The position numbers were made by a program, and so were the translations under genes. The notes beneath the pieces are model-generated. The model searched no databases, was not told the origin of the DNA, and worked only from the letters and a program-made list of their open reading frames with translations. Below are positions 1 through 64,000 of a stretch of DNA of 64,000 nt, piece by piece; the first letter of the stretch is position 1, and every line of letters begins with the position of its first letter. This DNA is from a virus. The DNA lies in the IMG/VR virus record IMGVR_UViG_3300047392_000164, positions 1 through 64,000 of that record, one strand, 5' to 3'.

Positions 1-78
1 ATTCAGCGTACTCCATCAAAAAGATTGAGTGAAGCCTCTATCGCGGCTTTTCAGAATTTTCTGCAGAATCTGAAATAA
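1..78 (+). CDS. C-terminal end of an upstream gene (probably prohead protease gp21)
   Basis: Frame 1 is open from the window edge to a TAA at 76-78, giving 25 residues ending ...NFLQNLK. The stop is followed by 49 bases and then the scaffold gene. In T4-like phages the gene directly before gp22 is the prohead protease gene 21, so this is probably its tail. That call rests on position only; too little protein is visible to recognise a domain. Confidence 0.6.
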   Translation: MQRTPSKRLSEASIAAFQNFLQNLK

Positions 79-127
79 ATAAATAGATAAATAATTATAG
101 AACTCATCCAGTTAATAGGAGAACACG

Positions 128-1069
128 ATGTCTATCGAACAAAAAATTGCTGCACTTCTTGAAGAATCAAAGAAGTTGCAAGCAGAAGAAGCAAAAGCGG
201 TTACGCTTACACAAGAAGAGTATGATGCATTGACTGAAGAAGACAAAGCACAATACGAACTCGTTGAAGGTGTTGCTACTAAGAAAGAAGAAATTGCTAT
301 TGAAGAAGTAGCAATCGAAGAAGCTGTTGAAGAAGTTAAAGAAGAGTTGAAAGTTGACGTCTCTGAAGATGTTGCTGCTCTTATTAACGGTGAAGAACTA
401 ACAGAAGAATTTAAAACTAAAGCTGCTACAATTTTTGAAGCTGCTGTAGTTACTCGTGTCAAGGCAGAAGTTGCTAAGATCGAAGAAGAGTTTGATACTA
501 AACTTGCTGAGCAAGTCGAGTCAATCAAAGAGGGTCTCGTTGAAAAAGTTGATGGATATCTCAATTATGTAGTTGAGCAGTGGATGACAGATAATGAACT
601 TGCCCTTGAACATGGTATGAAGACTGAAATCATGGAAAGCTTTGTTGCTGGCATGAAGGGTCTATTCGAACAACACTATATCGATATTCCTGAAGAAAAG
701 TTTGACGTTCTTGGCGATTTGCAAGAAGAAGCAGAGTCTACAAAGGCTAAGCTTGACGAGCAATTGGCTGCTAATGTTGAATTGACTAAACAGATCAATG
801 AGATGAAACGTGTTGCTGCAATCGCAGAGCAATCTGCTGGTATGGCTGACACTGATGCAGAAAAGTTTTCCGGCCTAGCCGAAGAACTTGCATATGAAGA
901 TGCAGAGTCTTTTAAGACAAAGCTTCAGACCATTAAAGAAAATTATTTTGGTAAGAAGACAACTGTTAGCGTTAGCTCTGTTGTCACCGATGAACCTGTG
1001 CAATTAGAAGAAGATGTCAAGTCTGTTGATCCAGTCATGGCAGGTTACCTAAAAGCACTAAACAAATAA
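128..1069 (+). CDS. gp22: Prohead core scaffold protein
   Basis: This 313-residue protein is very acidic and rich in Glu, Lys and Ala, with long predicted coiled coils, as expected for the T4 gp22 scaffold. It builds the internal core around which gp23 assembles and is then degraded by the gp21 protease. The C-terminal stretch around residues 245-275 (FSGLAEELAYEDAESF, IKENYFG) closely resembles T4 gp22. It starts at an ATG eight bases after AGGAG and lies directly upstream of the capsid gene, the canonical order 21-22-23. No obvious oddity. Confidence 0.95.
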   Translation: MSIEQKIAALLEESKKLQAEEAKAVTLTQEEYDALTEEDKAQYELVEGVATKKEEIAIEEVAIEEAVEEVKEELKVDVSEDVAALINGEELTEEFKTKAATIFEAAVVTRVKAEVAKIEEEFDTKLAEQVESIKEGLVEKVDGYLNYVVEQWMTDNELALEHGMKTEIMESFVAGMKGLFEQHYIDIPEEKFDVLGDLQEEAESTKAKLDEQLAANVELTKQINEMKRVAAIAEQSAGMADTDAEKFSGLAEELAYEDAESFKTKLQTIKENYFGKKTTVSVSSVVTDEPVQLEEDVKSVDPVMAGYLKALNK

Positions 1070-1090
1070 ACATCCACAAAGGAAAATAAA

Positions 1091-2362
1091 ATGACTACAC
1101 GTCCAGAACTAGTTAAAAAGTGGGCTCCGATTCTCGAGTCCGCACAAGCTCCAGCATTCAAAGATGACTATCGTCGTCAAGTGACTGCTCAACTTCTTGA
1201 GAACCAAGAAGCAGCAATGAAACAAAGCGCTCAAGCTTTGAACGAAATTGCTAACGTCGGTGGTGACGGTGTTGCTCTAGGCGGCGCTGGTACTAACGCA
1301 AACATGGCTGGTTACGATCCAGTATTGATCGCAATGGTCCGTCGTGCAGCTCCACAGATGATCGCTTATGACATCGCTGGTGTTCAGCCAATGACACAAC
1401 CTACAGGTTTGATCTTCGCAATGAAGAGCAAGTATGCTACCCAAGACGGTACAGAAGCTCTTTTCAACGAAGCAGACACTGACTTCTCCGGTCGTGGTAC
1501 CCACGCTGGTTCTAACCCAGTTGATGGTTCTTACACAACTGGTCAAGGCCTAACGACAGCTACTGCTGAAGACTTGGGTGCAGGTACTGCATTCGGTCAA
1601 ATGGCATTCAGCATCGAAAAGACAACTGTTACTGCTCAAACACGTGCTCTACGTGCTGAGTACACAGTTGAATTGGCACAAGACTTGAAAGCAGTTCATG
1701 GTCTTGACGCTGAAGGCGAATTGTCCAACATCCTTTCCAGCGAAATCTTGAACGAAATCAACCGTGAAGTTGTTCGTAAGGTTTACACTGCTGCTAAGGT
1801 TGGTGCTCAAGCTGGTACAGCAACTGCTGGTACCTTTGACTTGGACGTTGATTCTAACGGCCGTTGGTCTGTTGAAAAATTCAAGGGCCTAATGTTCCAA
1901 ATCGAACGTGAAGCTAACGCTATTGCTCAGACAACACGTCGTGGCCGTGGTAACTTCTTGATCTGTTCTTCTGATGTGGCTTCCGCATTGGCAATGGCAG
2001 GTGTTCTTGATTATGCTCCTGCATTGTCTACAGGTCTAAACGTTGACGAATCCAGCACAACTTTTGCTGGTATCCTAAACGGTAAGTACAAAGTGTATGT
2101 TGATCCATACAGTGCTAACGCTAACGCTTCTAACGCTACTCAGTTCTTCTGCGTAGGTTACAAGGGTTCTTCCGCATATGATGCTGGTTTGTTCTACTGC
2201 CCATACGTTCCACTAGAGAAAGTACGTGCTATCGACCCAGCTACATTCCAACCAAAGATTGGTTTCAAGACTCGCTACGGTATGGTTGCAAACCCATTCA
2301 CTAGCTTGAACTCTGGCACCAACATCTATTACCGCAAGGTAGCAGTTACCAACTTGATGTAA
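1091..2362 (+). CDS. gp23: Major capsid protein
   Basis: The 423-residue product is the T4 gp23 major head protein. It has an N-terminal prosequence of about 52 residues; L50-N-E52 followed by IANVGGDG matches the gp21 cleavage rule (L/I-x-E) and the IGGD-like mature N terminus of T4 gp23. Later HK97-fold segments (RAAPQMIAYDIAGVQPM, FKTRYGMVANPF) are typical. T4 gp23 has 521 residues; the shorter length suggests the extra insertion domain of T4 is absent, as in marine relatives. AAGGA precedes the ATG by seven bases. Tandem terminators follow, fitting a very highly expressed late gene. Confidence 0.97.
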   Translation: MTTRPELVKKWAPILESAQAPAFKDDYRRQVTAQLLENQEAAMKQSAQALNEIANVGGDGVALGGAGTNANMAGYDPVLIAMVRRAAPQMIAYDIAGVQPMTQPTGLIFAMKSKYATQDGTEALFNEADTDFSGRGTHAGSNPVDGSYTTGQGLTTATAEDLGAGTAFGQMAFSIEKTTVTAQTRALRAEYTVELAQDLKAVHGLDAEGELSNILSSEILNEINREVVRKVYTAAKVGAQAGTATAGTFDLDVDSNGRWSVEKFKGLMFQIEREANAIAQTTRRGRGNFLICSSDVASALAMAGVLDYAPALSTGLNVDESSTTFAGILNGKYKVYVDPYSANANASNATQFFCVGYKGSSAYDAGLFYCPYVPLEKVRAIDPATFQPKIGFKTRYGMVANPFTSLNSGTNIYYRKVAVTNLM

Positions 2363-2374
2363 TCAAGTGGCAAT

Positions 2375-2421
2375 CTCCCTTCGGGGAGGTTTTAACAGGG
2401 ACTCTTCGGAGTCCCTTTTTT
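2375..2421 (+). terminator. Tandem TTCG-loop terminators after gp23
   Basis: Two hairpins lie back to back. 2375-2388 is CTCCC-TTCG-GGGAG followed by TTTT. 2398-2415 is GGGACTC-TTCG-GAGTCCC followed by six T residues (2416-2421). The second is a strong rho-independent terminator. Both use the stable C(UUCG)G tetraloop seen in other terminators of this window. Confidence 0.93.
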
Positions 2422-2425
2422 GTTT

Positions 2426-2433
2426 TATAAATA
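2426..2433 (+). promoter_or_regulatory. T4-type late promoter TATAAATA
   Basis: Exact TATAAATA box, the T4 late promoter consensus recognised by gp55, lies five bases after the gp23 terminator. It is only five bases ahead of the ATG of the next gene, so a start about 6-7 bases downstream would give a leaderless or nearly leaderless message. Confidence 0.7.
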
Positions 2434-2438
2434 GTAAT

Positions 2439-2975
2439 ATGACCAATAGAACACTCACCTGTCCAGTGCCAGAAAACATCAATCCGTTATCACCTAATGG
2501 ATATATGTTCTCGCTCGCACGTCTTCCAGACTTAAGCTTCTTTTGCCAAGAGGTATCGTTACCTGCGATCACTCTTCCTGAAGCAACTCAGTTAACGCCT
2601 TTCACTAAGGTTCCACTATCCGGCGATCAGATTGATTTTGATACTCTACGAGTTCAATTCTTGGTTGATGAAAAGATGGCGAACTATCGTGCAATTCATG
2701 ATTGGATTGTAGGTCTTGGTTTCCCTGAGAACAATGCTCAATATACATATGAAATTGGAAACAACGCTGTCCCAGGATTAAGCGAAGTTGCTCAATCTTC
2801 TTCAGATGCTTCACTTGTAATTCTAGGCAATAACAATACACCTATTCAAGTAATTCAATTTGCTGATTGTGTTCCTGAAAGCTTAGAGAGTATTACCTTT
2901 GCTTCAACTAATCAAGACGTTCAGTACTTGATTGGAAGTTGCTCATTTAGATACAGCTACTACAAATTCATTTAA
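2439..2975 (+). CDS. Probable gp3-like tail completion protein (tail-tube fold)
   Basis: The 178-residue product has the sequence pattern of the T4 gp19/gp3 family. An N-terminal strand region (GYMFSLARLPDLSFFCQEV) is followed by SLPAITLPE, a proline-rich PFTKVPL segment, then LRVQFLVDEKMANYRAIHDWI. Its length matches T4 gp3 (176 aa), and in related phages gene 3 lies between gp23 and uvsY, exactly as here. T4 gp3 caps the tail tube. An in-frame reading upstream to 2367 would run through the terminators, so the ATG at 2439 was chosen; it has no Shine-Dalgarno sequence. A gp19-like tube paralogue is the alternative. Confidence 0.65.
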   Translation: MTNRTLTCPVPENINPLSPNGYMFSLARLPDLSFFCQEVSLPAITLPEATQLTPFTKVPLSGDQIDFDTLRVQFLVDEKMANYRAIHDWIVGLGFPENNAQYTYEIGNNAVPGLSEVAQSSSDASLVILGNNNTPIQVIQFADCVPESLESITFASTNQDVQYLIGSCSFRYSYYKFI

Positions 2976-2976
2976 T

Positions 2977-3005
2977 TGTACAATCTTTTTGATCTATGAT
3001 AGAAT
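2977..3005 (+). promoter_or_regulatory. Early-type promoter for uvsY
   Basis: TGTACA (2977-2982), a 17-base spacer, then TAGAAT (3000-3005). The -10 region is flanked by the inverted repeat GATCTA / TAGATC (2991-2996 and 3004-3009). The -35 sits just after the preceding stop codon. Confidence 0.65.
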
Positions 3006-3026
3006 AGATCAATTTGGAGATATATT

Positions 3027-3464
3027 ATGACCCTTGACGAACTACACGATTTGTGGGATGTAGACTGTGTTATTAGCGAAGATCACCTTGACCGTGAATC
3101 CGTTAAGACACCTAACCTACACTCAAAATATCTACGTTACTTAATCAACCACAAGATTAAACTTGCTGCGTTGCAATCAGAGTACAACACCCTACGCCAA
3201 AAGAAATTTCGCTACTATCGTGGTGAAATGAATAAGGTCGAACTTGAAGAACTCAAGTGGACTCAATGGCAAGGCGTTAAACCTCTCAAGAATGAGATGG
3301 AAGAATTCCTTGAAGGTGATACAGACTTAAATCGTATCAACATTAAGTGTGAATATATAAAAGGTATGATCGAGGCTTTGGAGTCAATCCTTAACCAGAT
3401 CAAATCACGTGATTGGCAAATTCGTAATGCCATTAATTGGAAGCAGTTTGTAGCAGGTTCGTAA
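3027..3464 (+). CDS. uvsY: UvsY recombination mediator
   Basis: The 145-residue product matches T4 UvsY (137 aa) in length and pattern: an N-terminal L-x-x-L-x-x-x-W-x-x-D segment, a helical core with LHSKYLRYLINHKIKLAAL, the YYRG motif near residue 64, and a C terminus IKSRDWQIRNAINWKQF. UvsY loads UvsX recombinase onto gp32-coated single-stranded DNA. It is followed by uvsW with a TAATG stop/start overlap, the normal T4-like order. GGAG lies eight bases before the ATG. Confidence 0.92.
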   Translation: MTLDELHDLWDVDCVISEDHLDRESVKTPNLHSKYLRYLINHKIKLAALQSEYNTLRQKKFRYYRGEMNKVELEELKWTQWQGVKPLKNEMEEFLEGDTDLNRINIKCEYIKGMIEALESILNQIKSRDWQIRNAINWKQFVAGS

Positions 3465-4945
3465 TGATTACTATTGAAAAAATAAATGAAGTGCATCTGA
3501 GAGTTTACACAGATCCTGGAATCGCCCAAGAGATCTCTGAATTCTTTACGTTTGAAATGCCAGGTGCACGTTTCACACCACAGTACAGAGCTAAACTGTG
3601 GGACGGTAAGATCCGTATGTTCGACCTGCATCGTAAGACTTTGTATGTAGGTCTCCTTAAGTATCTTCTAGAATTTGCTGAACGCAATGAATACGAAGTA
3701 AAGCTTACATCAGACTTTCTACCAAAGCAACAGATCACTCCAGAAGAAGTCATGTCGTTTGCCAAGTGGTTAAACCCATGTTCTCGCGGTGAGCCTATCG
3801 AAATCTATGATTACCAAGTCGAAGCAGTAGCCCACGCTATTAATGAGAAGCGCTGTTTGTTATTGTCTCCTACAGCTTCAGGTAAGTCATTCATCATTTA
3901 CACTACCATGAGATATCATCTTGAACATGGTCGCAAGTGTATTATCATCGTTCCAACAACATCTCTTGTAGAGCAACTCTACGCTGACTTTGAAGATTAT
4001 TCAAGCGTCAATGGTTGGAAGACTTCAAAGCATTGCCAAAAGTTATACAGTGGATTCACTAAGGATGTTTCGCATAACGTTCTTATTACCACATGGCAAT
4101 CTATCTACAAGCAACCAGGAAATTGGTTCAAGCAGTTTGATGTTATCTTTGGCGATGAAGCTCATAACTTTAAAGCTAAATCTCTTACTTCTGTTATGGA
4201 GAAACTATCCTCAACTGAGTATAGAACAGGAACTACAGGAACGATTGACAATAAGAAAGTTCACAAGCTTGTTCTTGAAGGAGTGTTTGGCGCTGTCCAT
4301 AAGGTAATTACTACTAAGCAACTAATGGATTCTAATAGAGTCGCTAAGCTTAAGATCACTGCTCTCCTCTTGAAATACGACGATGTAACACGTAAGATCG
4401 TGAATAAGTCTACATACCAAGAAGAGATGGACTTCATTGTTAAGCACGAGAAGAGAAATAAATTTATTCGTAACCTCGCTTTGAATAGTGAAGGTAATAC
4501 GTTGGTGCTATTCCAGTACGTAGCCAAGCATGGACGTACGCTCTATGAAATGATTAAAGAGAAAGCCCATGATAAGCGTAAGGTGTTCTTCATCTATGGA
4601 GGAACCGATGTTGAAGCTCGTGAAGCTGCACGTAAGATCATGGAAAACGAAACAGATGCTATTGCTATCGCATCCTTCGGCGTATTCTCTACAGGTATTA
4701 ACATACCTTCTATCGAAAACGTTATCTTTGCTTCTCCTAGTAAGTCAAAGATTCGTAATCTTCAATCTATCGGACGTGGACTACGTCTAAAGAACGGAAA
4801 GACTCATTGTAATCTGTATGATATTGCTGACGACTTCAAGTATAAGTCTTGGAAGAATCATACGATTGGTCACTTCGCTGAAAGATTGAAGATCTATTCC
4901 GAAGAACAATTTGACTATAAGATCGTAGAGGTGCCAATTGAATGA
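3464..4945 (+). CDS. uvsW: UvsW RNA-DNA / branched-DNA helicase
   Basis: The 493-residue protein is an SF2 helicase matching T4 UvsW (503 aa). The N-terminal double-stranded-DNA-binding part (FFTFEMPGARFTPQYRAKLWDGKIRM) is followed by a Walker A-type SPTASGKSF near residue 140, a DEAH-type GDEAH box, the TGTTGT motif III and a C-terminal helicase domain with FSTGINIPS and SIGRGLRLK (motif VI). UvsW unwinds R-loops and recombination intermediates and helps switch origin to recombination-dependent replication. Its ATG overlaps the uvsY stop (TAATG), so the two are translationally coupled. Confidence 0.95.
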   Translation: MITIEKINEVHLRVYTDPGIAQEISEFFTFEMPGARFTPQYRAKLWDGKIRMFDLHRKTLYVGLLKYLLEFAERNEYEVKLTSDFLPKQQITPEEVMSFAKWLNPCSRGEPIEIYDYQVEAVAHAINEKRCLLLSPTASGKSFIIYTTMRYHLEHGRKCIIIVPTTSLVEQLYADFEDYSSVNGWKTSKHCQKLYSGFTKDVSHNVLITTWQSIYKQPGNWFKQFDVIFGDEAHNFKAKSLTSVMEKLSSTEYRTGTTGTIDNKKVHKLVLEGVFGAVHKVITTKQLMDSNRVAKLKITALLLKYDDVTRKIVNKSTYQEEMDFIVKHEKRNKFIRNLALNSEGNTLVLFQYVAKHGRTLYEMIKEKAHDKRKVFFIYGGTDVEAREAARKIMENETDAIAIASFGVFSTGINIPSIENVIFASPSKSKIRNLQSIGRGLRLKNGKTHCNLYDIADDFKYKSWKNHTIGHFAERLKIYSEEQFDYKIVEVPIE

Positions 4946-5303
4946 GTACGTAGTATTAAAATTAACGTGTGGTGACATGATGCTTGCCACACTATTGAAC
5001 GAAACTGTAGATGGTGTAGTTTTATTAGACCCAATTAAGGTTACATCAGTGCCAATGGTCGTTGACGGAGAACCATCCGAACAGATTATTACAAATCCAT
5101 ATTGTGTATTCACACGAGAACGAAGCTTTACATTTAATCATAAAGACATTTTATATTGTAAGCCTCTAAATCCAATTATCGTAAAGTACTATCATAAACT
5201 TGTTCTCGCCTTTGGCGAGGAGAGAGTACAGATGGAAAATTTCTATAATGAAGAGAAGGATGTAGTAGAGAAGCAAGTCCTAAAGTCTACCAAGTTCCAT
5301 TAA
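4938..5303 (+). CDS. Small conserved phage protein, possibly Sm-like beta barrel
   Basis: A 121-residue protein of unknown function beginning inside the uvsW stop region. The N-terminal pattern (VVLKLTCGDMMLATLLNE...VVLLDPIKV) looks like a small five-stranded barrel of the Sm/Hfq type. It resembles the 102-residue product at 18057-18365 (VYRLISGEDIIASVEV...FSNPAQVV), so the two may be paralogues. The C terminus is charged and probably helical. Similar short proteins occur beside uvsW and the polymerase in marine T4-like phages. RNA binding is a guess only. Confidence 0.6.
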   Translation: MNEYVVLKLTCGDMMLATLLNETVDGVVLLDPIKVTSVPMVVDGEPSEQIITNPYCVFTRERSFTFNHKDILYCKPLNPIIVKYYHKLVLAFGEERVQMENFYNEEKDVVEKQVLKSTKFH

Positions 5304-5378
5304 TAGTTTGTAATACAGAGATACATTATAAAACACAAAGTACAATACGTGAAATCTAATTTCGTCTAACGATAAAAT

Positions 5379-5407
5379 TGTACAAACCGTATTCTTTGGT
5401 TTATAAT
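5379..5407 (+). promoter_or_regulatory. Early-type promoter for gp55 operon
   Basis: TGTACA (5379-5384), 17-base spacer, TATAAT (5402-5407), 27 bases before the gp55 start. A short dyad GTTT / AAAC surrounds the -10 box. Confidence 0.75.
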
Positions 5408-5433
5408 CGAAACATAATAACAACGGAGCTCCA

Positions 5434-5991
5434 ATGGCAACCCATTACGTGAACAATGCCGAGATGCTTGAATCAATCAAGCTATATAAGGCTAAATTAA
5501 AAGAAGCACGTGAAAATGGAACAGAGGAACCGCGTATTCCAGAATACCTTGGCGAGTGTGTTCTAAAGATCGCGACCAGACTATCCCATAAACACAACTT
5601 CATCAATTACTCATACCGAGATGATATGATTCTTGACGGTATTGAAAACTGTATTCAATGCATGAACAGTTTTGATCCTGAAAAATCATCTAATCCATTC
5701 TCGTATTTTACTCAAGTTATCTACTTTGCTTTCCTCCGTAGGATCGCTAAAGAAAAGAAGCAATCATATATCAAAGGTAAGCTAATTCAAGACTTAGCAT
5801 TTGAAACGTTTGAACTTCAAGATCATGATGATGACGGAGATTTTAGAAATGCTTATGCAGCTTTCATGCAACAGAATTCTACATTCGATGATTCATTCAT
5901 AAAGAGTAAAGAAAAGAAAGTCAAGAAGAAAGACGAACAATCACTTGAGAATTTCTTTGAGGAGCCTACGGAGGAGCCTAAAGATGAATGA
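5434..5991 (+). CDS. gp55: Late-promoter sigma factor
   Basis: The 185-residue product has the same length as T4 gp55 and the same sigma region-2 core: HYVNNAEMLESI, HKHNFINYSYRDDMILDGIENCI, FDPEKSSNPFSYFTQVIYFAFLRRIAKEKK. gp55 replaces sigma-70 on host RNA polymerase and recognises TATAAATA. Its C terminus carries SLENFF (residues 170-175), the equivalent of T4 SLDFLY that binds the gp45 sliding clamp and couples late transcription to replication. GGAG precedes the start. The stop overlaps the next start by eight bases. Confidence 0.95.
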   Translation: MATHYVNNAEMLESIKLYKAKLKEARENGTEEPRIPEYLGECVLKIATRLSHKHNFINYSYRDDMILDGIENCIQCMNSFDPEKSSNPFSYFTQVIYFAFLRRIAKEKKQSYIKGKLIQDLAFETFELQDHDDDGDFRNAYAAFMQQNSTFDDSFIKSKEKKVKKKDEQSLENFFEEPTEEPKDE

Positions 5992-6139
5992 AAAAGATTG
6001 GCTTGACAAAGTAGCAGTGGCAGCATCAGTGCATTGTGAAAATCCCAAAGTGGATGAAGTTCAAATTGATATGTTCATAGAGTTCTTATATAGAGTGTAT
6101 GGATATGAATACCTCTCAAATATAAGGAAACAAAAATGA
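5984..6139 (+). CDS. Small protein of unknown function
   Basis: A 51-residue product (MNEKDWLDKVAVAASVH...) mostly helical by composition. It starts within the end of gp55 (eight-base overlap, after GGAGGAGCC) and stops four bases into the next start, so it looks translated as part of the gp55-gp46 operon. No domain recognised. Confidence 0.7.
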   Translation: MNEKDWLDKVAVAASVHCENPKVDEVQIDMFIEFLYRVYGYEYLSNIRKQK

Positions 6140-6531
6140 AGGTAGGATTTACTTGTTCGTGTTTTGATTTGTTTCATGCTGGACACATTATGATGTTACG
6201 AGAAGCAAAGACACAATGCGATTATCTTATCGTAGGTCTACAAACAGATCCTACACTTGATCGTCCTGAAAAGAATAAACCTGTTCAATCAATCACAGAA
6301 CGTTTTGTACAACGATCAGCATGTAAGTATGTAGATGAGATCGTTGTATACGCAACTGAAAAAGATTTGGTAGATGTTCTCAATGCATTCCCAATTGATG
6401 TTCGTATTCTAGGTGAAGAATATCGTGAACGTTCATTCACTGGAAATGATATCGAAATGGAATTCTACTTTAATAAACGTCAACACAGTTTCAGTACAAC
6501 TGAACTACGTAATAGAATTAAATCAGCATGA
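6136..6531 (+). CDS. Cytidylyltransferase-like (HxGH) nucleotidyltransferase
   Basis: The 131-residue protein has the hallmarks of the TagD/glycerol-3-phosphate cytidylyltransferase family: GFTCSCFDLFHAGHIMML with H14-A-G-H17 (HxGH), and a C-terminal STTELRNRI matching the ISTTxLR signature. Length is typical of the family (about 130 aa). These enzymes join CTP to a phosphorylated alcohol; the substrate here is unknown. Such genes sit beside gp47/gp46 in other T4-like phages. Start and stop overlap neighbours by four bases. Confidence 0.85.
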   Translation: MKVGFTCSCFDLFHAGHIMMLREAKTQCDYLIVGLQTDPTLDRPEKNKPVQSITERFVQRSACKYVDEIVVYATEKDLVDVLNAFPIDVRILGEEYRERSFTGNDIEMEFYFNKRQHSFSTTELRNRIKSA

Positions 6532-7583
6532 AAGTAGCAATCATTACGGATCAACACTTTGGCGCTCGTAACGATAGCGTTCAATGTCTTGACTACTACG
6601 AAAAATTCTACAGCACTGTCTTCTTTCCAAAACTAGAAGAAGCTGAAATCAAACATATTCTAATCCTTGGTGATACCTTCGATCGTCGTAAGTTTATTAA
6701 CTTCAACACTCTTGCTCGTGCTAAGAAGATGTTCTTTGATAAAGCATATGATGCTGGTATTCTAATCACCATGATTGCAGGTAACCACGACACCTACTAT
6801 AAGAACACTAACGAAGTCAACAGTCCTGAATTAACATTGAATAGTTATGATAACATTGTCATTGTTACAAGACCAGAAACCGTTAACGTTCATGGTGTTC
6901 CAGTATGTTTTCTCCCTTGGATTTGTGCAGACAACTACACAGACTCAATGAATGAGATTAAAAATACTAAAGCTGAAATTTGTATGGGCCACCTTGAAAT
7001 CTCAGGGTTCTCAATGTATCGAGGAGTTGAATCACATGATGGATTATCTAAAGAATCGTTTAGTAAATTTGATATGGTATTCTCAGGACACTATCATCAT
7101 AAGTCTGACAACGGTCATGTATATTATCTCGGCAATCCTTACGAACTAACATGGCAAGATTACAACGATCCACGAGGCTTTCACCTCTTTGATCTTGAAA
7201 CTCGTACACTTGAATTTGTACAGAATCCTTATAGCCTATTTGAAAGATTTGAATATGATGATGCATCCTTTGATCCTGACGGTATTGATACTAGTTTTGT
7301 CAGCGACAAGTACGTCAAAATTATTGTTATCAACAAGTCAGACCTCTACAAATTTGATAAGTTCATCACACGAGTATATACAAAAAATCCACTAGAGGTT
7401 AAAATCGTAGAGAACTTCTCTGAATTCAGTGAGGGTCAGGTTGACGAGTCTATCAACCTTGAGGACACACTAAGTGTTCTATCGAATTACATCGACTCTG
7501 TTGAAACAGAAGTTGATAAAGATAAAGTAAAGAGCTTCATGAAATTGTTGTACACTGAAGCTCTCAATAAGGAAGTTGTTTAA
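6528..7583 (+). CDS. gp47: Recombination endonuclease subunit, Mre11-like
   Basis: The 351-residue protein is a calcineurin-type nuclease matching T4 gp47 (339 aa). Metal-binding motifs appear in order: TDQHFG (D8, H10), GDTFDRR, GNHD, and GHYHH. With gp46 it forms the SbcCD/Mre11-Rad50-type complex that resects DNA ends for recombination and degrades host DNA. The stop shares a base with the gp46 start (TAATG). Confidence 0.95.
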   Translation: MKVAIITDQHFGARNDSVQCLDYYEKFYSTVFFPKLEEAEIKHILILGDTFDRRKFINFNTLARAKKMFFDKAYDAGILITMIAGNHDTYYKNTNEVNSPELTLNSYDNIVIVTRPETVNVHGVPVCFLPWICADNYTDSMNEIKNTKAEICMGHLEISGFSMYRGVESHDGLSKESFSKFDMVFSGHYHHKSDNGHVYYLGNPYELTWQDYNDPRGFHLFDLETRTLEFVQNPYSLFERFEYDDASFDPDGIDTSFVSDKYVKIIVINKSDLYKFDKFITRVYTKNPLEVKIVENFSEFSEGQVDESINLEDTLSVLSNYIDSVETEVDKDKVKSFMKLLYTEALNKEVV

Positions 7584-9295
7584 TGATCATCTTTAAGACG
7601 CTGGAATGGAAAAACTTTTTATCAACAGGAAACTCTGCTAATAAGATCATTCTCAATAAGTCTCAAAGCACTCTTGTTATTGGTCGCAATGGTGAAGGTA
7701 AGTCTACTATGTTGGACGCCTTGACCTTTGCGCTGTTTGGTAAACCATTCCGCAATATTAATAAGCCTCAACTTATTAATTCTATCAACGGTAAGAACAC
7801 TGTTGTAGAGATTACCTTCGACATTGGTTCTAGTGAATACAAAATTGTTCGAGGCATGAAGCCTAACATCTTTGAGATATGGCTGAATGGTTCTATGATG
7901 AATCAAGACGCTGCAGCCAAGGATTATCAAAAGCTTCTTGAACAACAGATCCTACGTCTTAACTATAAGACATTCACACAGGTTGTTATTCTAGGATCAG
8001 CTTCATTCGTTCCATTCATGCAACTACCAGCATGGCAACGTCGTGAAGTTATTGAAGACATTCTTGATATTGGTGTATTCTCCACCATGAATCAGATTCT
8101 TAAGGAACGTATCAATGAGACAAATGATAACATCAAATCGATTGACGCTAAGATTACGATTGCGAAAAACAACGTTGAGGTACAGAAGAAACTTATTGGG
8201 ACATTGGTTTCTTCTAAAAAAGAACAGGTGGACCAGATCCGTAAGCAAATTGCGGATAATGAAGCAGAGATTAAAGTCAATGATGAAAAGTGGGAAGTCC
8301 TCTCAGACAAGATGAATGAGATGATGGCTGCTAGTGATAACGCTAAAGAACTTGAAGAAGATCTTGAACGTGCCACTAAGATGAGAAACAAACTTCTCTC
8401 TAAGAAAGAACAGATTGAAGAGACTCTACAGTTCTTTGCAGACAATACTATATGTCCTTCATGTGCTCAAGACATTCCTCATGAACATAAGACAAAGATT
8501 GGTTCTAAGTTCAATCAAGAATATAGTGACAGTGTAGACAACCTTAACGTTCTACAAGAAGCATATGATAACCTAATTGCACGTCAAAAGAAGTTAGCAG
8601 TTCTAAACAAAGAACTACTTGCTTTGAACGTTCAGTGTAATGCGATCAATAGTACTAACAGTACGTTGGCTAAGCAGAACAAGAAACTCACTGCTGACAT
8701 GGAGTCTACTAAAGAAGACACTGTAAACATTGATGTTGAAAAAGCAAGACTTAAAGAAATCGCTGATGAAGCTCTTATCTTAATCGACAAGAAGACTGAG
8801 CTCTATAATGAAAAGCAGATTCATGAAGTGTCTGCTTTATTGCTAAAAGATACCGGCATCAAGACTGCTATCATTAAAGAGTACTTGCCTGTCATGAATA
8901 AGTTCATCAATGGTTACTTAACTGCTATGGACTTCTACGTACACTTTGAACTAGATGAAGCTTTCAATGAAGTGATCAAGTCTCGATTCCGTGATGAGTT
9001 CACTTATGCAAGTTTCTCGGAAGGTGAGAAAATGCGTATTGACTTGGCTATCCTTTTCACATGGCGACAGATTGCTAAGATGAAGAACTCGGTGAATACT
9101 AACCTTCTCATCCTTGATGAAATCTTTGACTCATCGCTTGATAATGCTGGCACTGATTACTTCCTATCGGTAATGAATGCTCTTGGAGACAACTCAAACA
9201 TCTTCGTCATCTCACATAAAGGTGATCAACTGTTCGACAAGTTCCACTCCACGATTAGATTTGAAAAGAAGAACGACTTCTCTACTATAGTTTAA
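7583..9295 (+). CDS. gp46: Recombination endonuclease subunit, Rad50/SbcC-like
   Basis: The 570-residue SMC-type ATPase matches T4 gp46 (560 aa). It has Walker A GRNGEGKST (34-42), long coiled coils, a zinc-hook CPSC near residue 290, the ABC signature SFSEGEKMR and Walker B LLILDEIFDSSLD. It partners gp47 in DNA end processing. TAATG overlap with gp47 indicates coupled translation. Confidence 0.96.
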   Translation: MIIFKTLEWKNFLSTGNSANKIILNKSQSTLVIGRNGEGKSTMLDALTFALFGKPFRNINKPQLINSINGKNTVVEITFDIGSSEYKIVRGMKPNIFEIWLNGSMMNQDAAAKDYQKLLEQQILRLNYKTFTQVVILGSASFVPFMQLPAWQRREVIEDILDIGVFSTMNQILKERINETNDNIKSIDAKITIAKNNVEVQKKLIGTLVSSKKEQVDQIRKQIADNEAEIKVNDEKWEVLSDKMNEMMAASDNAKELEEDLERATKMRNKLLSKKEQIEETLQFFADNTICPSCAQDIPHEHKTKIGSKFNQEYSDSVDNLNVLQEAYDNLIARQKKLAVLNKELLALNVQCNAINSTNSTLAKQNKKLTADMESTKEDTVNIDVEKARLKEIADEALILIDKKTELYNEKQIHEVSALLLKDTGIKTAIIKEYLPVMNKFINGYLTAMDFYVHFELDEAFNEVIKSRFRDEFTYASFSEGEKMRIDLAILFTWRQIAKMKNSVNTNLLILDEIFDSSLDNAGTDYFLSVMNALGDNSNIFVISHKGDQLFDKFHSTIRFEKKNDFSTIV

Positions 9296-9310
9296 AACAA
9301 AAGTATACAG

Positions 9311-9339
9311 TTTACTTTAATTCGTGGTTAGTGTATAAT
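9311..9339 (+). promoter_or_regulatory. Early-type promoter giving a leaderless start at 9347
   Basis: TTTACT (9311-9316), AATTCG element at 9319-9324, TATAAT (9334-9339), 17-base spacer. GGTTAG / CTAATC forms a dyad around the -10. The ATG of the next gene is eight bases after the -10 and no Shine-Dalgarno is present. Confidence 0.8.
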
Positions 9340-9346
9340 TCTAATC

Positions 9347-11344
9347 ATGAACAAATCTAAAAGCCACGACATCCTAGCCAAGCTATTGGCTACGGAAAAC
9401 ATTATCGTCTCACGAGAAAATGTACAAACAGCTTCGTTTGACATTAAGAATCGCGTACTCCGACTTCCTCGATGGAAGGATCTAACTCAAGAAATTGAGG
9501 AGATGCTTCTACTCCATGAAGTCGGTCATGCGTTGTACACTACTGTAGATGGCTATGGCGTAGTGTATGATACAAAGAAACATCTCAAAGGTTACGCCAA
9601 CATTATTGAAGATGTACGTATTGAAAAGAAGATGAAGGATCGTTATCCTGGCTCTCGCAAATCTTTCAACATGGGTTACACTCAGCTGAATGAACGAGAC
9701 TTCTTCAAGGTCAGAGGTAAAGACCTAAGCAAACTCCTACTAATCGATCGCATCAACATCTTCTATAAGGTAGGCTATGCTTCGGGTGTTCAGTTTACAC
9801 CAGAAGAATATGTCTATGTGCAGCGAGCAGATCAATGTAAGACTGAAGACGATGTCATTAAGTTAGCCGAGGATATCTTCAACTTTAGTAAAGCTGAAAA
9901 AGAAGAAGAGCAGGAAGAACAAAAGGCATACAAAATTTCAGGTGGTGGAGACGAATCTGATGTTGACCCTGATGAAATCGCTGATGATGCCGAAGACTTG
10001 ACACCTGAAACTATTGATGCATTCGATGAAAGTCTGTCTAACATTCAAGACCATGATTCACGTACTGTGTACTATGAACCTGATTTTGAAAGTCATGGTG
10101 AGAAAGTTCTTATTGGCTATAAGCATATTCTTGAAGAATTGTCTACGTACTATGACGATCAATCACGCGCTGCACTCAGAATTAATGCTACAGAATTTAA
10201 GACATCATCCACAAGCATTGTCAACTATCTAGTCAAAGAATTTGAAATGCGTAAGTCGGCAGATGCTTACAAGCGTATTAAGATCTCTCGTCTTGGTCAG
10301 ATTGATATGCGTAAACTATATGCCTACCAATTGAAGGACGACATCTTCCGCCAGATGGCTACAGTGCAAGAAGGTAAGAAACATGGTATGATCTTCTTGC
10401 TTGATTGGTCGGGTTCTATGAACAGCTATATGCATGAAACTGTTGAGCAAGTTATCAACTTGGCTATGTTTTGTCGCAAGATTAACATTCCATTCCAAGT
10501 GCTTGGTTTCTCGGATGGTTATATGTATGATGATGACTACTATCGTCAGCCTCCTGTAACTCCAGGAAATGAAAATGGTCTTGGATCTTCTGGTGGATTG
10601 TCATTGCTAGAATTCTTCTCGGATAAGATGAACACTCGTGATTTTAATGCTATGATTGAGTATCTTTTGAATCGTCCATGGAGACACAAAAAATACACAT
10701 TGAATGGAACTCCATTGAACACTGCTCTTATTTACTGTGCAAAGTACATTGGTGAATTCATTCAAAAGAATAATGTTGAGAAAATGACTCTCATCACTCT
10801 AAGCGATGGTGAAAGCAATGAGCTCTATCCAACACGTTCTATCAGAAAAGGTTATGCATACATCTATGAGGATAACCAATCACGTCGTTTCAATGTGACA
10901 AGCATTCTACGTGATCCAAAGACAAAGAAAGAATACGAACTTTCAGATAATGCTGCAGAACAAACTGCTACATTGATGAATCTTATTCGTGATCGTTATG
11001 GAATTCACAGTGTAGGTTTCTACGTTACCAATGTGAATCAAAAATCTATTGATCGATTTGTGAAGAACAATATGAAATTTGAAGCTACAGCATCAAAGCG
11101 TTACAATGTTTCATACAAGATCTACAGTGATCTTCGTAAGAACAAGTGTGCCATCACTAAAGAAATTCCTGGACGTGATGAAATGTATGTTATTGCAACA
11201 TCTAACAAGATTCAAGATGAAGAACTTGAAGATGTAAATCAAGAAATGTCAGCTTCACAGATCGCACGCCAGCTTAGTAAGGTATTCAACTCACGTAAGA
11301 CTTCTCGAGTGGTCCTGAATTCCTTTGTCGGGATGGTCGCATAA
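9347..11344 (+). CDS. Metallopeptidase-like / von Willebrand A protein (CobT-like)
   Basis: A 665-residue protein with two visible parts. The N-terminal part has HEVGH (H57, H61), a zincin HEXXH motif, and NIIEDVRIE with E88 as possible third ligand. An acidic linker (residues about 185-225) leads to a VWA domain with the MIDAS motif D353-W-S-G-S and a later LSDGESN loop. Marine T4-like phages carry similar genes annotated cobT-like. The next gene encodes its likely AAA+ partner, a MoxR/VWA pairing known to remodel or insert metals into target proteins. The target here is unknown; cobalamin synthesis is not supported by other genes in the window. The promoter leaves no 5' leader. Confidence 0.8.
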   Translation: MNKSKSHDILAKLLATENIIVSRENVQTASFDIKNRVLRLPRWKDLTQEIEEMLLLHEVGHALYTTVDGYGVVYDTKKHLKGYANIIEDVRIEKKMKDRYPGSRKSFNMGYTQLNERDFFKVRGKDLSKLLLIDRINIFYKVGYASGVQFTPEEYVYVQRADQCKTEDDVIKLAEDIFNFSKAEKEEEQEEQKAYKISGGGDESDVDPDEIADDAEDLTPETIDAFDESLSNIQDHDSRTVYYEPDFESHGEKVLIGYKHILEELSTYYDDQSRAALRINATEFKTSSTSIVNYLVKEFEMRKSADAYKRIKISRLGQIDMRKLYAYQLKDDIFRQMATVQEGKKHGMIFLLDWSGSMNSYMHETVEQVINLAMFCRKINIPFQVLGFSDGYMYDDDYYRQPPVTPGNENGLGSSGGLSLLEFFSDKMNTRDFNAMIEYLLNRPWRHKKYTLNGTPLNTALIYCAKYIGEFIQKNNVEKMTLITLSDGESNELYPTRSIRKGYAYIYEDNQSRRFNVTSILRDPKTKKEYELSDNAAEQTATLMNLIRDRYGIHSVGFYVTNVNQKSIDRFVKNNMKFEATASKRYNVSYKIYSDLRKNKCAITKEIPGRDEMYVIATSNKIQDEELEDVNQEMSASQIARQLSKVFNSRKTSRVVLNSFVGMVA

Positions 11345-11358
11345 AGTTGAAGAAACGG

Positions 11359-11387
11359 TGTACATTAATTCGTCTATTAGATATAAT
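11359..11387 (+). promoter_or_regulatory. Early-type promoter giving a leaderless start at 11394
   Basis: TGTACA (11359-11364), AATTCG (11367-11372), 17-base spacer, TATAAT (11382-11387). TTAG / CTAA flank the -10. The following ATG is exactly seven bases downstream, at the expected transcription start. Confidence 0.82.
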
Positions 11388-11393
11388 ACTAAC

Positions 11394-12497
11394 ATGAATA
11401 CAGAAAAACTCTTCCTCGATACGCTGCTCCAAGAATTCCCTGACTGCAAAGCCTCTGGTCAAGTTAGCCGTGCCCAGATCGTTGCAACAATGGAAAAGCT
11501 TGGAACTACCAAGTACCCACAATGGCTCATGCAAATGAAAGCCGCACGTGGTCTATATGTCATTCCCGGTCGTGAGACTGAGGAAACAACTGAAACAAAA
11601 CCCGTGAACACACCACAAGACACATCTCTCGTCCCAAAGGTAGATCCCAACTACGTCGCCTTTGGTAATCATAAAGACATTGACACTATCGTCAAGTCTA
11701 GACAATTTTATCCAGCGTACATCAGTGGCCCAACTGGTAACGGTAAGTCTACTACAGTAGAACAGGTTTGTGCCAAGAACAAGCGTCCTCTCATCCGTGT
11801 TAACTTGAACATGATGACTGACGAAGATCAACTCATCGGATCTAAAACTCTAGTCGATGGCAACGTAGCAATTGTAGAAGGTCCAGTTCTAATTGCAATG
11901 CGTAGTGGTATTCCTCTATTGCTTGACGAAATCGACGCAGGTTCAGCAAACACTCTGCTTTGCTTGCAACCAATCCTTGAAGGTAAGCCATACTACTTCA
12001 AGTTGAAAAATGAACTCATTTATCCAGCACCAGGATTCACAGTCTTTGCTACAGCTAACACTAAAGGCAAAGGTAGTGATGATGGTCGATACATCGGTAC
12101 CAACGTTCTGAACGAAGCTTTCCTAGAACGTTTTGCAATCACCTTCAATCAGGATTATCCAACTGCTTCGATTGAACGTAAGATTGTATTGAATCTAATG
12201 AAGTCCTTGTCTTGTGAAGACGAAGAGTTTGCTGAAACACTTGTTAAGTGGGCTGATGCAATTCGTAGGACTTTTGCAGATGGTGGGGTTGACGAAACGA
12301 TTACAACCCGCCGTTTGGTACACATTGTCAGGGCCTTCGCAATCTTCAAAGATCGTGCTAAAGCTGTGGAATTGTGTATCAACCGATTTGACGATATCAC
12401 TCGTAGTGCATTCGCAAATCTATTCGAGAAAGTGTCTACTCCTGAGCCAGCTCCTGTAGCAGCACCAACTCCCGAAGAAGTTGAAATCCCATTTTAA
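11394..12497 (+). CDS. MoxR/CobS-type AAA+ ATPase
   Basis: The 367-residue protein has a short N-terminal winged-helix-like region (residues about 5-60, ending YPQWLMQMKAARGLYVIP) and an AAA+ domain: Walker A GPTGNGKST (112-120), Walker B LLLDEID, sensor-like ATANTKG and an arginine-finger region NEAFLERF. It resembles CobS of cobaltochelatase and phage 'cobS' genes. It directly follows the VWA/metallopeptidase gene, so the two probably work as a chaperone pair. An in-frame extension upstream to 11325 exists but would include the promoter; ATG 11394 was chosen. Confidence 0.85.
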   Translation: MNTEKLFLDTLLQEFPDCKASGQVSRAQIVATMEKLGTTKYPQWLMQMKAARGLYVIPGRETEETTETKPVNTPQDTSLVPKVDPNYVAFGNHKDIDTIVKSRQFYPAYISGPTGNGKSTTVEQVCAKNKRPLIRVNLNMMTDEDQLIGSKTLVDGNVAIVEGPVLIAMRSGIPLLLDEIDAGSANTLLCLQPILEGKPYYFKLKNELIYPAPGFTVFATANTKGKGSDDGRYIGTNVLNEAFLERFAITFNQDYPTASIERKIVLNLMKSLSCEDEEFAETLVKWADAIRRTFADGGVDETITTRRLVHIVRAFAIFKDRAKAVELCINRFDDITRSAFANLFEKVSTPEPAPVAAPTPEEVEIPF

Positions 12498-12511
12498 TTA
12501 GGAACTATATT

Positions 12512-12880
12512 ATGAACTATTCTGACCTCACCAAAACTCAAAAGCGTTGTATTGATGCCTTCATCAAGCTTCGTCCAGAACTCAATTCCCAAGCAACTAT
12601 TACTCGTCCAGAAGTTGAAAGCTTGTTTCAAACTTTGTTTGAAGCTCGTGCAACTGGTGGCGAAAAGATTGGCTACCCAATGTGGTTGGTCAAAGGTGAC
12701 AAGCTCGGTCGTGGAATTTATGAATTCCCAGCACCTGAACTTGATGACACCCCTGCTATTCCAACTCTAGAAAAAACTTCTAAATCTAAGGCTAAAGCTG
12801 AAAAGCAAGTCGAAGTTGAAAAAGAAGATAAAGAATTTTTTACAGAGTTAGCAGAAAATGGTATAATGGAATCTGCTTAA
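12512..12880 (+). CDS. Small protein with a winged-helix-like domain shared with the AAA+ neighbour
   Basis: The 122-residue product has residues about 5-75 resembling the N terminus of the preceding AAA+ protein: ITRPEVESLF ... IGYPMWLVKGDKLGRGIYEFP against VSRAQIVATM ... TKYPQWLMQMKAARGLYVIP. The rest is a charged, Lys/Glu-rich tail. It may bind DNA or act as an adaptor for the AAA+/VWA pair. No enzymatic motif is visible. Confidence 0.65.
   Translation: MNYSDLTKTQKRCIDAFIKLRPELNSQATITRPEVESLFQTLFEARATGGEKIGYPMWLVKGDKLGRGIYEFPAPELDDTPAIPTLEKTSKSKAKAEKQVEVEKEDKEFFTELAENGIMESA
12839..12867 (+). promoter_or_regulatory. Possible promoter inside the end of the preceding gene
   Basis: TTTACA (12839-12844), 17-base spacer, TATAAT (12862-12867). 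The AATTCG element is absent. It would read into the terminator at 12903 before the next gene, so activity is uncertain. Confidence 0.4.
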
Positions 12881-12902
12881 TCGCAATTCCCTTTGATGGG
12901 TG

Positions 12903-12931
12903 CCGATAAGAAATTATCGGTGCTCTTTTTT
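12903..12931 (+). terminator. Rho-independent terminator
   Basis: CCGATAA-GAAA-TTATCGG stem-loop (12903-12920) followed by TGCTC and six T residues (12926-12931). Confidence 0.88.
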
Positions 12932-12952
12932 CGTTAACATTATGGAGTTATT

Positions 12953-13198
12953 ATGACTAAATTATCCCGCCTTGAAGCTTACTTGAAATCCGGCGCAACT
13001 GCAACCCCACGTCAAATCACTGGCATGTTTGGTTTGCAAAATCCAACTGCAGCAGTTCATGCACTACGTAGCCAAGGCGTTTGCGTTTACGCGAATGAAG
13101 CTACACTTGCAACTGGTGAGCGTACTGTAAAGTACAAAGTTGGTAAGCCAACTAAGAACATGATTAAAGTTGCTCACGCAATGGGCATGTTCAACTAA
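12953..13198 (+). CDS. Small helix-turn-helix protein
   Basis: The 81-residue protein (LSRLEAYLKSGATATPRQITGMFGLQNPTAAVHALRSQG) has a predicted winged helix-turn-helix: a recognition-helix region around residues 20-45 followed by a beta wing. Similar short proteins occur in marine T4-like phages. GGAG lies eight bases before the ATG. It is bounded by terminators on both sides (12903 and 13218), making it a single-gene unit. DNA binding is likely; the target is unknown. Confidence 0.75.
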   Translation: MTKLSRLEAYLKSGATATPRQITGMFGLQNPTAAVHALRSQGVCVYANEATLATGERTVKYKVGKPTKNMIKVAHAMGMFN

Positions 13199-13204
13199 TT
13201 GAAG

Positions 13205-13233
13205 TGTACTTAAAAGTAGGACTTGGGTATAAT
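13205..13233 (+). promoter_or_regulatory. Promoter whose -10 lies in a terminator hairpin
   Basis: TGTACT (13205-13210), 17-base spacer, TATAAT (13228-13233). The -10 spans the top of the 13-bp stem and loop of the terminator at 13218-13252 belonging to the upstream gene. Confidence 0.75.
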
Positions 13234-13252
13234 ATACTCAGGTCCTCTTTTT
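13218..13252 (+). terminator. Terminator overlapping a promoter
   Basis: Thirteen base pairs (13218-13230 with 13234-13246, two G-U pairs) around a three-base AAT loop, followed by C and five T residues (13248-13252). The hairpin ends transcripts of the small HTH gene while its apex is the -10 box of the next gene. Confidence 0.75.
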
Positions 13253-13261
13253 ATTTCTATT

Positions 13262-13645
13262 ATGACAGTACCAAATCCAGCAACAGGTAAACTTACCCCT
13301 AAACAAAAACAACAAATTGATGATGCAATCAAAGCTTCTCAGACTGCGACAACTGGCGGTCGAAAGTTTGATGGTGGCAAACTTCGATATGGATTGATTC
13401 CTCCATTAGCACAAGCCGAAATGGTTAAGGTGCTTACATTTGGCGCAGAAAAGTATGAGCCAGACAATTGGAAGAAAGTTCCAGAATCAAAGACCCGATA
13501 CTTTGATGCTTTAGAGCGTCACATCTGGGCATGGAAAATGGGTGAGCAGATCGATCCAGAATCTGGCATTCACCACTTGGCACACGCAATGTGTTGCTTA
13601 GCTTTCCTTTATGAACACGACGTAAAATACTCTAAGGACGTATAA
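13262..13645 (+). CDS. dATP/dGTP diphosphohydrolase-like protein (DUF5664)
   Basis: The 127-residue protein carries the DUF5664 signature: GGRKFDGGKLRYGLIPPLAQAEMVKVLTFGAEKY, DNWKKVP, RYFDALERHIWAW, DPESGIHHLAHAMCCLAFL. Members are phage nucleotide pyrophosphohydrolases that trim deoxynucleotide pools. A metal-dependent all-alpha NTPase fold is expected from the D/E/H pattern. The reading frame is open upstream to 13223, but that would run through the promoter; ATG 13262 has no good ribosome site. Confidence 0.85.
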   Translation: MTVPNPATGKLTPKQKQQIDDAIKASQTATTGGRKFDGGKLRYGLIPPLAQAEMVKVLTFGAEKYEPDNWKKVPESKTRYFDALERHIWAWKMGEQIDPESGIHHLAHAMCCLAFLYEHDVKYSKDV

Positions 13646-13968
13646 TGTTTTTCACAAACAAACTTGAAGTTTCAAATCTTAAAGTTAAACTTGAAGATGC
13701 CAACGCAAATGTTGAACGTCTTAAAGCGCAATTGATTAAGTTGCAGAATGATGAAGATACTTCAAAGGCTACAGTATCGGTTGACTTTAGCAAGATCAAA
13801 TGTTTTTCTATAGAACGTAATCAAAGCAACTACAGACCATGCACAATCTTAGGTTACAACTTACTCACTGATGCAGAAAATATTGGTCCACGCGAATGGA
13901 CTCTATATTGCTCAGTTGAACAACATGAAAAACTTGTTGAACTCTTTAACAAGCAGAAAGGCAAATAA
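13645..13968 (+). CDS. Protein of unknown function with N-terminal coiled coil
   Basis: A 107-residue product with a heptad-like N-terminal helix (LEVSNLKVKLEDANANVERLKAQLIKL, about residues 7-33) and a small mixed domain. It begins at the last base of the preceding stop (TAATG) and its own stop overlaps the clamp gene start in the same way, so it is translated with the clamp operon. Not recognised. Confidence 0.7.
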   Translation: MFFTNKLEVSNLKVKLEDANANVERLKAQLIKLQNDEDTSKATVSVDFSKIKCFSIERNQSNYRPCTILGYNLLTDAENIGPREWTLYCSVEQHEKLVELFNKQKGK

Positions 13969-14633
13969 TGCAATTATCAAAAGAAACTCTCGCCCTGATC
14001 AAGAACTTTGCAGGTATCAACGGAAGCCTTATGCTTAAGCAAGGCAACAAGTTGGCTACTATCTCCGAAGGCAAGAACGTCATGGCTGAGGCAACTATCA
14101 CCGAAGAATTCCCAAGTGACTTCGGCATCTATGACTTGAACGAATTCCTAAGTTCATGCTCTCTATTCGACAATGCATCTATCGAATTCAAAGAAAAGTA
14201 TGCAGTGATTGCTGACTCAACTAATACGAACTCACGTATCAAGTTCTTCGCAGCAGGTGAAGGTGTTGTTAAAGCTGCACCAAGCACAATCAAGTTTCCA
14301 TCAGCCGATGTAACCTTTACACTTAACGCAACTCAACTTGCAATGATTCAACGTACCGCTGGTGCATTGAAGGCAGGTGATGTTACTATCGAAGGTGATG
14401 GTACAACGCTCAGCGTTACAGTTGCTGACAAGAAGAATGATACTTCCAACGCATACAACCATGTGCTTGGTGAAACAACTGAAACATTTAAGGCTCACCT
14501 CAAGATTGAAAACTTGAAGATGTTGCCAAATGACTATGTTGTTGAAATCTCCAAGAAGAAGATCTCTCGTTTCAAGCATACTGCTTCTGACTTGACATAC
14601 TACATCGCTGTTGAAGCTGACTCGGAGTTCTAA
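13968..14633 (+). CDS. gp45: Sliding clamp
   Basis: The 221-residue protein matches T4 gp45 (228 aa): MQLSKETLALIKNFAGINGSLML at the N terminus, GIYDLNEFL near residue 50, and a C terminus ASDLTYYIAVEADSEF like T4 YVVALEAD. The trimeric clamp tethers DNA polymerase and, with gp55, activates late promoters. Three proteins in this window end with clamp-binding-type SLExF peptides (gp55, gp43, C5-methyltransferase). Starts via TAATG overlap. Confidence 0.95.
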   Translation: MQLSKETLALIKNFAGINGSLMLKQGNKLATISEGKNVMAEATITEEFPSDFGIYDLNEFLSSCSLFDNASIEFKEKYAVIADSTNTNSRIKFFAAGEGVVKAAPSTIKFPSADVTFTLNATQLAMIQRTAGALKAGDVTIEGDGTTLSVTVADKKNDTSNAYNHVLGETTETFKAHLKIENLKMLPNDYVVEISKKKISRFKHTASDLTYYIAVEADSEF

Positions 14634-14776
14634 TGGTTGAAGGCGCATTCAGAGGAGTTGGCGAGACAATAGCTCTCCTCTTTATCCTTTGCTGCATCTT
14701 CGTTCCACTAGGTCTTTGGAAGTTAGTGGAAATCATTATTTGGTTATATAAACACGTGAGCATTTCTATATTATGA
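14633..14776 (+). CDS. Tiny membrane protein between clamp and clamp loader
   Basis: A 47-residue open frame: about 11 polar residues, one long hydrophobic segment (residues about 13-42, IALLFILCCIFVPLGLW...) and a short tail. It begins on the last base of the gp45 stop (TAATG) and its own TGA overlaps the gp44 ATG (ATGA), so it is wedged in the operon with coupling at both ends. This arrangement argues that it is translated. Not recognised. Confidence 0.6.
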   Translation: MVEGAFRGVGETIALLFILCCIFVPLGLWKLVEIIIWLYKHVSISIL

Positions 14777-15711
14777 GCAATCAATATTTGTGGGTAGAAA
14801 AATATCGTCCATCAACAATCGATGAATGTATTCTACCTGAATCGATGAAGAAGACTTTCCGTGAGTTCATCAACTCCGGCGAGTTGCCAAACTTCTTATT
14901 CTGTGGTGGAGCAGGTGTAGGTAAGACTACAGTTGCAAAAGCATTGTGCAATGAAGTAGGTGCAGAGTATCTCTTCATTAACGGTTCTGAAGAATCTGGT
15001 ATCGATGTTCTTCGTACAAAGATTAAGAACTTTGCATCCTCTGTGTCACTTACAGATTCTAAGAAAGTGGTTATCCTTGATGAAGCTGATTATCTTAACG
15101 CTAATAGCACTCAGCCTGCTCTCCGTGGCTTTATCGAAGAGTTCAGTAATAACTGTCGATTTATCTTCACATGCAACTTCAAAAACCGAATCATCGAACC
15201 TTTGCATTCTCGATGTGCGGTGGTCGAATTCAAAATAGATAATTCTGAAAAGCCAAAGATTGCTGCAGGATTCTATCGTCGTGTTCTTGACATTCTTTCA
15301 ATTGAAAAGGTTGAGGCTGATGGTAAAGTAGTTGCTGAACTAATTACTAAATACTTCCCTGACTATCGTCGTATTCTAAACGAATTGCAACGTTACTCTG
15401 TGTCAGGTAAGATTGATGCTGGTCTACTTGTCAACATTGGAGATGAATCATACGCTGAACTTGTTAAGTATGTCAAGGCAAAGAACTTTACTGAAGTACG
15501 TAAGTGGGTTGGTAAGAACAGCGACATTGAATGTACAGAACTATTCCGCAAGTTCTATGACAAGTCTGTTGACATTCTAGAACAAGGATCTATTCCTCAA
15601 TTGGTTTTGATTCTTGCAGAGTATCAATATAAAGCAGCGTTTGTTGCAGATCGTGAAATCAATACGATGGCAGCACTTACAGAAATTATGGCTCAACTGA
15701 AATTTAAATAA
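14773..15711 (+). CDS. gp44: Clamp loader large subunit
   Basis: The 312-residue AAA+ protein matches T4 gp44 (319 aa). Walker A is GGAGVGKTT (45-53), Walker B VVILDEADYL, and the RFC-type SRC motif appears in HSRCAVVEF. With gp62 it loads the gp45 clamp at primer ends using ATP. Starts within the stop of the small membrane gene (ATGA). Confidence 0.95.
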   Translation: MSNQYLWVEKYRPSTIDECILPESMKKTFREFINSGELPNFLFCGGAGVGKTTVAKALCNEVGAEYLFINGSEESGIDVLRTKIKNFASSVSLTDSKKVVILDEADYLNANSTQPALRGFIEEFSNNCRFIFTCNFKNRIIEPLHSRCAVVEFKIDNSEKPKIAAGFYRRVLDILSIEKVEADGKVVAELITKYFPDYRRILNELQRYSVSGKIDAGLLVNIGDESYAELVKYVKAKNFTEVRKWVGKNSDIECTELFRKFYDKSVDILEQGSIPQLVLILAEYQYKAAFVADREINTMAALTEIMAQLKFK

Positions 15712-15712
15712 T

Positions 15713-16036
15713 ATGGAATTCCTTGTAGTACTCACCGTTATGTTTGCTCTTGGCTTCTTCGTTGGTTGGAGAGCACGTGAACAAACTGCTGTCAATCGAA
15801 TCAAAGAATTTGAAGATCAACTTAATGAGACAATGATTGAAGAATTCAAGAGTAAAGTGATTGACATCAATGTTGAAGACCATGATGGTGTGTTCTATGT
15901 CTACAAGAAAGAAGATGGTACGTACCTAGCTCATGGTCCTACTATGGAAAGTCTTGAAGATATCCTCACGGAAAAGTTTCCAGGAAAAATGTTTAACGCA
16001 ACTCCAGATGATTTGGAAAGATTGAAAACCCGATGA
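15713..16036 (+). CDS. Membrane-anchored small protein
   Basis: A 107-residue protein with an N-terminal transmembrane segment (residues 4-20, LVVLTVMFALGFFVGWR) and a cytoplasmic part with a helix and a small beta region (GVFYVYKKEDGTYLAHG). It lies between the two clamp-loader genes. Homologues of this type are common in marine T4-like phages at the same place. Function unknown. Confidence 0.7.
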   Translation: MEFLVVLTVMFALGFFVGWRAREQTAVNRIKEFEDQLNETMIEEFKSKVIDINVEDHDGVFYVYKKEDGTYLAHGPTMESLEDILTEKFPGKMFNATPDDLERLKTR

Positions 16037-16413
16037 GCTTTTTTGATTTTCTAAACGCAATTAATGATACAAAGAAGGACCTCATTCGTGAGGATCCTCA
16101 TACAGAAAAAGATTACGTTCCATTCATGATCAATCGAGGATTGTCTTACTTTCCCGATACAGTTATGTTTGCTAACGAAATGAATACCCATGCTGACATT
16201 CCAAAGCAATGGCAATTTGATTTTTATCGAAATGGTATTGTCAAGAAGAAGCGATTCTCAAAGTGGCACAAACGTGATCAAGATACTGACGAAGTTAAAC
16301 TCGTCATGAAGGAATACAACTATAGTTCTGAAAAAGCTATGAACGCTTTGAGTTTACTAACGGCTGAACAGATCAAACAACTCAAAGAAAAGTATCAAAC
16401 TGGAGGTCGTTAA
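16033..16413 (+). CDS. gp62: Clamp loader small subunit
   Basis: The 126-residue protein has the gp62 signature YVPFMINRGLSYFPDTVMFANEMN and a basic stretch GIVKKKRFSKWHK. T4 gp62 has 187 residues; the short form is usual in exo-T-even phages. It binds gp44 to make the 4:1 clamp loader. The start overlaps the preceding stop by four bases. Confidence 0.9.
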   Translation: MSFFDFLNAINDTKKDLIREDPHTEKDYVPFMINRGLSYFPDTVMFANEMNTHADIPKQWQFDFYRNGIVKKKRFSKWHKRDQDTDEVKLVMKEYNYSSEKAMNALSLLTAEQIKQLKEKYQTGGR

Positions 16414-16416
16414 TCG

Positions 16417-16424
16417 TATAAATA
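16417..16424 (+). promoter_or_regulatory. T4-type late promoter TATAAATA
   Basis: Exact TATAAATA four bases after the gp62 stop, about 50 bases before the RegA start. A late box here would let regA and the following small gene be made late in infection. Confidence 0.55.
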
Positions 16425-16473
16425 ATTACAGTCTAATAGCTTTATTATGACAACTATAACTAAGGATTGTGAA

Positions 16474-16896
16474 ATGACTGTAGAATTAATTTATTACGAT
16501 TGGTCACCCGACTCAATGCTTGAAGTGACGTTACCAGAACCAGATAATTTCTTAAAGGTTCGTGAAACTCTCACTCGCATCGGAGTGGCTTCCCGTAAAG
16601 ACAAAACCCTGTATCAATCTTGCCATATATTGCATAAGCAAGGTCGATACTTTATCGTCCACTTTAAAGAATTGTTTGCCCTTGATGGCAAGGAAGCAAA
16701 CATCACTAGTGGAGATATTGAACGTAGAAATACTATCGCTGGTCTGTTATCAGACTGGGGATTGTTGAAGATCGTTACTCCGGCGAAAGCGGAACAACGA
16801 GTTTCATTGTCTCAGATCAAGGTCGTATCTTTTAAAGAGAAAGCCGACTGGACTCTAACCGCCAAGTACAACATTGGCAAAAAACCAACTAAATAA
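16474..16896 (+). CDS. regA: RegA translational repressor
   Basis: The 140-residue product contains the near-identical RegA core FLKVRETLTRIGVASRKDKTLYQSCHILHKQGRYFIVHFKEL split over residues about 27-67, then RRNTIAGLLSDWGL. T4 RegA (122 aa) binds start regions of early mRNAs, including clamp and clamp-loader genes, and shuts translation. The ATG at 16474 has AAGGA seven bases upstream; an ATG at 16447 would add nine residues but lacks a ribosome site. Position after gp62 is canonical. Confidence 0.95.
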   Translation: MTVELIYYDWSPDSMLEVTLPEPDNFLKVRETLTRIGVASRKDKTLYQSCHILHKQGRYFIVHFKELFALDGKEANITSGDIERRNTIAGLLSDWGLLKIVTPAKAEQRVSLSQIKVVSFKEKADWTLTAKYNIGKKPTK

Positions 16897-16907
16897 ATGG
16901 AGAAACC

Positions 16908-17093
16908 ATGCTAAAATTTGAATTGACTCTTGATGAAGCTAACCTAGTTCTTGCCGCTTTGGGTAAGGCACCTTTCGAACAAGTCGCAGGCTTGATTGGC
17001 AAGATGCGTGAACAAGCACAACCGCAACTACCAGCTTTGGAAGCAGCACAACGTGCAGCACAAGAAGCAGCACAAACCCCAGCTGCTGAGTAA
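16908..17093 (+). CDS. Small conserved phage protein
   Basis: A 61-residue protein: a short beta-alpha start (FELTLDEANLVLAALGKAPFEQVAGLIGKM) and an Ala/Gln-rich tail. The N-terminal pattern is familiar from small proteins of marine T4-like phages in which a 'LDEANxVLxALGK' motif recurs. GGAG precedes the ATG. Function unknown. Confidence 0.75.
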   Translation: MLKFELTLDEANLVLAALGKAPFEQVAGLIGKMREQAQPQLPALEAAQRAAQEAAQTPAAE

Positions 17094-17097
17094 TTAG

Positions 17098-17292
17098 TCC
17101 CACTCGGGATGGGAACGAGGTTGGAGGTAACCTCGTTAAAAACCTTCATTGAACAGAACCCACCTTAGGGCCGTTTGACGTAAACGGTTAAGATAGATTG
17201 TCTTACTTTCTATCTGGGCGTCCGAGCAATTGAACTGCCATTCGTTAATTGGCGCTGGATAAAGTAACCAGCAGATACGCCTTCGGGGTATC
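17098..17292 (+). ncRNA. Candidate structured RNA / leader ahead of the heat-shock gene
   Basis: This 229-base gap has no open frame but is packed with stem-loops: TCCCA/TGGGA (17098-17102, 17110-17114), AACGAGGTT/AACCTCGTT (17114-17122, 17129-17137), CCGTTT/AAACGG (17171-17176, 17182-17187), AGATAGA/TCTATCT (17191-17197, 17209-17215), and either GGCG(CTGG..CCAG)CGCC (17251-17281) or the competing GATAC..TTCG..GTATC (17274-17292). The last two share bases, so they are mutually exclusive and could switch. AGGAG of the next gene follows. I recognise no known RNA family. It could be a separate small RNA or a 5' regulatory leader. Confidence 0.5.
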
Positions 17293-17322
17293 ACATTACT
17301 AACTCGCTTAATAGGAGAAACT

Positions 17323-17835
17323 ATGAACAAGCAATTTACGCCTCAATCTTGGCAAGCTCTCGGTCAATTCAAAGATATTGAAAAATTCTTTGTTGGCATC
17401 GACGAACAATTTATGCGTCTGCAGAAAATGCATGATGATGTAACCAAGAACATCCCCAACTATCCTCCATACAATATCCGCAAGACCGGAGATAACACTT
17501 ACACTGTCGAACTAGCAGTCGCTGGCTTTGGACAGAGTGAGATTGATATCGAAATCGACGGCGGTAAACTTATTATTCGTGGTAACGTCTCAGCTGAGAA
17601 TGATGCTAACGATTATTTGTTTAAAGGTATTGCCAATCGCGCATTCACTCGTTCCTTTGCACTTGACGATCAAGTCGAAGTTAAAGACGCTGAACTTTTC
17701 AATGGTATGCTAAAGATTGCTTTAGAGCGTCTAGTACCAGAAGAAAAGAAGTCTAAGAAAGTACCTGTGAAGACTAAAGGTGAAAAGCAATTTCTAACAG
17801 AGGAAGAAAAAGATGAAATTCGTTCAAAGTTTTAA
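17323..17835 (+). CDS. Small heat-shock protein (Hsp20/IbpA type)
   Basis: The 170-residue protein carries an alpha-crystallin domain at about residues 45-140: PPYNIRKTGDNTYTVELAVAGF, EIDIEIDGGKLIIRG, YLFKGIANRAFTRSFAL, and the NGMLKIALERLVPE strand typical of IbpA. Such chaperones are common in marine T4-like phages and are thought to help virion or replication protein folding. The N-terminal region and a Lys-rich C-terminal extension are family-typical. AGGAG lies seven bases upstream; the structured leader before it may be regulatory. Confidence 0.93.
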   Translation: MNKQFTPQSWQALGQFKDIEKFFVGIDEQFMRLQKMHDDVTKNIPNYPPYNIRKTGDNTYTVELAVAGFGQSEIDIEIDGGKLIIRGNVSAENDANDYLFKGIANRAFTRSFALDDQVEVKDAELFNGMLKIALERLVPEEKKSKKVPVKTKGEKQFLTEEEKDEIRSKF

Positions 17836-17905
17836 TCGCCTATTGAGTAAGCTTTTAGCTTCCCTTGCTGAATTCAAAGAATATAAAGTGGGGAAAGTGA
17901 AATGA
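17813..17905 (+). CDS. Possible 30-residue peptide overlapping the Hsp20 end
   Basis: An ATG at 17813, preceded by GAGGA, opens a 30-residue basic amphipathic peptide (MKFVQSFNRLLSKLLASLAEF...) that ends in an ATGA overlap with the next small gene. The coupling suggests translation, but length is short and it overlaps Hsp20 by 23 bases in another frame, so it stays tentative. Confidence 0.35.
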   Translation: MKFVQSFNRLLSKLLASLAEFKEYKVGKVK

Positions 17906-18042
17906 AAGAATTTTGGGATTGGGTCTTTAAGACCTTTACGGTTGACTATCAAAAAGAAATCGAAGATTATCTTGCTGATTGCACAAACCACGCTGACCTC
18001 GAACATCGCATGAAACGTCTTATGCGCAGAGGTATGATTTAA
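17902..18042 (+). CDS. Small DUF3563-like protein
   Basis: A 46-residue protein, MKEFWDWVFKTF followed by YLADCTNHADLEHRMKRLMRRGMI. The second half resembles the short DUF3563 family (YLA.A.D.ADLERRMR) found mainly in Beta- and Gammaproteobacteria, which would fit a betaproteobacterial host. Family membership is judged by eye. Function unknown. Confidence 0.55.
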   Translation: MKEFWDWVFKTFTVDYQKEIEDYLADCTNHADLEHRMKRLMRRGMI

Positions 18043-18056
18043 TACGGAGATTTATT

Positions 18057-18365
18057 ATGACAGTAAAAGTGTATAGACTTATCAGTGGTGAAGATATTAT
18101 TGCAAGTGTTGAGGTAACTCATCACGGCTATGAGTTCAGTAACCCTGCACAAGTAGTGATGCAACAAACACAAGATGGAAGAGTCGGTGCAGCTTTTGCT
18201 CCATTTGCTCCATACGCAAAAGATGGCAAGGTTCTAATCTACAAAGATTTTGTAGCAGGTGAAATGGAACTTGACATTAAGATGATCAACGAATATAATC
18301 GAATCTTTGGATCTGGAATCGTAATCGCAGCAGCAGACGAGATTCCACAATCTATTATTCAATAA
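18057..18365 (+). CDS. Small conserved protein, possibly Sm-like
   Basis: The 102-residue protein starts VKVYRLISGEDIIASVEV, with strand spacing like an Sm/Hfq-type barrel, and resembles the 121-residue product at 4938-5303. Hydrophobic small residues dominate the middle (AAFAPFAPYAKDGKVLIYKD). GGAG precedes the ATG. Placed directly before the DNA polymerase promoter. Function unknown. Confidence 0.6.
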   Translation: MTVKVYRLISGEDIIASVEVTHHGYEFSNPAQVVMQQTQDGRVGAAFAPFAPYAKDGKVLIYKDFVAGEMELDIKMINEYNRIFGSGIVIAAADEIPQSIIQ

Positions 18366-18368
18366 CGG

Positions 18369-18397
18369 TGTACATCTAATCATAAACAGGATATAAT
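18369..18397 (+). promoter_or_regulatory. DNA polymerase promoter embedded in a terminator
   Basis: TGTACA (18369-18374), TAATCA element, 17-base spacer, TATAAT (18392-18397). The -10 overlaps the left arm and loop of the terminator hairpin at 18385-18411. Confidence 0.82.
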
Positions 18398-18414
18398 TAC
18401 TATATCCTGTTTTT
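18385..18414 (+). terminator. Terminator overlapping the gp43 promoter
   Basis: AACAGGATAT (18385-18394) pairs perfectly with ATATCCTGTT (18402-18411) around a seven-base loop, followed by more T residues (to 18414). It should end transcription from the preceding small genes while its DNA supplies the -10 of the polymerase promoter. Confidence 0.82.
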
Positions 18415-18423
18415 GTTTGCGCT

Positions 18424-20937
18424 ATGAAATTCTATACTAACATTTCCCGTTATGGTAACAACCTCTTATACCGAGGCTACCAAGATGGACGACGAATCAA
18501 AAAGAAGGTTCCATTCAAACCTACCTTCTACGTGAAAGGCAAAGGCCAATCCAAGTTCACAGCACTTGATGGCACTAATGTCGATCCTATTAAAATGGAC
18601 TCAATGCGTGATGCAAAAGAGTTTATTGAAAAATACAAAGATGTCGAAAACTTCAACATCTATGGCAACACTAACTACATCGCACAATACATCGCCGAAG
18701 AATTTCCTGGCGAAATCAAGTTCGATCGTAACAAAATCCGCATTCACAACATCGATATTGAAGTTGCTTCGAATGAAGGATTCCCAGAACCAGACGAAGC
18801 TAAGCATCCAGTAATCTCCATTGCAATTTTGGATAGTGTGCTTGATACGTATTTCGTATGGGCACTCGGTGACTATGATGTAAGCAAATCAATCATGAAA
18901 ACAAAGCAAGTTCGCTACATGAAATGTGTAGATGAAGCTGCATTGTTGCGCGAGCTTGTTAAGTTCTGGCATGAAGAACACACTTGTCCCGATGCACTCA
19001 CAGGTTGGAACATTCGTACATTTGATATTCCATATCTCGTAAACCGAATTGGTCGTATCCTTGGTGAAGATGAAGTTAAGAAGCTATCTCCTTGGGGACT
19101 CGTTGAAGAACGTATGGTCACCATGAAGAAAGGAATGGTTCAAATCTATGACCTCATCGGTATCGCTCAAGTCGATTACATGGACATCTTCCAAAAGTTT
19201 GGTTACTCCTTTGGCCCACAAGAATCGTATCGTTTGGATCACATTGCTTGGGTTGTTCTAGGTGAACGTAAGCTTGACTATGATGGTACACTCCATACGC
19301 TTTACCAAACAGATCACCAAAAGTTTATTGATTACAACATTAAGGACGTTGACTTAGTTGATCAGATGGAAGACAAGATCGCTATGATTACGTTGACCAT
19401 GACTATGGCTTATAAAGCTGGTGTCAACTATGCTGATACGATGGGAACTGTGGGCATCTGGGATTCTCTCATCCACAAAACTCTGCTTGAACAGAACATC
19501 ATTGTACCTCCTAACAAAGATAGTTGGAAGAATGACTATGAAGGTGGCTACGTAAAAGAACCTCAGTGCGGTGTCCATGATTGGGTTGCATCCTTTGACG
19601 TTAACTCACTCTATCCTAACATCATTGTGCAATGGAACATGAGTCCAGAAACAATTATGAAAGGCGTGGTTGAACCAGGAATTACTGTAGACAAAATGCT
19701 TGCGGGTTATAAGAACACTCGTGATATGTCTATGGCTGCAACTGGCCAATACTTCTCTAATGAAAAACAAGGCTTCATGCCAAAGATCATTGAAGAAATG
19801 TACAACGAACGTGTTATCATTAAGAAGAAAATGCTCGATTCAAAGAAAGAACTCGAAGCATGTGATAAGAGTAACAAAGCTGAAGTGTATCGTATTGAAC
19901 GTGACATTGCTCACTTTGAAAACCAACAGACTGCGATTAAGATTCTTTTGAACTCACTTTATGGTGCTCTTGGCAATAAGTACTTCCGTTACTTCACGAT
20001 GGAAATCGCTGAAGGTATCACCATCACAGGTCAGTTCATTATTAAGTGGGCAGAAAAGCATGTGAATGGTTTCCTAAACAAAACTCTAAACACTAATAAA
20101 GACTATGTTATTGCTATTGATACTGACTCTGTGTACGCTGGCTTGGGTGATCTTGTCAACACTGTCATTCCTGATGGAACCACAGAAAAGAAAGTCGACT
20201 TCCTCGACAAAGTTTGCGCCAAGATCGAGAAGGATGTTCTTGATGTTGCGTTCAAAGAACTAAAAGAAAGCTGTAACGCCTATAAGCAGCGTATCAGTAT
20301 GAAGCGTGAAGGTATTGCTGATCGTGGTATTTGGACTGCAAAGAAACGATATATTCTAAACGTATGGGATAATGAAGGAGTTCGCTATGCTAAACCAAAG
20401 CTCAAGATCATGGGCATTGAGGCCATCAAGTCGTCTACTCCGGCGCCGTGTAGAGAGGCTTTTGAAGAACTTTTCCAGATTCTCATCAAGGGCACAGAGG
20501 AACAAACTCAACAATACATACAAAGCTTTAGGAATACCTTTGATGCTTTACCGGTCGAAAAGAAAGCCTTTCCGCGGGGCGTAAGCAACCTAAAGAAGTA
20601 CATGGACAACAAGCTGATTTACAAGAAGGGTACACCTATCAATTCTCGTGCAGCAATCTTGTTTAACCATCTTCTCAAGCAACACGGGCTAGAGAATAAA
20701 TATGAAGCTATCAAGGAAGGCGAAAAGATCAAGTACATTTACCTTGATCCGAAGAATCCTTTGCGAGAAGACGTCATTGCCTTCAGCGAAATTCTTCCAC
20801 CTGAATTTGGATTGCATCGTTATATTGACAACACTACTCAGTTCGAGAAGTCATTCCTAGATCCTGCTAAAATCATCTTAAATTCTATTGGATGGAAAGC
20901 AGAAGAGGAAGCTTCATTGGAGGACTTCTTTGGATAA
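18424..20937 (+). CDS. gp43: Family B DNA polymerase
   Basis: The 837-residue enzyme has 3'-5' exonuclease motifs HNIDIEVAS, NIRTFDIPYLVNR and YNIKDVDLV, then polymerase motifs DVNSLYPNII (A), KILLNSLYGALGN (B) and IDTDSVY (C). T4 gp43 has about 900 residues. The C terminus SLEDFFG (831-837) is a gp45-binding peptide. It is one continuous frame, not split as in some marine relatives. The ATG follows a 26-base leader made of the right arm of the terminator and lacks a clear Shine-Dalgarno. Confidence 0.97.
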   Translation: MKFYTNISRYGNNLLYRGYQDGRRIKKKVPFKPTFYVKGKGQSKFTALDGTNVDPIKMDSMRDAKEFIEKYKDVENFNIYGNTNYIAQYIAEEFPGEIKFDRNKIRIHNIDIEVASNEGFPEPDEAKHPVISIAILDSVLDTYFVWALGDYDVSKSIMKTKQVRYMKCVDEAALLRELVKFWHEEHTCPDALTGWNIRTFDIPYLVNRIGRILGEDEVKKLSPWGLVEERMVTMKKGMVQIYDLIGIAQVDYMDIFQKFGYSFGPQESYRLDHIAWVVLGERKLDYDGTLHTLYQTDHQKFIDYNIKDVDLVDQMEDKIAMITLTMTMAYKAGVNYADTMGTVGIWDSLIHKTLLEQNIIVPPNKDSWKNDYEGGYVKEPQCGVHDWVASFDVNSLYPNIIVQWNMSPETIMKGVVEPGITVDKMLAGYKNTRDMSMAATGQYFSNEKQGFMPKIIEEMYNERVIIKKKMLDSKKELEACDKSNKAEVYRIERDIAHFENQQTAIKILLNSLYGALGNKYFRYFTMEIAEGITITGQFIIKWAEKHVNGFLNKTLNTNKDYVIAIDTDSVYAGLGDLVNTVIPDGTTEKKVDFLDKVCAKIEKDVLDVAFKELKESCNAYKQRISMKREGIADRGIWTAKKRYILNVWDNEGVRYAKPKLKIMGIEAIKSSTPAPCREAFEELFQILIKGTEEQTQQYIQSFRNTFDALPVEKKAFPRGVSNLKKYMDNKLIYKKGTPINSRAAILFNHLLKQHGLENKYEAIKEGEKIKYIYLDPKNPLREDVIAFSEILPPEFGLHRYIDNTTQFEKSFLDPAKIILNSIGWKAEEEASLEDFFG

Positions 20938-21481
20938 TATTCGAATCATCAAAACCGGCATCAAAGTCGATAAGATATTGAATCAACTAAAGCAGTTCGC
21001 TGAAGACTGGGGCGCAGCTCGTAATATTGAAGGCGCTAAGAGTTGTATCGATGAACACGGATTCCCTGAGGTTGAAGCTGGTGTGCTTCAACTTATTATG
21101 GGTGCAGTCACTAGCTTGGATCAGTATGTAGGCGACAGCGAGTTATGTAAGCCTACTCCTGCATACTATCATCACACCGAAATTATTCGATTTTTGAAAA
21201 GACATTTTCATGATCACAGCCGATGTGGATTCTTATCCCTGCCGGTTGGAGGAGTCGTTGGCAAACACATTGACGTAGGTAACTACTATCTAACACGTGA
21301 TCGCTATCATCTTTCAATTCAAGGCACATATGAATACTCAGTCGGTGATGAATCTGTCATAGTTGAACCGGGCACTCTCTTGTGGTTTAATAACAAGCTT
21401 GAGCATGGTACTCGAAACATTGGAGATGACATCCGCATCACCTTTGTATTTGACGTTCCTCATGACAAGTCAAATCCTTGA
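20930..21481 (+). CDS. 2OG-Fe(II) dioxygenase, aspartyl/asparaginyl-hydroxylase-like
   Basis: A 183-residue protein with a double-stranded beta-helix oxygenase core: H113-I-D115 (HxD), distal H159 in LEHGTRN and R169 for 2-oxoglutarate, in the arrangement of aspartyl/asparaginyl beta-hydroxylases. The best start is a TTG at 20930, five bases after GGAGGA (20919-20924); an in-frame ATG at 20888 would lie deep in the polymerase gene. It overlaps gp43 by eight bases, so translation is coupled. Substrate unknown: a protein side chain is the family expectation; a nucleic-acid role is possible but unsupported. Confidence 0.8.
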   Translation: MDNIRIIKTGIKVDKILNQLKQFAEDWGAARNIEGAKSCIDEHGFPEVEAGVLQLIMGAVTSLDQYVGDSELCKPTPAYYHHTEIIRFLKRHFHDHSRCGFLSLPVGGVVGKHIDVGNYYLTRDRYHLSIQGTYEYSVGDESVIVEPGTLLWFNNKLEHGTRNIGDDIRITFVFDVPHDKSNP

Positions 21482-21482
21482 T

Positions 21483-21511
21483 TGTCCTTTTATCATGCAC
21501 CGTGATATAAT
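21483..21511 (+). promoter_or_regulatory. Promoter for uvsX operon
   Basis: TGTCCT (21483-21488), TATCA element, 17-base spacer, TATAAT (21506-21511), then a 29-base leader with AAGGAG. Confidence 0.65.
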
Positions 21512-21540
21512 ACTAATACTACGCATACAAGGAGCATACA

Positions 21541-22620
21541 ATGAGCTTACTAGATAAGATTAAGAAAAATACTACGATCAAAGACTCGGCAATTCTGTCC
21601 CAGTCAAAGTACTTCACCAAGAAGGACATGATTCAAACTGCAATCCCTGCCATGAACGTTGCACTAAGCGGCGAACTTGATGGTGGATTCGTCCCAGGCC
21701 TTACACTTTGGTGTGGTCCATCCAAACACTTCAAATCAATGTTTTCACTCATCATGGCAAAGTCCTACATGGACAAATATCCAGATGCAGTGATGGTATT
21801 CTATGATTGTGAATTCGGTACTCCAACAGCGTACTTCTCATCCCTACAAATCGATACCAATCGTATTCTTCACGTTCCAGTTATGAACATGGAAGAATTC
21901 AAGTTTGACGTAATCAAACAACTTGAAAACTTGGATCGTGGCGATCGTGTTATCTTCGTCGTAGACTCATTGGGCAACATGTCTTCTAAGAAAGAAATGG
22001 AAGATGCTATCGAAGGTAAGTCTGTACAAGATATGTCTCGTGCAAAGCAGATGAAGTCTATCTTCCGCATGATTACTCCTTACTTAAACCGCCTTGACAT
22101 TCCAATGGTAGCTGTTAACCACATCTACATGGAACAAGGTTTGTATCCAAAAGCAATTGTTTCCGGCGGCACTGGTGTTTACTTGTCTGCTGATAACATT
22201 TTCATCTTGGGACGTCAACAAGAAAAAGAAGGTACTGACATCATTGGTTATAACTTCATTATCAACGTTGAAAAATCACGTTATGTTCGTGAAAAATCTA
22301 AGATTCCAGTTTGTGTTAAGTACGAAGGCGGCCTAAGCAAATGGTCTGGTCTACTTGACATGGGACTTGAATCTGGTCACATCATTAAGCCAAGCAATGG
22401 TTGGTACTCTAAAGTCGATAAGACAACTGGCGAAGTCGATGAAAAGAAGTATCGTTTGAAAGACACAGAAACCAAAGAGTTCTGGGGTCCTATCTTGATG
22501 GATGCTACATTCCGCGACTGGGTCAAGGAACGCTATCAAGTTGCTCATGGTGATATGATCAGTGATCATGAAATCCTTGAAGAAATGGAAGCATATGAAG
22601 ACGAAGCTGCGTCCGCATAA
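21541..22620 (+). CDS. uvsX: UvsX RecA-like recombinase
   Basis: The 359-residue protein matches T4 UvsX. Walker A is GPSKHFKS (59-66; T4 GPSKSFKS), Walker B-type VIFVVDSLGNM, and a long match including FYDCEFGTPTAYF and VSGGTGVYLSADNIFILGR. It catalyses strand exchange with UvsY and gp32 in recombination-dependent replication and repair. Strong AAGGAG ribosome site. Confidence 0.97.
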   Translation: MSLLDKIKKNTTIKDSAILSQSKYFTKKDMIQTAIPAMNVALSGELDGGFVPGLTLWCGPSKHFKSMFSLIMAKSYMDKYPDAVMVFYDCEFGTPTAYFSSLQIDTNRILHVPVMNMEEFKFDVIKQLENLDRGDRVIFVVDSLGNMSSKKEMEDAIEGKSVQDMSRAKQMKSIFRMITPYLNRLDIPMVAVNHIYMEQGLYPKAIVSGGTGVYLSADNIFILGRQQEKEGTDIIGYNFIINVEKSRYVREKSKIPVCVKYEGGLSKWSGLLDMGLESGHIIKPSNGWYSKVDKTTGEVDEKKYRLKDTETKEFWGPILMDATFRDWVKERYQVAHGDMISDHEILEEMEAYEDEAASA

Positions 22621-22954
22621 GGTACTAGGCAAAACGACTATCGAGGGTGATCTACATGCCCTCGCTTTCTCTGAAGGTCCATTTGCTGATATCGTTTTCT
22701 CTTATACTAACATCAGCTTTGATGAAGATACGGAGAATGATCAGTTGAAACTTGGTTATGAATACTACATTCATCAAACTCCACCACACAGATTGGGTTT
22801 TGATAAAGAAGCTTTTGAAAAGGAACTCGGAGATTTTGCAGTAGAGTTACTCTACTACGGATTGGAACGGGACCATCTAGGATACGTTAATGACAGCACG
22901 ACTCGAGAAGACGATACTCTCAAACTTAATTCACCAGGAGGAGTACTGCCGTAA
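22595..22954 (+). CDS. Protein of unknown function between uvsX and gp41
   Basis: A 119-residue protein (LHALAFSEGPFADIVFSYTNISFDED...) with mixed alpha/beta composition. It overlaps the end of uvsX by 26 bases and the start of gp41 by 65 bases, an unusually long overlap. ATG 22595 was chosen as the first plausible start. No domain recognised. Confidence 0.6.
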   Translation: MKTKLRPHKVLGKTTIEGDLHALAFSEGPFADIVFSYTNISFDEDTENDQLKLGYEYYIHQTPPHRLGFDKEAFEKELGDFAVELLYYGLERDHLGYVNDSTTREDDTLKLNSPGGVLP

Positions 22955-24278
22955 GGTTGTACCCTTCATCAAACCAGAATACTTCAGCGATCAGTTCGAA
23001 AGACTTGTTGCTGAAGAACTTCTGTCTTTCTTTACGCAGTATAACAAGCCTGCGTCACTAGACATCCTTGCAATTCAGATCGGTAAGCGTAAGCTTCATC
23101 CTGATCAAATTGATGGAATCGAAAAATACATCAACACTCTTGACTTTAAGACTGAGAATGAAGACTGGTTGCTAAGTAATACTGAAAGCTTTTGTAAGAA
23201 GCAAGCAGTTTACAACGCAATCATTGATTCATTTGAAATCATTGAAGGTAAGAATGGAACACTAACAGAAGATGCTATTCCATCTCTTCTGTCGGATGCT
23301 CTTGCTGTGTCATTTGATTCTTCAATCGGTCACGATTATCTTGAACAGTTTGCAGATCGTTACGAATTCTATAATCGCAAAGAAGAAAAGCTTGAGTTTG
23401 ATCTTGAGCTATTCAACAAGATTACAAAGGGTGGTCTACCACGTAAGACATTGAACATGATTCTTGCCGGCACTGGTGTTGGTAAGTCTCTATTCATGTG
23501 TCACTATGCAGCATCTATTCTTATGCAAGGTAAGAACGTGTTGTATATCACATTGGAAATGGCTGAGGAGCGTATCGCTGAACGTATCGATGCAAACCTT
23601 TTGAACATGACAATGGAAGAATTGAGTAAGGTTACTCAAGACATTTACGAAACACGAATCGGTAAGCTTATTAAGAAGACTGCCGGTAAGTTGATTGTGA
23701 AGGAATACCCAACAGCATCTGCCCATGCCGGTCACTTTAAGTCTTTGCTTGAAGAACTGAAGATGAAACGAAACTTTAAGCCAGATGCAATCGTCATTGA
23801 CTATTTGAATATCTGCTCATCATCGAGAATGAAACATGGTGCTGGTGTTAACTCCTACACTTATATTAAGTCTATCGCAGAAGAACTTCGAGGTCTTGCT
23901 GTTGAGTATAACGTACCTGTTCTAAGCGCAACGCAAACAACCCGAGGTGGATATGACAACACTGACGTGGACCTTACTGATACTTCTGAGTCTTTCGGCT
24001 TACCTGCTACTGTGGACTTCATGTTCGCACTCATATCTACCGAGGAGTTGGAAAACCTCAACCAGATCATGGTCAAACAACTTAAGAATCGTTACAACGA
24101 TCCTTCTTATTATAAACGTTTTGTCATTGGCGTGGATCGTGCTAGGATGAAACTGTATGATGTTGAAGATAATGCTCAATCAAACATTGCAGATTCCGGA
24201 CAAGATAGCGGACCAGTATTTGATAAAGGTGACTTCGGCAAAAGGATGAAACAGGCTGGCGATGGGTTTACATTTTAA
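22890..24278 (+). CDS. gp41: Replicative helicase (DnaB-like)
   Basis: The 462-residue protein matches T4 gp41 (475 aa): helical N-terminal domain, then a RecA-like core with Walker A AGTGVGKSLF, the TLEMAEERIAERIDANLL motif, IVIDYLNICSS (Walker B) and SATQTTRGG. It unwinds the fork 5'-3' as a hexamer and works with the primase. The ATG at 22890 follows AGGA and overlaps the previous gene by 65 bases. Confidence 0.96.
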   Translation: MTARLEKTILSNLIHQEEYCRKVVPFIKPEYFSDQFERLVAEELLSFFTQYNKPASLDILAIQIGKRKLHPDQIDGIEKYINTLDFKTENEDWLLSNTESFCKKQAVYNAIIDSFEIIEGKNGTLTEDAIPSLLSDALAVSFDSSIGHDYLEQFADRYEFYNRKEEKLEFDLELFNKITKGGLPRKTLNMILAGTGVGKSLFMCHYAASILMQGKNVLYITLEMAEERIAERIDANLLNMTMEELSKVTQDIYETRIGKLIKKTAGKLIVKEYPTASAHAGHFKSLLEELKMKRNFKPDAIVIDYLNICSSSRMKHGAGVNSYTYIKSIAEELRGLAVEYNVPVLSATQTTRGGYDNTDVDLTDTSESFGLPATVDFMFALISTEELENLNQIMVKQLKNRYNDPSYYKRFVIGVDRARMKLYDVEDNAQSNIADSGQDSGPVFDKGDFGKRMKQAGDGFTF

Positions 24279-24296
24279 ACGTGAATGTGTTATAAT
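24267..24296 (+). promoter_or_regulatory. Probable promoter at the gp41 end
   Basis: TTTACA (24267-24272), 18-base spacer, TATAAT (24291-24296), overlapping the gp41 stop; the AATTCG element is missing. A 19-base leader with GGAG follows. Confidence 0.5.
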
Positions 24297-24315
24297 TTAA
24301 TTTTGGAGAATAATA

Positions 24316-24765
24316 ATGAGTGATTTTGTAAACAGCAAATGGTGTCGCGATATCTCGGATATGCACACCAAGTTTGGCGTCAATAAAGTATTGCGTCAAT
24401 TGGATGGCGATAAACTTGAGGCATTCCTTAAGTTTCGTATTGACTTCCTGCAAGAAGAACTAGATGAAATGCGCGATGCTTTGGTTGACTATCAAGCCGG
24501 TAAAGTTGAAGGCGTGAAAGCAGCTGACGATACAGTTGATGCATTGATTGATTTGTGTGTTGTTGCTATTGGCACACTAGATGCTTTTGATGTTAATTCA
24601 GATGAAGCATGGAATCGTGTACATCGTGCAAATATGACCAAGGAAGTTGGCATTAAAGCTTCACGTCCAAATCCATTGGGTCTTCCAGATCTTATCAAGC
24701 CAGAAGGTTGGACTGCTCCAACTCATGCTGATAACATTGGCGCCTTGGCAAAGGTGTTTAAGTAA
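24316..24765 (+). CDS. MazG-like nucleotide pyrophosphohydrolase
   Basis: The 149-residue protein has the all-alpha NTP pyrophosphohydrolase pattern: FLQEELDEMRDAL (ExxE), then ADDTVDALIDLCVVAIGTL (D-x-x-D) and AWNRVHRANMTK. It resembles phage phosphoribosyl-ATP-pyrophosphohydrolase-like proteins. It probably hydrolyses (d)NTPs, shaping the pool along with the other two such proteins at 13262 and 26908. The stop overlaps the next start by one base. Confidence 0.85.
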   Translation: MSDFVNSKWCRDISDMHTKFGVNKVLRQLDGDKLEAFLKFRIDFLQEELDEMRDALVDYQAGKVEGVKAADDTVDALIDLCVVAIGTLDAFDVNSDEAWNRVHRANMTKEVGIKASRPNPLGLPDLIKPEGWTAPTHADNIGALAKVFK

Positions 24766-25730
24766 TGCCATCCCTCACCGTCTTTAAGTCTATCTTTGAC
24801 AATAAGACAGATACACGAGTTGACTTCGATACATTCGAACAATTTGAGAAGTCTCTCTATCATCTGTCTACGCTGAAGGGTTATAAGGCTAAGCGCGGTG
24901 AGTTTACTAATAAAGCTTCACCGCTTATTTCACCGGCAGTTTACAAGCCCGATACTACTCGGGCTAATGCCAATGTAATTGAATGGGCAGGCTGGGCCGC
25001 TCTTGATGTTGATAACGCCACCTATGATGGAGATCTTGAAAGTGAATTGGCTCGTTTATATCCTACCACTTATTTCATTTGCTATTCTACTGCTAGCAGT
25101 ACAAGGGATGCGCCAAAGTTCCGTCTCGTATTTCCACTTACGCGATCTGTTGGGGAAGGGGAAATCCGACACTTTTGGTTTGCACTCAACAATGAATTTG
25201 GCATGGTGGGAGATGGACAGACTAAAGACTTATCTCGAATGTATTACGTTCCTGCGATATATCCTAATGCTCATAATTTTATCTTCACTCATCGCGGTGA
25301 TTATCTCGACGTTGATGCTCTTCTAAGAAAGCACGAATTCGCAGCTCCTTCTACTTCATCAAACTTTATTGATAGACTGCCTCCTGAAATTCAGAAAGAA
25401 GTTATCAAGCATCGTCAACAGAAGTTAGAAGAAACTAAGAAGGACATTCGTTGGACATCCTATAGTGATTGTCCATTCGTCAATCGTAAGCTGATTAGTG
25501 ACTATAAACAAATCTCTGGCACTGATGGTTCAGGTCGTTACTCAATGATCTATAAAATCATGACATCAATTGCATGTAATGCCGTGAAGTCTAAGTATCC
25601 TATCACAGAATACGAGATCGTTGACATTGTTCGTAGCCTTGATCGAGAGACATCAAACCGATACGCAAAGAGGCCTCTAAACGTTGAGGCATCTCGTGCC
25701 ATCGAGTTTGCTTACAAGAATGCTTTGTAA
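24765..25730 (+). CDS. Putative archaeo-eukaryotic-type primase (AEP) protein
   Basis: The 321-residue protein lacks the zinc finger and TOPRIM of T4 primase gp61 but has AEP-like features: WAALDVDNATYDG with D81-x-D83, CYSTASSTRDAPKFRLVFPLTR, and a TKDLSRMYYVP segment, matching the order of catalytic DxD, sxH-like and later acidic motifs in plasmid and phage PrimPol domains. A helical C-terminal part follows (from about residue 230). Next to gp41, it is a good candidate for the primase. Assignment is by motif inspection only; a related T4-like conserved protein of other function is possible. Confidence 0.55.
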   Translation: MPSLTVFKSIFDNKTDTRVDFDTFEQFEKSLYHLSTLKGYKAKRGEFTNKASPLISPAVYKPDTTRANANVIEWAGWAALDVDNATYDGDLESELARLYPTTYFICYSTASSTRDAPKFRLVFPLTRSVGEGEIRHFWFALNNEFGMVGDGQTKDLSRMYYVPAIYPNAHNFIFTHRGDYLDVDALLRKHEFAAPSTSSNFIDRLPPEIQKEVIKHRQQKLEETKKDIRWTSYSDCPFVNRKLISDYKQISGTDGSGRYSMIYKIMTSIACNAVKSKYPITEYEIVDIVRSLDRETSNRYAKRPLNVEASRAIEFAYKNAL

Positions 25731-25745
25731 TACAAAAGTATACAG

Positions 25746-25774
25746 TTTACAATAAATCATTTTTGTGGTATAAT
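25746..25774 (+). promoter_or_regulatory. Early promoter for the hypermodification operon
   Basis: TTTACA (25746-25751), AAATCA element, 17-base spacer, TATAAT (25769-25774). Upstream bases CAAAAGTATACAG repeat those before the promoter at 9311. A leader with AAGGAA leads to ATG 25803. Confidence 0.8.
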
Positions 25775-25802
25775 AGATCTATCTTCGGTACAAGGAATAG
25801 CT

Positions 25803-26021
25803 ATGAATGACCACGATCGTAACAATTTTAAATACATCATGTCACTTGACGAAAAGCAATTCGATAAGTGGTATGCTTCTATCTCTGAAGATGATGTCGA
25901 CTATGCGTTGGAACTCATGAAGCAAGCTCGTCTTGAGTTGGATGTGAAAACGCATGAAGTGTTTGACGAAGTTATGAACACTTCACTTGCTCAAAAAGCT
26001 TTGAAGAAATTCATGCTATGA
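25803..26021 (+). CDS. Small helical protein of unknown function
   Basis: A 72-residue acidic protein (NNFKYIMSLDEKQFDKWYASISEDDVDYALELMKQARLEL) predicted all-helical. First gene after the promoter at 25746, and it ends in an ATGA overlap with the next. The composition recalls small phage proteins with a 'WYxSISEDDxxYALELM' pattern, function unknown. Confidence 0.7.
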   Translation: MNDHDRNNFKYIMSLDEKQFDKWYASISEDDVDYALELMKQARLELDVKTHEVFDEVMNTSLAQKALKKFML

Positions 26022-26512
26022 AAGAAGACTACTTCAAACAAGTTCTACGTAAAGCTGAACACATTGGTGCTTTTACTTTAGATAAAGTGAATAGAAAGCT
26101 TGAATTCAAAAGCATTCATAAAACAAAAGCATTCACTGAGATTGGCGATCTAGTGTACTTTTTCATTCATAAAAAAGACATTCATAAAATTGGCGAAACA
26201 TCTTCTCAAAGTGGATTCTATTCTCGTAAAGCTGAATACACTAAAACAGCTGAGTATCAAGACAGCACCACATCTAAAATCATAAACTATATGATTACTA
26301 ATGACATTAAAGAATATGATGTCGTTGCTATTCGTATTCCACGAAAGACCGAAACTCTAGTTTCAGCTATTACCGGAAGTGTTCACACTAAAGATATAAG
26401 ATTGACAAAAGACTACGAATCAATTTATATAAGTGAAGCATACATGTGTGGTTACACTTTACCTCTAAATCGAGAAGCAAATAAACATGACAAATCAAGA
26501 AATCCTCGGTGA
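26018..26512 (+). CDS. Possible GIY-YIG-fold nuclease-like protein
   Basis: The 164-residue protein contains VYFFIHKKDIHKIGETSSQSGFYSRKAEY around residues 47-75, reminiscent of the GIY-YIG core (x-I/V-Y-x-I ... K-I-G-x-T) in T5orf172/MUG113-type proteins. A later NDIKEYDVVAIRIPRK strand and a conserved Glu in YISEAYM fit the fold. The match is partial and the exact motif residues differ, so nuclease activity is uncertain. Overlaps neighbours at both ends. Confidence 0.45.
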   Translation: MKEDYFKQVLRKAEHIGAFTLDKVNRKLEFKSIHKTKAFTEIGDLVYFFIHKKDIHKIGETSSQSGFYSRKAEYTKTAEYQDSTTSKIINYMITNDIKEYDVVAIRIPRKTETLVSAITGSVHTKDIRLTKDYESIYISEAYMCGYTLPLNREANKHDKSRNPR

Positions 26513-26915
26513 CATTGGCGAAATCTGGTATCACGCTCACTTTGGTGGCGTACCATCGACTGACAAGTATGATAGCGACAAAGATCACACTGATGAAGAT
26601 GGTCGTGAAGTTGAGATCAAAACTCAAAGCCGTCATCCTTATGGATGCTTCACAGTCAACACTGCGCATACAAATCAACTTAGAAAATGTCTAGAAGTAG
26701 ATAGATTAATTTTTATTGAGTACAGTAAAAGTGATACAATTATAGTACATGAATGTACTGATCGTACGTACTATACAACCACTACTGCAGATGGTCGCCG
26801 CATGGCTTGCTGGCCAATTGAAGATATGACAATCATTGCTAAGTGCAAGAACAAAAAGCTAGCAAACCTAATGCGCAATTTCTCTAACTCTAAAACCCTG
26901 AAATACTATGACTAA
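26487..26915 (+). CDS. PD-(D/E)xK-type nuclease-like protein
   Basis: The 142-residue protein begins with GDIGEIWYHAHFGG and has a run of acidic residues ending D-G-R-E-V-E43-I-K45, matching the D...ExK active-site layout of restriction-endonuclease-like folds, followed by strands (YGCFTVN, LIFIEY, TIIVHEC). It starts 26 bases inside the previous gene. A role in host DNA degradation would suit the hydroxymethylcytosine operon, but this is inference. Confidence 0.55.
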   Translation: MTNQEILGDIGEIWYHAHFGGVPSTDKYDSDKDHTDEDGREVEIKTQSRHPYGCFTVNTAHTNQLRKCLEVDRLIFIEYSKSDTIIVHECTDRTYYTTTTADGRRMACWPIEDMTIIAKCKNKKLANLMRNFSNSKTLKYYD

Positions 26916-27372
26916 TTACACACGCAAATCAGCAAACATCCTCCTTGAAGCAGCTGAACTTCAAGAACGCAAAGGCCGTGATTATCAGAATCCTTTGAGT
27001 CGTGTACGTCAAGCAGATCACTATCCGCGTGGTGTCTATACCATCCTTGATACAATCAATGGTAAGATGCTACGCATGTACTCCGTTCTTGAAACGATGG
27101 AACAAGGTGGTGCTATCAACTTTGAATCAGTTGAAGATTCCGCAATTGATATGATCAACTATGCTTCATTCCTTGTTGCATATATGCGTGGCGATATCGA
27201 TGGCCAAGAACCTGGCAAAGATATCTTCAATCGTCGTGGCACTATGAATGAAGCATTGATCCCTTCCAACTTCAGACTTGAAGCTCCAATTAAACCTGAA
27301 ACAAATCGTGGTCCATTCCCTGATGTTGTTGCACAAGAAACGTATGTACCTAAAGGAAGATTTGAGGAATGA
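26908..27372 (+). CDS. Nucleotide-modification-associated protein (DUF1599-like)
   Basis: The 154-residue protein has an all-alpha core: ILLEAAELQERKGRDYQNP, TILDTINGKMLRMYSVLE, FESVEDSAIDMINYASFLVAYMRG. This matches the DUF1599 / nucleotide modification associated domain 1 pattern, a MazG-like fold found beside phage base-modification genes. It directly precedes dCMP hydroxymethylase, so a role in trimming or handling modified nucleotides is likely. C-terminal 40 residues are low-complexity. Confidence 0.7.
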   Translation: MTNYTRKSANILLEAAELQERKGRDYQNPLSRVRQADHYPRGVYTILDTINGKMLRMYSVLETMEQGGAINFESVEDSAIDMINYASFLVAYMRGDIDGQEPGKDIFNRRGTMNEALIPSNFRLEAPIKPETNRGPFPDVVAQETYVPKGRFEE

Positions 27373-27377
27373 TGACA

Positions 27378-28115
27378 ATGTTAAATCATAGCACTATACA
27401 TGAAGTACGTCAAGAATTTGCACGTTTATACCAAGACCAAAAGTTTGTTACCGATAAGTCGGGTGTAAAGACTATTGAAATTATTGGCGCTAGCTTCTGG
27501 GCTAACTCAGCAACTATCTTTGGTGAACCCAATGCTGATTACATTCAACGTGAACTTGATTGGTATAAGTCTCAATCATTAAATGTGAATGATATTCCTG
27601 GCGGCACGCCTGCAATCTGGAAACAAGTCGCAGATTCTGAAGGCTTCATCAATTCCAATTATGGTTGGTGTGTATACTCACCTGAAAACAATGATCAGTT
27701 TGCTCATGTTGTAACTGAACTTGAAGATCGTCCTGACTCACGTCGTGCAACCATGATCTACACACGTCCTACAATGTGGGGTGATCATAATAAGAATGGT
27801 CGTTCTGACTTCATGTGTACTAACACAGTTCAGTATCTCATTCGTAATGGTCGTATCTATGCAGTAGTTAATATGCGTAGTAATGATGCATGGGCAGGTT
27901 ATCGTAATGATTATGCATGGCAGCTGCATGTATTGAATCATGTTCGTGATGAGTTACAATTCCGTGGCAAATATTATGAACGTGGTGAAATCATCTGGAA
28001 TGCAGGTTCATTGCACATTTATGAACGTCAATTCTACTTGGTTGATAACTACCTAAAGACACGTGAAATTTCTATCACTAAAGAAAAGTATGATGCTAAG
28101 TACGGGATTGTCTGA
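27378..28115 (+). CDS. gp42: dCMP hydroxymethylase
   Basis: The 245-residue protein is a clear T4 gp42 homologue (246 aa). Matches include TDKSGVKTIEIIGASFWA, INSNYGWCVYS, RPDSRRATMIYTRPTMW, SDFMCTNTVQYLIR with catalytic C147, and VNMRSNDAWAGYRNDYAWQ. It uses methylene-tetrahydrofolate to turn dCMP into 5-hydroxymethyl-dCMP, so the phage DNA should carry hydroxymethylcytosine. In-frame ATGs exist at 27369, 27372 and 27378; the last is nine bases after GAGGA and aligns with T4 gp42. Confidence 0.96.
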   Translation: MLNHSTIHEVRQEFARLYQDQKFVTDKSGVKTIEIIGASFWANSATIFGEPNADYIQRELDWYKSQSLNVNDIPGGTPAIWKQVADSEGFINSNYGWCVYSPENNDQFAHVVTELEDRPDSRRATMIYTRPTMWGDHNKNGRSDFMCTNTVQYLIRNGRIYAVVNMRSNDAWAGYRNDYAWQLHVLNHVRDELQFRGKYYERGEIIWNAGSLHIYERQFYLVDNYLKTREISITKEKYDAKYGIV

Positions 28116-28551
28116 GTGGGGTAACCGTTATCTTTCTCTTGCTAAAGAAGTCTCTACTTGGAGTAAAGATCCTAGCAAAAAGATTGGTGCTGTTGCGGTA
28201 GGCGAAAAAGGTCAGATCCTTGCACAGGGTTACAATGGCTTTCCTCGTGGAATCCTCGACAGCGCTGATCGTTATAATGATCGTCCTACAAAGTATAAAT
28301 ACGTCGTTCACGCTGAAATGAATGTAATCTATAATGCTACATTCAATGGAGTTTCTCTCAATGGTGCACGTTTGTTTGTCTACGGATTGCCTGTTTGTTC
28401 TGAATGTGCAAAAGGAATTATCCAAGTAGGAATTCAAGCAGTGACTGTTTTCAGTGAAGACGAAGTCCCAGAAATCTGGACAGACTCTTGGGATACGACT
28501 CAAAATATGTTTAAAGAAGCTGGTGTAAGTGCACTTTGGATTAGGAAATAA
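28090..28551 (+). CDS. cd: dCMP deaminase
   Basis: A 153-residue zinc deaminase with the paired motifs HAEMN and PVCSECAK (Zn ligands His and two Cys, Glu as proton shuttle) and an N-terminal KKIGAVAV...GYNGFPRG segment. It converts dCMP to dUMP for thymidylate synthesis by ThyX. Shorter than T4 Cd (193 aa), lacking the T4 zinc insertion. The start overlaps gp42; ATG 28093 is an equally good start. Confidence 0.88.
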   Translation: MMLSTGLSEWGNRYLSLAKEVSTWSKDPSKKIGAVAVGEKGQILAQGYNGFPRGILDSADRYNDRPTKYKYVVHAEMNVIYNATFNGVSLNGARLFVYGLPVCSECAKGIIQVGIQAVTVFSEDEVPEIWTDSWDTTQNMFKEAGVSALWIRK

Positions 28552-28552
28552 A

Positions 28553-29758
28553 ATGAAAGTAGCTATTATCATGGGACGCGGCATTGAAGGTTGCGGCGTC
28601 ACAAAGTTTACAGTAGAACAAACTAAATGGTTGGCAAAGAATGGCCACGAGTTTATTGTGTTCTCCTCTAAGGATAAATCATGGACACGTAAGAATGCCC
28701 ACGATGTATCAAATGTCGTTCAATTGAAATTCGCTAAGGCTGAAGAAACTAATAAGATGATTGTTGGCTGCAATGAAGCCGATGTAGTTATCATTAATAG
28801 TCTTCCTTCGATTGGACATCCTGATGAATGTATTAACCAATTTAAGCGAGCGCTAAATGAAATCACAAAACCAGTCGTCCTCATCCAACACGATCACTCG
28901 TCCCACTCGATTCGTCGCAATGCTGCAATCGATGAGTCCATTAGAAAGGCTAGCATTCTTTTTGGCCATTCTTCTCGCAACGATTTCGCTAAGCACGTAT
29001 CTACGGTAACTGATGGTGGTGGACTTGCAGGATTCTTTGGCGAAGATAACTCAAAGACTATTCTGAATTTCCAACCAGGACTTGACTTTGATTCAGTACG
29101 TGCTAAGTATTGGAAACCTATTGAAGAACAGAATCCTATTATGAACAAATGGATTGGCCGCACCACTTCGTGGAAAGGCTATGTTCAGATGTTCAAGTTC
29201 CATAACGAATTCCTTCGTCCTAATGACTACATCACTACTTTTGAAGGTATTGAAAAGTCACCTGCATATCTTGGCTTCCGTGAACTATCAGAGTTTAATG
29301 GAATGATTGACCAAGACATTAATACTGTCACCCTTGAAAAGGACCAACCAGCATATGTCTTCGGACCTTTTATCAACGATCAAATGCTTGGCCGCATGGC
29401 TACTGTTGGATTTGGTTATCAACTTTCCGTTCTTGATGAGCGTTTTATTGAACGATCCATCGAGTATACTCATTGCGAAGTCGTTTGTTCCGGCGTAGTT
29501 CCAGTATTCCGCAAGTCTTATGGTGAACGTTGTACTCATCGTCACTTTGGTAAAAAGCTAATTGACTGTGAGAACACAGGTACTATTTGGCTTGATGATA
29601 ATGACATGCAGCCTGCTTTCGATCTGCTAAATAAGTTAGCCGCTGACCCAGTATTGCGCAATCAATACCGTGAACAGGCATATGAATTTTATAAACTACA
29701 CCAAGACTCTCAGTATACTTTTGCTGAGATGTTTGAACAGATTGAAAATAACTTATGA
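28553..29758 (+). CDS. agt: DNA alpha-glucosyltransferase
   Basis: The 401-residue GT-B enzyme closely matches T4 alpha-glucosyltransferase (400 aa): MGRGIEGCGVTKFTVEQ, QHDHSSHSIRRN, NKWIGRTTSWKGYVQMFKFH, a VGFGYQLS segment and an IEYTHCEV...VPVFRKSYGE nucleotide-binding region. It adds glucose from UDP-glucose to 5-hydroxymethylcytosine in DNA, protecting against restriction. It sits directly after gp42 and dCMP deaminase. AGGAAAT precedes ATG 28553. Whether glucose is the sugar is inferred from homology. Confidence 0.94.
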   Translation: MKVAIIMGRGIEGCGVTKFTVEQTKWLAKNGHEFIVFSSKDKSWTRKNAHDVSNVVQLKFAKAEETNKMIVGCNEADVVIINSLPSIGHPDECINQFKRALNEITKPVVLIQHDHSSHSIRRNAAIDESIRKASILFGHSSRNDFAKHVSTVTDGGGLAGFFGEDNSKTILNFQPGLDFDSVRAKYWKPIEEQNPIMNKWIGRTTSWKGYVQMFKFHNEFLRPNDYITTFEGIEKSPAYLGFRELSEFNGMIDQDINTVTLEKDQPAYVFGPFINDQMLGRMATVGFGYQLSVLDERFIERSIEYTHCEVVCSGVVPVFRKSYGERCTHRHFGKKLIDCENTGTIWLDDNDMQPAFDLLNKLAADPVLRNQYREQAYEFYKLHQDSQYTFAEMFEQIENNL

Positions 29759-30945
29759 GCTTAACACATGCTTTTATCGTACCTCTCATCGGTGGTCAAG
29801 TCCTGGGGCAGGAAGCTGCCTTTGGTTCAAAACCTGATTACATCTTATCATACACCCCTTTCTCAGGCAACGACGCACATATCATCAACCGCTTCCCGAA
29901 TAAGCCGTACATTCTTTTGGATCAAGGCGGCGTTCATCCTCATTACGTTGACGTCGTTGGTACTACTTGTCCTTGCGCTGGGCTCAGCTCTTTATCCCCT
30001 TCTGCAAATTCCGATGCATCCGTAAATGATTGGATGTACACTACGGCAACGTATGTACTAGAGAAGATGCAACCCAAAGTCTTTTGGGGAGAGAATGCAC
30101 CACGATTTGCTGGTGAAATGGGTCGACCAATCGTAGCAAACCTAATGAAGATTGCTAAGAAGAATGGTTACACTATGTCGATCTATCGTACTAAGTCTCT
30201 CCTTCATGGATTGAGCCAAGTACGTGAGCGATCATTCTACTTCTTTTGGAAAGGCGATAAAGTTCCTGTGTTCAACTACTTTGATCGTCAATATGAAACC
30301 ATTGAAGAGTTGCTAAGGAAAGTTCCAAAGGATGCAAGTCAGAACACTGTGACTAACGAGAAAATCCCATCCAAAGATGATCCATTTTATCGTTACATTC
30401 TAGAAGAAATGCATGGTGGAATTACTCACCAAGAGTTCTTCAGCAAGATTGAGAAGACAGTTGATACGATGTCTTACATTGAGAACAATGGTATCTCCTA
30501 TAAGACTGTCAAGCTTTGGATGGAGAAGAATGGCTACGAAAAGATTGCGTCTAAACTGGATGCTATCCAAGACAAGCTAGATGCAGGTGGAAACATTATG
30601 CGCCGTTACTCGGTAATTGGTAAGGGTTACACCGGTGCTTTTGTAGGTCATATGCCAATGATGTTGACTCATCCTGATGAAGATCGTTACATCACATACC
30701 GTGAAGCAATGAGTATCATGAAGTTGCCATACGACTTCGAGTTATTGAGTCCTAAGAAGAACTTGAACCATGTATGTCAGAACGTTCCTGTAACCACAGC
30801 AACAGACATGGCAATGGAAATTAAGGCGACTCTTGAAGGTCGTAGAGATATGATTAGTGCACCTCGTATCTATCAATTTAATGCTTCAAAGACTCAACGG
30901 ATTGAAGATGATGAACCTGCACAAAGTTTAGAATCATTCCTGTAA
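29755..30945 (+). CDS. DNA (cytosine-5) methyltransferase-like protein
   Basis: The 396-residue protein has the C5-methyltransferase motifs in order: an AdoMet loop IGGQVLGQEAAFG (I), CPCAGLS with catalytic C74 (IV), FWGENAPRF (ENV-type, VI), LSQVRERSFYFF (QxRxR, VIII), and a C-terminal region VIGKGYTGAFVGHMP (IX-X). All catalytic residues look intact. Motifs I-III are divergent. The C terminus QSLESFL is a clamp-binding-type peptide. It overlaps the glucosyltransferase stop (ATGA). In DNA already carrying hydroxymethylcytosine its target is puzzling; see findings. Confidence 0.85.
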   Translation: MSLTHAFIVPLIGGQVLGQEAAFGSKPDYILSYTPFSGNDAHIINRFPNKPYILLDQGGVHPHYVDVVGTTCPCAGLSSLSPSANSDASVNDWMYTTATYVLEKMQPKVFWGENAPRFAGEMGRPIVANLMKIAKKNGYTMSIYRTKSLLHGLSQVRERSFYFFWKGDKVPVFNYFDRQYETIEELLRKVPKDASQNTVTNEKIPSKDDPFYRYILEEMHGGITHQEFFSKIEKTVDTMSYIENNGISYKTVKLWMEKNGYEKIASKLDAIQDKLDAGGNIMRRYSVIGKGYTGAFVGHMPMMLTHPDEDRYITYREAMSIMKLPYDFELLSPKKNLNHVCQNVPVTTATDMAMEIKATLEGRRDMISAPRIYQFNASKTQRIEDDEPAQSLESFL

Positions 30946-30947
30946 TA

Positions 30948-30967
30948 AATGCCCTTCGGGGCATTTT
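30948..30967 (+). terminator. TTCG-loop terminator
   Basis: AATGCCC-TTCG-GGGCATT (30948-30965) running into T residues (30964-30967), directly after the methyltransferase stop. Confidence 0.85.
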
Positions 30968-30973
30968 CCATTT

Positions 30974-30981
30974 TATAAATA
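30974..30981 (+). promoter_or_regulatory. T4-type late promoter TATAAATA
   Basis: Exact TATAAATA right after the terminator, 29 bases before the first virion-cassette gene; the same terminator-then-late-box layout as after gp23. A TATAAT also occurs at 30985-30990 but without a -35. Confidence 0.75.
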
Positions 30982-31009
30982 TAGTATAATCTTTGTAAAT
31001 GGAGCAGAA

Positions 31010-31732
31010 ATGAGTGCAGCATCAGATAAGTACGAAAAGGACGTAGCCGACAACGTCGACAAAATCCCAGGTGTCAAGGCCGTTAGACCGCCAGGAGATA
31101 CTGCATACGCTGACGTAAAAATTACATACAAGAATGTTACTTCTTGGATGGAAGTAAAGATGAACCACACCGACAACTTGTCGAATCCACGTGTGTTCTA
31201 TAAGAATGGTAAGTGGGATACTACCTACGAAACTCCAGCTGCAAAAGCTGCGATCGACATTCTTAATAATTCTCCAATGGCAAAGAAATTTATTCAGGAT
31301 CTTGCTAAGTTTTCAGGCATTCCTGTTAAGATGATTAAGATTCCTACCACAAAAGGTGGACTTAAAGAAGAAGGTGCTGTTCCTCTTCATGTAATGAAAG
31401 CTTATTTTGATAAGCCTGGTGTAAATCGCTACATTGCAAACAGCGAAAACATGGATCTTGGTAAAGTAGTAACAGATCACTACACCAAAGGTAAAGCCGA
31501 ACCAGCATACTATATGCAAGCAGGTGACGACTTCTATCGCATCTCTAATAAAGATCCATTCAAACTTGGTGCAACAATCCCATTGCTATCTGGTCGTGGT
31601 GACTTTAAAGTTCGTGTATCAACACGTTCAGAATTCTATGAAGTACAGGCCGAAGTAAAGATTGCACATATGCCAGACAGTAAATATTCTGTTAAGCCTG
31701 GCACTAAGAAACAAAATCCATTCCTAAAATAA
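31010..31732 (+). CDS. PD-(D/E)xK-like late protein of unknown function
   Basis: The 240-residue protein has an N-terminal segment DTAYADVKITYKNVTSWMEVKMN, where D35 and E48-x-K50 fit a restriction-endonuclease-like active site. The rest (GAVPLHVMKAYF, YYMQAGDDFYRIS, RVSTRSEFYEVQAEVKIA) looks like a second mixed domain. Similar proteins are conserved near head genes of marine T4-like phages. The late promoter upstream suggests virion assembly or packaging. GGAG precedes the ATG. Confidence 0.55.
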   Translation: MSAASDKYEKDVADNVDKIPGVKAVRPPGDTAYADVKITYKNVTSWMEVKMNHTDNLSNPRVFYKNGKWDTTYETPAAKAAIDILNNSPMAKKFIQDLAKFSGIPVKMIKIPTTKGGLKEEGAVPLHVMKAYFDKPGVNRYIANSENMDLGKVVTDHYTKGKAEPAYYMQAGDDFYRISNKDPFKLGATIPLLSGRGDFKVRVSTRSEFYEVQAEVKIAHMPDSKYSVKPGTKKQNPFLK

Positions 31733-31733
31733 T

Positions 31734-32963
31734 ATGCTAAAACTAAAAGACTTCTTAACCGAAGAGAAGAATACTCACATGGAGCACGTTGAGGACTTGA
31801 TCTTCAACGAAGGTGTTGATGGAGCACGTAAAGCAATCAACTTCTTACGTAATCTTCGTGACATGCTTGCTGGTCATGCTAAGTCTCCTATTACTTCTAC
31901 AGTAAAGTGGGATGGAGCACCTGCTGTTTTCGCAGGTATCGATCCACGCGATGGCAAGTTCTTTGTTGCAAAGAAAGGCGTCTTTAATAAAGAGCCAAAG
32001 GTGTATAAGACTAATGCTGACATCGAAGCAGATACATCAGGTGATCTAGCAGCAAAGCTAAAGGTTGCTCTTAGAGAATTCTCTAAGCTTGGCATTAAGT
32101 CAGGTGTATATCAAGGTGACTTAATGTTCACTGATGATAAAAGAACTGAAACGATTGATGATGAGAAGTACATAACCTTTCATCCAAACACGATTGTTTA
32201 TGCTGTGCCATATATGTCTGAACTTGGCAAGAAGATTCGTGCTGCTAAGATTGGTGTTGTTTGGCATACCACATATGAGGGCGATTCATTTGAAAGTATG
32301 AGAGCATCCTTCGGTAAGTCTATCGTTGATAAGTTCAAACAAGTGCCAAGCATTTGGATGGACGATGCTAACTATAAAGATTATTCCGGGACTGCAACCT
32401 TTACTGCTGAAGAAACTAAAAAGGTTACAGCTGTGCTATCACGTGCCGGTGCAGTATTTAATACCATCAGCGCGGAAACTCTTAATGGGATTTGCAAAGA
32501 TGAAGACCTATTACTCGCAGTTAAAACTTTTAACAACTCAAAGATCCGAAAGATGGAACACATCAAGGACACTAAAGCCCATGTGCGTGAGTTGTTCCAC
32601 TACATCCACGAAAAATACGAAAAAGAAATCGAGAAGAAAAAGACTCCTGCCGGTAAGCAGAAGCAAGAAGATATGCGAAAGAAGATCCTCAGTTTCTTTG
32701 CTCATCATGATCAGAATCAAATTGTAGCAATCTTTGATCTGATGAATGTTCTAGTGGAAGCTAAGATTATGATCATCGAGAAGATGAATCAAGCTGGTCA
32801 TATTAATACATTCCTTAAGACTGCAAGTGGTTTTAAGACAACAGGTGTTGAAGGCTTTGTTGCCATTGATCACCTATCAGGCGGAGCAGTTAAGATTGTA
32901 GACAGAATGGAATTCAGTCACTCTAACTTCTCAAAAGATATTTTAAAAGGATGGCAACGATGA
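31734..32963 (+). CDS. Ligase-like (KxDG) late protein with capsid-targeting N terminus
   Basis: The 409-residue protein has a covalent nucleotidyltransferase signature: TVKWDGAPAVFAG with K58-W-D-G61, a following KGVFNKEPKVYK segment, and a late EGFVAIDH...AVKIVDR resembling ligase motifs IV-V. The N terminus MLKLKDFLTE|E has the length and pattern of the T4 capsid-targeting peptide. A homologue (DUF6267-like) is known from marine T4-like phages as a virion-region protein. Whether it seals nicks is unknown. Confidence 0.7.
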   Translation: MLKLKDFLTEEKNTHMEHVEDLIFNEGVDGARKAINFLRNLRDMLAGHAKSPITSTVKWDGAPAVFAGIDPRDGKFFVAKKGVFNKEPKVYKTNADIEADTSGDLAAKLKVALREFSKLGIKSGVYQGDLMFTDDKRTETIDDEKYITFHPNTIVYAVPYMSELGKKIRAAKIGVVWHTTYEGDSFESMRASFGKSIVDKFKQVPSIWMDDANYKDYSGTATFTAEETKKVTAVLSRAGAVFNTISAETLNGICKDEDLLLAVKTFNNSKIRKMEHIKDTKAHVRELFHYIHEKYEKEIEKKKTPAGKQKQEDMRKKILSFFAHHDQNQIVAIFDLMNVLVEAKIMIIEKMNQAGHINTFLKTASGFKTTGVEGFVAIDHLSGGAVKIVDRMEFSHSNFSKDILKGWQR

Positions 32964-33697
32964 TTAATTTCAAACAATACTTAGAAGAAAAGCGTGGATT
33001 ATGGGATAACATCCATGCTAAAAGAAAACGTATTAAGAATGGTTCTGGCGAGAAGATGCGTAAGCCGGGAAGCAAAGGTGCTCCAACTGCAGCAGACTTT
33101 AAAGCAGCAAATGAAGAAGTTGAGATAGACGAGGCCGTTAAACTAGGTTCTAAAGTTAAGATTCATGCTCCAGGTAAAGACTATCACGCTCAGATTGGTC
33201 ATATCGGTGAAATTCGTCATGGTGCTCATAAAGATGCACCAAAGACCTACACTGTAGATTATGGTAATAGCAAGTCAGTTCAGCTTGACAAGAAGAATTT
33301 TAAACTTCATAATGAAGAAGTTGAATCTCAGTTTGACTTGATTGAAGAAGTCATTGAAGAACTTGCATTAGCTGAAGGTATTGATTCAGAATCTATCTGG
33401 GAAACCTTAGAGTCGGTTGACGACACTGAGTTGTTGGAATACGCTATTGATAAAAAAGGACATAAGTCTTCAACAGGTGGATTGACACAAAAAGGTGTTG
33501 ATGCATACAATGCTAAGACAGGTGGACACTTGCAAACTGCAGTTACTACTAAACCTTCAAAGCTAAAACCAGGAAGCAAAGCTGCTAATCGTCGTAAGTC
33601 TTTCTGTGCTCGTATGGGTGGAGTTAAAGGACCTATGAAAGATGACAAAGGTCGTCCTACACGTAAAGCACTAGCGCTTAGAAAGTGGAACTGCTAA
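32960..33697 (+). CDS. Late protein with capsid-targeting N terminus and DUF6321-like C terminus
   Basis: The 245-residue product starts MINFKQYLEE|K, a capsid-targeting-type peptide. A basic patch KRKRIKNGSGEKMRKPGSKGA follows, then VEIDEA (residues 54-59), a possible gp21 cleavage site, then an acidic middle. The last 75 residues (GLTQKGVDAYN, LKPGSKAANRRKSFCARM, KGPMKDDKGRPTRKALALR) match the DUF6321 domain of phage virion proteins. ATG 32960 (ATGA overlap) was preferred to 32951, which touches the AAAGG ribosome site. Confidence 0.75.
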   Translation: MINFKQYLEEKRGLWDNIHAKRKRIKNGSGEKMRKPGSKGAPTAADFKAANEEVEIDEAVKLGSKVKIHAPGKDYHAQIGHIGEIRHGAHKDAPKTYTVDYGNSKSVQLDKKNFKLHNEEVESQFDLIEEVIEELALAEGIDSESIWETLESVDDTELLEYAIDKKGHKSSTGGLTQKGVDAYNAKTGGHLQTAVTTKPSKLKPGSKAANRRKSFCARMGGVKGPMKDDKGRPTRKALALRKWNC

Positions 33698-33927
33698 TGT
33701 TAAAATTTCAAGATTACGTAAAAGAATCTTGTAATTGCTGGTTAGGCTACAAGCGTAAGCCTGGCACTAAGCCATGTGCAAAAGGTTCTTGTGTTAAAGA
33801 AGAAAACAACATTGGTTATGAAGGTACTGATAAGCTTACTAAGTATCGTAAGAAGATGACACCTGGAGAAAAGCCTGTAACTCCTTGTATGTTACCTGAA
33901 TTCGAAGATTTAGAAAAGAATAAATAA
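33697..33927 (+). CDS. Small Cys-containing late protein with capsid-targeting N terminus
   Basis: A 76-residue protein beginning MLKFQDYVKE|S, followed by CNCWLGYKRKPGTKPCAKGSC, in which five cysteines are spaced like a small metal site or disulphide cluster. The KRKPGTKPCxKGS patch recalls the preceding protein. TAATG overlap with the upstream gene. Probably packaged in the head; function unknown. Confidence 0.65.
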   Translation: MLKFQDYVKESCNCWLGYKRKPGTKPCAKGSCVKEENNIGYEGTDKLTKYRKKMTPGEKPVTPCMLPEFEDLEKNK

Positions 33928-33937
33928 GTAGTATAAT
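33909..33937 (+). promoter_or_regulatory. Possible promoter before the 515-residue late gene
   Basis: TTTAGA (33909-33914), 17-base spacer, TATAAT (33932-33937). No AATTCG element, and the -35 lies in the preceding coding region, so it is weak. Confidence 0.35.
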
Positions 33938-33953
33938 TAATTAATGGAAGCAT

Positions 33954-35501
33954 ATGAAACAGTATAGACAACTCATAAAAGAGTTGCCCTCTAAAAAAGT
34001 CGTTTTCGCGTTCGGTCGTTTTCAACCTCCTACAACAGGTCATGAACTGCTAGTGAACGCCGTCAAAAAGATCGCCTCTGCACAGAAGGCCGATCATATC
34101 ATCTTTGCTTCCCGCACTCACGATAAAAAATCCAATCCTCTTCCAGTAGATCGTAAGGTATATTACCTTAAGAGAATGTTTCCGAAGACTAACTTTGCTG
34201 CAGCCAGTGAAGAAGTAAGAACATTTATGGAAGCAGCAAAAATGCTTTCAAAGAAGTATAAGAACCTTGTCATGGTTGCAGGTTCTGATCGTGTTCCAGA
34301 ATATAAAAAGCTCCTTGAAAAATACAACGGTGACGTATTCACCTTTGATACTATTGAAGTAGTATCTGCTGGTGAACGTGATCCAGATGCTGACACTGCA
34401 TCGGGTATGTCCGGCACTAAGATGAGAGAAGCTGCTAAGAAGGGTGACTTCCCACACTTCAAAAAAGGTTTACCGCATACTCTAACTGACCTCGATGGCA
34501 AGCGTTTGATGAATGAGATTCGTCAAGGCATGGGTATGGATATTGTTAAAGAACAAGTAAAGTTCGAAACAAACGATTTACGTGAAAAGTATTTCGCTGG
34601 TGAGATCTTCCATGTTGGTGAAATTGTAGAATCACAAGGTGTTGTTTATCAGATCGTTAAACGTGGATCTAATCACTTACTCGTTCAGAATGAAGAAGGC
34701 CAAATGATTAGTAAGTTCCCACAAGATCTTGAGATGAGCGATAAAGAATTCAATCTACAGGAATTAGACGAGATGATTATTAAATCCGCAGACAAATTAA
34801 AAGTAGCACGCATCATTGCATCTTCATTAGGAATGGTTGATGTTGATGATAAGACAGGTGCTGAGAACATGGTTAACGTTTCTCTTCGCAAAATTAAGAG
34901 TAAGAACCTCACACCAGAAGCTTGGAAGATTCTAGGCAATATGCTTAAACTTGCAACTGATGCAGGTATCAACTATGATAAATCTATCATTCCCGAAACT
35001 AAGTTTAAAGTAATGGGTATTGAAGAAGATACTGAAGGACAATTCTCTGATGAAGAGATTGATGCTATCGTTGAAGCATTAACTGAAGACGATGTTCTAG
35101 AAGCATATGATGATGAAGAACTCCACATCATTGATGAAGAAACAGGTGAAGTAATCTGTGAACTACAAGAAGACACACTGCTTGAAGTACTATCAAGAGC
35201 AGAAAGAATTCGCGCTAAAATTCGTTTCTCAAGATCAGAAGCAAAGCGTGAACGTAAGACTAAAATTGCATTGAAGACTCATTCATCATCAAGCACTTTA
35301 AATAAACGTGCTCGTCGTTTGGCTATTAATACAATGAAACTACGTCTTGCTAAGAAACCCTTAGAGAAACTATCTGTTGCAGAAAAAGAAAGAATTGAAA
35401 AGACTCTTTCACAAAGAAAAGCTGTGATTGATCGTATGGCCATGAAGATGGTGCCAAGGGTTAAGAAAATTGAGACTGACCGTCTTTCCCATAAGAAATA
35501 A
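33954..35501 (+). CDS. HxGH nucleotidyltransferase-like late protein with capsid-targeting N terminus
   Basis: The 515-residue protein starts MKQYRQLIKE|L (capsid-targeting type), then a nucleotidyltransferase domain (residues about 13-190): VVFAFGRFQPPTTGHELL (TxGH), VAGSDRVPEYKKLLEKY, and SGTKMREAAKKGDF (SxTxMR signature). The acidic middle (about 335-410) and a basic C-terminal region (about 420-515, with repeated RAERIRAKIRFSRSEAKRERK) suggest a multi-domain, possibly cleaved, internal head protein. NMN- or cytidylyl-type transfer is possible; substrate unknown. Confidence 0.75.
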   Translation: MKQYRQLIKELPSKKVVFAFGRFQPPTTGHELLVNAVKKIASAQKADHIIFASRTHDKKSNPLPVDRKVYYLKRMFPKTNFAAASEEVRTFMEAAKMLSKKYKNLVMVAGSDRVPEYKKLLEKYNGDVFTFDTIEVVSAGERDPDADTASGMSGTKMREAAKKGDFPHFKKGLPHTLTDLDGKRLMNEIRQGMGMDIVKEQVKFETNDLREKYFAGEIFHVGEIVESQGVVYQIVKRGSNHLLVQNEEGQMISKFPQDLEMSDKEFNLQELDEMIIKSADKLKVARIIASSLGMVDVDDKTGAENMVNVSLRKIKSKNLTPEAWKILGNMLKLATDAGINYDKSIIPETKFKVMGIEEDTEGQFSDEEIDAIVEALTEDDVLEAYDDEELHIIDEETGEVICELQEDTLLEVLSRAERIRAKIRFSRSEAKRERKTKIALKTHSSSSTLNKRARRLAINTMKLRLAKKPLEKLSVAEKERIEKTLSQRKAVIDRMAMKMVPRVKKIETDRLSHKK

Positions 35502-35516
35502 AATAAGGAAAACATC

Positions 35517-35960
35517 ATGGATGAATTAGTACAATCAATGAAGAAGTGCCAAGCGAATACGTTTGTCATGTACTTTAAAACTCACGGCTTTCACTGGAAC
35601 GTAGAAGGAATCAACTTCCCTACATACCATGAATTCTTTGGAGATCTATACGAAGAATTGTATAGCGCAGTAGATCCTATGGCGGAAGAGATTCGTACTC
35701 TTGGCGCTTATGCTCCAAAGAGTCTTGGAGAACTATATAATAGTTGCACTCTATCCGAGAGTGATTTAGTTGGTGACTCTGTTCGTGAAATGCTAACATC
35801 TCTATTGATGGATAACAATCAGGTCTTAGCATGTCTTAACGAATCATTTACTCTTGCTACCACACAAGGTAATCAAGGTCTTGCAAACTTCTTAGCTGAT
35901 CGTATTGACAAGCATAAGAAACATGGATGGATGATTAGTTCATCACTTAAGGGAGCATAA
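35517..35960 (+). CDS. Dps/ferritin-like protein
   Basis: The 147-residue protein matches the Dps family: NTFVMYFKTHGFHWNVEGINFPTYHEFFGDLYEELYSAVDPMAEEIRTLGAYAP. By alignment the inter-subunit ferroxidase residues H26, H38, D53 and E57 are kept, but the position of E. coli Asp67 appears to be Gly42. Dps forms a 12-mer that stores iron and can bind DNA. In a late virion gene block it may be packaged or protect DNA; that is inference. GGAA precedes the ATG. Confidence 0.88.
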   Translation: MDELVQSMKKCQANTFVMYFKTHGFHWNVEGINFPTYHEFFGDLYEELYSAVDPMAEEIRTLGAYAPKSLGELYNSCTLSESDLVGDSVREMLTSLLMDNNQVLACLNESFTLATTQGNQGLANFLADRIDKHKKHGWMISSSLKGA

Positions 35961-35962
35961 AT

Positions 35963-36919
35963 ATGTCAGGAAAAGAAGAAGTTGTAGACACTTCTGACTA
36001 CAAGCTTGATAAAAATGGCAAAAAAATCAAAGCACATCGTATAGTCTTTAATAAAGGTGAAGACGATGGTAAAAAAGGAATATCAGAAATGAAAAAGAAA
36101 TACAAAGATTTTGTTGAGCAACACTCAGTTGAAGAAGAACTGAAGGGTGGGCAGAAAAAACTTGACAAGAATAAGAACGGTAAGCTTGATTCGCATGACT
36201 TCAAACTACTTCGTAAAGAAGAAGCTGAACTAGATGAAGCACTACATCCAGAAGCAGGTAAAGTGCTAAAGCACATTAAGCCTGAACATCATGCTAAGTA
36301 CAAAGCGGACTTAGCAAAGGGTATCTATAAAGGCGACTTTGCAGATAGAACAGCGGTATTGAAAGCTGCTGAACGCGCTGGTCACTTAAAGGAAGAATTA
36401 GAAGAAGGCTGGGATGACATGTTAGCTCATGTCAAGAAGAACGCTGAAAAATCTAAGACTGCTACTGCTACTAAGCATGACGTTAAGAAGACTTCTACAG
36501 GTACAGTATATACTAAGCAACGTGATGCTGACGGTATGAGCAAAGAATTTAAGCGTGATAATGATCAAACTAAGCGTGGTCGTGGTCGTCCAAAGAAGAA
36601 TTCGTTCAGTGAAGCAGCAGAGTTTCTAATGTCTCTTGATGAGGAAGCATTTGATTCATTGATGGAAGAAGGATTTGATGCTTTCGTAGAATACTATGCG
36701 CAACTTGACGAACTAAGTAAAACAACTCTTGGCTCATATGCTAAGAAGGCTTCAGTAGATGCTAAGTTCCATGGATTTGATGCTGGTCATGCACAAGGTC
36801 ATGCACAGGCGCATGCTAAACGTCCATCAGATGGTTTAGATGCAGGATCTGCTCAAGATGATAAAGCCCATAAGAGATTAAAGGGCGTTAAAAAAGCGAT
36901 TGATCGCTTAACCAAATAA
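35963..36919 (+). CDS. Late protein with EF-hand-like loop and AT-hook
   Basis: The 318-residue protein contains a textbook EF-hand loop, D68-K-N-K-N-G-K-L-D-S-H-D79, an AT-hook RGRGRPKK (205-212), and a C-terminal LDELSKTTLGSYAKKA motif (248-263) that recurs in T4-like phage structural proteins. ELDEA (89-93) and LDEL (248-251) fit the gp21 prohead-protease site L-x-E, so it may be processed in the head. The mix suggests a calcium- and DNA-binding internal head protein. Experimental role unknown. Confidence 0.65.
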   Translation: MSGKEEVVDTSDYKLDKNGKKIKAHRIVFNKGEDDGKKGISEMKKKYKDFVEQHSVEEELKGGQKKLDKNKNGKLDSHDFKLLRKEEAELDEALHPEAGKVLKHIKPEHHAKYKADLAKGIYKGDFADRTAVLKAAERAGHLKEELEEGWDDMLAHVKKNAEKSKTATATKHDVKKTSTGTVYTKQRDADGMSKEFKRDNDQTKRGRGRPKKNSFSEAAEFLMSLDEEAFDSLMEEGFDAFVEYYAQLDELSKTTLGSYAKKASVDAKFHGFDAGHAQGHAQAHAKRPSDGLDAGSAQDDKAHKRLKGVKKAIDRLTK

Positions 36920-36944
36920 ACAAAAATTTTTAAGGAGTCCAATC

Positions 36945-37511
36945 ATGGCACTATGGGGAAAAACAGACGCAACAGGGAGCAAGCCAAAGTACTTGAACTC
37001 TACTGATGCAGCAAATGCAGTATTCGTTTCAGCAGAAGAAGCAGTACTAAAGACAAACAAAGATAAAGGTATTCTTGGTGCAGGCTGGTGGCTTGTTAAA
37101 GAATACGCTGATGCTGATGGCAAACCACGCTATAAAACTGAATTGCTAGTGGCAATGTCAGTTGCTAACGCTGCATCTGGTGATGCAGCAGACGATGCTA
37201 AGATTGCTGACGTAGAAGTTACTCTTACTATCGGCACTCAACCTGCTAACCAAACAGCTAGTGCTGGTGGCGCAACATTCTCTGTTACAGCAACTGCATC
37301 TTCTGGTACAGTTACTTACCAATGGCAGAAGAAAGAATCTGCAGCAGGTTCACGTTGGGCAAACGTTTCTGGAGCAACATCAGCTTCCCTTGCTCTCACT
37401 GGTCTAACAGCTGGTGCAGATAATGGCGATCAATATCGTGTCGTACTTGGCTCTACCTCTGGCGCAGTCAAGACAACATCTAGCGCAGCAACTCTAACAG
37501 TAGCTGCTTAA
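36945..37511 (+). CDS. Ig-like domain structural protein
   Basis: The 188-residue protein has an N-terminal part (MALWGKTDATGSKPKYLN ... GWWLVKEYADADGKPRYKTELLVAM) known from T4-like virion proteins and a C-terminal Ig-like domain at about residues 95-187 (TIGTQPANQTASAGGATFSV...YQWQKK...GDQYRVVLGS..TLTV). Ig domains on phage capsids often give weak binding to carbohydrates. A head decoration or neck protein is likely. AAGGAG ribosome site; followed by a TTCG hairpin. Confidence 0.8.
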   Translation: MALWGKTDATGSKPKYLNSTDAANAVFVSAEEAVLKTNKDKGILGAGWWLVKEYADADGKPRYKTELLVAMSVANAASGDAADDAKIADVEVTLTIGTQPANQTASAGGATFSVTATASSGTVTYQWQKKESAAGSRWANVSGATSASLALTGLTAGADNGDQYRVVLGSTSGAVKTTSSAATLTVAA

Positions 37512-37516
37512 TATAA

Positions 37517-37530
37517 GGGGCTTCGGCCCC
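37517..37530 (+). terminator. TTCG-loop hairpin, probable terminator
   Basis: GGGGC-TTCG-GCCCC (37517-37530) followed by GTTTGTT. The T run is short, so termination may be partial. Confidence 0.65.
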
Positions 37531-37537
37531 GTTTGTT

Positions 37538-37891
37538 ATGACATTGAACGAAGATAATTTTCTCCTTTATGCTATGCATCACTATGATAACACACAGTGT
37601 CATACCATTGAGGAGTTTGAGGAAGACTTAAGAAGATTCCTCTATCTCAAGAAGTTGTTTATTAGGCACCACAATAATAAGGAACTAAGAGAACGACTTA
37701 TATTGAACCACATCATCGTTCTATATAACATATTTGGTGATGCCACGACTGACATGCTCTTTTTCAAAATGAATGAAGAACATAAGTCAGCCTTGGCAAC
37801 ATTTTTAGTATACTTAAATAGGTTACCTGAACATCTAATGTCAGAGATTCCTATAGATATAGATGTTGCAACAGCGTTAAGGAAAATTTAA
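37538..37891 (+). CDS. Conserved phage protein (DUF7207-like)
   Basis: A 117-residue helical protein: NEDNFLLYAMHHYDN, TIEEFEEDLRRFLYLKKLF, NKELRERLILNHIIVLYNIFG, TDMLFFKM. This pattern is a widely conserved small protein of exo-T-even phages. It starts eight bases after the hairpin and has no clear Shine-Dalgarno; its stop overlaps the next start (TAATG). Function unknown. Confidence 0.75.
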   Translation: MTLNEDNFLLYAMHHYDNTQCHTIEEFEEDLRRFLYLKKLFIRHHNNKELRERLILNHIIVLYNIFGDATTDMLFFKMNEEHKSALATFLVYLNRLPEHLMSEIPIDIDVATALRKI

Positions 37892-38445
37892 TGTCTACAA
37901 CTATAGACAACATGCTTGCTTTTAAGATTCTCTATATGCTTGTCACTCCATTCGAGAAGACAGACGCGTATAAGTTTGGAATCATTGACAAGGATGGTAC
38001 ACCACTCAAGAAATCTAAAGATCTAAAGTCAAGTGAAGAGAAAGACTCTTACACTAACCTAGATCGTTTGGTGTTTTCTCTAAAGCGCTTGTTGGGTAAA
38101 GTGCCGGGAGGCAAGAGTCAATTGGCTTCATTAGTAGCTGCATATTGGCTTATTAAAGAATCACATCAGAAGAGAACAGTAGTCAAAGAAGAAGAACTTC
38201 TTTCACTTATTGATCTCATCGAAGAAAAGAAACTTACTTTAGTCGAGGAAGAACTTGACATTGAGAAGTTTATTGCTATGATGGAAGATGGCGGAGCAGC
38301 TATCGCCAATACTGCAGGTGCTGCAACAGCAACCGATAAGCCAGTTGTGAAACTAAACAAAAAGAATAAGCCAATATCAGGTATCCTTGGTCTACCTGAT
38401 TATATTGCACGTAGAAAACAACCTGTTCAAATGGGGCAAAAATGA
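37891..38445 (+). CDS. Conserved late protein of unknown function
   Basis: The 184-residue protein (NMLAFKILYMLVTPFEKTDAYKFGIIDKDG, YTNLDRLVFSLKRLLGKVPGGKSQLASLVAAYWLIKE) is a recurrent companion of the preceding gene in marine T4-like phages. Alpha-helical N-terminal half; acidic and Ala-rich C-terminal half ending in a basic tail. Function unknown, probably structural. Confidence 0.75.
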   Translation: MSTTIDNMLAFKILYMLVTPFEKTDAYKFGIIDKDGTPLKKSKDLKSSEEKDSYTNLDRLVFSLKRLLGKVPGGKSQLASLVAAYWLIKESHQKRTVVKEEELLSLIDLIEEKKLTLVEEELDIEKFIAMMEDGGAAIANTAGAATATDKPVVKLNKKNKPISGILGLPDYIARRKQPVQMGQK

Positions 38446-39470
38446 AATCATTTAAAGAAGTACAAGAAGCATTTGGTCGTCGTCATGACGCTTACACTCG
38501 TGACTATCATAGCTCAGTTTCTGGAATGGGTAAACATCAATCGCATGCTTATCATGCAGATGGCGGCGCTAATGATGAAGGCTGGGATCGTGAACATCAT
38601 CATAAGCCTGCAGATCATCCGCACTCTGTGCATATTAATGGTAAGAAGTGGAAGACGTTTGGTTCACACTCTCATGCTAGCAACGTAGCAAAGAAGATTA
38701 AAGGTGCTACTGTTCATAAAGAAGAAACTGAATTGGATGAAGCTATTGATCCAAGCGAAATTGCAAGTAATCCGAAGATGTACAATTCTGATGCTGCTAA
38801 GAAAGCGTATTATCATAAGAATGCTACAGCTGAAGATAAGAAGTCTTTAGAGCGTCATCTTGATCGTCATCATGGTAATAAAGAATGGCGCAAATCTGTT
38901 AAAGAAGAAGCTACTTGTAAAGTATGCAAACAAGATCCATGTATCTGTGATGATGATTCTCATGGATTTGTAAAAGAAAGCGAAGAATCTGATAAGCACT
39001 ATAAAGAAGCAGAAGAACACTTATCTAAAGCAAATGATTCTGATGCCAAAGGAGATAAGAAATCTTTCCATGCACATATGGCAAACCATCATGATGCTAT
39101 GTCTGAGTGGCATGACTCTAAAGGTCGTTCTGCTTCAGCAGATAAGCATGCAGAAAAAGCTGATTATCACCATGAGAAATCTTTAAGTGAACAAGTTATT
39201 GAAGCACGTATGTCAGCAGCAGTAAAACTACAACGAGCTTTCCAACGTCAACAAGAAAAGTCTGCAGCATCACGTAAGCGTGGTGAGGAACTTCTAAATC
39301 CTAAGAAGGATGAACCAAAGAAAGTTTCTGAAGGCGTTAAGAGTCCGGGCGTAGGCTGGATGATTAGACAAGATCCAAAGCTTGCTGCTATCATTAAAGT
39401 TCGTAAAGAGAAGATGAAAACTTTTAGACAGCACGTTGGCAAGAAGATTGAAGATAAAGATAAAGACTAA
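38442..39470 (+). CDS. His-rich late protein with capsid-targeting-like N terminus
   Basis: The 342-residue protein starts MKSFKEVQE|AF, a variant of the capsid-targeting peptide. It is rich in His, Lys and Glu, contains ELDEA (97-101) as a possible gp21 cleavage site, a CKVCKQDPCICDDD cysteine cluster near residue 160, and repeated charged helices. The C terminus (SPGVGWMIRQDPKLAAIIKVRKEKM) looks folded. Probably an internal head protein cut into pieces. Start overlaps the previous stop (ATGA). Confidence 0.65.
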   Translation: MKSFKEVQEAFGRRHDAYTRDYHSSVSGMGKHQSHAYHADGGANDEGWDREHHHKPADHPHSVHINGKKWKTFGSHSHASNVAKKIKGATVHKEETELDEAIDPSEIASNPKMYNSDAAKKAYYHKNATAEDKKSLERHLDRHHGNKEWRKSVKEEATCKVCKQDPCICDDDSHGFVKESEESDKHYKEAEEHLSKANDSDAKGDKKSFHAHMANHHDAMSEWHDSKGRSASADKHAEKADYHHEKSLSEQVIEARMSAAVKLQRAFQRQQEKSAASRKRGEELLNPKKDEPKKVSEGVKSPGVGWMIRQDPKLAAIIKVRKEKMKTFRQHVGKKIEDKDKD

Positions 39471-39883
39471 TGTGGTTATTGAAATTTCTGCCTGATTGGA
39501 TATTTTATGCAATGCTGGTCGCCGGTGCGATTGGCATCGTCGCTTCTAAGTTTGCTCCAGCATATTATCGATCGGCAGTAATGGCAGCTTCAGCTGGCGT
39601 ATTCCTTATTGGAGTATTCATGGCTGGTGCAATTCATGATAATGATGCATGGCTTGCAAGAATAAAAGAACTTGAACTTAAGACTGCTAAAGTAGAAGTA
39701 GAATCCACTAAGGAAACTGCTAAAGTTCAAGTTAAAGTAATAGAGAAAACACAAGTTGTTAAAGTACGTGGTGATGATATCATCAAGTATGTTGACCGTG
39801 AAATTGTCAAGTACGACGAGACATGTAAGATTCCAAAAGAATTAACTGAAGCTCTTAATAAAGCTGCGGAGCCAATTAAATGA
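39470..39883 (+). CDS. Probable inner-membrane spanin (Rz-like)
   Basis: The 137-residue protein has two hydrophobic segments (about 8-25 and 34-54) and then a long charged coiled coil (KELELKTAKVEVESTKETAKVQVKV) facing the periplasm. It overlaps the next gene, a lipoprotein, by four bases. Inner-membrane coiled-coil protein followed by an overlapping lipoprotein is the i-spanin/o-spanin layout that fuses the membranes at the end of lysis. Confidence 0.75.
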   Translation: MWLLKFLPDWIFYAMLVAGAIGIVASKFAPAYYRSAVMAASAGVFLIGVFMAGAIHDNDAWLARIKELELKTAKVEVESTKETAKVQVKVIEKTQVVKVRGDDIIKYVDREIVKYDETCKIPKELTEALNKAAEPIK

Positions 39884-40137
39884 AATATTTTCTAATTGCT
39901 CTATTACTTTCAGGTTGTTCGACTACAGTTCCAGTCGCAATGAAATTTCCTGAAGCTCCACTGAATATACAAGAAAAGTGTCATCCCTTAGAAAAACTAA
40001 AAGATGACGCAAAGCTTAGTGACTTAGCTAAAACAGTCACAGTGAATTATACAGAGTACTACGCCTGTTCCATTAAGACAGACGCTTGGATTGAATGGTA
40101 TCAAACCCAAAAGAAACTATTTGAAAGCTTAAATTAA
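39880..40137 (+). CDS. Probable outer-membrane spanin lipoprotein (Rz1-like)
   Basis: An 85-residue lipoprotein: signal peptide MKYFLIALLL, lipobox L-S-G-C13, then a mature part with two further cysteines (KCHPLEK, YYACSIK). It lies between the i-spanin-like gene and the endolysin with overlaps on both sides. The mature part is less proline-rich than classic Rz1. Confidence 0.78.
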   Translation: MKYFLIALLLSGCSTTVPVAMKFPEAPLNIQEKCHPLEKLKDDAKLSDLAKTVTVNYTEYYACSIKTDAWIEWYQTQKKLFESLN

Positions 40138-40760
40138 TGGAACTGACTTTACAACAACTTAAACAGCTGTTGCCAAAGAATCCCTATGTGGAACATTGGC
40201 ATGAAGCATTGTCTCAACTCCTACCGGATTATGAGATCAACACTCCTCAGCGTATTGCTGCCTTCATTGCGCAATGTGCTCATGAATCAGGCGGCTTTAC
40301 AGCTTTGAAGGAGAACCTTAACTATAAACCTGCAACTCTTCGCAAAATCTTCCCTAAATATTTCCCAACCGACGAACTAGCCAATGCGTACTGTTCTATG
40401 CCAGATAAGCAAGCTGCTATTGCGAATCGTGTATATGCTAATCGTATGGGTAATGGTGATGAACATAGCGGTGACGGTTATCGCTATTGCGGCCGCGGCC
40501 TTATTCAGTTAACAGGTAAAGACAACTATACTTGGTTTGCTGCATCACTCAACATCTCTCCTGATGAAGCATCAGAGTATCTTGGAACTTTTGAAGGTGC
40601 TGCACAATCAGCATGCTGGTTCTGGGAAACAAACAACCTTAATCAGTGGGCCGACAAAGGTGACATCCTTACGCTAACAAAGCGTATTAATGGTGGTACT
40701 ATTGGTTTAGAAGATCGTATCAAGCATTATGAACATGCATTGCATGTGCTAGGAGTATAA
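40137..40760 (+). CDS. Endolysin, GH19 chitinase-like muramidase
   Basis: The 207-residue enzyme has the GH19 lysozyme/chitinase pattern: QRIAAFIAQCAHESGGFTALKENLNY with catalytic E50, ANRMGNGDEHSGDGYRYCGRGLIQLTGKDNY, and SACWFWETNNLNQWAD. It cleaves peptidoglycan at lysis after holin opens the membrane. No signal peptide. Overlaps the spanin stop by one base. Confidence 0.92.
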   Translation: MELTLQQLKQLLPKNPYVEHWHEALSQLLPDYEINTPQRIAAFIAQCAHESGGFTALKENLNYKPATLRKIFPKYFPTDELANAYCSMPDKQAAIANRVYANRMGNGDEHSGDGYRYCGRGLIQLTGKDNYTWFAASLNISPDEASEYLGTFEGAAQSACWFWETNNLNQWADKGDILTLTKRINGGTIGLEDRIKHYEHALHVLGV

Positions 40761-40761
40761 T

Positions 40762-41235
40762 ATGGCAGAAGAAGTACAAGTAGAAAAGAAACCCGATGAA
40801 GATTGGATGACCAAGAAGTGGCGTCCAATGATGGCAATGATGTATATGATTTGTTGTCTATGTGACTTTGCATTGTTCCCGATCATGTTCACTGTTGTTC
40901 AATTCTGGGAAGTTCAAGCTGCCAACGACGCGTTCCGTCAGTGGGTTCCAATTACACTTCAAGGCGGTGGTCTATTCCACGTTGCTATGGGTGGTGTTCT
41001 TGGTGTATCAGCTTATGGTCGTACTCAGGAAAAAGTTGCAGGTGCTACAACAGTAAGTACAGGTGTTCTAACACCAACGCTCACTCCTACACCATCACCT
41101 GCGCCTGTAGTAAATAATACACCGGCACCTGTGGTCAGTGCTCCTATTCAACGTGTTGAACAAGAAGCTGCACCAATCGTTGTAGGCTTTGGTGGAAAAG
41201 CTGCACCTCCTCCAGCACCACAACCTCTTATTTAA
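40762..41235 (+). CDS. Holin (3TM family)
   Basis: The 157-residue protein matches the 'holin of 3TMs' family: RPMMAMMYMICCLCDFALFPIMFTVV, RQWVPITLQGGGLFHVAMGGVLGVSAYGRTQEK. An acidic N terminus and a Pro/Thr/Ala-rich C-terminal tail (about 60 residues) flank the membrane part. It times lysis by opening the inner membrane. Directly after the endolysin. Confidence 0.88.
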   Translation: MAEEVQVEKKPDEDWMTKKWRPMMAMMYMICCLCDFALFPIMFTVVQFWEVQAANDAFRQWVPITLQGGGLFHVAMGGVLGVSAYGRTQEKVAGATTVSTGVLTPTLTPTPSPAPVVNNTPAPVVSAPIQRVEQEAAPIVVGFGGKAAPPPAPQPLI

Positions 41236-41244
41236 GGATTGAAA

Positions 41245-41427
41245 ATGAAATCAATTATTTTAGCAACTGCTTTGATTTTCGGCATGACCGCTTCATCATT
41301 TGCAGTAGAAACAAAGAAAGTCTGCGTTGACCAAAAGGACGCAAAGACTGGTAAGACTAAACAAGTCTGTAAAGAAGTTAAACAACATAAGAAACTAGAA
41401 GGAACTAAGGTTCCAGAGAAGAAGTAA
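41245..41427 (+). CDS. Small secreted protein
   Basis: A 60-residue protein with a signal peptide (MKSIILATALIFGMTASSFA, cleavage after A-x-A-like SFA) and a basic mature part with two Cys (KVCVDQKDAKTGKTKQVCK). Periplasmic, possibly disulphide-bonded. ATG 41245 lies six bases after AAGGA; an upstream in-frame TTG is less likely. Possibly a lysis regulator given its place. Confidence 0.7.
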   Translation: MKSIILATALIFGMTASSFAVETKKVCVDQKDAKTGKTKQVCKEVKQHKKLEGTKVPEKK

Positions 41428-41428
41428 T

Positions 41429-41785
41429 ATGGATATGCCGGAAAGAATAGCTAGAATGGAAGCACAAGTTGAAGCCATAAAGGAAGACATGACTGAAGTC
41501 AAGAATGACATCAAAGATCTGCATTCGCGTATCACAACCGGCAATCGCGAAATTGTTGATAGATTAGATTCTATGGAAATTAGAATCGAAGAGAAAATGA
41601 ATGCAAGTGCAGAAGCATCTAAGAAACAACACCTTGATATAGAATCAAATCTTAAAAAAGATATCAAAGATATCAATACAAGAGTTGATGTTCTTGAAAG
41701 ATGGCGTTGGATGATTGTTGGTGGAGCTATTGCAGTAGGTTATCTAATATCTCACCTAGATCTTTTTGGAAAAATTATGAAGTAA
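41429..41785 (+). CDS. Membrane-anchored coiled-coil protein (XhlA-like)
   Basis: A 118-residue protein with a coiled coil (about residues 5-90, RIARMEAQVEAIKEDMTEVKNDIKDLHSRI) and one C-terminal transmembrane segment (about 95-110, MIVGGAIAVGYLI). The architecture is that of haemolysin XhlA proteins and other lysis-cassette accessories. It closes the lysis block. Confidence 0.7.
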   Translation: MDMPERIARMEAQVEAIKEDMTEVKNDIKDLHSRITTGNREIVDRLDSMEIRIEEKMNASAEASKKQHLDIESNLKKDIKDINTRVDVLERWRWMIVGGAIAVGYLISHLDLFGKIMK

Positions 41786-41788
41786 GAT

Positions 41789-41817
41789 TGTACTTAATCT
41801 CGTATGTAATATATAAT
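41789..41817 (+). promoter_or_regulatory. Early promoter for thyX/nrd operon
   Basis: TGTACT (41789-41794), AATCTCG element, 17-base spacer, TATAAT (41812-41817), followed by a leader with GGAG before the GTG start at 41849. Confidence 0.75.
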
Positions 41818-41848
41818 GGTACTAGTGAATTTGTCAATGGAGATCTAA

Positions 41849-42538
41849 GTGCAAGTAAAATTAATTTCGTATTCAAAACCATCTCGAGAGCTCGTCAGTG
41901 ACGGGCTCTACGACGTTCAGGAACTCATCGCTTTTTGCGCACGAGTATCAAATCCTGCAAACCAATTCAATACTGAAACATCCGAGAAATTAATCAAATA
42001 TCTCGTGAAACATCAGCATTGGTCACCTCTTGAAATGGTGAGTGCATGTCTCGAAGTAGTTACTACTCGGGACATTGCTCGTCAGATCCTTCGTCATCGT
42101 TCTTTCTCATTCCAAGAATTCAGTCAACGCTATGCAGATCCAACTGCAGAACTCAGCGAAGCATTTGTGTTACGCGAAGCTCGCTTCCAAGACACTAAGA
42201 ATCGTCAAAATTCTATTGAAGCTGATATGACGGATCAAGCACAACGCATGACTGCTATTGAATGGGAACGCGCACAAAAGCGTGTACTATACGCAGTAGA
42301 GAAAGAATATAAATGGGCTATCGCTAATGGCATCGCCAAGGAGCAAGCTCGAGCAGTTCTACCAGAAGGTTTGACTGTATCACGCATGTATATGAATGGA
42401 ACCCTACGTTCTTGGATCCATTTTATTCAAGTCCGTTCTGGCAACGGAACTCAGAAAGAACATATGTTAATCGCAAGAGAAGTCGCTGCAGTAATTGCCG
42501 AGATCTTTCCACTTGCGAATGAATTCGTAACACAATAA
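41849..42538 (+). CDS. thyX: Flavin-dependent thymidylate synthase
   Basis: The 229-residue protein has the ThyX signature R82-H-R-S-F-S-F-Q-E-F-S-Q-R-Y95 (RHRxxSxxxxSxRY) and SPLEMVSACLEV, TRDIARQIL, SRMYMNGTLRSWIHFIQVR. It makes dTMP from dUMP with FAD and methylene-tetrahydrofolate, using the dUMP supplied by the dCMP deaminase. Start is GTG at 41849, seven bases after GGAG. Confidence 0.95.
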   Translation: MQVKLISYSKPSRELVSDGLYDVQELIAFCARVSNPANQFNTETSEKLIKYLVKHQHWSPLEMVSACLEVVTTRDIARQILRHRSFSFQEFSQRYADPTAELSEAFVLREARFQDTKNRQNSIEADMTDQAQRMTAIEWERAQKRVLYAVEKEYKWAIANGIAKEQARAVLPEGLTVSRMYMNGTLRSWIHFIQVRSGNGTQKEHMLIAREVAAVIAEIFPLANEFVTQ

Positions 42539-42552
42539 ACAAGGAAGCAAAT

Positions 42553-44367
42553 ATGGATGACGTTGTCCACGGCATCAGGGTAGACTATTCTCGCGATAAT
42601 CTATTCGATGAGTTAGGCCAGATTCGCCTGAAAGAATCATATATGAAAGATGATGAGGTATCACCTCAAGAAAGATTTGCATTTGTATCGTCTAAATTTG
42701 GATCGAATCCGGAGCATGCTCAAAGGTTGTATGAATACTCTAGTCAACATTGGCTTAGCTATGCTACCCCTATATTATCTTTTGGTCGTAGTAAACGTGG
42801 TCTCCCGATATCTTGCTTCCTAAACTATATTGAAGACACCGCAGAGGGTTTAGTTGATAACTTCAGCGAAACAAGTTGGCTATCTATGATGGGCGGCGGT
42901 GTTGGTATTGGCTTTGGTATTCGTTCTGCAAGTGACAAGTCTACAGGTGTTATGCCACACTTGAAAACATATGATGCATCTTCACTTGCCTATAAACAAG
43001 GTAGCACTCGTCGTGGTTCCTATGCAGCATACCTTGATATCTCTCATCCAGATATCATTAGCTTCCTAGAATTGCGTAAGCCAACTGGCGATCAGAACAT
43101 GCGCTGTTTGAACTTACATCATGGTATTAATATTCCTGACAAGTTCATGGATATCATTGAACGTTGTATGATTGACAATGAAGCTAATGATGATTGGGAA
43201 CTAATTGATCCAGCGAGTAACGAAGTACGTGAAGTCGTATCTGCGAAGCATCTATGGCAACAAATCCTTGAATTGCGTATGCAAACAGGTGAGCCATACA
43301 TCCACTTCATTGATGAATCAAACCGTAAGCTTCCACAGTGGCTTAAGGACAAAGGTCTGAAGGTACATCAATCTAATCTATGTTCTGAAATCATTCTTCC
43401 AACAAATGAAAAGCGTACTGCAGTATGTTGCTTGTCTTCATTGAACTTAGAATATTATGATGAGTGGAAAGATCATCCTACATTCTTGCGTGATGTAGCA
43501 GAAATGCTTGATAACGTATTGGAATACTTTATTGCTAATGCATCAAAGGAAATCAAGCGTGCTAAATACTCTGCAATGCGTGAACGTTCTATCGGCATTG
43601 GCGCACTAGGCTTCCATGCTCTTCTACAAAAGAAGAACATTGCGTGGGAATCTGCTCTTGCAAAATCATTAAATATTCGTATCTTTAAAGGTGTAAGGGA
43701 AAAGCTAGATGAAGCTAATCAAGTATTGGGATTGGAAAGAGGTGAGGCGCCTGACGCTACTGGTACTGGGAATCGCTTCAGTCATCTTATGGCTATTGCT
43801 CCCAATGCTTCTTCTTCCATTCTCATGGGCAACACTTCTCCTAGTGTTGAACCTTATCGTGCCAATGCTTATCGCCAGGACACTCTATCGGGTTCTCACC
43901 TAAACAAGAATAAGTTCCTTGATATTGTTATTCGTAATCATCTTGGAAAAGATAAAGAATTCGGCGCTGCAAATTCTGGTGACTACGACGAAGTGTGGAG
44001 TTCCATTATGGCTAATGACGGATCAGTACAGCATCTTGCTTGGATGGATGAATACACTAAAGAAGTCTTTAAGACATCAATGGAAATTGATCAACGTTGG
44101 GTTATTGAACATGCTGCTGATCGTCAAGAGTTTATTGATCAAGCGCAATCATTGAACTTGTTCTTCCGTCCAGATTCGCATATTAAATACATCCATAGTG
44201 TTCACTTCCTTGCATGGAAGAAGAAGCTTAAGACTTTGTACTATTGCCGCTCTGAAAAGATTGGTAAGGCTGACAAAGTTCATAAAAAGATTGAACGTGA
44301 AATCATTAAGGAAATTGACTTGAGTCAAATCGCACAAGGGAATGATTGCATTGCGTGTGAAGGATAA
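42553..44367 (+). CDS. nrdA: Ribonucleotide reductase large subunit (class I)
   Basis: The 604-residue protein has class Ia/b alpha-subunit motifs: PISCFLNYIED (active-site Cys), QSNLCSEI (NxCxE radical Cys and Glu), AVCCLSSLNL (second redox Cys), APNASSSILMGNTSPSVEP, and a C-terminal CIACEG tail that is reduced by thioredoxin. No N-terminal ATP-cone is visible, so it probably escapes dATP inhibition, as in many phage enzymes. AAGGA ribosome site. Operon with thioredoxin and nrdB. Confidence 0.95.
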   Translation: MDDVVHGIRVDYSRDNLFDELGQIRLKESYMKDDEVSPQERFAFVSSKFGSNPEHAQRLYEYSSQHWLSYATPILSFGRSKRGLPISCFLNYIEDTAEGLVDNFSETSWLSMMGGGVGIGFGIRSASDKSTGVMPHLKTYDASSLAYKQGSTRRGSYAAYLDISHPDIISFLELRKPTGDQNMRCLNLHHGINIPDKFMDIIERCMIDNEANDDWELIDPASNEVREVVSAKHLWQQILELRMQTGEPYIHFIDESNRKLPQWLKDKGLKVHQSNLCSEIILPTNEKRTAVCCLSSLNLEYYDEWKDHPTFLRDVAEMLDNVLEYFIANASKEIKRAKYSAMRERSIGIGALGFHALLQKKNIAWESALAKSLNIRIFKGVREKLDEANQVLGLERGEAPDATGTGNRFSHLMAIAPNASSSILMGNTSPSVEPYRANAYRQDTLSGSHLNKNKFLDIVIRNHLGKDKEFGAANSGDYDEVWSSIMANDGSVQHLAWMDEYTKEVFKTSMEIDQRWVIEHAADRQEFIDQAQSLNLFFRPDSHIKYIHSVHFLAWKKKLKTLYYCRSEKIGKADKVHKKIEREIIKEIDLSQIAQGNDCIACEG

Positions 44368-44370
44368 TAT

Positions 44371-45540
44371 ATGACAACAGTTGCTGTTGTGGGAGCCGGC
44401 ATCTCCGGCCTATCAGTTGCATATGAATGTGCAAAAGCTGGATATGAAGTAAGTGTCTTTGACGAAGAATCATATCCAGCAATGAAGACTAGCTATGCTA
44501 ATGGTGGTCAAATCAGTGTTAGCAATAGCGAAGTGTGGAATTCTTGGAGCAACGTACTTAAGGGTATGAAATGGCTCACAAAGAAAGATGCTCCACTTCT
44601 TATTCGCCCATCATTAGATTGGGACAAAGCAGTTTGGATTGCTAAGTTCTTATATGCTACTGCAAATGGTGAAGCTGCACGTAATACTGCGCAAACTATT
44701 CTACTTGGTATTGAATCTCGTAAACGATATGCTGAAATCATTCGTGATGAAAACATTGAGTTTGATAAAAGTGATTGTGGTATTCTTCACTTCTATAAAG
44801 ACGAACAATACCTACAACACGCTGTAGACATGAAGAAGATCTACAATGAGAATGGATGTGAATGGGACATTCTTAATCGTGATCAAATCTTAGAGATTGA
44901 ACCTACGTTAGATCGTGCAAGCGGAATCCTTGGAGGAGCTTGGACTCCTAGCGATTGGACTGGTGATATTCACAAGTATTGCTATGGAATGTATAACGTA
45001 CTAAAAGACAAGTATGGCGTGAAGTTCTTCTTTAACGCCAAGATCTATAATGTACGTGAAGATCTAGGTTACTTTGATAAGATCGTTATTGCAAATGGTG
45101 TAGGTGCTACAAAACTTACAAGCAAACTAAGCGATAAACGTTTAGTCTATCCTGTAAAAGGTTATAGCATTACAGTCACGGTAGATGATATAGATAGTCT
45201 ACCAACCGTAAGTTTGCTTGATGATCAAGCAAAGATTGTAACAGCAACTCTTGGTAATCGTTTCCGAGTTGCCGGCACTGCAGAACTTGCAGGCCACAAT
45301 TACGATATTCGTCGTGATCGTATTGAACCTCTTTTGAAATGGGTTCACAATAACTTCCCGATGATTGACGCTCGTAATTATAGTCAATGGGCATGTTTAA
45401 GACCGATGGCTCCAAACATGATGCCTATTGTTGAGGAATCCTATGTGAAAGATATATACTATCACTTCGGTCATGGTCACCTAGGTTGGACTTTAAGTCC
45501 AGCAACTGCTCAGCAATTAGTCAGAATAATGGAGAAGTAA
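44371..45540 (+). CDS. FAD oxidoreductase, D-amino-acid dehydrogenase-like
   Basis: The 389-residue protein begins VAVVGAGISGLSVAYECAKAGYEVSVFDEE, a dinucleotide-binding GxGxxG fold, and continues with SYANGGQISVSN, a DCGILHFY segment and HFGHGHLGWTLSPATAQQL, all typical of DadA (small subunit of D-amino-acid dehydrogenase; about 430 aa in bacteria). It lies between nrdA and the thioredoxin/nrdB genes with an overlapping stop/start. DadA oxidises D-Ala and similar D-amino acids to keto acids. A phage role is not obvious. Confidence 0.82.
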   Translation: MTTVAVVGAGISGLSVAYECAKAGYEVSVFDEESYPAMKTSYANGGQISVSNSEVWNSWSNVLKGMKWLTKKDAPLLIRPSLDWDKAVWIAKFLYATANGEAARNTAQTILLGIESRKRYAEIIRDENIEFDKSDCGILHFYKDEQYLQHAVDMKKIYNENGCEWDILNRDQILEIEPTLDRASGILGGAWTPSDWTGDIHKYCYGMYNVLKDKYGVKFFFNAKIYNVREDLGYFDKIVIANGVGATKLTSKLSDKRLVYPVKGYSITVTVDDIDSLPTVSLLDDQAKIVTATLGNRFRVAGTAELAGHNYDIRRDRIEPLLKWVHNNFPMIDARNYSQWACLRPMAPNMMPIVEESYVKDIYYHFGHGHLGWTLSPATAQQLVRIMEK

Positions 45541-45737
45541 TGGACGCATATCTTTTGTATCAGTCAATCAAACAGCTTTGGGCTGAACACACTAATAAGA
45601 ACAGTGGAGGCATTTCAAAGAATGATTACACTTATATGAAAGCATGCATCTGGACAGATGAAGGATATAGAGAGATTGTAGGTGCATCCTACAATCCTAA
45701 GTTAAAAATGATAGAATTAGAAATGGATAAAGAATGA
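45540..45737 (+). CDS. Small protein of unknown function
   Basis: A 65-residue protein (MDAYLLYQSIKQLWAEHTNKN...) starting at the last base of the preceding stop (TAATG) and overlapping the thioredoxin start by four bases. Not recognised. Its place implies expression with the reductase operon. Confidence 0.65.
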   Translation: MDAYLLYQSIKQLWAEHTNKNSGGISKNDYTYMKACIWTDEGYREIVGASYNPKLKMIELEMDKE

Positions 45738-45982
45738 AACAAGTACTAAAATTTAGCGCAGCATGGTGCGGTCCATGTCAAGCTCTTGGTATGACTATCA
45801 AGAGCGAAGATGACTGGGGTGTCGAAATTAAAGAAATTGACATCGATGAAGAACTTGACATGGCTTCTCAGTATGGCATTCGATCAGTGCCTACTTTAGT
45901 AATGTTAGAAAATGGTGCTGAAGTCAAGCGTAAGTCAGGTGCATTGAACAAAGTTCAATTGAAAGAATTCATCAATGGTTAA
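45734..45982 (+). CDS. Thioredoxin
   Basis: An 82-residue thioredoxin with W-C-G-P-C at residues 11-15 and the cis-proline loop VPTLVML near residue 55. Shorter than E. coli TrxA (109 aa) but with a complete active site. It is the likely reductant of the NrdA C-terminal cysteines. Overlaps nrdB by eight bases. Confidence 0.93.
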   Translation: MKQVLKFSAAWCGPCQALGMTIKSEDDWGVEIKEIDIDEELDMASQYGIRSVPTLVMLENGAEVKRKSGALNKVQLKEFING

Positions 45983-46964
45983 AGCAAAGCATAATCTGCT
46001 ATCAGACCGTAGCAACTTTAAGCCCTTCAATTATCCTTGGGCGTATGATGCTTGGCTGAAACACGAACAATCACATTGGCTTCATACAGAAGTACCAATG
46101 GCTGAAGACGTAAAAGATTGGAAGAAGAAACTTACTAAGGAAGAAAAGCAATTCCTTACGCACATCTTCCGATTCTTTACTCAAGGCGACATTGACGTTG
46201 CAGGTGGATATGTTAATAACTATCTACCTTACTTCCCTCAACCAGAAGTACGTATGATGCTATTGGGATTTGCTGCACGTGAAGCACTTCACATTGCTGC
46301 ATATTCTCATTTAATTGAAACGCTAGGTTTGCCTGAAACAACTTATAGTGAATTCTTGGAATACGCTGAAATGAAAGAGAAGCACGATTATGTGTTGAAT
46401 CTATCTGCTCAGAATACTACAAAAGAAAACACTGCAAAACATATTGCTGTCTTTAGTGCTTTCACTGAAGGTATGCAATTGTTCTCGTCTTTCATTATGT
46501 TGTTGAACTTCCCTCGTCATGGCAAAATGAAAGGTATGGGACAGATTGTTACTTGGTCTATTGTTGATGAAACACAGCATACTGAATCAATGACTAAGTT
46601 GTTTAAAGAGTACATCAAAGAAAATCCAGAGATCTGGAATGATGAACTCAAAGGTGAACTATACACCATTGCTGAAAAGATGGTTGCGCTTGAAGATAAG
46701 TTTATTGACCTAGCATTTGCTATTGGTCCTATGCTTGATCTAAGCTCAGAGGATGTTAAACAATACATTCGTTATATTACTGATCGTCGATTGATTGGCC
46801 TAGGCATGAAAGGTATCTTTAAAGTTAAGAAGAATCCTTTGCCTTGGGTTGAAGAGATGATCAATGCACCAACACATACAAACTTCTTTGAGAATCGTGC
46901 AACTGATTACGCTAAGGGCGCTCTCTCAGGCACATGGGAAGACGTTTGGGCTAAGGAGACTTAA
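45975..46964 (+). CDS. nrdB: Ribonucleotide reductase small subunit (class I)
   Basis: The 329-residue protein has the di-iron ligands of class I beta: an N-terminal Glu/Asp region (GDIDVAGG), REALHIAAYSHLIETL (E-x-x-H with Tyr four residues after His, the radical position), FTEGMQLF, and VDETQHTES. It generates the tyrosyl radical passed to NrdA. The stop shares a base with the next start. Confidence 0.95.
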   Translation: MVKAKHNLLSDRSNFKPFNYPWAYDAWLKHEQSHWLHTEVPMAEDVKDWKKKLTKEEKQFLTHIFRFFTQGDIDVAGGYVNNYLPYFPQPEVRMMLLGFAAREALHIAAYSHLIETLGLPETTYSEFLEYAEMKEKHDYVLNLSAQNTTKENTAKHIAVFSAFTEGMQLFSSFIMLLNFPRHGKMKGMGQIVTWSIVDETQHTESMTKLFKEYIKENPEIWNDELKGELYTIAEKMVALEDKFIDLAFAIGPMLDLSSEDVKQYIRYITDRRLIGLGMKGIFKVKKNPLPWVEEMINAPTHTNFFENRATDYAKGALSGTWEDVWAKET

Positions 46965-47122
46965 TGGCATTAAAACATTTTGATTGCGACAGCTGTGGAG
47001 CCCACGGCAAAATCACTTTTAAAGAAGATGATCAATTTCGTAAAGCAGACGTAGCATATTGCCCGTTCTGCGGCGGTGATATCTATGAGGAAGAAGAGTA
47101 TGTCGAAGAAGACGATCAGTAA
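46964..47122 (+). CDS. Small zinc-ribbon protein
   Basis: A 52-residue open frame beginning on the last base of the nrdB stop (TAATG): C8-x2-C11 and C33-PF-C36 form a zinc ribbon, followed by an acidic tail (EEEEYVEEDDQ). It is too short to be found by length alone, but coupling and the paired CxxC motifs support it. Similar tiny zinc-ribbon proteins follow nrd genes in related phages. Confidence 0.7.
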   Translation: MALKHFDCDSCGAHGKITFKEDDQFRKADVAYCPFCGGDIYEEEEYVEEDDQ

Positions 47123-47465
47123 GGTAATCATCTACTATGAAGATGGAACGTACGAAGAAGTTAAAGCTGGCTTTCCTCCTGTACAAGATAAACAGAATAA
47201 AAGCCCTATTACCCCTCATCACGTAGACTTTAGACCTGACTGGCAAAAGGTAAAGGAGTGGCAAGAACCTGCTATTCCTCGTCCAACATGGGTTGCACCA
47301 ACAACTGATCCATCTCTTCCTCCATGGACAATCACGTGTGGTACGGATAATCTTCCTTTTAGTGTAGCTGCAGGTAAGTGGAGTTTTACGTCCACGGATA
47401 ACTTTGTAAATGATAAATATACCATTGCACCAACTGGTAATGGTAATGTGGATATATCAAAATAA
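47100..47465 (+). CDS. Protein of unknown function
   Basis: A 121-residue product (SKKTISKVIIYYEDGTYEEVKAG, WQEPAIPRPTWVAPTTDP, WSFTSTDNFVND) with a strand-rich N terminus and a Pro/Trp-rich middle. It starts inside the zinc-ribbon gene (23-base overlap) after a GAGGAAGAAGAG stretch. No family recognised. Confidence 0.55.
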   Translation: MSKKTISKVIIYYEDGTYEEVKAGFPPVQDKQNKSPITPHHVDFRPDWQKVKEWQEPAIPRPTWVAPTTDPSLPPWTITCGTDNLPFSVAAGKWSFTSTDNFVNDKYTIAPTGNGNVDISK

Positions 47466-47844
47466 AGAGTTTACTGAAGATCAGATAGAGAAGTACATTG
47501 GTTACATTTATCTGATCACAAATAAAATAACAGGACGAAAGTACATAGGAAAGAAACTTTTCTGGTTCTCTAAAACTCGTACCATAAAAGGTAAGAAGAA
47601 AAAAGAGAAAGTACTTTCGGATTGGCCTACATATTGGTCCTCCTCAGAAGAACTGAAGAAGGATGTGATGGAACTCGGTGAAGAAAACTTCACACGAGAA
47701 ATTTTGTATTTGTGCTCTAACAAGGGCACGATGTCGTATCTTGAAGCACGTGAGCAATTTGCGTGTAAGGTTTTAGAAAACCCTGCTCAATGGTATAACG
47801 GCATTATACAATGTAAAATACACAGAACACACGTTAAGCTATGA
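47446..47844 (+). CDS. GIY-YIG endonuclease
   Basis: The 132-residue protein has the GIY-YIG core GYIYLITNKITGRKYIGKKLFW near residues 20-41, a Lys-rich loop, WPTYWSSSEELKKDV and a Glu in LEAREQF. Proteins of this type are free-standing homing-like or Seg-type nucleases in T4-like phages. Start is uncertain (47440 or 47446) and overlaps the preceding gene; the stop overlaps the next by four bases. Confidence 0.85.
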   Translation: MWIYQNKEFTEDQIEKYIGYIYLITNKITGRKYIGKKLFWFSKTRTIKGKKKKEKVLSDWPTYWSSSEELKKDVMELGEENFTREILYLCSNKGTMSYLEAREQFACKVLENPAQWYNGIIQCKIHRTHVKL

Positions 47845-48719
47845 ACTATCTACTGTTTACAACAGCACTGGCACTATCATCAGTCGCCGAATATTACTCC
47901 ATCATGGGCCTCATTGCGATCTTCTCAGGCGCAGCTGTATCCATTGCTATTATGGGTGTTATACTTGGTGTCGCTAAACTGGTTCTTATCTCATGGCTCT
48001 ATCGTAACTGGAAAGAAACGTCTCGATTACTAAAGATTTATTTTATCGGGGCGATCTTTATACTCATGTCACTGACAAGCATGGGTATCTTTGGCTATTT
48101 GTCAAAAGCACATTTAGACCAAGGAATCGTGTCAGGTGATGCAGTGGCTGTTGTCGCGCTTCTTGACGAAAAAATCAATATACAAAAGGAAAATATCAAT
48201 GCAGCTCGTAAAACAATTTCTCAGTTGGATCAACAAGTTGACGCAGCCCTCAGCAGGACAACTGACGCCACCGGAGCCGACAAGTCCAGTTCTATTAGAA
48301 GAAGTCAAACCAAAGAACGTACCAAACTCATCGAAGAAATCTCCACCAGCCAAAAAGAAATCGCCCGCCTCAACGAAGAACGCGCCCCAAAAGCAGTCGA
48401 ACTCCGTAAAGTCGAAGCCGAAGTCGGTCCCATCAAATACATCGCAGCGCTCATCTACGAAGACAGCGCCAACCAAGACACGCTCGAAAAAGCAGTCCGC
48501 GCAGTAATACTACTAATCGTAGTCGTATTCGACCCATTGGCTGTGCTGATGTTTGTCGCATACAACCAATCTGTATCTCAAAGTAAACAAACTGAACCAT
48601 TTGTACAACATGAGATACAGATTAAAGAGCCTCTAATTGAAGATGCTGTTCCAAACAACGACATTGAGTTAGAGGCTTTCGTCCGAGCTGACGATCAAAT
48701 CACAATTGAAAGATGGTAA
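47841..48719 (+). CDS. Multi-pass membrane protein with coiled coil
   Basis: The 292-residue protein has three or four N-terminal hydrophobic segments (about 2-17, 20-55, 67-86), a long coiled coil (about 105-185), and another membrane segment (about 213-235), then an acidic tail. Marine T4-like phages carry a similar membrane protein. The coiled-coil part (bases about 48240-48530) uses markedly C-ending codons unlike its neighbours, and a second frame is open across it. Function unknown. Confidence 0.75.
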   Translation: MNYLLFTTALALSSVAEYYSIMGLIAIFSGAAVSIAIMGVILGVAKLVLISWLYRNWKETSRLLKIYFIGAIFILMSLTSMGIFGYLSKAHLDQGIVSGDAVAVVALLDEKINIQKENINAARKTISQLDQQVDAALSRTTDATGADKSSSIRRSQTKERTKLIEEISTSQKEIARLNEERAPKAVELRKVEAEVGPIKYIAALIYEDSANQDTLEKAVRAVILLIVVVFDPLAVLMFVAYNQSVSQSKQTEPFVQHEIQIKEPLIEDAVPNNDIELEAFVRADDQITIERW

Positions 48720-48720
48720 T

Positions 48721-48749
48721 TGTACAACTGCTCAGAAGTACAGTATAAT
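48721..48749 (+). promoter_or_regulatory. Early-type promoter, upstream of a tandem pair
   Basis: TGTACA (48721-48726), 17-base spacer, TATAAT (48744-48749). TACA/TGTA and outer GAAG/CTTC form a dyad around the -10. Confidence 0.75.
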
Positions 48750-48792
48750 GTATCTTCAGGATACAAACAATAAGTAGAACTTTAGTAAACAG

Positions 48793-48821
48793 TTCCCAAT
48801 AATTCATATCTGTGTTATAAT
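48793..48821 (+). promoter_or_regulatory. Second tandem promoter giving a leaderless start at 48828
   Basis: TTCCCA (48793-48798), AATTCA element, 17-base spacer, TATAAT (48816-48821). The ATG of the TOPRIM gene is exactly seven bases after the -10, without a Shine-Dalgarno. Confidence 0.7.
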
Positions 48822-48827
48822 CTGGAT

Positions 48828-49343
48828 ATGAACTTAGTACAACACCTCAAATCTAGACATCTAGACTTAGACTTACATCGGCCAGTCGTTGACGACACCG
48901 AAGGTGTAGCTACATTTTATCTCTACAATCTCTCCGGTCAATTGGTAGGTTACCAGCAATATCGACCGCTTGGAGAAAAGAAACCCCAAAACAATCCCAA
49001 AGAAGGTAAGTACTTTACGTATCGTAAGCAGCCAACACTTGCTGTGTGGGGTGTTGAAAGTTTAAAGTATCCCGGAAGTGTCTTCGTCTGTGAAGGCGTA
49101 TTTGATGCATGTCGTCTTACAGAAAAAGGTTGTGCAGCAATAGCAGTTCTATCTAATAACACAGGATGGGACTTAAGGAACTGGCTTAGCATGTTGAATC
49201 GTCGAGTTGTTGCAGTATGTGATAACGATGATGCAGGTCGTAAGCTAGCAAAGTTTGGACATGAAGCAGTCTTTACATACGAGAAAGACCTTGGTGATTC
49301 AAGTGAAGATTATGTGAACTCATTGGTACTACATTATGCTTAA
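48828..49343 (+). CDS. Stand-alone TOPRIM-domain protein
   Basis: A 171-residue protein with a TOPRIM fold: VFVCEGVFDA (E89), then VVAVCDNDDAGRKLAKFGH (D132-x-D134). The N-terminal part (EGVATFYLYNLSGQLVGYQQYRP) resembles the region before TOPRIM in DnaG-like phage primases, but there is no zinc finger or RNA-polymerase core. It could be a primase fragment or accessory, or bind another nuclease/primase. No full gp61 is seen in the window. Confidence 0.75.
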   Translation: MNLVQHLKSRHLDLDLHRPVVDDTEGVATFYLYNLSGQLVGYQQYRPLGEKKPQNNPKEGKYFTYRKQPTLAVWGVESLKYPGSVFVCEGVFDACRLTEKGCAAIAVLSNNTGWDLRNWLSMLNRRVVAVCDNDDAGRKLAKFGHEAVFTYEKDLGDSSEDYVNSLVLHYA

Positions 49344-49536
49344 GGTAATAGGAAAAGAAGAAACATTCAAGGTTCTTACACTTGCGGAAGCAATGAACCT
49401 TGCAAAGAACATGAATGAATTCGTCACAATCAAAGGTGATGACTTTGAAATCGTAGGTATGTTTGGTGTAGACTCCATCAAGAATGGTGTATGTCCAGAC
49501 GGTATAGATTATGAATGGAAGAAGCGTCGACTATGA
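49336..49536 (+). CDS. Small protein of unknown function
   Basis: A 66-residue product (MLKVIGKEETFKVLTLAEAMNLAKNMNEFVTIKGDDFEIVGMFGVDSI) that looks like a small alpha/beta barrel domain. It overlaps both neighbours by a few bases. Not recognised. Confidence 0.65.
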   Translation: MLKVIGKEETFKVLTLAEAMNLAKNMNEFVTIKGDDFEIVGMFGVDSIKNGVCPDGIDYEWKKRRL

Positions 49537-50207
49537 GCGAATTTACTCTTGGTGAGAAAACAAAGATTCTCAAATTAAAATCTGACATAGCGTCTTACTA
49601 TGATTTAACAATGAAGAAGCTTGGAAATCAAATGTTGACGTCCATGTTCTTTAATGATTGTATTATCACTGGTGGTTGTATTAGTGCGCTTTGGCATGGT
49701 GAGAAAGTTAATGATATTGATCTATATGCTAAAGATCTTAAAAGCATGAAGAAGATCAAAGATATGCTAACTGATCCTAGCAATAACACTATTGTTAAGA
49801 AGGGAACTGCATATGAACTTGACACAGACGATGGTCCTACTCTTGCTGGTAAAGCTTTAATCACAAACAATGCAGTTACACTTGCAAATGATGTACAGTT
49901 TGTATATCTCGGTGTTGCTGAAGAGTGTCGTAAAAAGTTTGACTTCATTCACTGTATGCCTTGGTATGATCTACGAACTCAAAAGCTGTATATCTCACAA
50001 GCTCAAGTTGCATCTATTAGAACTAAAACTTTAATACCAAATAATACAGGCGAGAAGATTAAAGAACGCCGAATTAAAAAGTATACAGACAAAGGTTGGA
50101 ATGATACCTTTACTGTGAAACCTGTAGTGTTTAGCTGGAGTGAGCAGAATGCTGTAGGAATCATTGCACAAGAGCTTGGAGAATATACTCCAGTGGTGTA
50201 CAAATAA
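49533..50207 (+). CDS. Nucleotidyltransferase-fold protein (pol beta superfamily)
   Basis: The 224-residue protein contains ITGGCISALWHGEKVNDIDLY (G47-G48-x-x-S51 ... D61-x-D63), the active-site signature of the DNA polymerase beta/CCA-adding superfamily. A basic region (TGEKIKERRIKKYTDKGW) lies downstream. Possible roles include tRNA 3'-end addition or toxin-like nucleotidyl transfer; the sequence does not decide. ATG 49533 overlaps the preceding stop. Confidence 0.7.
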   Translation: MSEFTLGEKTKILKLKSDIASYYDLTMKKLGNQMLTSMFFNDCIITGGCISALWHGEKVNDIDLYAKDLKSMKKIKDMLTDPSNNTIVKKGTAYELDTDDGPTLAGKALITNNAVTLANDVQFVYLGVAEECRKKFDFIHCMPWYDLRTQKLYISQAQVASIRTKTLIPNNTGEKIKERRIKKYTDKGWNDTFTVKPVVFSWSEQNAVGIIAQELGEYTPVVYK

Positions 50208-50225
50208 TCGTAGATAGTGTATAAT
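50197..50225 (+). promoter_or_regulatory. Early promoter for the NAD salvage genes
   Basis: TGTACA (50197-50202), TAATCG element, 17-base spacer, TATAAT (50220-50225). The -35 lies inside the end of the preceding gene. A 60-base leader with AAGGAG follows. Confidence 0.85.
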
Positions 50226-50284
50226 TGAACCATAAATAAAGAAAAGGACTGGCAGTCAGTTCTTATGATTCTAAGGAGTTTAGA

Positions 50285-51262
50285 ATGAAATCAGGTATAT
50301 TCATCGGGCGTTTTCAACCCGCCCACCAAGGCCACATCCACGCAATTGGAATCGCAGCATCCCAAGTAGACAAGCTCTACATCATAATCGGCTCAGCAAA
50401 TGCATGCCGATCAATTAAAAATCCATGGACATATCAAGAACGTGTTGATCGTCTGCGTGCTAAGTTGCATTCAGCTCGTGTCACCAATGTTGAATTCGTT
50501 CCATTGAATGATTACCCCTACAACAATACGCAATGGATTGCCGATGTTCGTGCAACGGCAGAACACCATGACATGGGTGTACCTACTCTGTTTGGACACA
50601 TGAAAGAAGGCAACGACTATCTTGGCTGGTTCCCAGATTGGAAGTTTCGCGATATCGAAGCTCAATATCAAATCCACGCAACATCAATTCGTAAACGTAT
50701 GTTTGAATTGAATGATCCCGACATGCCAAAGACTGTGCATGACGACTACAAATACTATCAAAAAGAAACGGCTACCTTTGCAAACTATCCCTTCCCAGAA
50801 ACTCTCAACTTCAACTGCGCAGATGCAGTTATTGAATGCCAAGGACATGTGCTCCTCATCCGACGTAAGTATGCGCCTGGGGCAGGAGCTTGGGCACTTC
50901 CAGGTGGGTTCAAAAACAGGGACGAAACATTTCTCGATTGCGCAGTACGAGAACTGCAAGAGGAAACCAACGTGCGAGTGCCTGAAAAAGTTCTTCGTGG
51001 ATCTATCGTAAAGACTCAACTTTTCGATTCTCCAAAACGTTCTTTTGGAATTCCACGTAACACTCTTGCTGTATACTTCCGCGTTAACCCTAACCCAGAT
51101 GGAAGTCTTCCACGTGCCAATGGCGCCGACGATGCAGCAGAATGCCAATGGTTTCCCTTGACAAAGGTATTGAATACTTTAGAACTATATGATGACCACG
51201 CTGCCATCATCTCAACAGTAACAGGCGTAGTACCTATGCCAGCATTTATCGGTGTACGATAA
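50285..51262 (+). CDS. nadM: Bifunctional NMN adenylyltransferase / Nudix hydrolase
   Basis: The 325-residue protein has two domains. Residues 1-165: FIGRFQPAHQGHIHAI with H14-Q-G-H17, and ATSIRKRMF (ISxxxxR) form an NMN adenylyltransferase. Residues about 180-325: a Nudix domain with GGFKNRDETFLDCAVRELQEETN split over the Nudix box (G5-E7-REUxEE). It makes NAD+ from NMN and ATP, and the Nudix part probably hydrolyses ADP-ribose or NAD derivatives. With the next gene it forms a two-step nicotinamide-to-NAD+ route. Confidence 0.93.
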   Translation: MKSGIFIGRFQPAHQGHIHAIGIAASQVDKLYIIIGSANACRSIKNPWTYQERVDRLRAKLHSARVTNVEFVPLNDYPYNNTQWIADVRATAEHHDMGVPTLFGHMKEGNDYLGWFPDWKFRDIEAQYQIHATSIRKRMFELNDPDMPKTVHDDYKYYQKETATFANYPFPETLNFNCADAVIECQGHVLLIRRKYAPGAGAWALPGGFKNRDETFLDCAVRELQEETNVRVPEKVLRGSIVKTQLFDSPKRSFGIPRNTLAVYFRVNPNPDGSLPRANGADDAAECQWFPLTKVLNTLELYDDHAAIISTVTGVVPMPAFIGVR

Positions 51263-51281
51263 TTCGCAAATAAGGTATAAT
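51253..51281 (+). promoter_or_regulatory. Early promoter for the nicotinamide phosphoribosyltransferase
   Basis: TGTACG (51253-51258), AATTCG (51261-51266), 17-base spacer, TATAAT (51276-51281), then a leader with AAGGAG. It overlaps the stop of the preceding gene. Confidence 0.85.
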
Positions 51282-51310
51282 TAATCATCAACAACGATAA
51301 GGAGCTTATC

Positions 51311-52708
51311 ATGAAACTTTCTAAAAACATCCTCTTGAACACTGATAGTTACAAAACTTCTATGTTCAAACAATATCCTGCCGGCACGACCGGTGTCTAT
51401 TCATACATCGAATCTCGTGGTGGTCGCTATGATTCCACTGTGATGTTCGGTCTTCAAGCGTTCATTAAGGAATACCTCCTTGACCCAATCACTCAAGCCG
51501 ACATTGATATTGCAGATGAAATACTTACTGCTCATGGAGAGCCCTTCAACCGAGAAGGATGGGAGTACATTCTACGCGTGCACAACGGCTACCTTCCAGT
51601 CGTTATCCGCGCTGTACCTGAAGGCACTGTGGTTCCTGTCAAAAATGTACTTGCGACAATTGAAAATACGGATCCAGCATGCTTTTGGCTGACAACCTAT
51701 TTAGAAACCGCATTGCTTCGTGCAGTATGGTATCCTACAACTGTAGCAACACAATCTTACACAATCAAGAAAGTTATTCTTGACTACTTGGAGCGAACTG
51801 GTGACCCTGCAACTATTGATTTTAAGCTTCACGACTTTGGTGCTCGCGGTGTGTCTAGCATGGAGTCTGCTGGGATTGGTGGAGCCGCTCACCTCGTCAA
51901 CTTTATGGGTACAGATACTATCACGGGTGTTTTATATGCTCGTGAGTATTACAACGCTGGCATTGCTGGTTTTTCTATCCCAGCAGCCGAACACAGCACT
52001 ATCACTTCTTGGGGCCGCGATAGCGAAGTAAAAGCTTATGAAAATATGCTCACTCAGTTTGCAAAGCCTGGTGCCATTCTTGCTATTGTTTCTGATTCTT
52101 ACGATATCTTTAATGCTGTCAGTAATTTGTGGGGCACCGAGCTTCGTGATCGAGTCATTGAATCTGGCGCAACTGTGGTTATTCGTCCTGATAGTGGGGA
52201 TCCTGTCGAAATCAACCGTAAGCTGATTGAGATCCTTGGTCAAAAGTTTGGTTTCACTGTGAATGCTAAAGGCTTCAAGGTTCTCAACAATGTACGACTC
52301 ATCCAAGGTGATGGTGTCAACGAATTGAGTATCCGTAGCATCCTCGGTGCCTTCATGGCGATGGGTTGGTCTGCTGATAACATTGCCTTTGGCATGGGTG
52401 GTGCACTGCTCCAACAAGTTGATCGTGATACTCAGAAGTTTGCCATGAAGTGTTCTGCTGCTCAAATCAATGGTGAATGGATTGACGTACAGAAAGATCC
52501 TGTCACTGATAGCGGTAAGAAATCTAAAGCGGGCCGTGTAACATTGTGGCAGTCAGGTGGAGAGTTTGCTTCTGGTGTAACACCACCTGCTGGTTGGACC
52601 GATAAAGGTTTCGGCGGATGGGTTGAAGCAATGCAAACTGTCTTCCGTGATGGTCAAATCATCCGTGAATACGACTTCGCTGAAGTTCGTGCTAACGCAG
52701 CAAAGTAA
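51311..52708 (+). CDS. nadV: Nicotinamide phosphoribosyltransferase
   Basis: The 465-residue protein is a NAMPT/NadV: NTDSYKTSMFKQYPAGTTGVYSYIESRGG, FKLHDFGARGVSS, a loop GFSIPAAEHSTITSWG with the phosphoribosyl-binding/active-site His region, VIRPDSGDPVE, and DGVNELSIRSIL. It converts nicotinamide and PRPP to NMN, which the preceding enzyme turns into NAD+. It has its own promoter and strong terminators, so the two genes can be tuned separately. Confidence 0.95.
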   Translation: MKLSKNILLNTDSYKTSMFKQYPAGTTGVYSYIESRGGRYDSTVMFGLQAFIKEYLLDPITQADIDIADEILTAHGEPFNREGWEYILRVHNGYLPVVIRAVPEGTVVPVKNVLATIENTDPACFWLTTYLETALLRAVWYPTTVATQSYTIKKVILDYLERTGDPATIDFKLHDFGARGVSSMESAGIGGAAHLVNFMGTDTITGVLYAREYYNAGIAGFSIPAAEHSTITSWGRDSEVKAYENMLTQFAKPGAILAIVSDSYDIFNAVSNLWGTELRDRVIESGATVVIRPDSGDPVEINRKLIEILGQKFGFTVNAKGFKVLNNVRLIQGDGVNELSIRSILGAFMAMGWSADNIAFGMGGALLQQVDRDTQKFAMKCSAAQINGEWIDVQKDPVTDSGKKSKAGRVTLWQSGGEFASGVTPPAGWTDKGFGGWVEAMQTVFRDGQIIREYDFAEVRANAAK

Positions 52709-52749
52709 TACTTCGGTATTCAAAAAGAAAGCGCCTTCGGGCGCTTTTT
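52707..52749 (+). terminator. Tandem TTCG-loop terminators
   Basis: First AATAC-TTCG-GTATT (52707-52720), overlapping the stop codon; then AAAGCGCC-TTCG-GGCGCTTT (52728-52747) with a T run to 52749. The second is a strong rho-independent terminator. Confidence 0.92.
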
Positions 52750-52752
52750 CTG

Positions 52753-52781
52753 TTTACAACAATTCGTACTTTTGATATAAT
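52753..52781 (+). promoter_or_regulatory. Early promoter giving a leaderless start at 52788
   Basis: TTTACA (52753-52758), AATTCG (52761-52766), 17-base spacer, TATAAT (52776-52781). ATG is exactly seven bases after the -10; no Shine-Dalgarno is present. Confidence 0.85.
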
Positions 52782-52787
52782 AGCTCT

Positions 52788-53054
52788 ATGGGAACACAGA
52801 CAGACTACTTCAATCGCATTGGCTACAAGCATACATACGATCTTGGTGATCGTGTTGAAGGCAAGTGGAATAAGATTCCATTCGTTGGCAGTGTAGGTAA
52901 CGATAGACTTGTAAATGAAGATGATGGTCCTGAAATCACAATTCATTTAGATCTACCTATCATGTATAAAGGTACGATTCACCGCATCATCATTGTAAAA
53001 CACAAAGACATCAAACGCAGAAAAGAATACGTCTACCCTAAGGACAAGAAATGA
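52788..53054 (+). CDS. Small protein of unknown function, leaderless
   Basis: An 88-residue strand-rich protein (YDLGDRVEGKWNKIPFVGSVGNDRLV, DGPEITIHLDLPIMYKGTIHRIIIV) that could be a small beta barrel. It is the first gene of the RNA-ligase transcript and overlaps the ligase start by four bases. Its start codon coincides with the predicted transcription start. Not recognised. Confidence 0.65.
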   Translation: MGTQTDYFNRIGYKHTYDLGDRVEGKWNKIPFVGSVGNDRLVNEDDGPEITIHLDLPIMYKGTIHRIIIVKHKDIKRRKEYVYPKDKK

Positions 53055-53944
53055 ACAAAGAAGACTTGAAACAATTCGTAACAGATAACCCTCACTTGGT
53101 TTCAATGAAGCCATGCGGTGAAGGCATGTTCGTACTTAAGTATAAGAAGCGTGTTTTCTTTGACAACCTTTGGAACGACTTCTTAGAAGAATGTCGTGGT
53201 ACGATTGTTGATGCAGACTTTAACGTTGTATCTCGTCCATTCACTAAGATCTATAACTATGGTGTTGAAGAAAAAGCTCCAAAATTAGACAAGGACACTA
53301 AGGTAACTGCTTTCCGTAAGGTTAATGGTTTCATGTGTGCTATGACTTATTGTAATGGCAAGCTATTAGTGTCAACTACAGGTAGCACTGACAGTCCATA
53401 CGTTGCTATGGCTGAAGAACTTATGGGTGAAAATCGTTATAAGTTTGAAGACCATTGTGAGTTCTATCGTGACTTTACTTGGATGTTTGAGTGCGTTCAT
53501 CGTGACGACCCTCACATCATTCCTGAAAAAGAAGGACTGTATCTATTAGGGTGGCGCAAGAAGGAATGGGGTTCCCAAGTGGAATGCGAACCATTTGCGT
53601 TGGGCACACATACACAAGTTTTGGGCACACATCATATTGAAAGCACAACTACCAGTATGACACGTTTAGAACAAATGGCAAAAGAATGTAAGCATGAAGG
53701 TTATGTATTCTACACAGATGATGGTTTGTCCGCAAAGATTAAGAGTCCATATTACCTAACAAGTAAGTGGGTTGCTCGTAATCCTCGTACTGATAAAATC
53801 ATGAATTTGCAAGCTGACATTAAACAACATATCGATGAAGAATACTATCCATTGATTGATGCTATCCGTGAAAACATTGTGGAATACACAGCGTTGGATG
53901 AGCAAGGTCGATTGGCTTGGGTTCGTAACTTCTTGGACAAATGA
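53051..53944 (+). CDS. RNA ligase (Rnl1-like)
   Basis: The 297-residue protein has covalent nucleotidyltransferase motifs: FRKVNGFMCAM with K90-V-N-G93 as motif I (Asp of KxDG replaced by Asn, as in some RNA ligases), WMFECVHRDDPHII (IIIa), HEGYVFYTDDGLSAKIKSPYYLTSKW (IV-V). An upstream ECRGTIVDADFNVVSRPFTKIYNYGE-type segment is typical of RNA-ligase domains. It seals RNA nicks; next genes supply phosphatase-like and kinase activities. Confidence 0.88.
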   Translation: MNKEDLKQFVTDNPHLVSMKPCGEGMFVLKYKKRVFFDNLWNDFLEECRGTIVDADFNVVSRPFTKIYNYGVEEKAPKLDKDTKVTAFRKVNGFMCAMTYCNGKLLVSTTGSTDSPYVAMAEELMGENRYKFEDHCEFYRDFTWMFECVHRDDPHIIPEKEGLYLLGWRKKEWGSQVECEPFALGTHTQVLGTHHIESTTTSMTRLEQMAKECKHEGYVFYTDDGLSAKIKSPYYLTSKWVARNPRTDKIMNLQADIKQHIDEEYYPLIDAIRENIVEYTALDEQGRLAWVRNFLDK

Positions 53945-54168
53945 TGCACTTTAGCAATACCAATAACCCTATTGATTTTCCTAAGGATGATTTAGTGTAT
54001 CGTCTACGTAAGCGAGCAGAAATTCGTAGACAGATTCCTACTCGTAAGAGTGTCCAAGAAGGAACCCGCGATCGTATGGCAGATCTTCTTGATGAAGCTG
54101 CTGATGAAATTAACAGATTAGAACAAATGATTGCAGATTTAGTTGCTGCAAGATTGGAAAACATATGA
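53941..54168 (+). CDS. Small helical protein of unknown function
   Basis: A 75-residue charged helical protein (VYRLRKRAEIRRQIPTRKSVQEGTRDRMADLLDEAADEINRLEQMIADLVAARLENI). Arg/Asp-rich, with a C-terminal coiled coil. It sits between the RNA ligase and a metallophosphoesterase with four-base overlaps at both ends. Possibly an adaptor; not recognised. Confidence 0.65.
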   Translation: MMHFSNTNNPIDFPKDDLVYRLRKRAEIRRQIPTRKSVQEGTRDRMADLLDEAADEINRLEQMIADLVAARLENI

Positions 54169-54719
54169 CAGATTTTGTAACAAGTGACATTCACTTTGGT
54201 CATGCAAACATTATGAAATTTTGCCCTGAATCACGTGCGTTTAATAACGATGTGAGTAAGATGCATGAAGCTATTATCAAAAACTGGAATGCAGTCATTA
54301 CACCTCAAGATCACACTTACATCTTAGGTGATGTAGCATTCTGTAACTGGCAAGACGCAGTTAAGTTGTTGAATCGTTTAAATGGAACTAAGACTTTAGT
54401 CATTGGTAACCATGACAAGAAGTTGATGAATTCACAAGAATTCCGTGATTGTTTTGTTAGTTGTCAAGACTATATATCTATCACTGTAGATAAAACAAAA
54501 GTTGTGATGTTCCATTATCCTATTGCTGAATGGGATCAAATGCATCGTGGTGCTGTACATTTGTACGGTCACTTGCATGGTGGCGTCAGCGGCATGGAAA
54601 AGTATCGTTGTATGGATGTAGGTATGGACACTAACTACTGCCGTCCTTACAGATTGAGCGATGCAATTGCAAAGTGTTTAAAAGGTGACATCAAAGGTCA
54701 CCACCAAACTGGAGTTTAA
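54165..54719 (+). CDS. Calcineurin-like metallophosphoesterase
   Basis: The 184-residue protein has the complete motif series: TSDIHFGH (D8, H10), LGDVAFC, VIGNHDKK, VVMFHYP, YGHLHGG. Compact single-domain members act on nucleotide or phosphoprotein esters. It lies between the RNA ligase and a polynucleotide-kinase-like gene, so a 2',3'-phosphatase role in RNA repair is plausible but inferred. Confidence 0.88.
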   Translation: MTDFVTSDIHFGHANIMKFCPESRAFNNDVSKMHEAIIKNWNAVITPQDHTYILGDVAFCNWQDAVKLLNRLNGTKTLVIGNHDKKLMNSQEFRDCFVSCQDYISITVDKTKVVMFHYPIAEWDQMHRGAVHLYGHLHGGVSGMEKYRCMDVGMDTNYCRPYRLSDAIAKCLKGDIKGHHQTGV

Positions 54720-55184
54720 ATGAAAACAGCATACATTTTAGTTGGAGTGCCAGGATCTGGTAAGTCTACTTGGGTCACTAATCAAAAGTGGGCTCAAGAA
54801 TGTAGCTACATCTCTACCGATCAATGGGTAGACTTAGAAGCTGAACGCACTGGTAAGACATATAGTGAAGTGTTTGCTGATTATATGCCAAGAGCTATTA
54901 ACTTAATGATACGTAAATTAGATCTTGCTAAAGACGCTGATATGAATATCATCTGGGATCAAACTTCAACTACTATTGCTTCACGTAAGAAGAAGTTGAA
55001 GTTCCTACAAGGTTATCATACAGTTGTTGTAGTGTTCAAGATTCCTGAAGCTGAAGAGTTGAAGCGCCGTTTGAATTCTCGTCCAGGTAAGCACATTCCC
55101 GATGACGTTATGAAGTCAATGATTAAAGGTTTTGAAATGCCAACTGAAGAAGAAGGTTTTGATGAAATCTGGCATGCTGAATAA
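54720..55184 (+). CDS. Polynucleotide 5'-kinase domain protein
   Basis: The 154-residue P-loop protein has GVPGSGKST (9-17), STDQWVDLE, IIWDQTSTTIASRKKKLKFL and RRLNSRPGKHIPDDVMKSM, the order seen in the kinase half of T4 Pnkp (301 aa). The T4 C-terminal acylphosphatase-like 3'-phosphatase domain is absent, perhaps replaced by the metallophosphoesterase next door. It should phosphorylate 5'-OH ends before RNA ligase action. Confidence 0.85.
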   Translation: MKTAYILVGVPGSGKSTWVTNQKWAQECSYISTDQWVDLEAERTGKTYSEVFADYMPRAINLMIRKLDLAKDADMNIIWDQTSTTIASRKKKLKFLQGYHTVVVVFKIPEAEELKRRLNSRPGKHIPDDVMKSMIKGFEMPTEEEGFDEIWHAE

Positions 55185-55209
55185 AGTTAATTCGTGTTTG
55201 TGTTATAAT
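55181..55209 (+). promoter_or_regulatory. Promoter with AATTCG element but weak -35
   Basis: AATTCG (55189-55194) and TATAAT (55204-55209) in the usual spacing; the -35 position reads ATAAAG. Leader with AAGGA before ATG 55227. Supports the idea that the AATTCG element is itself recognised. Confidence 0.65.
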
Positions 55210-55226
55210 TTACTAAAGGATTAATT

Positions 55227-55454
55227 ATGAATGGAGGTAAACCTTTGGCCGCATTACTACGTGCAAAAGTGGACGCTGCTGACGAAATCAGCATTACTAA
55301 AGTGACCACTCTCAAGGAAGGCTTTATGACTATTACAGAATTCGAGAATTCACTCGGATATCATACAGTCAAAGTCTTTCCAACTGAATCATCTGCTAAA
55401 GCATATGCAGCAGGTGAACGAATCCTAAAAGTAAAATTGGAGCGTGAACTATGA
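55227..55454 (+). CDS. Small protein of unknown function
   Basis: A 75-residue mixed alpha/beta protein (LLRAKVDAADEISITKVTTLKEGFMTITEF...). AAGGA lies nine bases before the ATG. First of a run of four small overlapping genes before DsbA. Not recognised. Confidence 0.65.
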   Translation: MNGGKPLAALLRAKVDAADEISITKVTTLKEGFMTITEFENSLGYHTVKVFPTESSAKAYAAGERILKVKLEREL

Positions 55455-55657
55455 ACATAGACTTTAATGAATGTTATCAATTACAGACTGAACTTACAAA
55501 GATTGAACACCTCGATCTTTATCAGCTTACTCTTACTAAAGTTGATACTACTGATGGTGCATCTATTGTTACTAACAAAGATGAACATTACTTTACGTTT
55601 GACGAATTGAAGCAATTTGTTACTTACCTGAATAAGGCAACAAATGGCTACATCTAA
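55451..55657 (+). CDS. Small protein of unknown function
   Basis: A 68-residue acidic protein (MNIDFNECYQLQTELTKIEHLDLYQLTLTKVDTTDGASI...) overlapping the previous stop by four bases. The pattern 'LYQLTLTKVDTTDGAS' echoes 'EISITKVTTLKEGF' of its neighbour, so the two may be distant paralogues. Function unknown. Confidence 0.6.
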   Translation: MNIDFNECYQLQTELTKIEHLDLYQLTLTKVDTTDGASIVTNKDEHYFTFDELKQFVTYLNKATNGYI

Positions 55658-55964
55658 TTCCTCTATTGATTGGACAAAACTTATGAGTCAAGAAGACCAA
55701 GCATCTGTGCTCGGCACACCTGAATTTCGTGAATGGCTGGTGTCTCTGCTGGGAACGAGCACTGTAACAGTTACCTTCACTAAAAAAGATGGCAGTGAAC
55801 GAATTATGAAATGCACGCGTAATTCTGCATTCATTCCTACCGAACAACTTCCCAAAGAAGGCAGTGAGAAATCAACTACTTCTATCCCCGTCTTTGATCT
55901 TGAAGCACAAGGTTGGAGATCTTTTATTGCTACCAACATCACAAGGATTGAATACGATGTCTAA
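55644..55964 (+). CDS. DUF2693-like small barrel protein
   Basis: The 106-residue protein has VTFTKKDGSERIMKCTRN and, near the end, IPVFDLEAQGWRSFIATNITRIEYDV, a pattern seen in DUF2693-type phage proteins (T4-like hypothetical family with an SH3-like barrel). ATG 55644 lies 14 bases inside the previous gene. Role unknown. Confidence 0.7.
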   Translation: MATSNSSIDWTKLMSQEDQASVLGTPEFREWLVSLLGTSTVTVTFTKKDGSERIMKCTRNSAFIPTEQLPKEGSEKSTTSIPVFDLEAQGWRSFIATNITRIEYDV

Positions 55965-56139
55965 GCCTCTTTTGATAATTCTCATTGTCGCCCTTGCAAT
56001 CATTTTTGGACCATTCTGCACAATCTGGGGTATGAATACTCTCTTCCCAGTATTGAACATTCCTTATACATTTGACACATGGCTTGCAGTCATCCTCGTT
56101 CAACTCGCAATTCGTTCTAATATCTCTACATCAAAATGA
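55957..56139 (+). CDS. Small two-span membrane protein
   Basis: A 60-residue protein with two hydrophobic segments (residues about 5-25, LLIILIVALAIIFGPFCTIWG, and 43-53, WLAVILVQLAI). AAGGA lies 10 bases upstream; it overlaps both neighbours by four to eight bases. Probably an inner-membrane protein of unknown role. Confidence 0.65.
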   Translation: MSKPLLIILIVALAIIFGPFCTIWGMNTLFPVLNIPYTFDTWLAVILVQLAIRSNISTSK

Positions 56140-56396
56140 CACAAATCTCATCCCCTGCTGATCGCGCTAAGATCAAGAAAATGCTTGAAGAAGTTTCCAA
56201 CTCGATGACACGTATCGCTGCAGAACGTGATTTGATTAAGGAAACCATCACAGAAGTTTCAAAGGAGTTTGAACTTCCTAAGAAGTATCTCAACAAGATG
56301 GCTCGTACATACTACAAGCAAAACTTTCACGTTGAACAGGCAGATCATGAGGAATTTGAAAGCCTCTACACCACGATCTTGCAAAGTAATCCTTAA
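56136..56396 (+). CDS. dsbA: DsbA double-stranded DNA-binding protein
   Basis: The 86-residue protein matches the T4 DsbA pattern (89 aa): an N-terminal helix, ERDLIKETITEVSKEFELPKKYLNKMARTYYKQNFHVEQADHEEFESLY, comparable to T4 KDELGVDGKMFNRLLALYHKDN. DsbA binds near late promoters in T4. Position among recombination/replication genes before rnh agrees with T4 order. Confidence 0.8.
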   Translation: MTQISSPADRAKIKKMLEEVSNSMTRIAAERDLIKETITEVSKEFELPKKYLNKMARTYYKQNFHVEQADHEEFESLYTTILQSNP

Positions 56397-56404
56397 GTTT
56401 ACAG

Positions 56405-56433
56405 TGTACAATAATTCGTGTTTGGTATATAAT
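56405..56433 (+). promoter_or_regulatory. Early promoter, near-perfect consensus
   Basis: TGTACA (56405-56410), AATTCG (56413-56418), 17-base spacer, TATAAT (56428-56433), with GTAT/ATAC dyad around the -10. A leader with GGAG leads to ATG 56456. Confidence 0.9.
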
Positions 56434-56455
56434 ACAGATATGAATTGGAGAACAC

Positions 56456-57610
56456 ATGGCTACAACTAAAGAAAAAGAACCAAAACTCACGGCCTCTGAG
56501 AAACGTGCTCAGAAGCGCCGTGAAACCGCTGCACAAATGGAGCAAGTCTTCGGCACCGGTAAAGGTAGCGCTGAACCTACTATTAATCCTCTTGACTACA
56601 CCGCATCTTTGATGCGAGCATTGAACTACTACAACTCTGCCTTTGAAAACAAAGACAAACGTAAGTGGTTCATGTCGTACGTTGGCAAAAAGAATGAGGA
56701 ATTTGATTCACTGTCTGACTGGGACTTCCGTTCAGTTGGCACTATCATTCGTCTCAAGCAACGTGAACAACCTCTGCAAGAACATCACCTTAAGTTCATT
56801 GAAGATTCTATCGAAGAACTTCGTGAAAAAGCTAAAGGTGGTAAAACTTTCTCAGCCTTGAAAGGTGAACCTAAAGCTAAGGAAGAAAAACCAGTAGTCA
56901 CGATTCAAGATCGTATTGCTGAAGCAGCATCTACTCACATCGGTGAAATCAATGGACTCATTGATGATTACATTATGAACGATACTGAAATCGATGTGGG
57001 TGCCTATTTGAAAGCTAACAACGTTAGTCCACAAGTTTCTAAGTTGATTCCTCAAGCTTTCACTAGAACTATTGAAGAACTCAACGAAGTCATCGAAGGA
57101 AAAGATAAACAATTGGTTGAAGGTTATTCTTTCATTAAGAAGACCAAGCTTAAAAAGCTAATCAAATCAATTGAAGCTATCCAAGATGCTTGTGCTCAAC
57201 AAGTTGTTACAGCAAAAGCTACTCGTAAACCACGAGCTCGTAAGGAAAAACCAGCATCAGTGTTGGCAGCTAAAGTTAAGTTCATGAAAGAATTTGCTGA
57301 ACTTACTTTGAAGTCTGAACAACCTGTTAAAATTGTTGGTGCATCTGAATGCTGGATTTACAACACGAAGTATAAGAAACTTCAAGTGTATCGTTCACTC
57401 GGTGCTCTATCAATCAAAGGTACAACCATTCTTAACTATGATGTAGCAACATCTGGTTCTAAGACTATGCGTAAACCTGAACTCGTCACTGGTTATGCCG
57501 GTATGACTAAACGTACTTTGGCTCAGGAGTTTAAAACTCTTAAGACTAAGGAAGCTGCAGTCAATGGTCGTATTAACGAAGACTGTATTATTTTGAAAGT
57601 GTTTTCATGA
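56456..57610 (+). CDS. Conserved T4-like protein of unknown function
   Basis: The 384-residue protein has a basic N terminus, a helical region (YTASLMRALNYYNSAFENKDKRKWFMSYV ... DWDFRSVGTIIRLKQR), a Lys/Arg-rich middle (KATRKPRARKEKP) and a C-terminal domain (VKIVGASECWIYNTKYKKLQVYRS). Similar large proteins of unknown function occur near dsbA/rnh in marine T4-like phages. DNA binding is suggested by charge only. Confidence 0.7.
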   Translation: MATTKEKEPKLTASEKRAQKRRETAAQMEQVFGTGKGSAEPTINPLDYTASLMRALNYYNSAFENKDKRKWFMSYVGKKNEEFDSLSDWDFRSVGTIIRLKQREQPLQEHHLKFIEDSIEELREKAKGGKTFSALKGEPKAKEEKPVVTIQDRIAEAASTHIGEINGLIDDYIMNDTEIDVGAYLKANNVSPQVSKLIPQAFTRTIEELNEVIEGKDKQLVEGYSFIKKTKLKKLIKSIEAIQDACAQQVVTAKATRKPRARKEKPASVLAAKVKFMKEFAELTLKSEQPVKIVGASECWIYNTKYKKLQVYRSLGALSIKGTTILNYDVATSGSKTMRKPELVTGYAGMTKRTLAQEFKTLKTKEAAVNGRINEDCIILKVFS

Positions 57611-58191
57611 AATTAGCTGAATACGAATTTCCTCTTCTAATTGTAGAAAATCTATTCAACGAAGAAGAACTAGTACACGTATGGAATGAGATTGATAGTG
57701 TCAATCAATTCATGATGAAGCCTGATTCTTTTTCTGCAAAACAACTTGATGGAACTTTAAAGAAGAATAATAAAGCATGTTGGATTGACATGGTCTATGG
57801 TCCTAATAGAAATGCTTCATTCATCTTAAATTCTCACAAAAAGATCTTCAATAAAGATTTTGAAAAAGCTGCAAGTGATATGCATTGGTTTTATAGATAC
57901 ATGTCTCATCTTACTAAAGATGCTACACTATTAAACTTTTATGAAAATGATGATCACTATCATTCACACACTGATGATTCGACTATCACTACACTCATCT
58001 GGCTTTGGAGAGAACCAAAAGCATTCACAGGTGGTGACATGATCTTTGACGACAAACATCTTTTTCCTATTCAAAATAATACAATGGTGATGTTTCCTAG
58101 TTGTATTAACCATGAAGTTACTAAAGTAAACATGGAAGATAAGCCCGGCTATGGCCGATTTGCAATTACAATTTTTTCACATATTATATGA
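57607..58191 (+). CDS. 2OG-Fe(II) oxygenase, prolyl-4-hydroxylase type
   Basis: The 194-residue protein has the P4H-type core: LLNFYENDDHYHSHTDDST with H121-x-D123, FTGGDMIFDD, then MVMFPSCINHEVTKV with distal H169 and R184 for 2-oxoglutarate. Marine T4-like phages commonly encode such enzymes. Target unknown (protein or nucleic acid). Overlaps the previous stop by four bases and the RNase H start by four. Confidence 0.85.
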   Translation: MKLAEYEFPLLIVENLFNEEELVHVWNEIDSVNQFMMKPDSFSAKQLDGTLKKNNKACWIDMVYGPNRNASFILNSHKKIFNKDFEKAASDMHWFYRYMSHLTKDATLLNFYENDDHYHSHTDDSTITTLIWLWREPKAFTGGDMIFDDKHLFPIQNNTMVMFPSCINHEVTKVNMEDKPGYGRFAITIFSHII

Positions 58192-59057
58192 TTCTCATCG
58201 ATTACTCTCAGGTTTGTGTTGCAGCAATCCTTGCATTTGCTGGCGACCTAAAGAAGGGCGATACCAATGAGAAGAAAAATCTCATTAGACACGTGGCACT
58301 CACGTCTATCAAGGCGTACAAGAAAAAGTACGGCAAAGAATTTGGTGAAATCGTCATCTGTTGTGATGGCCGCAACTACTGGCGCAAAGACGTGTTTGCA
58401 AACTATAAAGGTCTGCGTAAGAAAGCACGTGAAGAATCTGACCTCGACTGGGGCATCATCTTTGACACACTGTCTGAAATCCGTGAAGACATTCGTACAT
58501 ACTTTCCTTACAAAGTTGTGCATGTTAATAAATGTGAAGCCGATGATGTGATTGCTGTCCTTACTGAATCTACTCAAGAGTTCGGTAAGCATGAACCAGT
58601 GATGATTGTATCTTCCGACAAAGACTTCAAACAACTCCATGCTTATGACAACGTCAAGCAATTCAGTCCTATGCTGAAGAAATTGATTACAGTAAATAAG
58701 AAGGAGCTCAAGGCATGGCTAACTGAACACATCGTTAAAGGTGATGCAGGTGACGGCATTCCAAACATCTTGTCTGACGACAATGTGTTCATGGATGGTG
58801 TACGTCAAAAGTCTATCCGAGCTGAACGTCTGCAGGAATTTATTGACAAAGGCATTGATGCTTGCCGTAATGATACAGAACGCCGTAACTGGCAACGTAA
58901 CATTCAGCTAGTCGACTTTAGCTACATTCCTGAAGACATCAAGGCAACTGTTATGGAAGCATTCGAAGTAGAACCTACTGGTGATAAGAATGCTGTGATG
59001 AACTATCTTATCAAAAACAAGTGTAGACTTCTGTTGAATGAAGTAGAGGAATTTTAA
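58188..59057 (+). CDS. rnh: RNase H / 5'-3' exonuclease
   Basis: The 289-residue FEN-1-type nuclease matches T4 RNase H (305 aa): ILIDYSQVCVAAI, VICCDGRNYWRKDVFANYKGLR, NKCEADDVIAVL, IVSSDKDFKQLH and VKGDAGDGIPNIL supply the acidic active site. It removes RNA primers and adjacent DNA on the lagging strand before ligation by gp30, encoded shortly downstream. Confidence 0.95.
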   Translation: MILIDYSQVCVAAILAFAGDLKKGDTNEKKNLIRHVALTSIKAYKKKYGKEFGEIVICCDGRNYWRKDVFANYKGLRKKAREESDLDWGIIFDTLSEIREDIRTYFPYKVVHVNKCEADDVIAVLTESTQEFGKHEPVMIVSSDKDFKQLHAYDNVKQFSPMLKKLITVNKKELKAWLTEHIVKGDAGDGIPNILSDDNVFMDGVRQKSIRAERLQEFIDKGIDACRNDTERRNWQRNIQLVDFSYIPEDIKATVMEAFEVEPTGDKNAVMNYLIKNKCRLLLNEVEEF

Positions 59058-59497
59058 TGGCTACGAAATATATTACTGAAATGCTTGAGGAGATCAATAG
59101 TGATCCCAAGCAGATTGAAAAATATAAGACGAATGCAGCGCTGAAGTTTATCTTTCAGCATGCATTCATTCCTGAAAAGAAATTTGAATTGCCGGAAGGT
59201 GACCCACCTTTCAATCCAGACCCAGCGCCGTTGGGAATGTCACGCGCAAATTTCGTTATGGAAACAAAGAAGCTGTACATCTTCACTAAAGAACGTCCAT
59301 TGAACAAAGTTCGCAAAGAACAACTGTTCATCCAACTTCTTGAAAACATTCACCCATCCGAGGCTAAGGTTCTCCTTGCGGTTAAGGATCAGAAGCTAAA
59401 TAAACTATATAAGAAGATTACTGCAAAGCTTGCAGCAGATCATGGCTTCATTCCAGAACAGGCAAAAGATGAGGAAAAAGCACCAAAAAAATCTTAA
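59057..59497 (+). CDS. Conserved phage protein (DUF6433-like)
   Basis: The 146-residue protein (YITEMLEEINSDPKQIEKYKTNAALKFIFQHAFIPEKKFELPEGDPPFNPDPAPLGMS, EQLFIQLLENIHPSEAKVLLAVKDQ) matches a family widespread in exo-T-even phages next to rnh. Helical with a proline-rich loop and a Lys-rich tail. Function unknown; a replication accessory role is suggested by position. TAATG overlap with rnh. Confidence 0.8.
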   Translation: MATKYITEMLEEINSDPKQIEKYKTNAALKFIFQHAFIPEKKFELPEGDPPFNPDPAPLGMSRANFVMETKKLYIFTKERPLNKVRKEQLFIQLLENIHPSEAKVLLAVKDQKLNKLYKKITAKLAADHGFIPEQAKDEEKAPKKS

Positions 59498-59510
59498 GGT
59501 TATTCTCTCG

Positions 59511-59684
59511 ATGGAGCAGGAAGAGCTCGCTCACTGGTTGGCAAACTTGCCGGACGACGAAATCGAATACGTTGAGTGGCTGGTTGAAGAAGTTGAGTCT
59601 TCGTTGGACAACATGATCCTTGAACAGGTCGGTCTAGATGAAGCACGAGAAGTAATCAAAAAGTATACACTTCCAAAAGGTTGA
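59511..59684 (+). CDS. Small acidic protein of unknown function
   Basis: A 57-residue acidic protein (EQEELAHWLANLPDDEIEYVEWLVEEVESSLDNMILEQVG...). In size and acidity it could be the late-transcription co-activator gp33, but the C-terminal clamp motif expected of gp33 is not seen, so this is not claimed. ATG 59511 is preferred; an upstream in-frame ATG at 59469 is possible. A hairpin GTTGACT/AGTCAAC (59680-59698) overlaps the stop. Confidence 0.6.
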   Translation: MEQEELAHWLANLPDDEIEYVEWLVEEVESSLDNMILEQVGLDEAREVIKKYTLPKG

Positions 59685-59700
59685 CTGCTTTAGTCAACTA

Positions 59701-59729
59701 TGTACAATAATTCGTTTCTGTGGTATAAT
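59701..59729 (+). promoter_or_regulatory. Early promoter, near-perfect consensus
   Basis: TGTACA (59701-59706), AATTCG (59709-59714), 17-base spacer, TATAAT (59724-59729). Leader with GGAG before ATG 59753. Confidence 0.9.
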
Positions 59730-59752
59730 TACTCTAACAACTGGAGAAAAAC

Positions 59753-59893
59753 ATGGGAATGATGAAGAACATTTATGCGCAAGTGGAAGATCTTTACTAT
59801 GATGGATACGCTCCAATCGAGATCGCCGAAATGACAGGTCTCCACTTTACTGAAGTGGTTTCCATTCTTGAAGAACTTGGAGAATTCGCTTGA
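59753..59893 (+). CDS. Tiny helix-turn-helix-like protein before DNA ligase
   Basis: A 46-residue open frame with GGAG eight bases upstream. Residues about 10-42 (VEDLYYDGYAPIEIAEMTGLHFTEVVSILEEL) have the pattern of a sigma-type helix-turn-helix. It is the first gene after the promoter and overlaps the ligase start by four bases. A regulatory role is plausible; not tested. Confidence 0.65.
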   Translation: MGMMKNIYAQVEDLYYDGYAPIEIAEMTGLHFTEVVSILEELGEFA

Positions 59894-61179
59894 TTATTGA
59901 CATCCTAAACGAAATCGCTGCAACGTCTTCTCGCAATGAGAAGGAAGCAATCATTCGTCGTGAAATCAACAATGAAGATCTGAAGCAAGTTTACTTCTTG
60001 GCTTACGATCCTTTCACTCAGTTTTACATTCGTAAGATTCCTGCTTATACGACTTCGCCTGGTCGAATGGATGGACAAAAGTCTCTTCAATCTGCTATGC
60101 GAGATCTGAAGGAATTGAGTACTCGTCAAGTCACTGGTAACGCTGCAATTGCATTCCTTGCAAATGTACTATCACTAGTGAAAGCTGAAGATGCTCAAGT
60201 GATTGAACGTATCATCGGCAAAGATTTGAAGTGTGGTGCTTCTGATTCAACTGCTAATAAAGTGTGGCCAGGTCTTGTGCATGATTATCCTTGTATGTTG
60301 GCTTCAGCATACGATGAAAAGCTTGTTGCAAAGATGAAGTGGCCAGCTATGGCACAATTGAAGATGGACGGTATGCGTTTTAATGCCATTGTTAAAAATG
60401 GCAAGTGCGAATTTCGTTCACGCAATGGTAAGGAAATCGATCTTAAGGGTAACCTTGAAGAAGAGTTTATCAAACTTGCAAACAAACAAGACTTTGTCTT
60501 TGATGGCGAGCTAGTTGTGTTTGAAGATGGTAAGATTCTTGATCGTCAAACTGGTAATGGCATCCTCAACAAAGCTGTTAAGGGTACTATCACCGAAGAA
60601 GACGCCAAGAAAGTTCATGCTACGTTGTGGGATTGTATTCCTTACAATGTGTTTAGCGGTGAGAAGTCTTGCAACATTCCTTATTCGATACGCTTTAGCA
60701 TATTGCAAACTGCTGTATCTTTTGATAAGATTCACGTTGTTGAAAGCAAACAAGTTGCTAACATTGATGAAGCGCAAGAAATCTTTAAAGGTTACTTGGC
60801 TGATGGACAAGAAGGCATCATTCTAAAAGATATGAATGCGATGTGGGAGAACAAACGAGCACGTCATTTGATTAAGTTCAAAGGTGAGTTGGAATGCGAT
60901 CTAAAGATCGTAGGTATTCAAGAAGGCACTGGCAAATACGTTGGTAAAGTTGGTGCTTACATTTGTGAGTCTGAAGATGGCATCGTTAAATGCGATGTAG
61001 GTTCGGGCTTCAAAGACAATCAACGTGAAATCGACAACAGTGTTATTGGTAAGATTGTTGCAGTGAAATATAACGCACGGATTAAGAATAAGCAAGGTGA
61101 AGAGTCTCTCTTCCTTCCTATCTTTTTGGAAATGCGTGAAGATAAAATAATTGCAGATTTTAGCAAAAATATTGCGTGA
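59890..61179 (+). CDS. gp30: ATP-dependent DNA ligase
   Basis: The 429-residue enzyme matches T4 gp30 (487 aa): adenylation motif I AQLKMDGMR (K158-x-D160-G161), FRSRNGKEIDL, FDGELVVF (IIIa), GQEGIILKD (IV), RHLIKFKGELECDLKIVG (V), and an OB-fold C terminus. It seals Okazaki fragments. The start is TTG at 59890, seven bases after GGAG and overlapping the TGA of the small HTH-like gene; no suitable ATG lies nearby. Confidence 0.95.
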   Translation: MIIDILNEIAATSSRNEKEAIIRREINNEDLKQVYFLAYDPFTQFYIRKIPAYTTSPGRMDGQKSLQSAMRDLKELSTRQVTGNAAIAFLANVLSLVKAEDAQVIERIIGKDLKCGASDSTANKVWPGLVHDYPCMLASAYDEKLVAKMKWPAMAQLKMDGMRFNAIVKNGKCEFRSRNGKEIDLKGNLEEEFIKLANKQDFVFDGELVVFEDGKILDRQTGNGILNKAVKGTITEEDAKKVHATLWDCIPYNVFSGEKSCNIPYSIRFSILQTAVSFDKIHVVESKQVANIDEAQEIFKGYLADGQEGIILKDMNAMWENKRARHLIKFKGELECDLKIVGIQEGTGKYVGKVGAYICESEDGIVKCDVGSGFKDNQREIDNSVIGKIVAVKYNARIKNKQGEESLFLPIFLEMREDKIIADFSKNIA

Positions 61180-61225
61180 GAGCGTAAGAAACGTATATAT
61201 AATATATCAACACAAAGAGGCAGCA

Positions 61226-61333
61226 ATGCATTTAACTTCTATACTCTCCGCGAAACTAGGTTATGGCTTTAATAGCCAGGCTGACGTACGCCCTACATCA
61301 ATTGAAGGATGGGGTCTAGGGTCTAAGAAGTAA
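61226..61333 (+). CDS. Possible 35-residue peptide
   Basis: A short frame (MHLTSILSAKLGYGFNSQADVRPTS...) preceded by AGAGG seven bases upstream and followed by a terminator. Gly- and Ser-rich; not recognised. Placement just before the terminator suggests a real last gene of the ligase operon. Confidence 0.5.
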   Translation: MHLTSILSAKLGYGFNSQADVRPTSIEGWGLGSKK

Positions 61334-61357
61334 GAAGCGCATACGCTCACTCCTCTT

Positions 61358-61384
61358 AGGCCCTACTGAAAAGTTAGGGCCTTT
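61358..61384 (+). terminator. Rho-independent terminator
   Basis: AGGCCCTA (61358-61365) pairs with TAGGGCCT (61375-61382) around a nine-base loop, followed by a short T run (TTTGTAGTTT). It separates the ligase operon from the tRNA region. Confidence 0.78.
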
Positions 61385-61395
61385 GTAGTTTCTAG

Positions 61396-61424
61396 TGTAC
61401 AATAATTCGTAGGTGTGTTACAAT
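61396..61424 (+). promoter_or_regulatory. First promoter of the tRNA region
   Basis: TGTACA (61396-61401), AATTCG (61404-61409), 17-base spacer, TACAAT (61419-61424). GTAGGTGT / ACATCTAC (61409-61416, 61425-61432) form a dyad around the -10. A GAAAAATATTTTTC palindrome lies downstream before the second promoter. Confidence 0.82.
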
Positions 61425-61482
61425 ACATCTACTGTCTGGTAAAACAGACAAACATCGGTAAGAAAAATATTTTTCCAAACGG

Positions 61483-61511
61483 TGTACAAATAATCGTAGT
61501 TGATGTATAAT
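61483..61511 (+). promoter_or_regulatory. Second promoter of the tRNA region
   Basis: TGTACA (61483-61488), TAATCG element, 17-base spacer, TATAAT (61506-61511). GATGTAT-A-ATACATC (61502-61516) is a perfect 15-base dyad centred on the -10. Confidence 0.87.
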
Positions 61512-61537
61512 ACATCTCTACTGCTGATAAAGCAAAT

Positions 61538-61549
61538 GTTCTTTTAAAA
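61538..61549 (+). promoter_or_regulatory. BoxA-like antitermination element
   Basis: GTTCTTTTAAAA follows a small TGCT/AGCA hairpin (61522-61534), 26 bases after the second promoter. The sequence resembles the boxA of bacterial rRNA leaders, especially in betaproteobacteria. The same layout recurs at 63638-63673. Confidence 0.55.
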
Positions 61550-61565
61550 TTCAACGGTATTTTGT

Positions 61566-61639
61566 TCCCTGATGGTGTAGCGGTAACACAACTGACTTTG
61601 ACTCAGTCGTCCCAAGTTCGAACCTTGGTCGGGGTGCCA
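61566..61639 (+). tRNA. tRNA-Gln (anticodon TTG)
   Basis: Cloverleaf with anticodon arm ACTGA-CTTTGAC-TCAGT (loop reads TTG at 34-36), T arm CCAAG-TTCGAAC-CTTGG and encoded CCA. Acceptor positions 1 and 72 are T-T, weak as in many Gln tRNAs. Confidence 0.9.
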
Positions 61640-61729
61640 TATTGAAATACATTCAAGCAATGACATGGCTGGTAGGCATGTATCTTGCTGGACTAAAGAC
61701 CTACTACGTCTGAGTGTGTTTCAATATGG
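61637..61729 (+). repeat. 18-bp spacer hairpin between tRNA-Gln and tRNA-Pro
   Basis: 61637-61654 pairs along 18 positions (some G-U) with 61712-61729. The left arm begins with the CCA of tRNA-Gln. The 57-base loop contains a further GTAGG/CCTAC pair. A similar hairpin sits between tRNA-Glu and tRNA-Asp. Confidence 0.7.
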
Positions 61730-61735
61730 TTTAAT

Positions 61736-61809
61736 CTGGGTGTAGGATAGTGGTAGTCGACGAGTCTTGGATACTCGAGGTGCAAGTTCGATTCTTGCCT
61801 CCCAGACCA
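61736..61809 (+). tRNA. tRNA-Pro (anticodon TGG)
   Basis: Anticodon arm CGAGT-CTTGGAT-ACTCG gives TGG. T arm GCAAG-TTCGATT-CTTGC; acceptor CTGGGTG/CTCCCAG with one mismatch; C1-G72 as usual for tRNA-Pro; ACCA end encoded. Confidence 0.88.
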
Positions 61810-61820
61810 CAAGTTTTTTT

Positions 61821-61909
61821 GGTGTGTGTTCCCTTCAGCGGTCTGTAAAATCGTTGTCTTAAATTTGAAGGGTGGCAGACAGATGGTTCGATTCCTTCAC
61901 ACACCACCA
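61821..61909 (+). tRNA. Abnormal tRNA-Tyr-like RNA (GTA)
   Basis: 89 bases with a perfect acceptor GGTGTGT/ACACACC, ACCA end and a T arm (GATGG-TTCGATT-CCTTC, one mismatch). The best anticodon arm, GCGGT-CTGTAAA-ATCGT, gives GTA, but it starts only 10 bases after the acceptor, leaving no D arm. Instead CCCTTCA (61831-61837) pairs perfectly with TGAAGGG (61866-61872) around the anticodon arm. Alternative pairings GTCTG/CAGAC exist. Function doubtful. Confidence 0.5.
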
Positions 61910-61914
61910 GTTTT

Positions 61915-61989
61915 GGGGACAGCTCAGGGGAGCGGCGGTGCCTTGCAAGTTCCGTGACTAGAAGGGTTCGATACCCTCGGTCTCCACCA
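61915..61989 (+). tRNA. tRNA-Ala (anticodon TGC)
   Basis: Anticodon loop CTTGCAA gives TGC. T arm AAGGG-TTCGATA-CCCTC-like, D stem GCTC/GAGC with a very short loop, acceptor GGGGACA/GGTCTCC with one mismatch, ACCA end encoded. Confidence 0.8.
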
Positions 61990-61995
61990 AGTTTT

Positions 61996-62089
61996 AGGAT
62001 GGTTGCAGCAAACAATACTTAAGGTTCGATTCCTTATTTTGCCACCAATACTCGGCAGAGTCGCTCAATGGAGAGCATCAACCCATCCT
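61996..62089 (+). tRNA. Candidate circularly permuted tRNA (3' half upstream of 5' half)
   Basis: 61996-62047 is a 3' half: T arm TAAGG-TTCGATT-CCTTA (62020-62036), acceptor strand TTTTGCC, ACCA. After six bases (62048-62053), 62054-62089 is a 5' half: acceptor GGCAGAG, TC, D arm GCTC-AATGGA-GAGC. GGCAGAG pairs with TTTTGCC at all seven positions (two G-U). The outer ends also pair: AGGATGGTTG (61996-62005) with CAACC-C-ATCCT (62079-62089, one bulge). No complete tRNA exists in the normal order. Alternatively these are leftovers of two deleted genes. The anticodon cannot be decided. Confidence 0.5.
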
Positions 62090-62101
62090 GTTGTATTTTA
62101 T

Positions 62102-62191
62102 GGTGTGGTCCTATAATGGTATTAGAGCGGATTGCTAATCCGTCGGCTCACGAAAGTGGGCTTCTGAGTTCGAGTCTCAGTCACACCGCCA
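62102..62191 (+). tRNA. tRNA-Ser (anticodon GCT)
   Basis: 90 bases with class II variable arm (GGCTCAC-GAAA-GTGGGCT). Anticodon arm GCGGA-TTGCTAA-TCCGT gives GCT. Acceptor GGTGTGG/TCACACC, T arm CTGAG-TTCGAGT-CTCAG, G73 and CCA encoded. Confidence 0.93.
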
Positions 62192-62196
62192 ATTTT

Positions 62197-62296
62197 GGGA
62201 AATGTGCGTAAGGTACGCAAAACAAAAGTATTCTGTAAAGAATATTTGCAGCATCAAATAAAACACTAGTTGGTTCGATTCCAGCATTTCCCGCCA
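62197..62296 (+). tRNA. Oversized tRNA-Tyr-like RNA (GTA)
   Basis: 100 bases. Perfect acceptor GGGAAAT/ATTTCCC, G73-CCA, T arm GTTGG-TTCGATT-CCAGC, D arm GCG-TAAGGTA-CGC. The anticodon hairpin AGTATTC-TGTAAA-GAATATT has seven pairs and a six-base loop reading GTA, and an outer GCAAA/TTTGC helix extends it, so about eight extra bases lie on each side. A long variable region follows. Probably Tyr, but the anticodon arm is abnormal. Confidence 0.55.
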
Positions 62297-62302
62297 AACA
62301 AT

Positions 62303-62378
62303 GCGTGCTTAGCTCAGTTGGTAGAGCAGAACGTTGCCAACGTTCAGGTCGCAGGTTCGAACCCTGTAGCCCGCACCA
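62303..62378 (+). tRNA. tRNA-Gly (anticodon GCC)
   Basis: Standard cloverleaf: anticodon arm GAACG-TTGCCAA-CGTTC, D arm GCTC/GAGC, T arm GCAGG-TTCGAAC-CCTGT, acceptor GCGTGCT/AGCCCGC with one mismatch, ACCA encoded. Confidence 0.92.
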
Positions 62379-62388
62379 CTTTCGGTTC

Positions 62389-62463
62389 GCGCTTATAGCT
62401 TAATGGTAAAGCAGCGAACTCATAATTCGTTGAGTCTAGGTTCAATTCCTAGTGAGCGCACCA
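62389..62463 (+). tRNA. tRNA-Met or tRNA-Ile2 (anticodon CAT)
   Basis: Anticodon arm GCGAA-CTCATAA-TTCGT gives CAT. Acceptor GCGCTTA/TGAGCGC, T arm CTAGG-TTCAATT-CCTAG, ACCA encoded. Whether C34 is modified to lysidine (Ile) cannot be told from the sequence. Confidence 0.9.
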
Positions 62464-62497
62464 ATTTATTTTTGAGGTAGAAAATGTAGGAGAAATC

Positions 62498-63058
62498 ATG
62501 TCACACGTCTTAGCTTTAGATGCATCAGGTTTGCCACGGAAGTGGATCAACTATGAAGATGCTATTACATACTTTGCAAAGGGAATGGTCGTCTGGTCAC
62601 TAGGTGAAACAGTCGCAACTTTCCATGGTGGAGTACAAAAGGACGGTGTGATGTCGATACTCGAAACACCTTCTATCATTGCTGTAAAAGGCAAAGGATT
62701 CAATCTTGAACGCGCTGGTAAGGTTATCTTGACAAACAAGACTTTGTTTGCTCGTGACCGACATGTATGTGCTTATTGCGGTGACAAATTTGCTAACTCT
62801 CATTTGTCTCGTGACCACGTACATCCAGTATCTCGTGGTGGTGAAAACACTTGGATGAACTGTGTAACAGCATGTATCAAGTGCAACACTCAAAAAGGTG
62901 CACGCACTCCAAAGGAATTTGGACATGACCTTTTGTATGTGCCATACGAACCTAACCATTTTGAAAACATGATTCTCCAGAATAGAAACATTCTGACAGA
63001 TCAAATGGAGTACTTGATGGGTGGAGTTCCAAAGCACTCACGTATTTTGATGAATTAG
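62498..63058 (+). CDS. HNH endonuclease
   Basis: The 186-residue protein has an HNH/McrA-type zinc domain at about residues 90-140: VCAYCGDKFANSHLSRDHVHPVSRGGENTWMNCVTACIKCNTQKG (two CxxC pairs, DH, N, and H-equivalent). N-terminal and C-terminal parts are extra. A free-standing nuclease within the tRNA array is typical of T4-like mobile insertions. AGGAG precedes the ATG. Confidence 0.92.
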   Translation: MSHVLALDASGLPRKWINYEDAITYFAKGMVVWSLGETVATFHGGVQKDGVMSILETPSIIAVKGKGFNLERAGKVILTNKTLFARDRHVCAYCGDKFANSHLSRDHVHPVSRGGENTWMNCVTACIKCNTQKGARTPKEFGHDLLYVPYEPNHFENMILQNRNILTDQMEYLMGGVPKHSRILMN

Positions 63059-63064
63059 TAACAT

Positions 63065-63141
63065 GTACGGGTGCCCGAGCGGCCTAAGGGGACTGATTGC
63101 AAACCAGTTATTCGTGGGTTCAAATCCCACCCCGTACTCCA
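63065..63141 (+). tRNA. tRNA-Cys (anticodon GCA)
   Basis: Anticodon loop TTGCAAA gives GCA. Acceptor GTACGGG/CCCGTAC is perfect, T73 fits the Cys identity rule, T arm GTGGG-TTCAAAT-CCCAC, CCA encoded. The top anticodon pair is mismatched (A-C). Confidence 0.88.
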
Positions 63142-63328
63142 GATCATAAAATGGCTCAAAAAGCCCTATATGAATCAACAACTTATGTGACTGAAATGCA
63201 CCAGAATGCATTCTAGATCACATAATGTATATCCTACCGCTTGAGTGACATACGTTCATTCTGGCAGCTGTAGTACTTTGGTACTACTTCTTAATAGTTG
63301 ACAAGAACAGTAAACTATTAAGAAGTGG
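63142..63328 (+). other. Non-coding spacer rich in hairpins
   Basis: No open frame is seen. Inverted repeats: GGCT/AGCC near 63153, TTATGTGA/TCACATAA with an inner AATGCA/TGCATT near 63182-63226, GTAGTAC-TTTG-GTACTAC (63270-63287), and a 14-bp perfect repeat ACTTCTTAATAGTT / AACTATTAAGAAGT (63286-63299, 63313-63326) ending just before the next promoter. Could hold a small RNA, tRNA-processing signals or a remnant element. Confidence 0.5.
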
Positions 63329-63357
63329 TGTACAATAAATCGAGATCGTGATATAAT
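63329..63357 (+). promoter_or_regulatory. Early promoter for the small basic gene
   Basis: TGTACA (63329-63334), AAATCG element, 17-base spacer, TATAAT (63352-63357). Leader with AAGGAG before ATG 63389. Confidence 0.87.
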
Positions 63358-63388
63358 TACTCTATCAAATCAAGAAGGAGTAGTTCAA

Positions 63389-63580
63389 ATGGCTCGTAAA
63401 TCAAAAGACATCGTCACTATCGTAGACGGCGTGAAAGTTACTCAATGTGCTTATCGCGGTCCACGTCGAGGTGAAGGTACTTATGACATCAACAAGTCGA
63501 AGTATACCGTTTGGGCACAGACTGTGTCTAAGTACACACGTGGTACAAATGGTGTTCTTGGAACTGTCGAAAGAATTTAA
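63389..63580 (+). CDS. Small basic protein of unknown function
   Basis: A 63-residue basic protein (ARKSKDIVTIVDGVKVTQCAYRGPRRGEGTYDINKSKYTVWAQTVSKYTRG) with a strand-rich pattern. AAGGAG lies 10 bases upstream and it has its own promoter. Perhaps nucleic-acid binding by charge. Not recognised. Confidence 0.75.
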   Translation: MARKSKDIVTIVDGVKVTQCAYRGPRRGEGTYDINKSKYTVWAQTVSKYTRGTNGVLGTVERI

Positions 63581-63598
63581 AAATAGTTCACTTAATTG

Positions 63599-63627
63599 TG
63601 TACAACAAATCGTAGATAGTGTATAAT
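63599..63627 (+). promoter_or_regulatory. Promoter for the tRNA-Glu/Asp transcript
   Basis: TGTACA (63599-63604), AAATCG element, 17-base spacer, TATAAT (63622-63627). GTAGATAG / CTATCTAC (63612-63619, 63630-63637) form a perfect dyad around the -10. Confidence 0.88.
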
Positions 63628-63657
63628 CTCTATCTACTTGCTTATAAAGCAAATACC

Positions 63658-63673
63658 GTTCTTTAAAAATTTA
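63658..63673 (+). promoter_or_regulatory. BoxA-like antitermination element
   Basis: GTTCTTTAAAAATTTA follows a TTGCT/AGCAA hairpin (63638-63652). It matches the boxA-type motif of betaproteobacterial rRNA operons and lies directly before a terminator-like hairpin, three bases upstream. Confidence 0.6.
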
Positions 63674-63675
63674 TA

Positions 63676-63727
63676 GGTGAACTTTCTAAGTCTTCGGTCG
63701 AATACGAAGCTTAAGTTCACCGTTTTT
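63676..63727 (+). terminator. Terminator-like hairpin in the tRNA leader
   Basis: GGTGAACTT (63676-63684) pairs with AAGTTCACC (63713-63721), followed by G and five T residues (63723-63727). It would stop transcription before tRNA-Glu unless antitermination through the boxA element operates; the loop is long (28 bases), so efficiency is uncertain. Confidence 0.6.
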
Positions 63728-63771
63728 AAACTTGTTAGAAGCATGACATGTCGTGAGACATCGCTTCTTAT

Positions 63772-63846
63772 GCTGGGTTCGTCTATCGGTTAGGACACAT
63801 GCCTTTCACGTATGTAAGACGGGTTCGATTCCCGTACCCAGTACCA
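63772..63846 (+). tRNA. tRNA-Glu (anticodon TTC)
   Basis: Anticodon arm CATGC-CTTTCAC-GTATG gives TTC. Acceptor GCTGGGT/ACCCAGT pairs fully with G1-T72 wobble, T arm ACGGG-TTCGATT-CCCGT, A73-CCA encoded. A TGTC-GTGA-GACA hairpin precedes it. Confidence 0.9.
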
Positions 63847-63909
63847 TTTTTAAACACACTGCCGAACAATCAAATTGCTTAGCAGATGAGTAGTGTGTTT
63901 AAAAATGGT
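63843..63909 (+). repeat. 18-bp perfect spacer hairpin between tRNA-Glu and tRNA-Asp
   Basis: 63843-63860 is the exact reverse complement of 63892-63909. The left arm starts with the ACCA end of tRNA-Glu and the loop is 31 bases. It mirrors the hairpin at 61637-61729. Confidence 0.85.
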
Positions 63910-63912
63910 AAT

Positions 63913-63988
63913 GCTCTGTTAGCTCAATTGGGAGAGCGCGACACTGTCACTGTCGAGGTAAGGGGATCGAAACCCCTACGGGGCGCCA
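63913..63988 (+). tRNA. tRNA-Asp (anticodon GTC)
   Basis: Anticodon arm CGACA-CTGTCAC-TGTCG gives GTC. Acceptor GCTCTGT/ACGGGGC with two G-T pairs, D stem GCTC/GAGC, T arm AGGGG-ATCGAAA-CCCCT, G73-CCA encoded. Confidence 0.9.
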
Positions 63989-64000
63989 AGTTTTTATGCA

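Follow-up and report, generated by a model that had tools for sequence, protein, structure and literature searches.

A circularly permuted tRNA-like element in a T4-like phage and the family of phage RNAs that shares its terminal helix

The closest described counterparts of the element reported here are the bacterial Y RNAs of the YrlA type, in which a basal stem binds Rsr and a tRNA-like domain resembles the D, T and acceptor arms; DusA and TruB modify YrlA, whose structure has been solved (PMC8394870). According to one proposal, the tRNA-like domain of YrlA inhibits an anticodon nuclease by competition (PMC7790460); phage tRNAs are able to counter tRNA-cutting defences (PMC13096335). Y RNAs are known in mycobacteriophages from work that is cited in PMC12282133, which also gives putative Y RNAs and an Rsr candidate in a Listeria phage. 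Phage tRNA clusters, for their part, are usually read as a supply of codons.

We analysed a stretch of 64,000 nucleotides from an IMG/VR virus record (IMGVR_UViG_3300047392_000164), called the window throughout, which is part of a T4-like phage with genes for gp23, a gp44-type clamp loader, UvsW, a family B polymerase and T4 RNase H. The 71,198-base contig holds 34 matches to the tRNA model at 61.5-70 kb. At window positions 61995-62090, read directly, a T arm, an acceptor 3′ strand and ACCA are followed by the acceptor 5′ strand and the D arm (Table 1). The earlier note on this DNA had described a 3′ tRNA half lying six bases upstream of a 5′ half, acceptor strands that pair over all seven positions, and outer ends that pair over ten positions with one bulge. 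Each of these observations stood, the outer helix being formed by 61996-62005 with 62079-62089 around one bulged C and lengthened by a U-G pair (61995/62090). The permuted arrangement, closed by a terminal helix, is confirmed as real, and RNA folding reproduces it (-27.0 kcal/mol against -19.0 +/- 2.9 for shuffles, z -2.8).

Table 1. Features of the permuted element and RNA repair candidates in the window
Feature	Position	Strand	Remark
Handle helix P1, 5′ strand (TAGGATGG)	61995..62002	+	Pairs with 62083-62090
Handle internal segment, TTG-CAGCAAA here	62003..62012	+	Family consensus TN-CAGCAA; CAGCA in 40/47 elements picked by P1 (many of their loci found with this motif)
TTGCAGCAAA		+	Directly 3′ of handle strand TAGGATGG; then linker, then T arm
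T arm, TAAGG-TTCGATT-CCTTA	62020..62036	+	From sequence; both-side changes among relatives
Acceptor stem 3′ strand, TTTTGCC	62037..62043	+	7/7 pairs with 62054-62060
ACCA	62044..62047	+	Kept in 9/10 short permuted relatives without anticodon arm
Spacer, ATACTC (6 nt), from CCA to acceptor 5′ strand	62048..62053	+	In relatives AAACTC, AACCTC, AAATCC
Acceptor stem 5′ strand, GGCAGAG	62054..62060	+	7/7 pairs, two of them G-U
D arm, GCTC-AATGGA-GAGC	62063..62076	+	Short loop with GG; short GG-bearing D loop also in relatives
Handle helix P1, 3′ strand (CCATCCTG)	62083..62090	+	G after CC-N in 481/487 GG-type elements
Conserved GTT(G/A), 3′ side of handle	62090..62093	+	T at next two positions in 442/481 and 438/481
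RNA ligase, T4 Rnl1 type, phrog_562	53051-53944
Phosphoesterase	54165-54719

Several other phages carry the same permuted element rather than a normal pair of tRNAs. One of them is the cultured Stenotrophomonas phage DLP_6 (L402), which has family copies at 14006-14100 and 6931-6988. A short subclass of ten copies without an anticodon arm comprises the window copy, DLP_6 and loci L013, L214, L219, L169, L153, L160, L095 and L211; in its alignment (A1), both partners have changed in 10 of 20 predicted pairs. A pattern search for further members of this ACCA-bearing subclass gave one new contig only, a chance coding match. The earlier note had considered debris of two truncated tRNAs and found it inadequate, and we rule it out because the relatives share the arrangement and their stems covary.

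The terminal helix is better understood as the handle of a family than as an extended anticodon stem, the role first ascribed to it, since it also caps elements that lack a tRNA body and others whose anticodon arm is complete. The helix of the handle has 8 bp (U N GG W U N N / N N A W CC N G); TNCAGCAA follows at a fixed distance on the 5′ side and GTT on the 3′ side. These ends were first met in 22 elements on 11 loci fetched solely for a related DNA ligase gene (the window's own contig counted), and three more units with them lie in the window's tRNA cluster (L001 8162, 8644 and 13095). In total, at least 404 distinct elements on at least 190 fetched loci carry the handle, including those from an IMG/VR motif scan; because the handle motif itself served to find many of the loci, motif counts are biased. 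Among 249 collected elements, selected without requiring pairing, Watson-Crick pairing is seen at P1 positions 5 and 6 in 242 and 237 cases (shuffle mean 78) and at position 3 in 239 (shuffle 143). The outermost N-N pair covaries (A-T 436, G-C 24 and T-A 10 among the matches listed). CAGCA lies exactly 9 nt past GG in 40 of 47 elements chosen by perfect P1 pairing alone, although many of their loci had originally been found with the CAGCA motif. We do not claim a pseudoknot of CAGCA with TGTTG, because the 3′ partner is inconsistently complementary and a G-U pair would be constant. A scan of 119 pattern matches in bacterial genomes gave no convincing handle element; those with a pairing 3′ partner resembled chance coding matches. 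In eleven loci scanned, Rfam at its cut-offs left the elements unrecognised.

The heads that the handle carries are exchangeable, ranging from an anticodon arm alone to an acceptor-less tRNA, a permuted tRNA body and longer RNAs. Among the matches listed, 192 distinct short elements (class A) consist of a hairpin only. The hairpin loop has 7 nt in 111 of these, with U33 in 99 and A37 in 97 of the 111, and by their sequence such hairpins are recognisable as anticodon arms of many anticodons. One pattern scan required the Thr anticodon arm, which was therefore selected by the scan and has an inflated count in this class. For the other 81 of 192 the best hairpin is without a 7-nt loop, which counts against the tRNA-mimic reading of the family given below. 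A further 29 of the matches listed (class C) comprise a D, an anticodon and a T arm joined to the handle instead of an acceptor. Five elements of classes A and C carry TTGACTTTTAATCAA, the exact sequence of the E. coli tRNA-Lys(UUU) anticodon arm.

Permuted tRNA bodies number 75 among the matches listed (class B); the anticodon arm is absent in some, as in the window, and in others it is placed between the handle and the T arm. The acceptor strands pair at 7 of 7 positions in 48 of 72 analysed permuted elements (67%), compared with 4.7% in controls made by swapping strands among elements, and the 72 contain 48 distinct acceptor 3′ strands. Outside the short ACCA-bearing subclass, most permuted bodies lack CCA and have the acceptor sealed by a tight loop (GCAT, TTCAT, ACAT, TTTT, TTCG, GTAA, GCAA or a GTTGGTC-type loop), and these relatives therefore cannot become amino-acid acceptors. 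The remaining class among the matches listed, 76 elements of at least 150 nt (class D), has heads that match nothing known where tested; mimicry leaves them unexplained, and they too count against that reading. RNAs of about 210-260 nt with the same or a closely similar handle were seen at L018 8894, L028 17549, L253 (minus strand, 5414), L085, L113, L197 and other loci, many of them with a conserved GGAAAGAC-type core. The L253 example gave no match to Rfam, even at E 5.

The reading we prefer, at a probability of roughly 0.6, is that the window element mimics tRNA in the manner of a Y RNA, probably serves as a decoy or tether, and is one copy of a phage RNA family built on the shared handle. 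From the sequence we infer that it would encode a small RNA transcribed with the phage tRNA cluster. This RNA would fold into a tRNA-like elbow, the T arm on the acceptor and the GG of the D arm facing the T loop, with the basal helix common to the family taking the place of the anticodon arm. The handle would stay constant and probably either serve as a protein-binding site or shield the ends, and the head would be an exchangeable piece of tRNA. Most likely, such heads would act as decoys or competitors against host proteins that bind or cut tRNA, such as anticodon nucleases and enzymes that read the elbow or the acceptor, and the mimic RNA would stay outside translation and would not be ligated into a tRNA. 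The window copy has ACCA and no anticodon. A pure decoy does not need ACCA, and its retention here and in the nearest relatives counts against the decoy reading.

The main rival for the window copy, drawn by analogy with permuted tmRNA, is an RNA in two pieces that resembles tRNA and has its CCA free, which we regard as unlikely. Permuted tmRNA works as two pieces without re-ligation. Here, RNase P would cut before GGCAGAG and 3′ processing would free ACCA, giving a chargeable RNA that lacks an anticodon, its pieces held together by the handle and acceptor helices and serving a use other than decoding or as bait for enzymes that read the acceptor. The retention of ACCA in nine of the ten short permuted relatives (the window and DLP_6 counted), the spacer of about 6 nt, and the fact that in DLP_6 a permuted tmRNA immediately precedes the tRNA cluster are consistent with this account. 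It fits poorly with the capped, CCA-free acceptors on most other permuted copies with the same handle, with the loss of CCA in L211, a close relative of the window copy, and with C3-G70 at the place of the tmRNA alanine signal G3-U70.

A true Y RNA, whose handle would bind host Rsr (Ro60) while the tRNA-like head linked it to PNPase or some other effector, is less probable again. The architecture is that of YrlA, and Y RNAs of mycobacteriophages, as cited in PMC12282133, and the putative Y RNAs and Rsr candidate of a Listeria phage given there offer precedents. The element was identified neither as a tRNA nor as a tmRNA: ARAGORN and the Rfam tRNA model made no call, the match to RF00005 was partial and under the gathering score (12.1 bits), and the tmRNA model gave no match. 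The best match in a sensitive Rfam search was YrlA (RF02553), over the full model length but below cut-off (18.7 bits, E 0.069). In relatives, the YrlA model scored up to 48.9 bits (17 phage records), against a curated cut-off of 69; the conserved YrlA loop is not in the handle; and no TROVE (PF05731)/Ro60 gene was found in 21 phage records, with the control genome of Deinobacterium positive. Given the stem motif, the score and the absence of a TROVE gene from those 21 records, we therefore describe a Y-RNA-like organisation rather than a YrlA RNA.

Two further explanations are far weaker than these. The hairpin could act in DNA, as a mobile cassette or homing target with the tRNA pieces as cargo; a cassette-like spread across the tRNA clusters of phages whose genomes differ greatly in size would suit this, as would an HNH endonuclease gene nearby, within the tRNA cluster (62498-63058). 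We consider it very improbable and favour a function in RNA because placement follows the tRNA strand, the loops are conserved as in RNA (T loop, D-loop GG and anticodon loops) and the acceptors are capped by tetraloops. Among the matches listed, 384 of 480 handle copies have an ARAGORN tRNA no more than 300 nt away, and 384 of 384 are on the tRNA strand, compared with 49% for random positions near a tRNA. The weakest candidate, scarcely credible in our view, is a functional circularly permuted tRNA gene whose ends phage RNA repair enzymes would cut and join at the anticodon: the permuted order, ACCA and an Rnl1-type RNA ligase speak for it, but the element has no 7-nt anticodon loop, its termini form the 8-bp handle helix, inspection of this helix found it continuous apart from one bulged C and without a bulge-helix-bulge motif, and the same helix persists on elements incapable of ever being tRNAs. 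What stood of the original proposal is the true circular permutation of the tRNA body, not the cut-and-joined gene, and with regard to the RNA repair candidates it named, the window holds an RNA ligase and a phosphoesterase (Table 1), whereas a polynucleotide kinase is unconfirmed.

The surrounding tRNA cluster has other unusual members. A Tyr-like (GUA) tRNA with CCA (61824-61909) has a 5′ CCCTTC that would pair with GAAGGGTGG in its variable region, in pseudoknot order, as if the variable arm supplied the D arm, and an Ala-like (UGC) tRNA (61916-61990) has CCA and a D loop of just AGGG. A second Tyr-like (GUA) unit (62197-62299) combines a D hairpin (TGCGTA-AGG-TACGCA), a 6-nt anticodon loop, a long variable region and a GCCA end. 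None of the three was called by ARAGORN, and pattern searches found no homologues of either Tyr-like unit. A tRNA with a CUA anticodon, of the amber suppressor type, lies in the same cluster (L001 10131-10205, contig 66131-66205), and the DLP_6 annotation likewise includes a CTA suppressor tRNA. NUDIX/cytidylyltransferase and nicotinamide phosphoribosyltransferase genes adjoin each other at 50285-52708, recalling phage pathways that rebuild NAD+, and a similar gene pair is found near the DLP_6 tRNA cluster. Adjoining genes for an alpha-glucosyltransferase and a C5-cytosine methylase (28529-30945) suggest a modified cytosine in the phage DNA.

Extended from the window copy to the whole family, the mimic reading becomes a modular decoy system in T4-kind and larger phages, a proposal that we advance tentatively and consider somewhat doubtful as a whole. 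One handle, bound by a protein, would present interchangeable tRNA parts (anticodon arms of many specificities, acceptor-less tRNAs and permuted bodies without an anticodon) and thereby neutralise defences of the host that attack tRNA. If phage tRNA clusters also hold hundreds of mimics that annotation skips, part of their role would be to intercept proteins that handle or cut tRNA. The handle with a 17-nt anticodon arm would offer concrete, cheap constructs to assay against known tRNA-targeting defences. Our literature search covered open-access PubMed Central and returned no paper on permuted tRNA genes in phages and none on the handle family, of which an earlier description may exist elsewhere. 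The handle RNA family is apparently undescribed so far, and its range of heads is unusually broad.

Among known systems, the permuted tRNA genes of algae and archaea share the order of the halves and a short intervening sequence at the acceptor end, but they have a complete anticodon arm and a bulge-helix-bulge junction and yield a normal tRNA (PMC3978253), whereas the window element has neither arm nor junction. T4 species 1 and 2 RNAs (rnaC and rnaD) are also stable RNAs in a phage tRNA cluster, and rnaC has a T arm. In T4 (AF158101, L282; 1409-1672) this arm reads CCGGG TTCGAAT CCCGG, and rnaD has a T-loop-like hairpin; both may be tRNA mimics, and we dropped them as relatives on seeing no handle in either. 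An HDV-like or other self-cleaving ribozyme was likewise rejected, the strand order being similar but an extra helix and the catalytic strand missing. Permuted tmRNA (RF04321/RF01850) has the same succession of T arm, acceptor, CCA, short intervening sequence, acceptor 5′ strand and D region; the window element differs in having no tag reading frame and no G3-U70 and in being much shorter, and the tmRNA model that misses it detects the tmRNA of DLP_6. The latter (KU682439.2, 5182-5403; RF04321, 136.8 bits, cut-off 47) has no annotated feature over it in the deposited record. YrlA is nearest: it too is modular, a stem plus a head, and in it, as in the permuted handle elements, a terminal stem leads into a T arm, a closed acceptor arm and a D arm and replaces the anticodon arm. 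The two differ in the stem, where the Rfam consensus loop is AUGC / AcUuG and the handle reads TNCAGCAA / GTT, and in what it bears, since the handle also carries anticodon arms, acceptor-less tRNAs and long RNAs; with this family, the bacterial Y RNAs would become a modular class of much wider scope.
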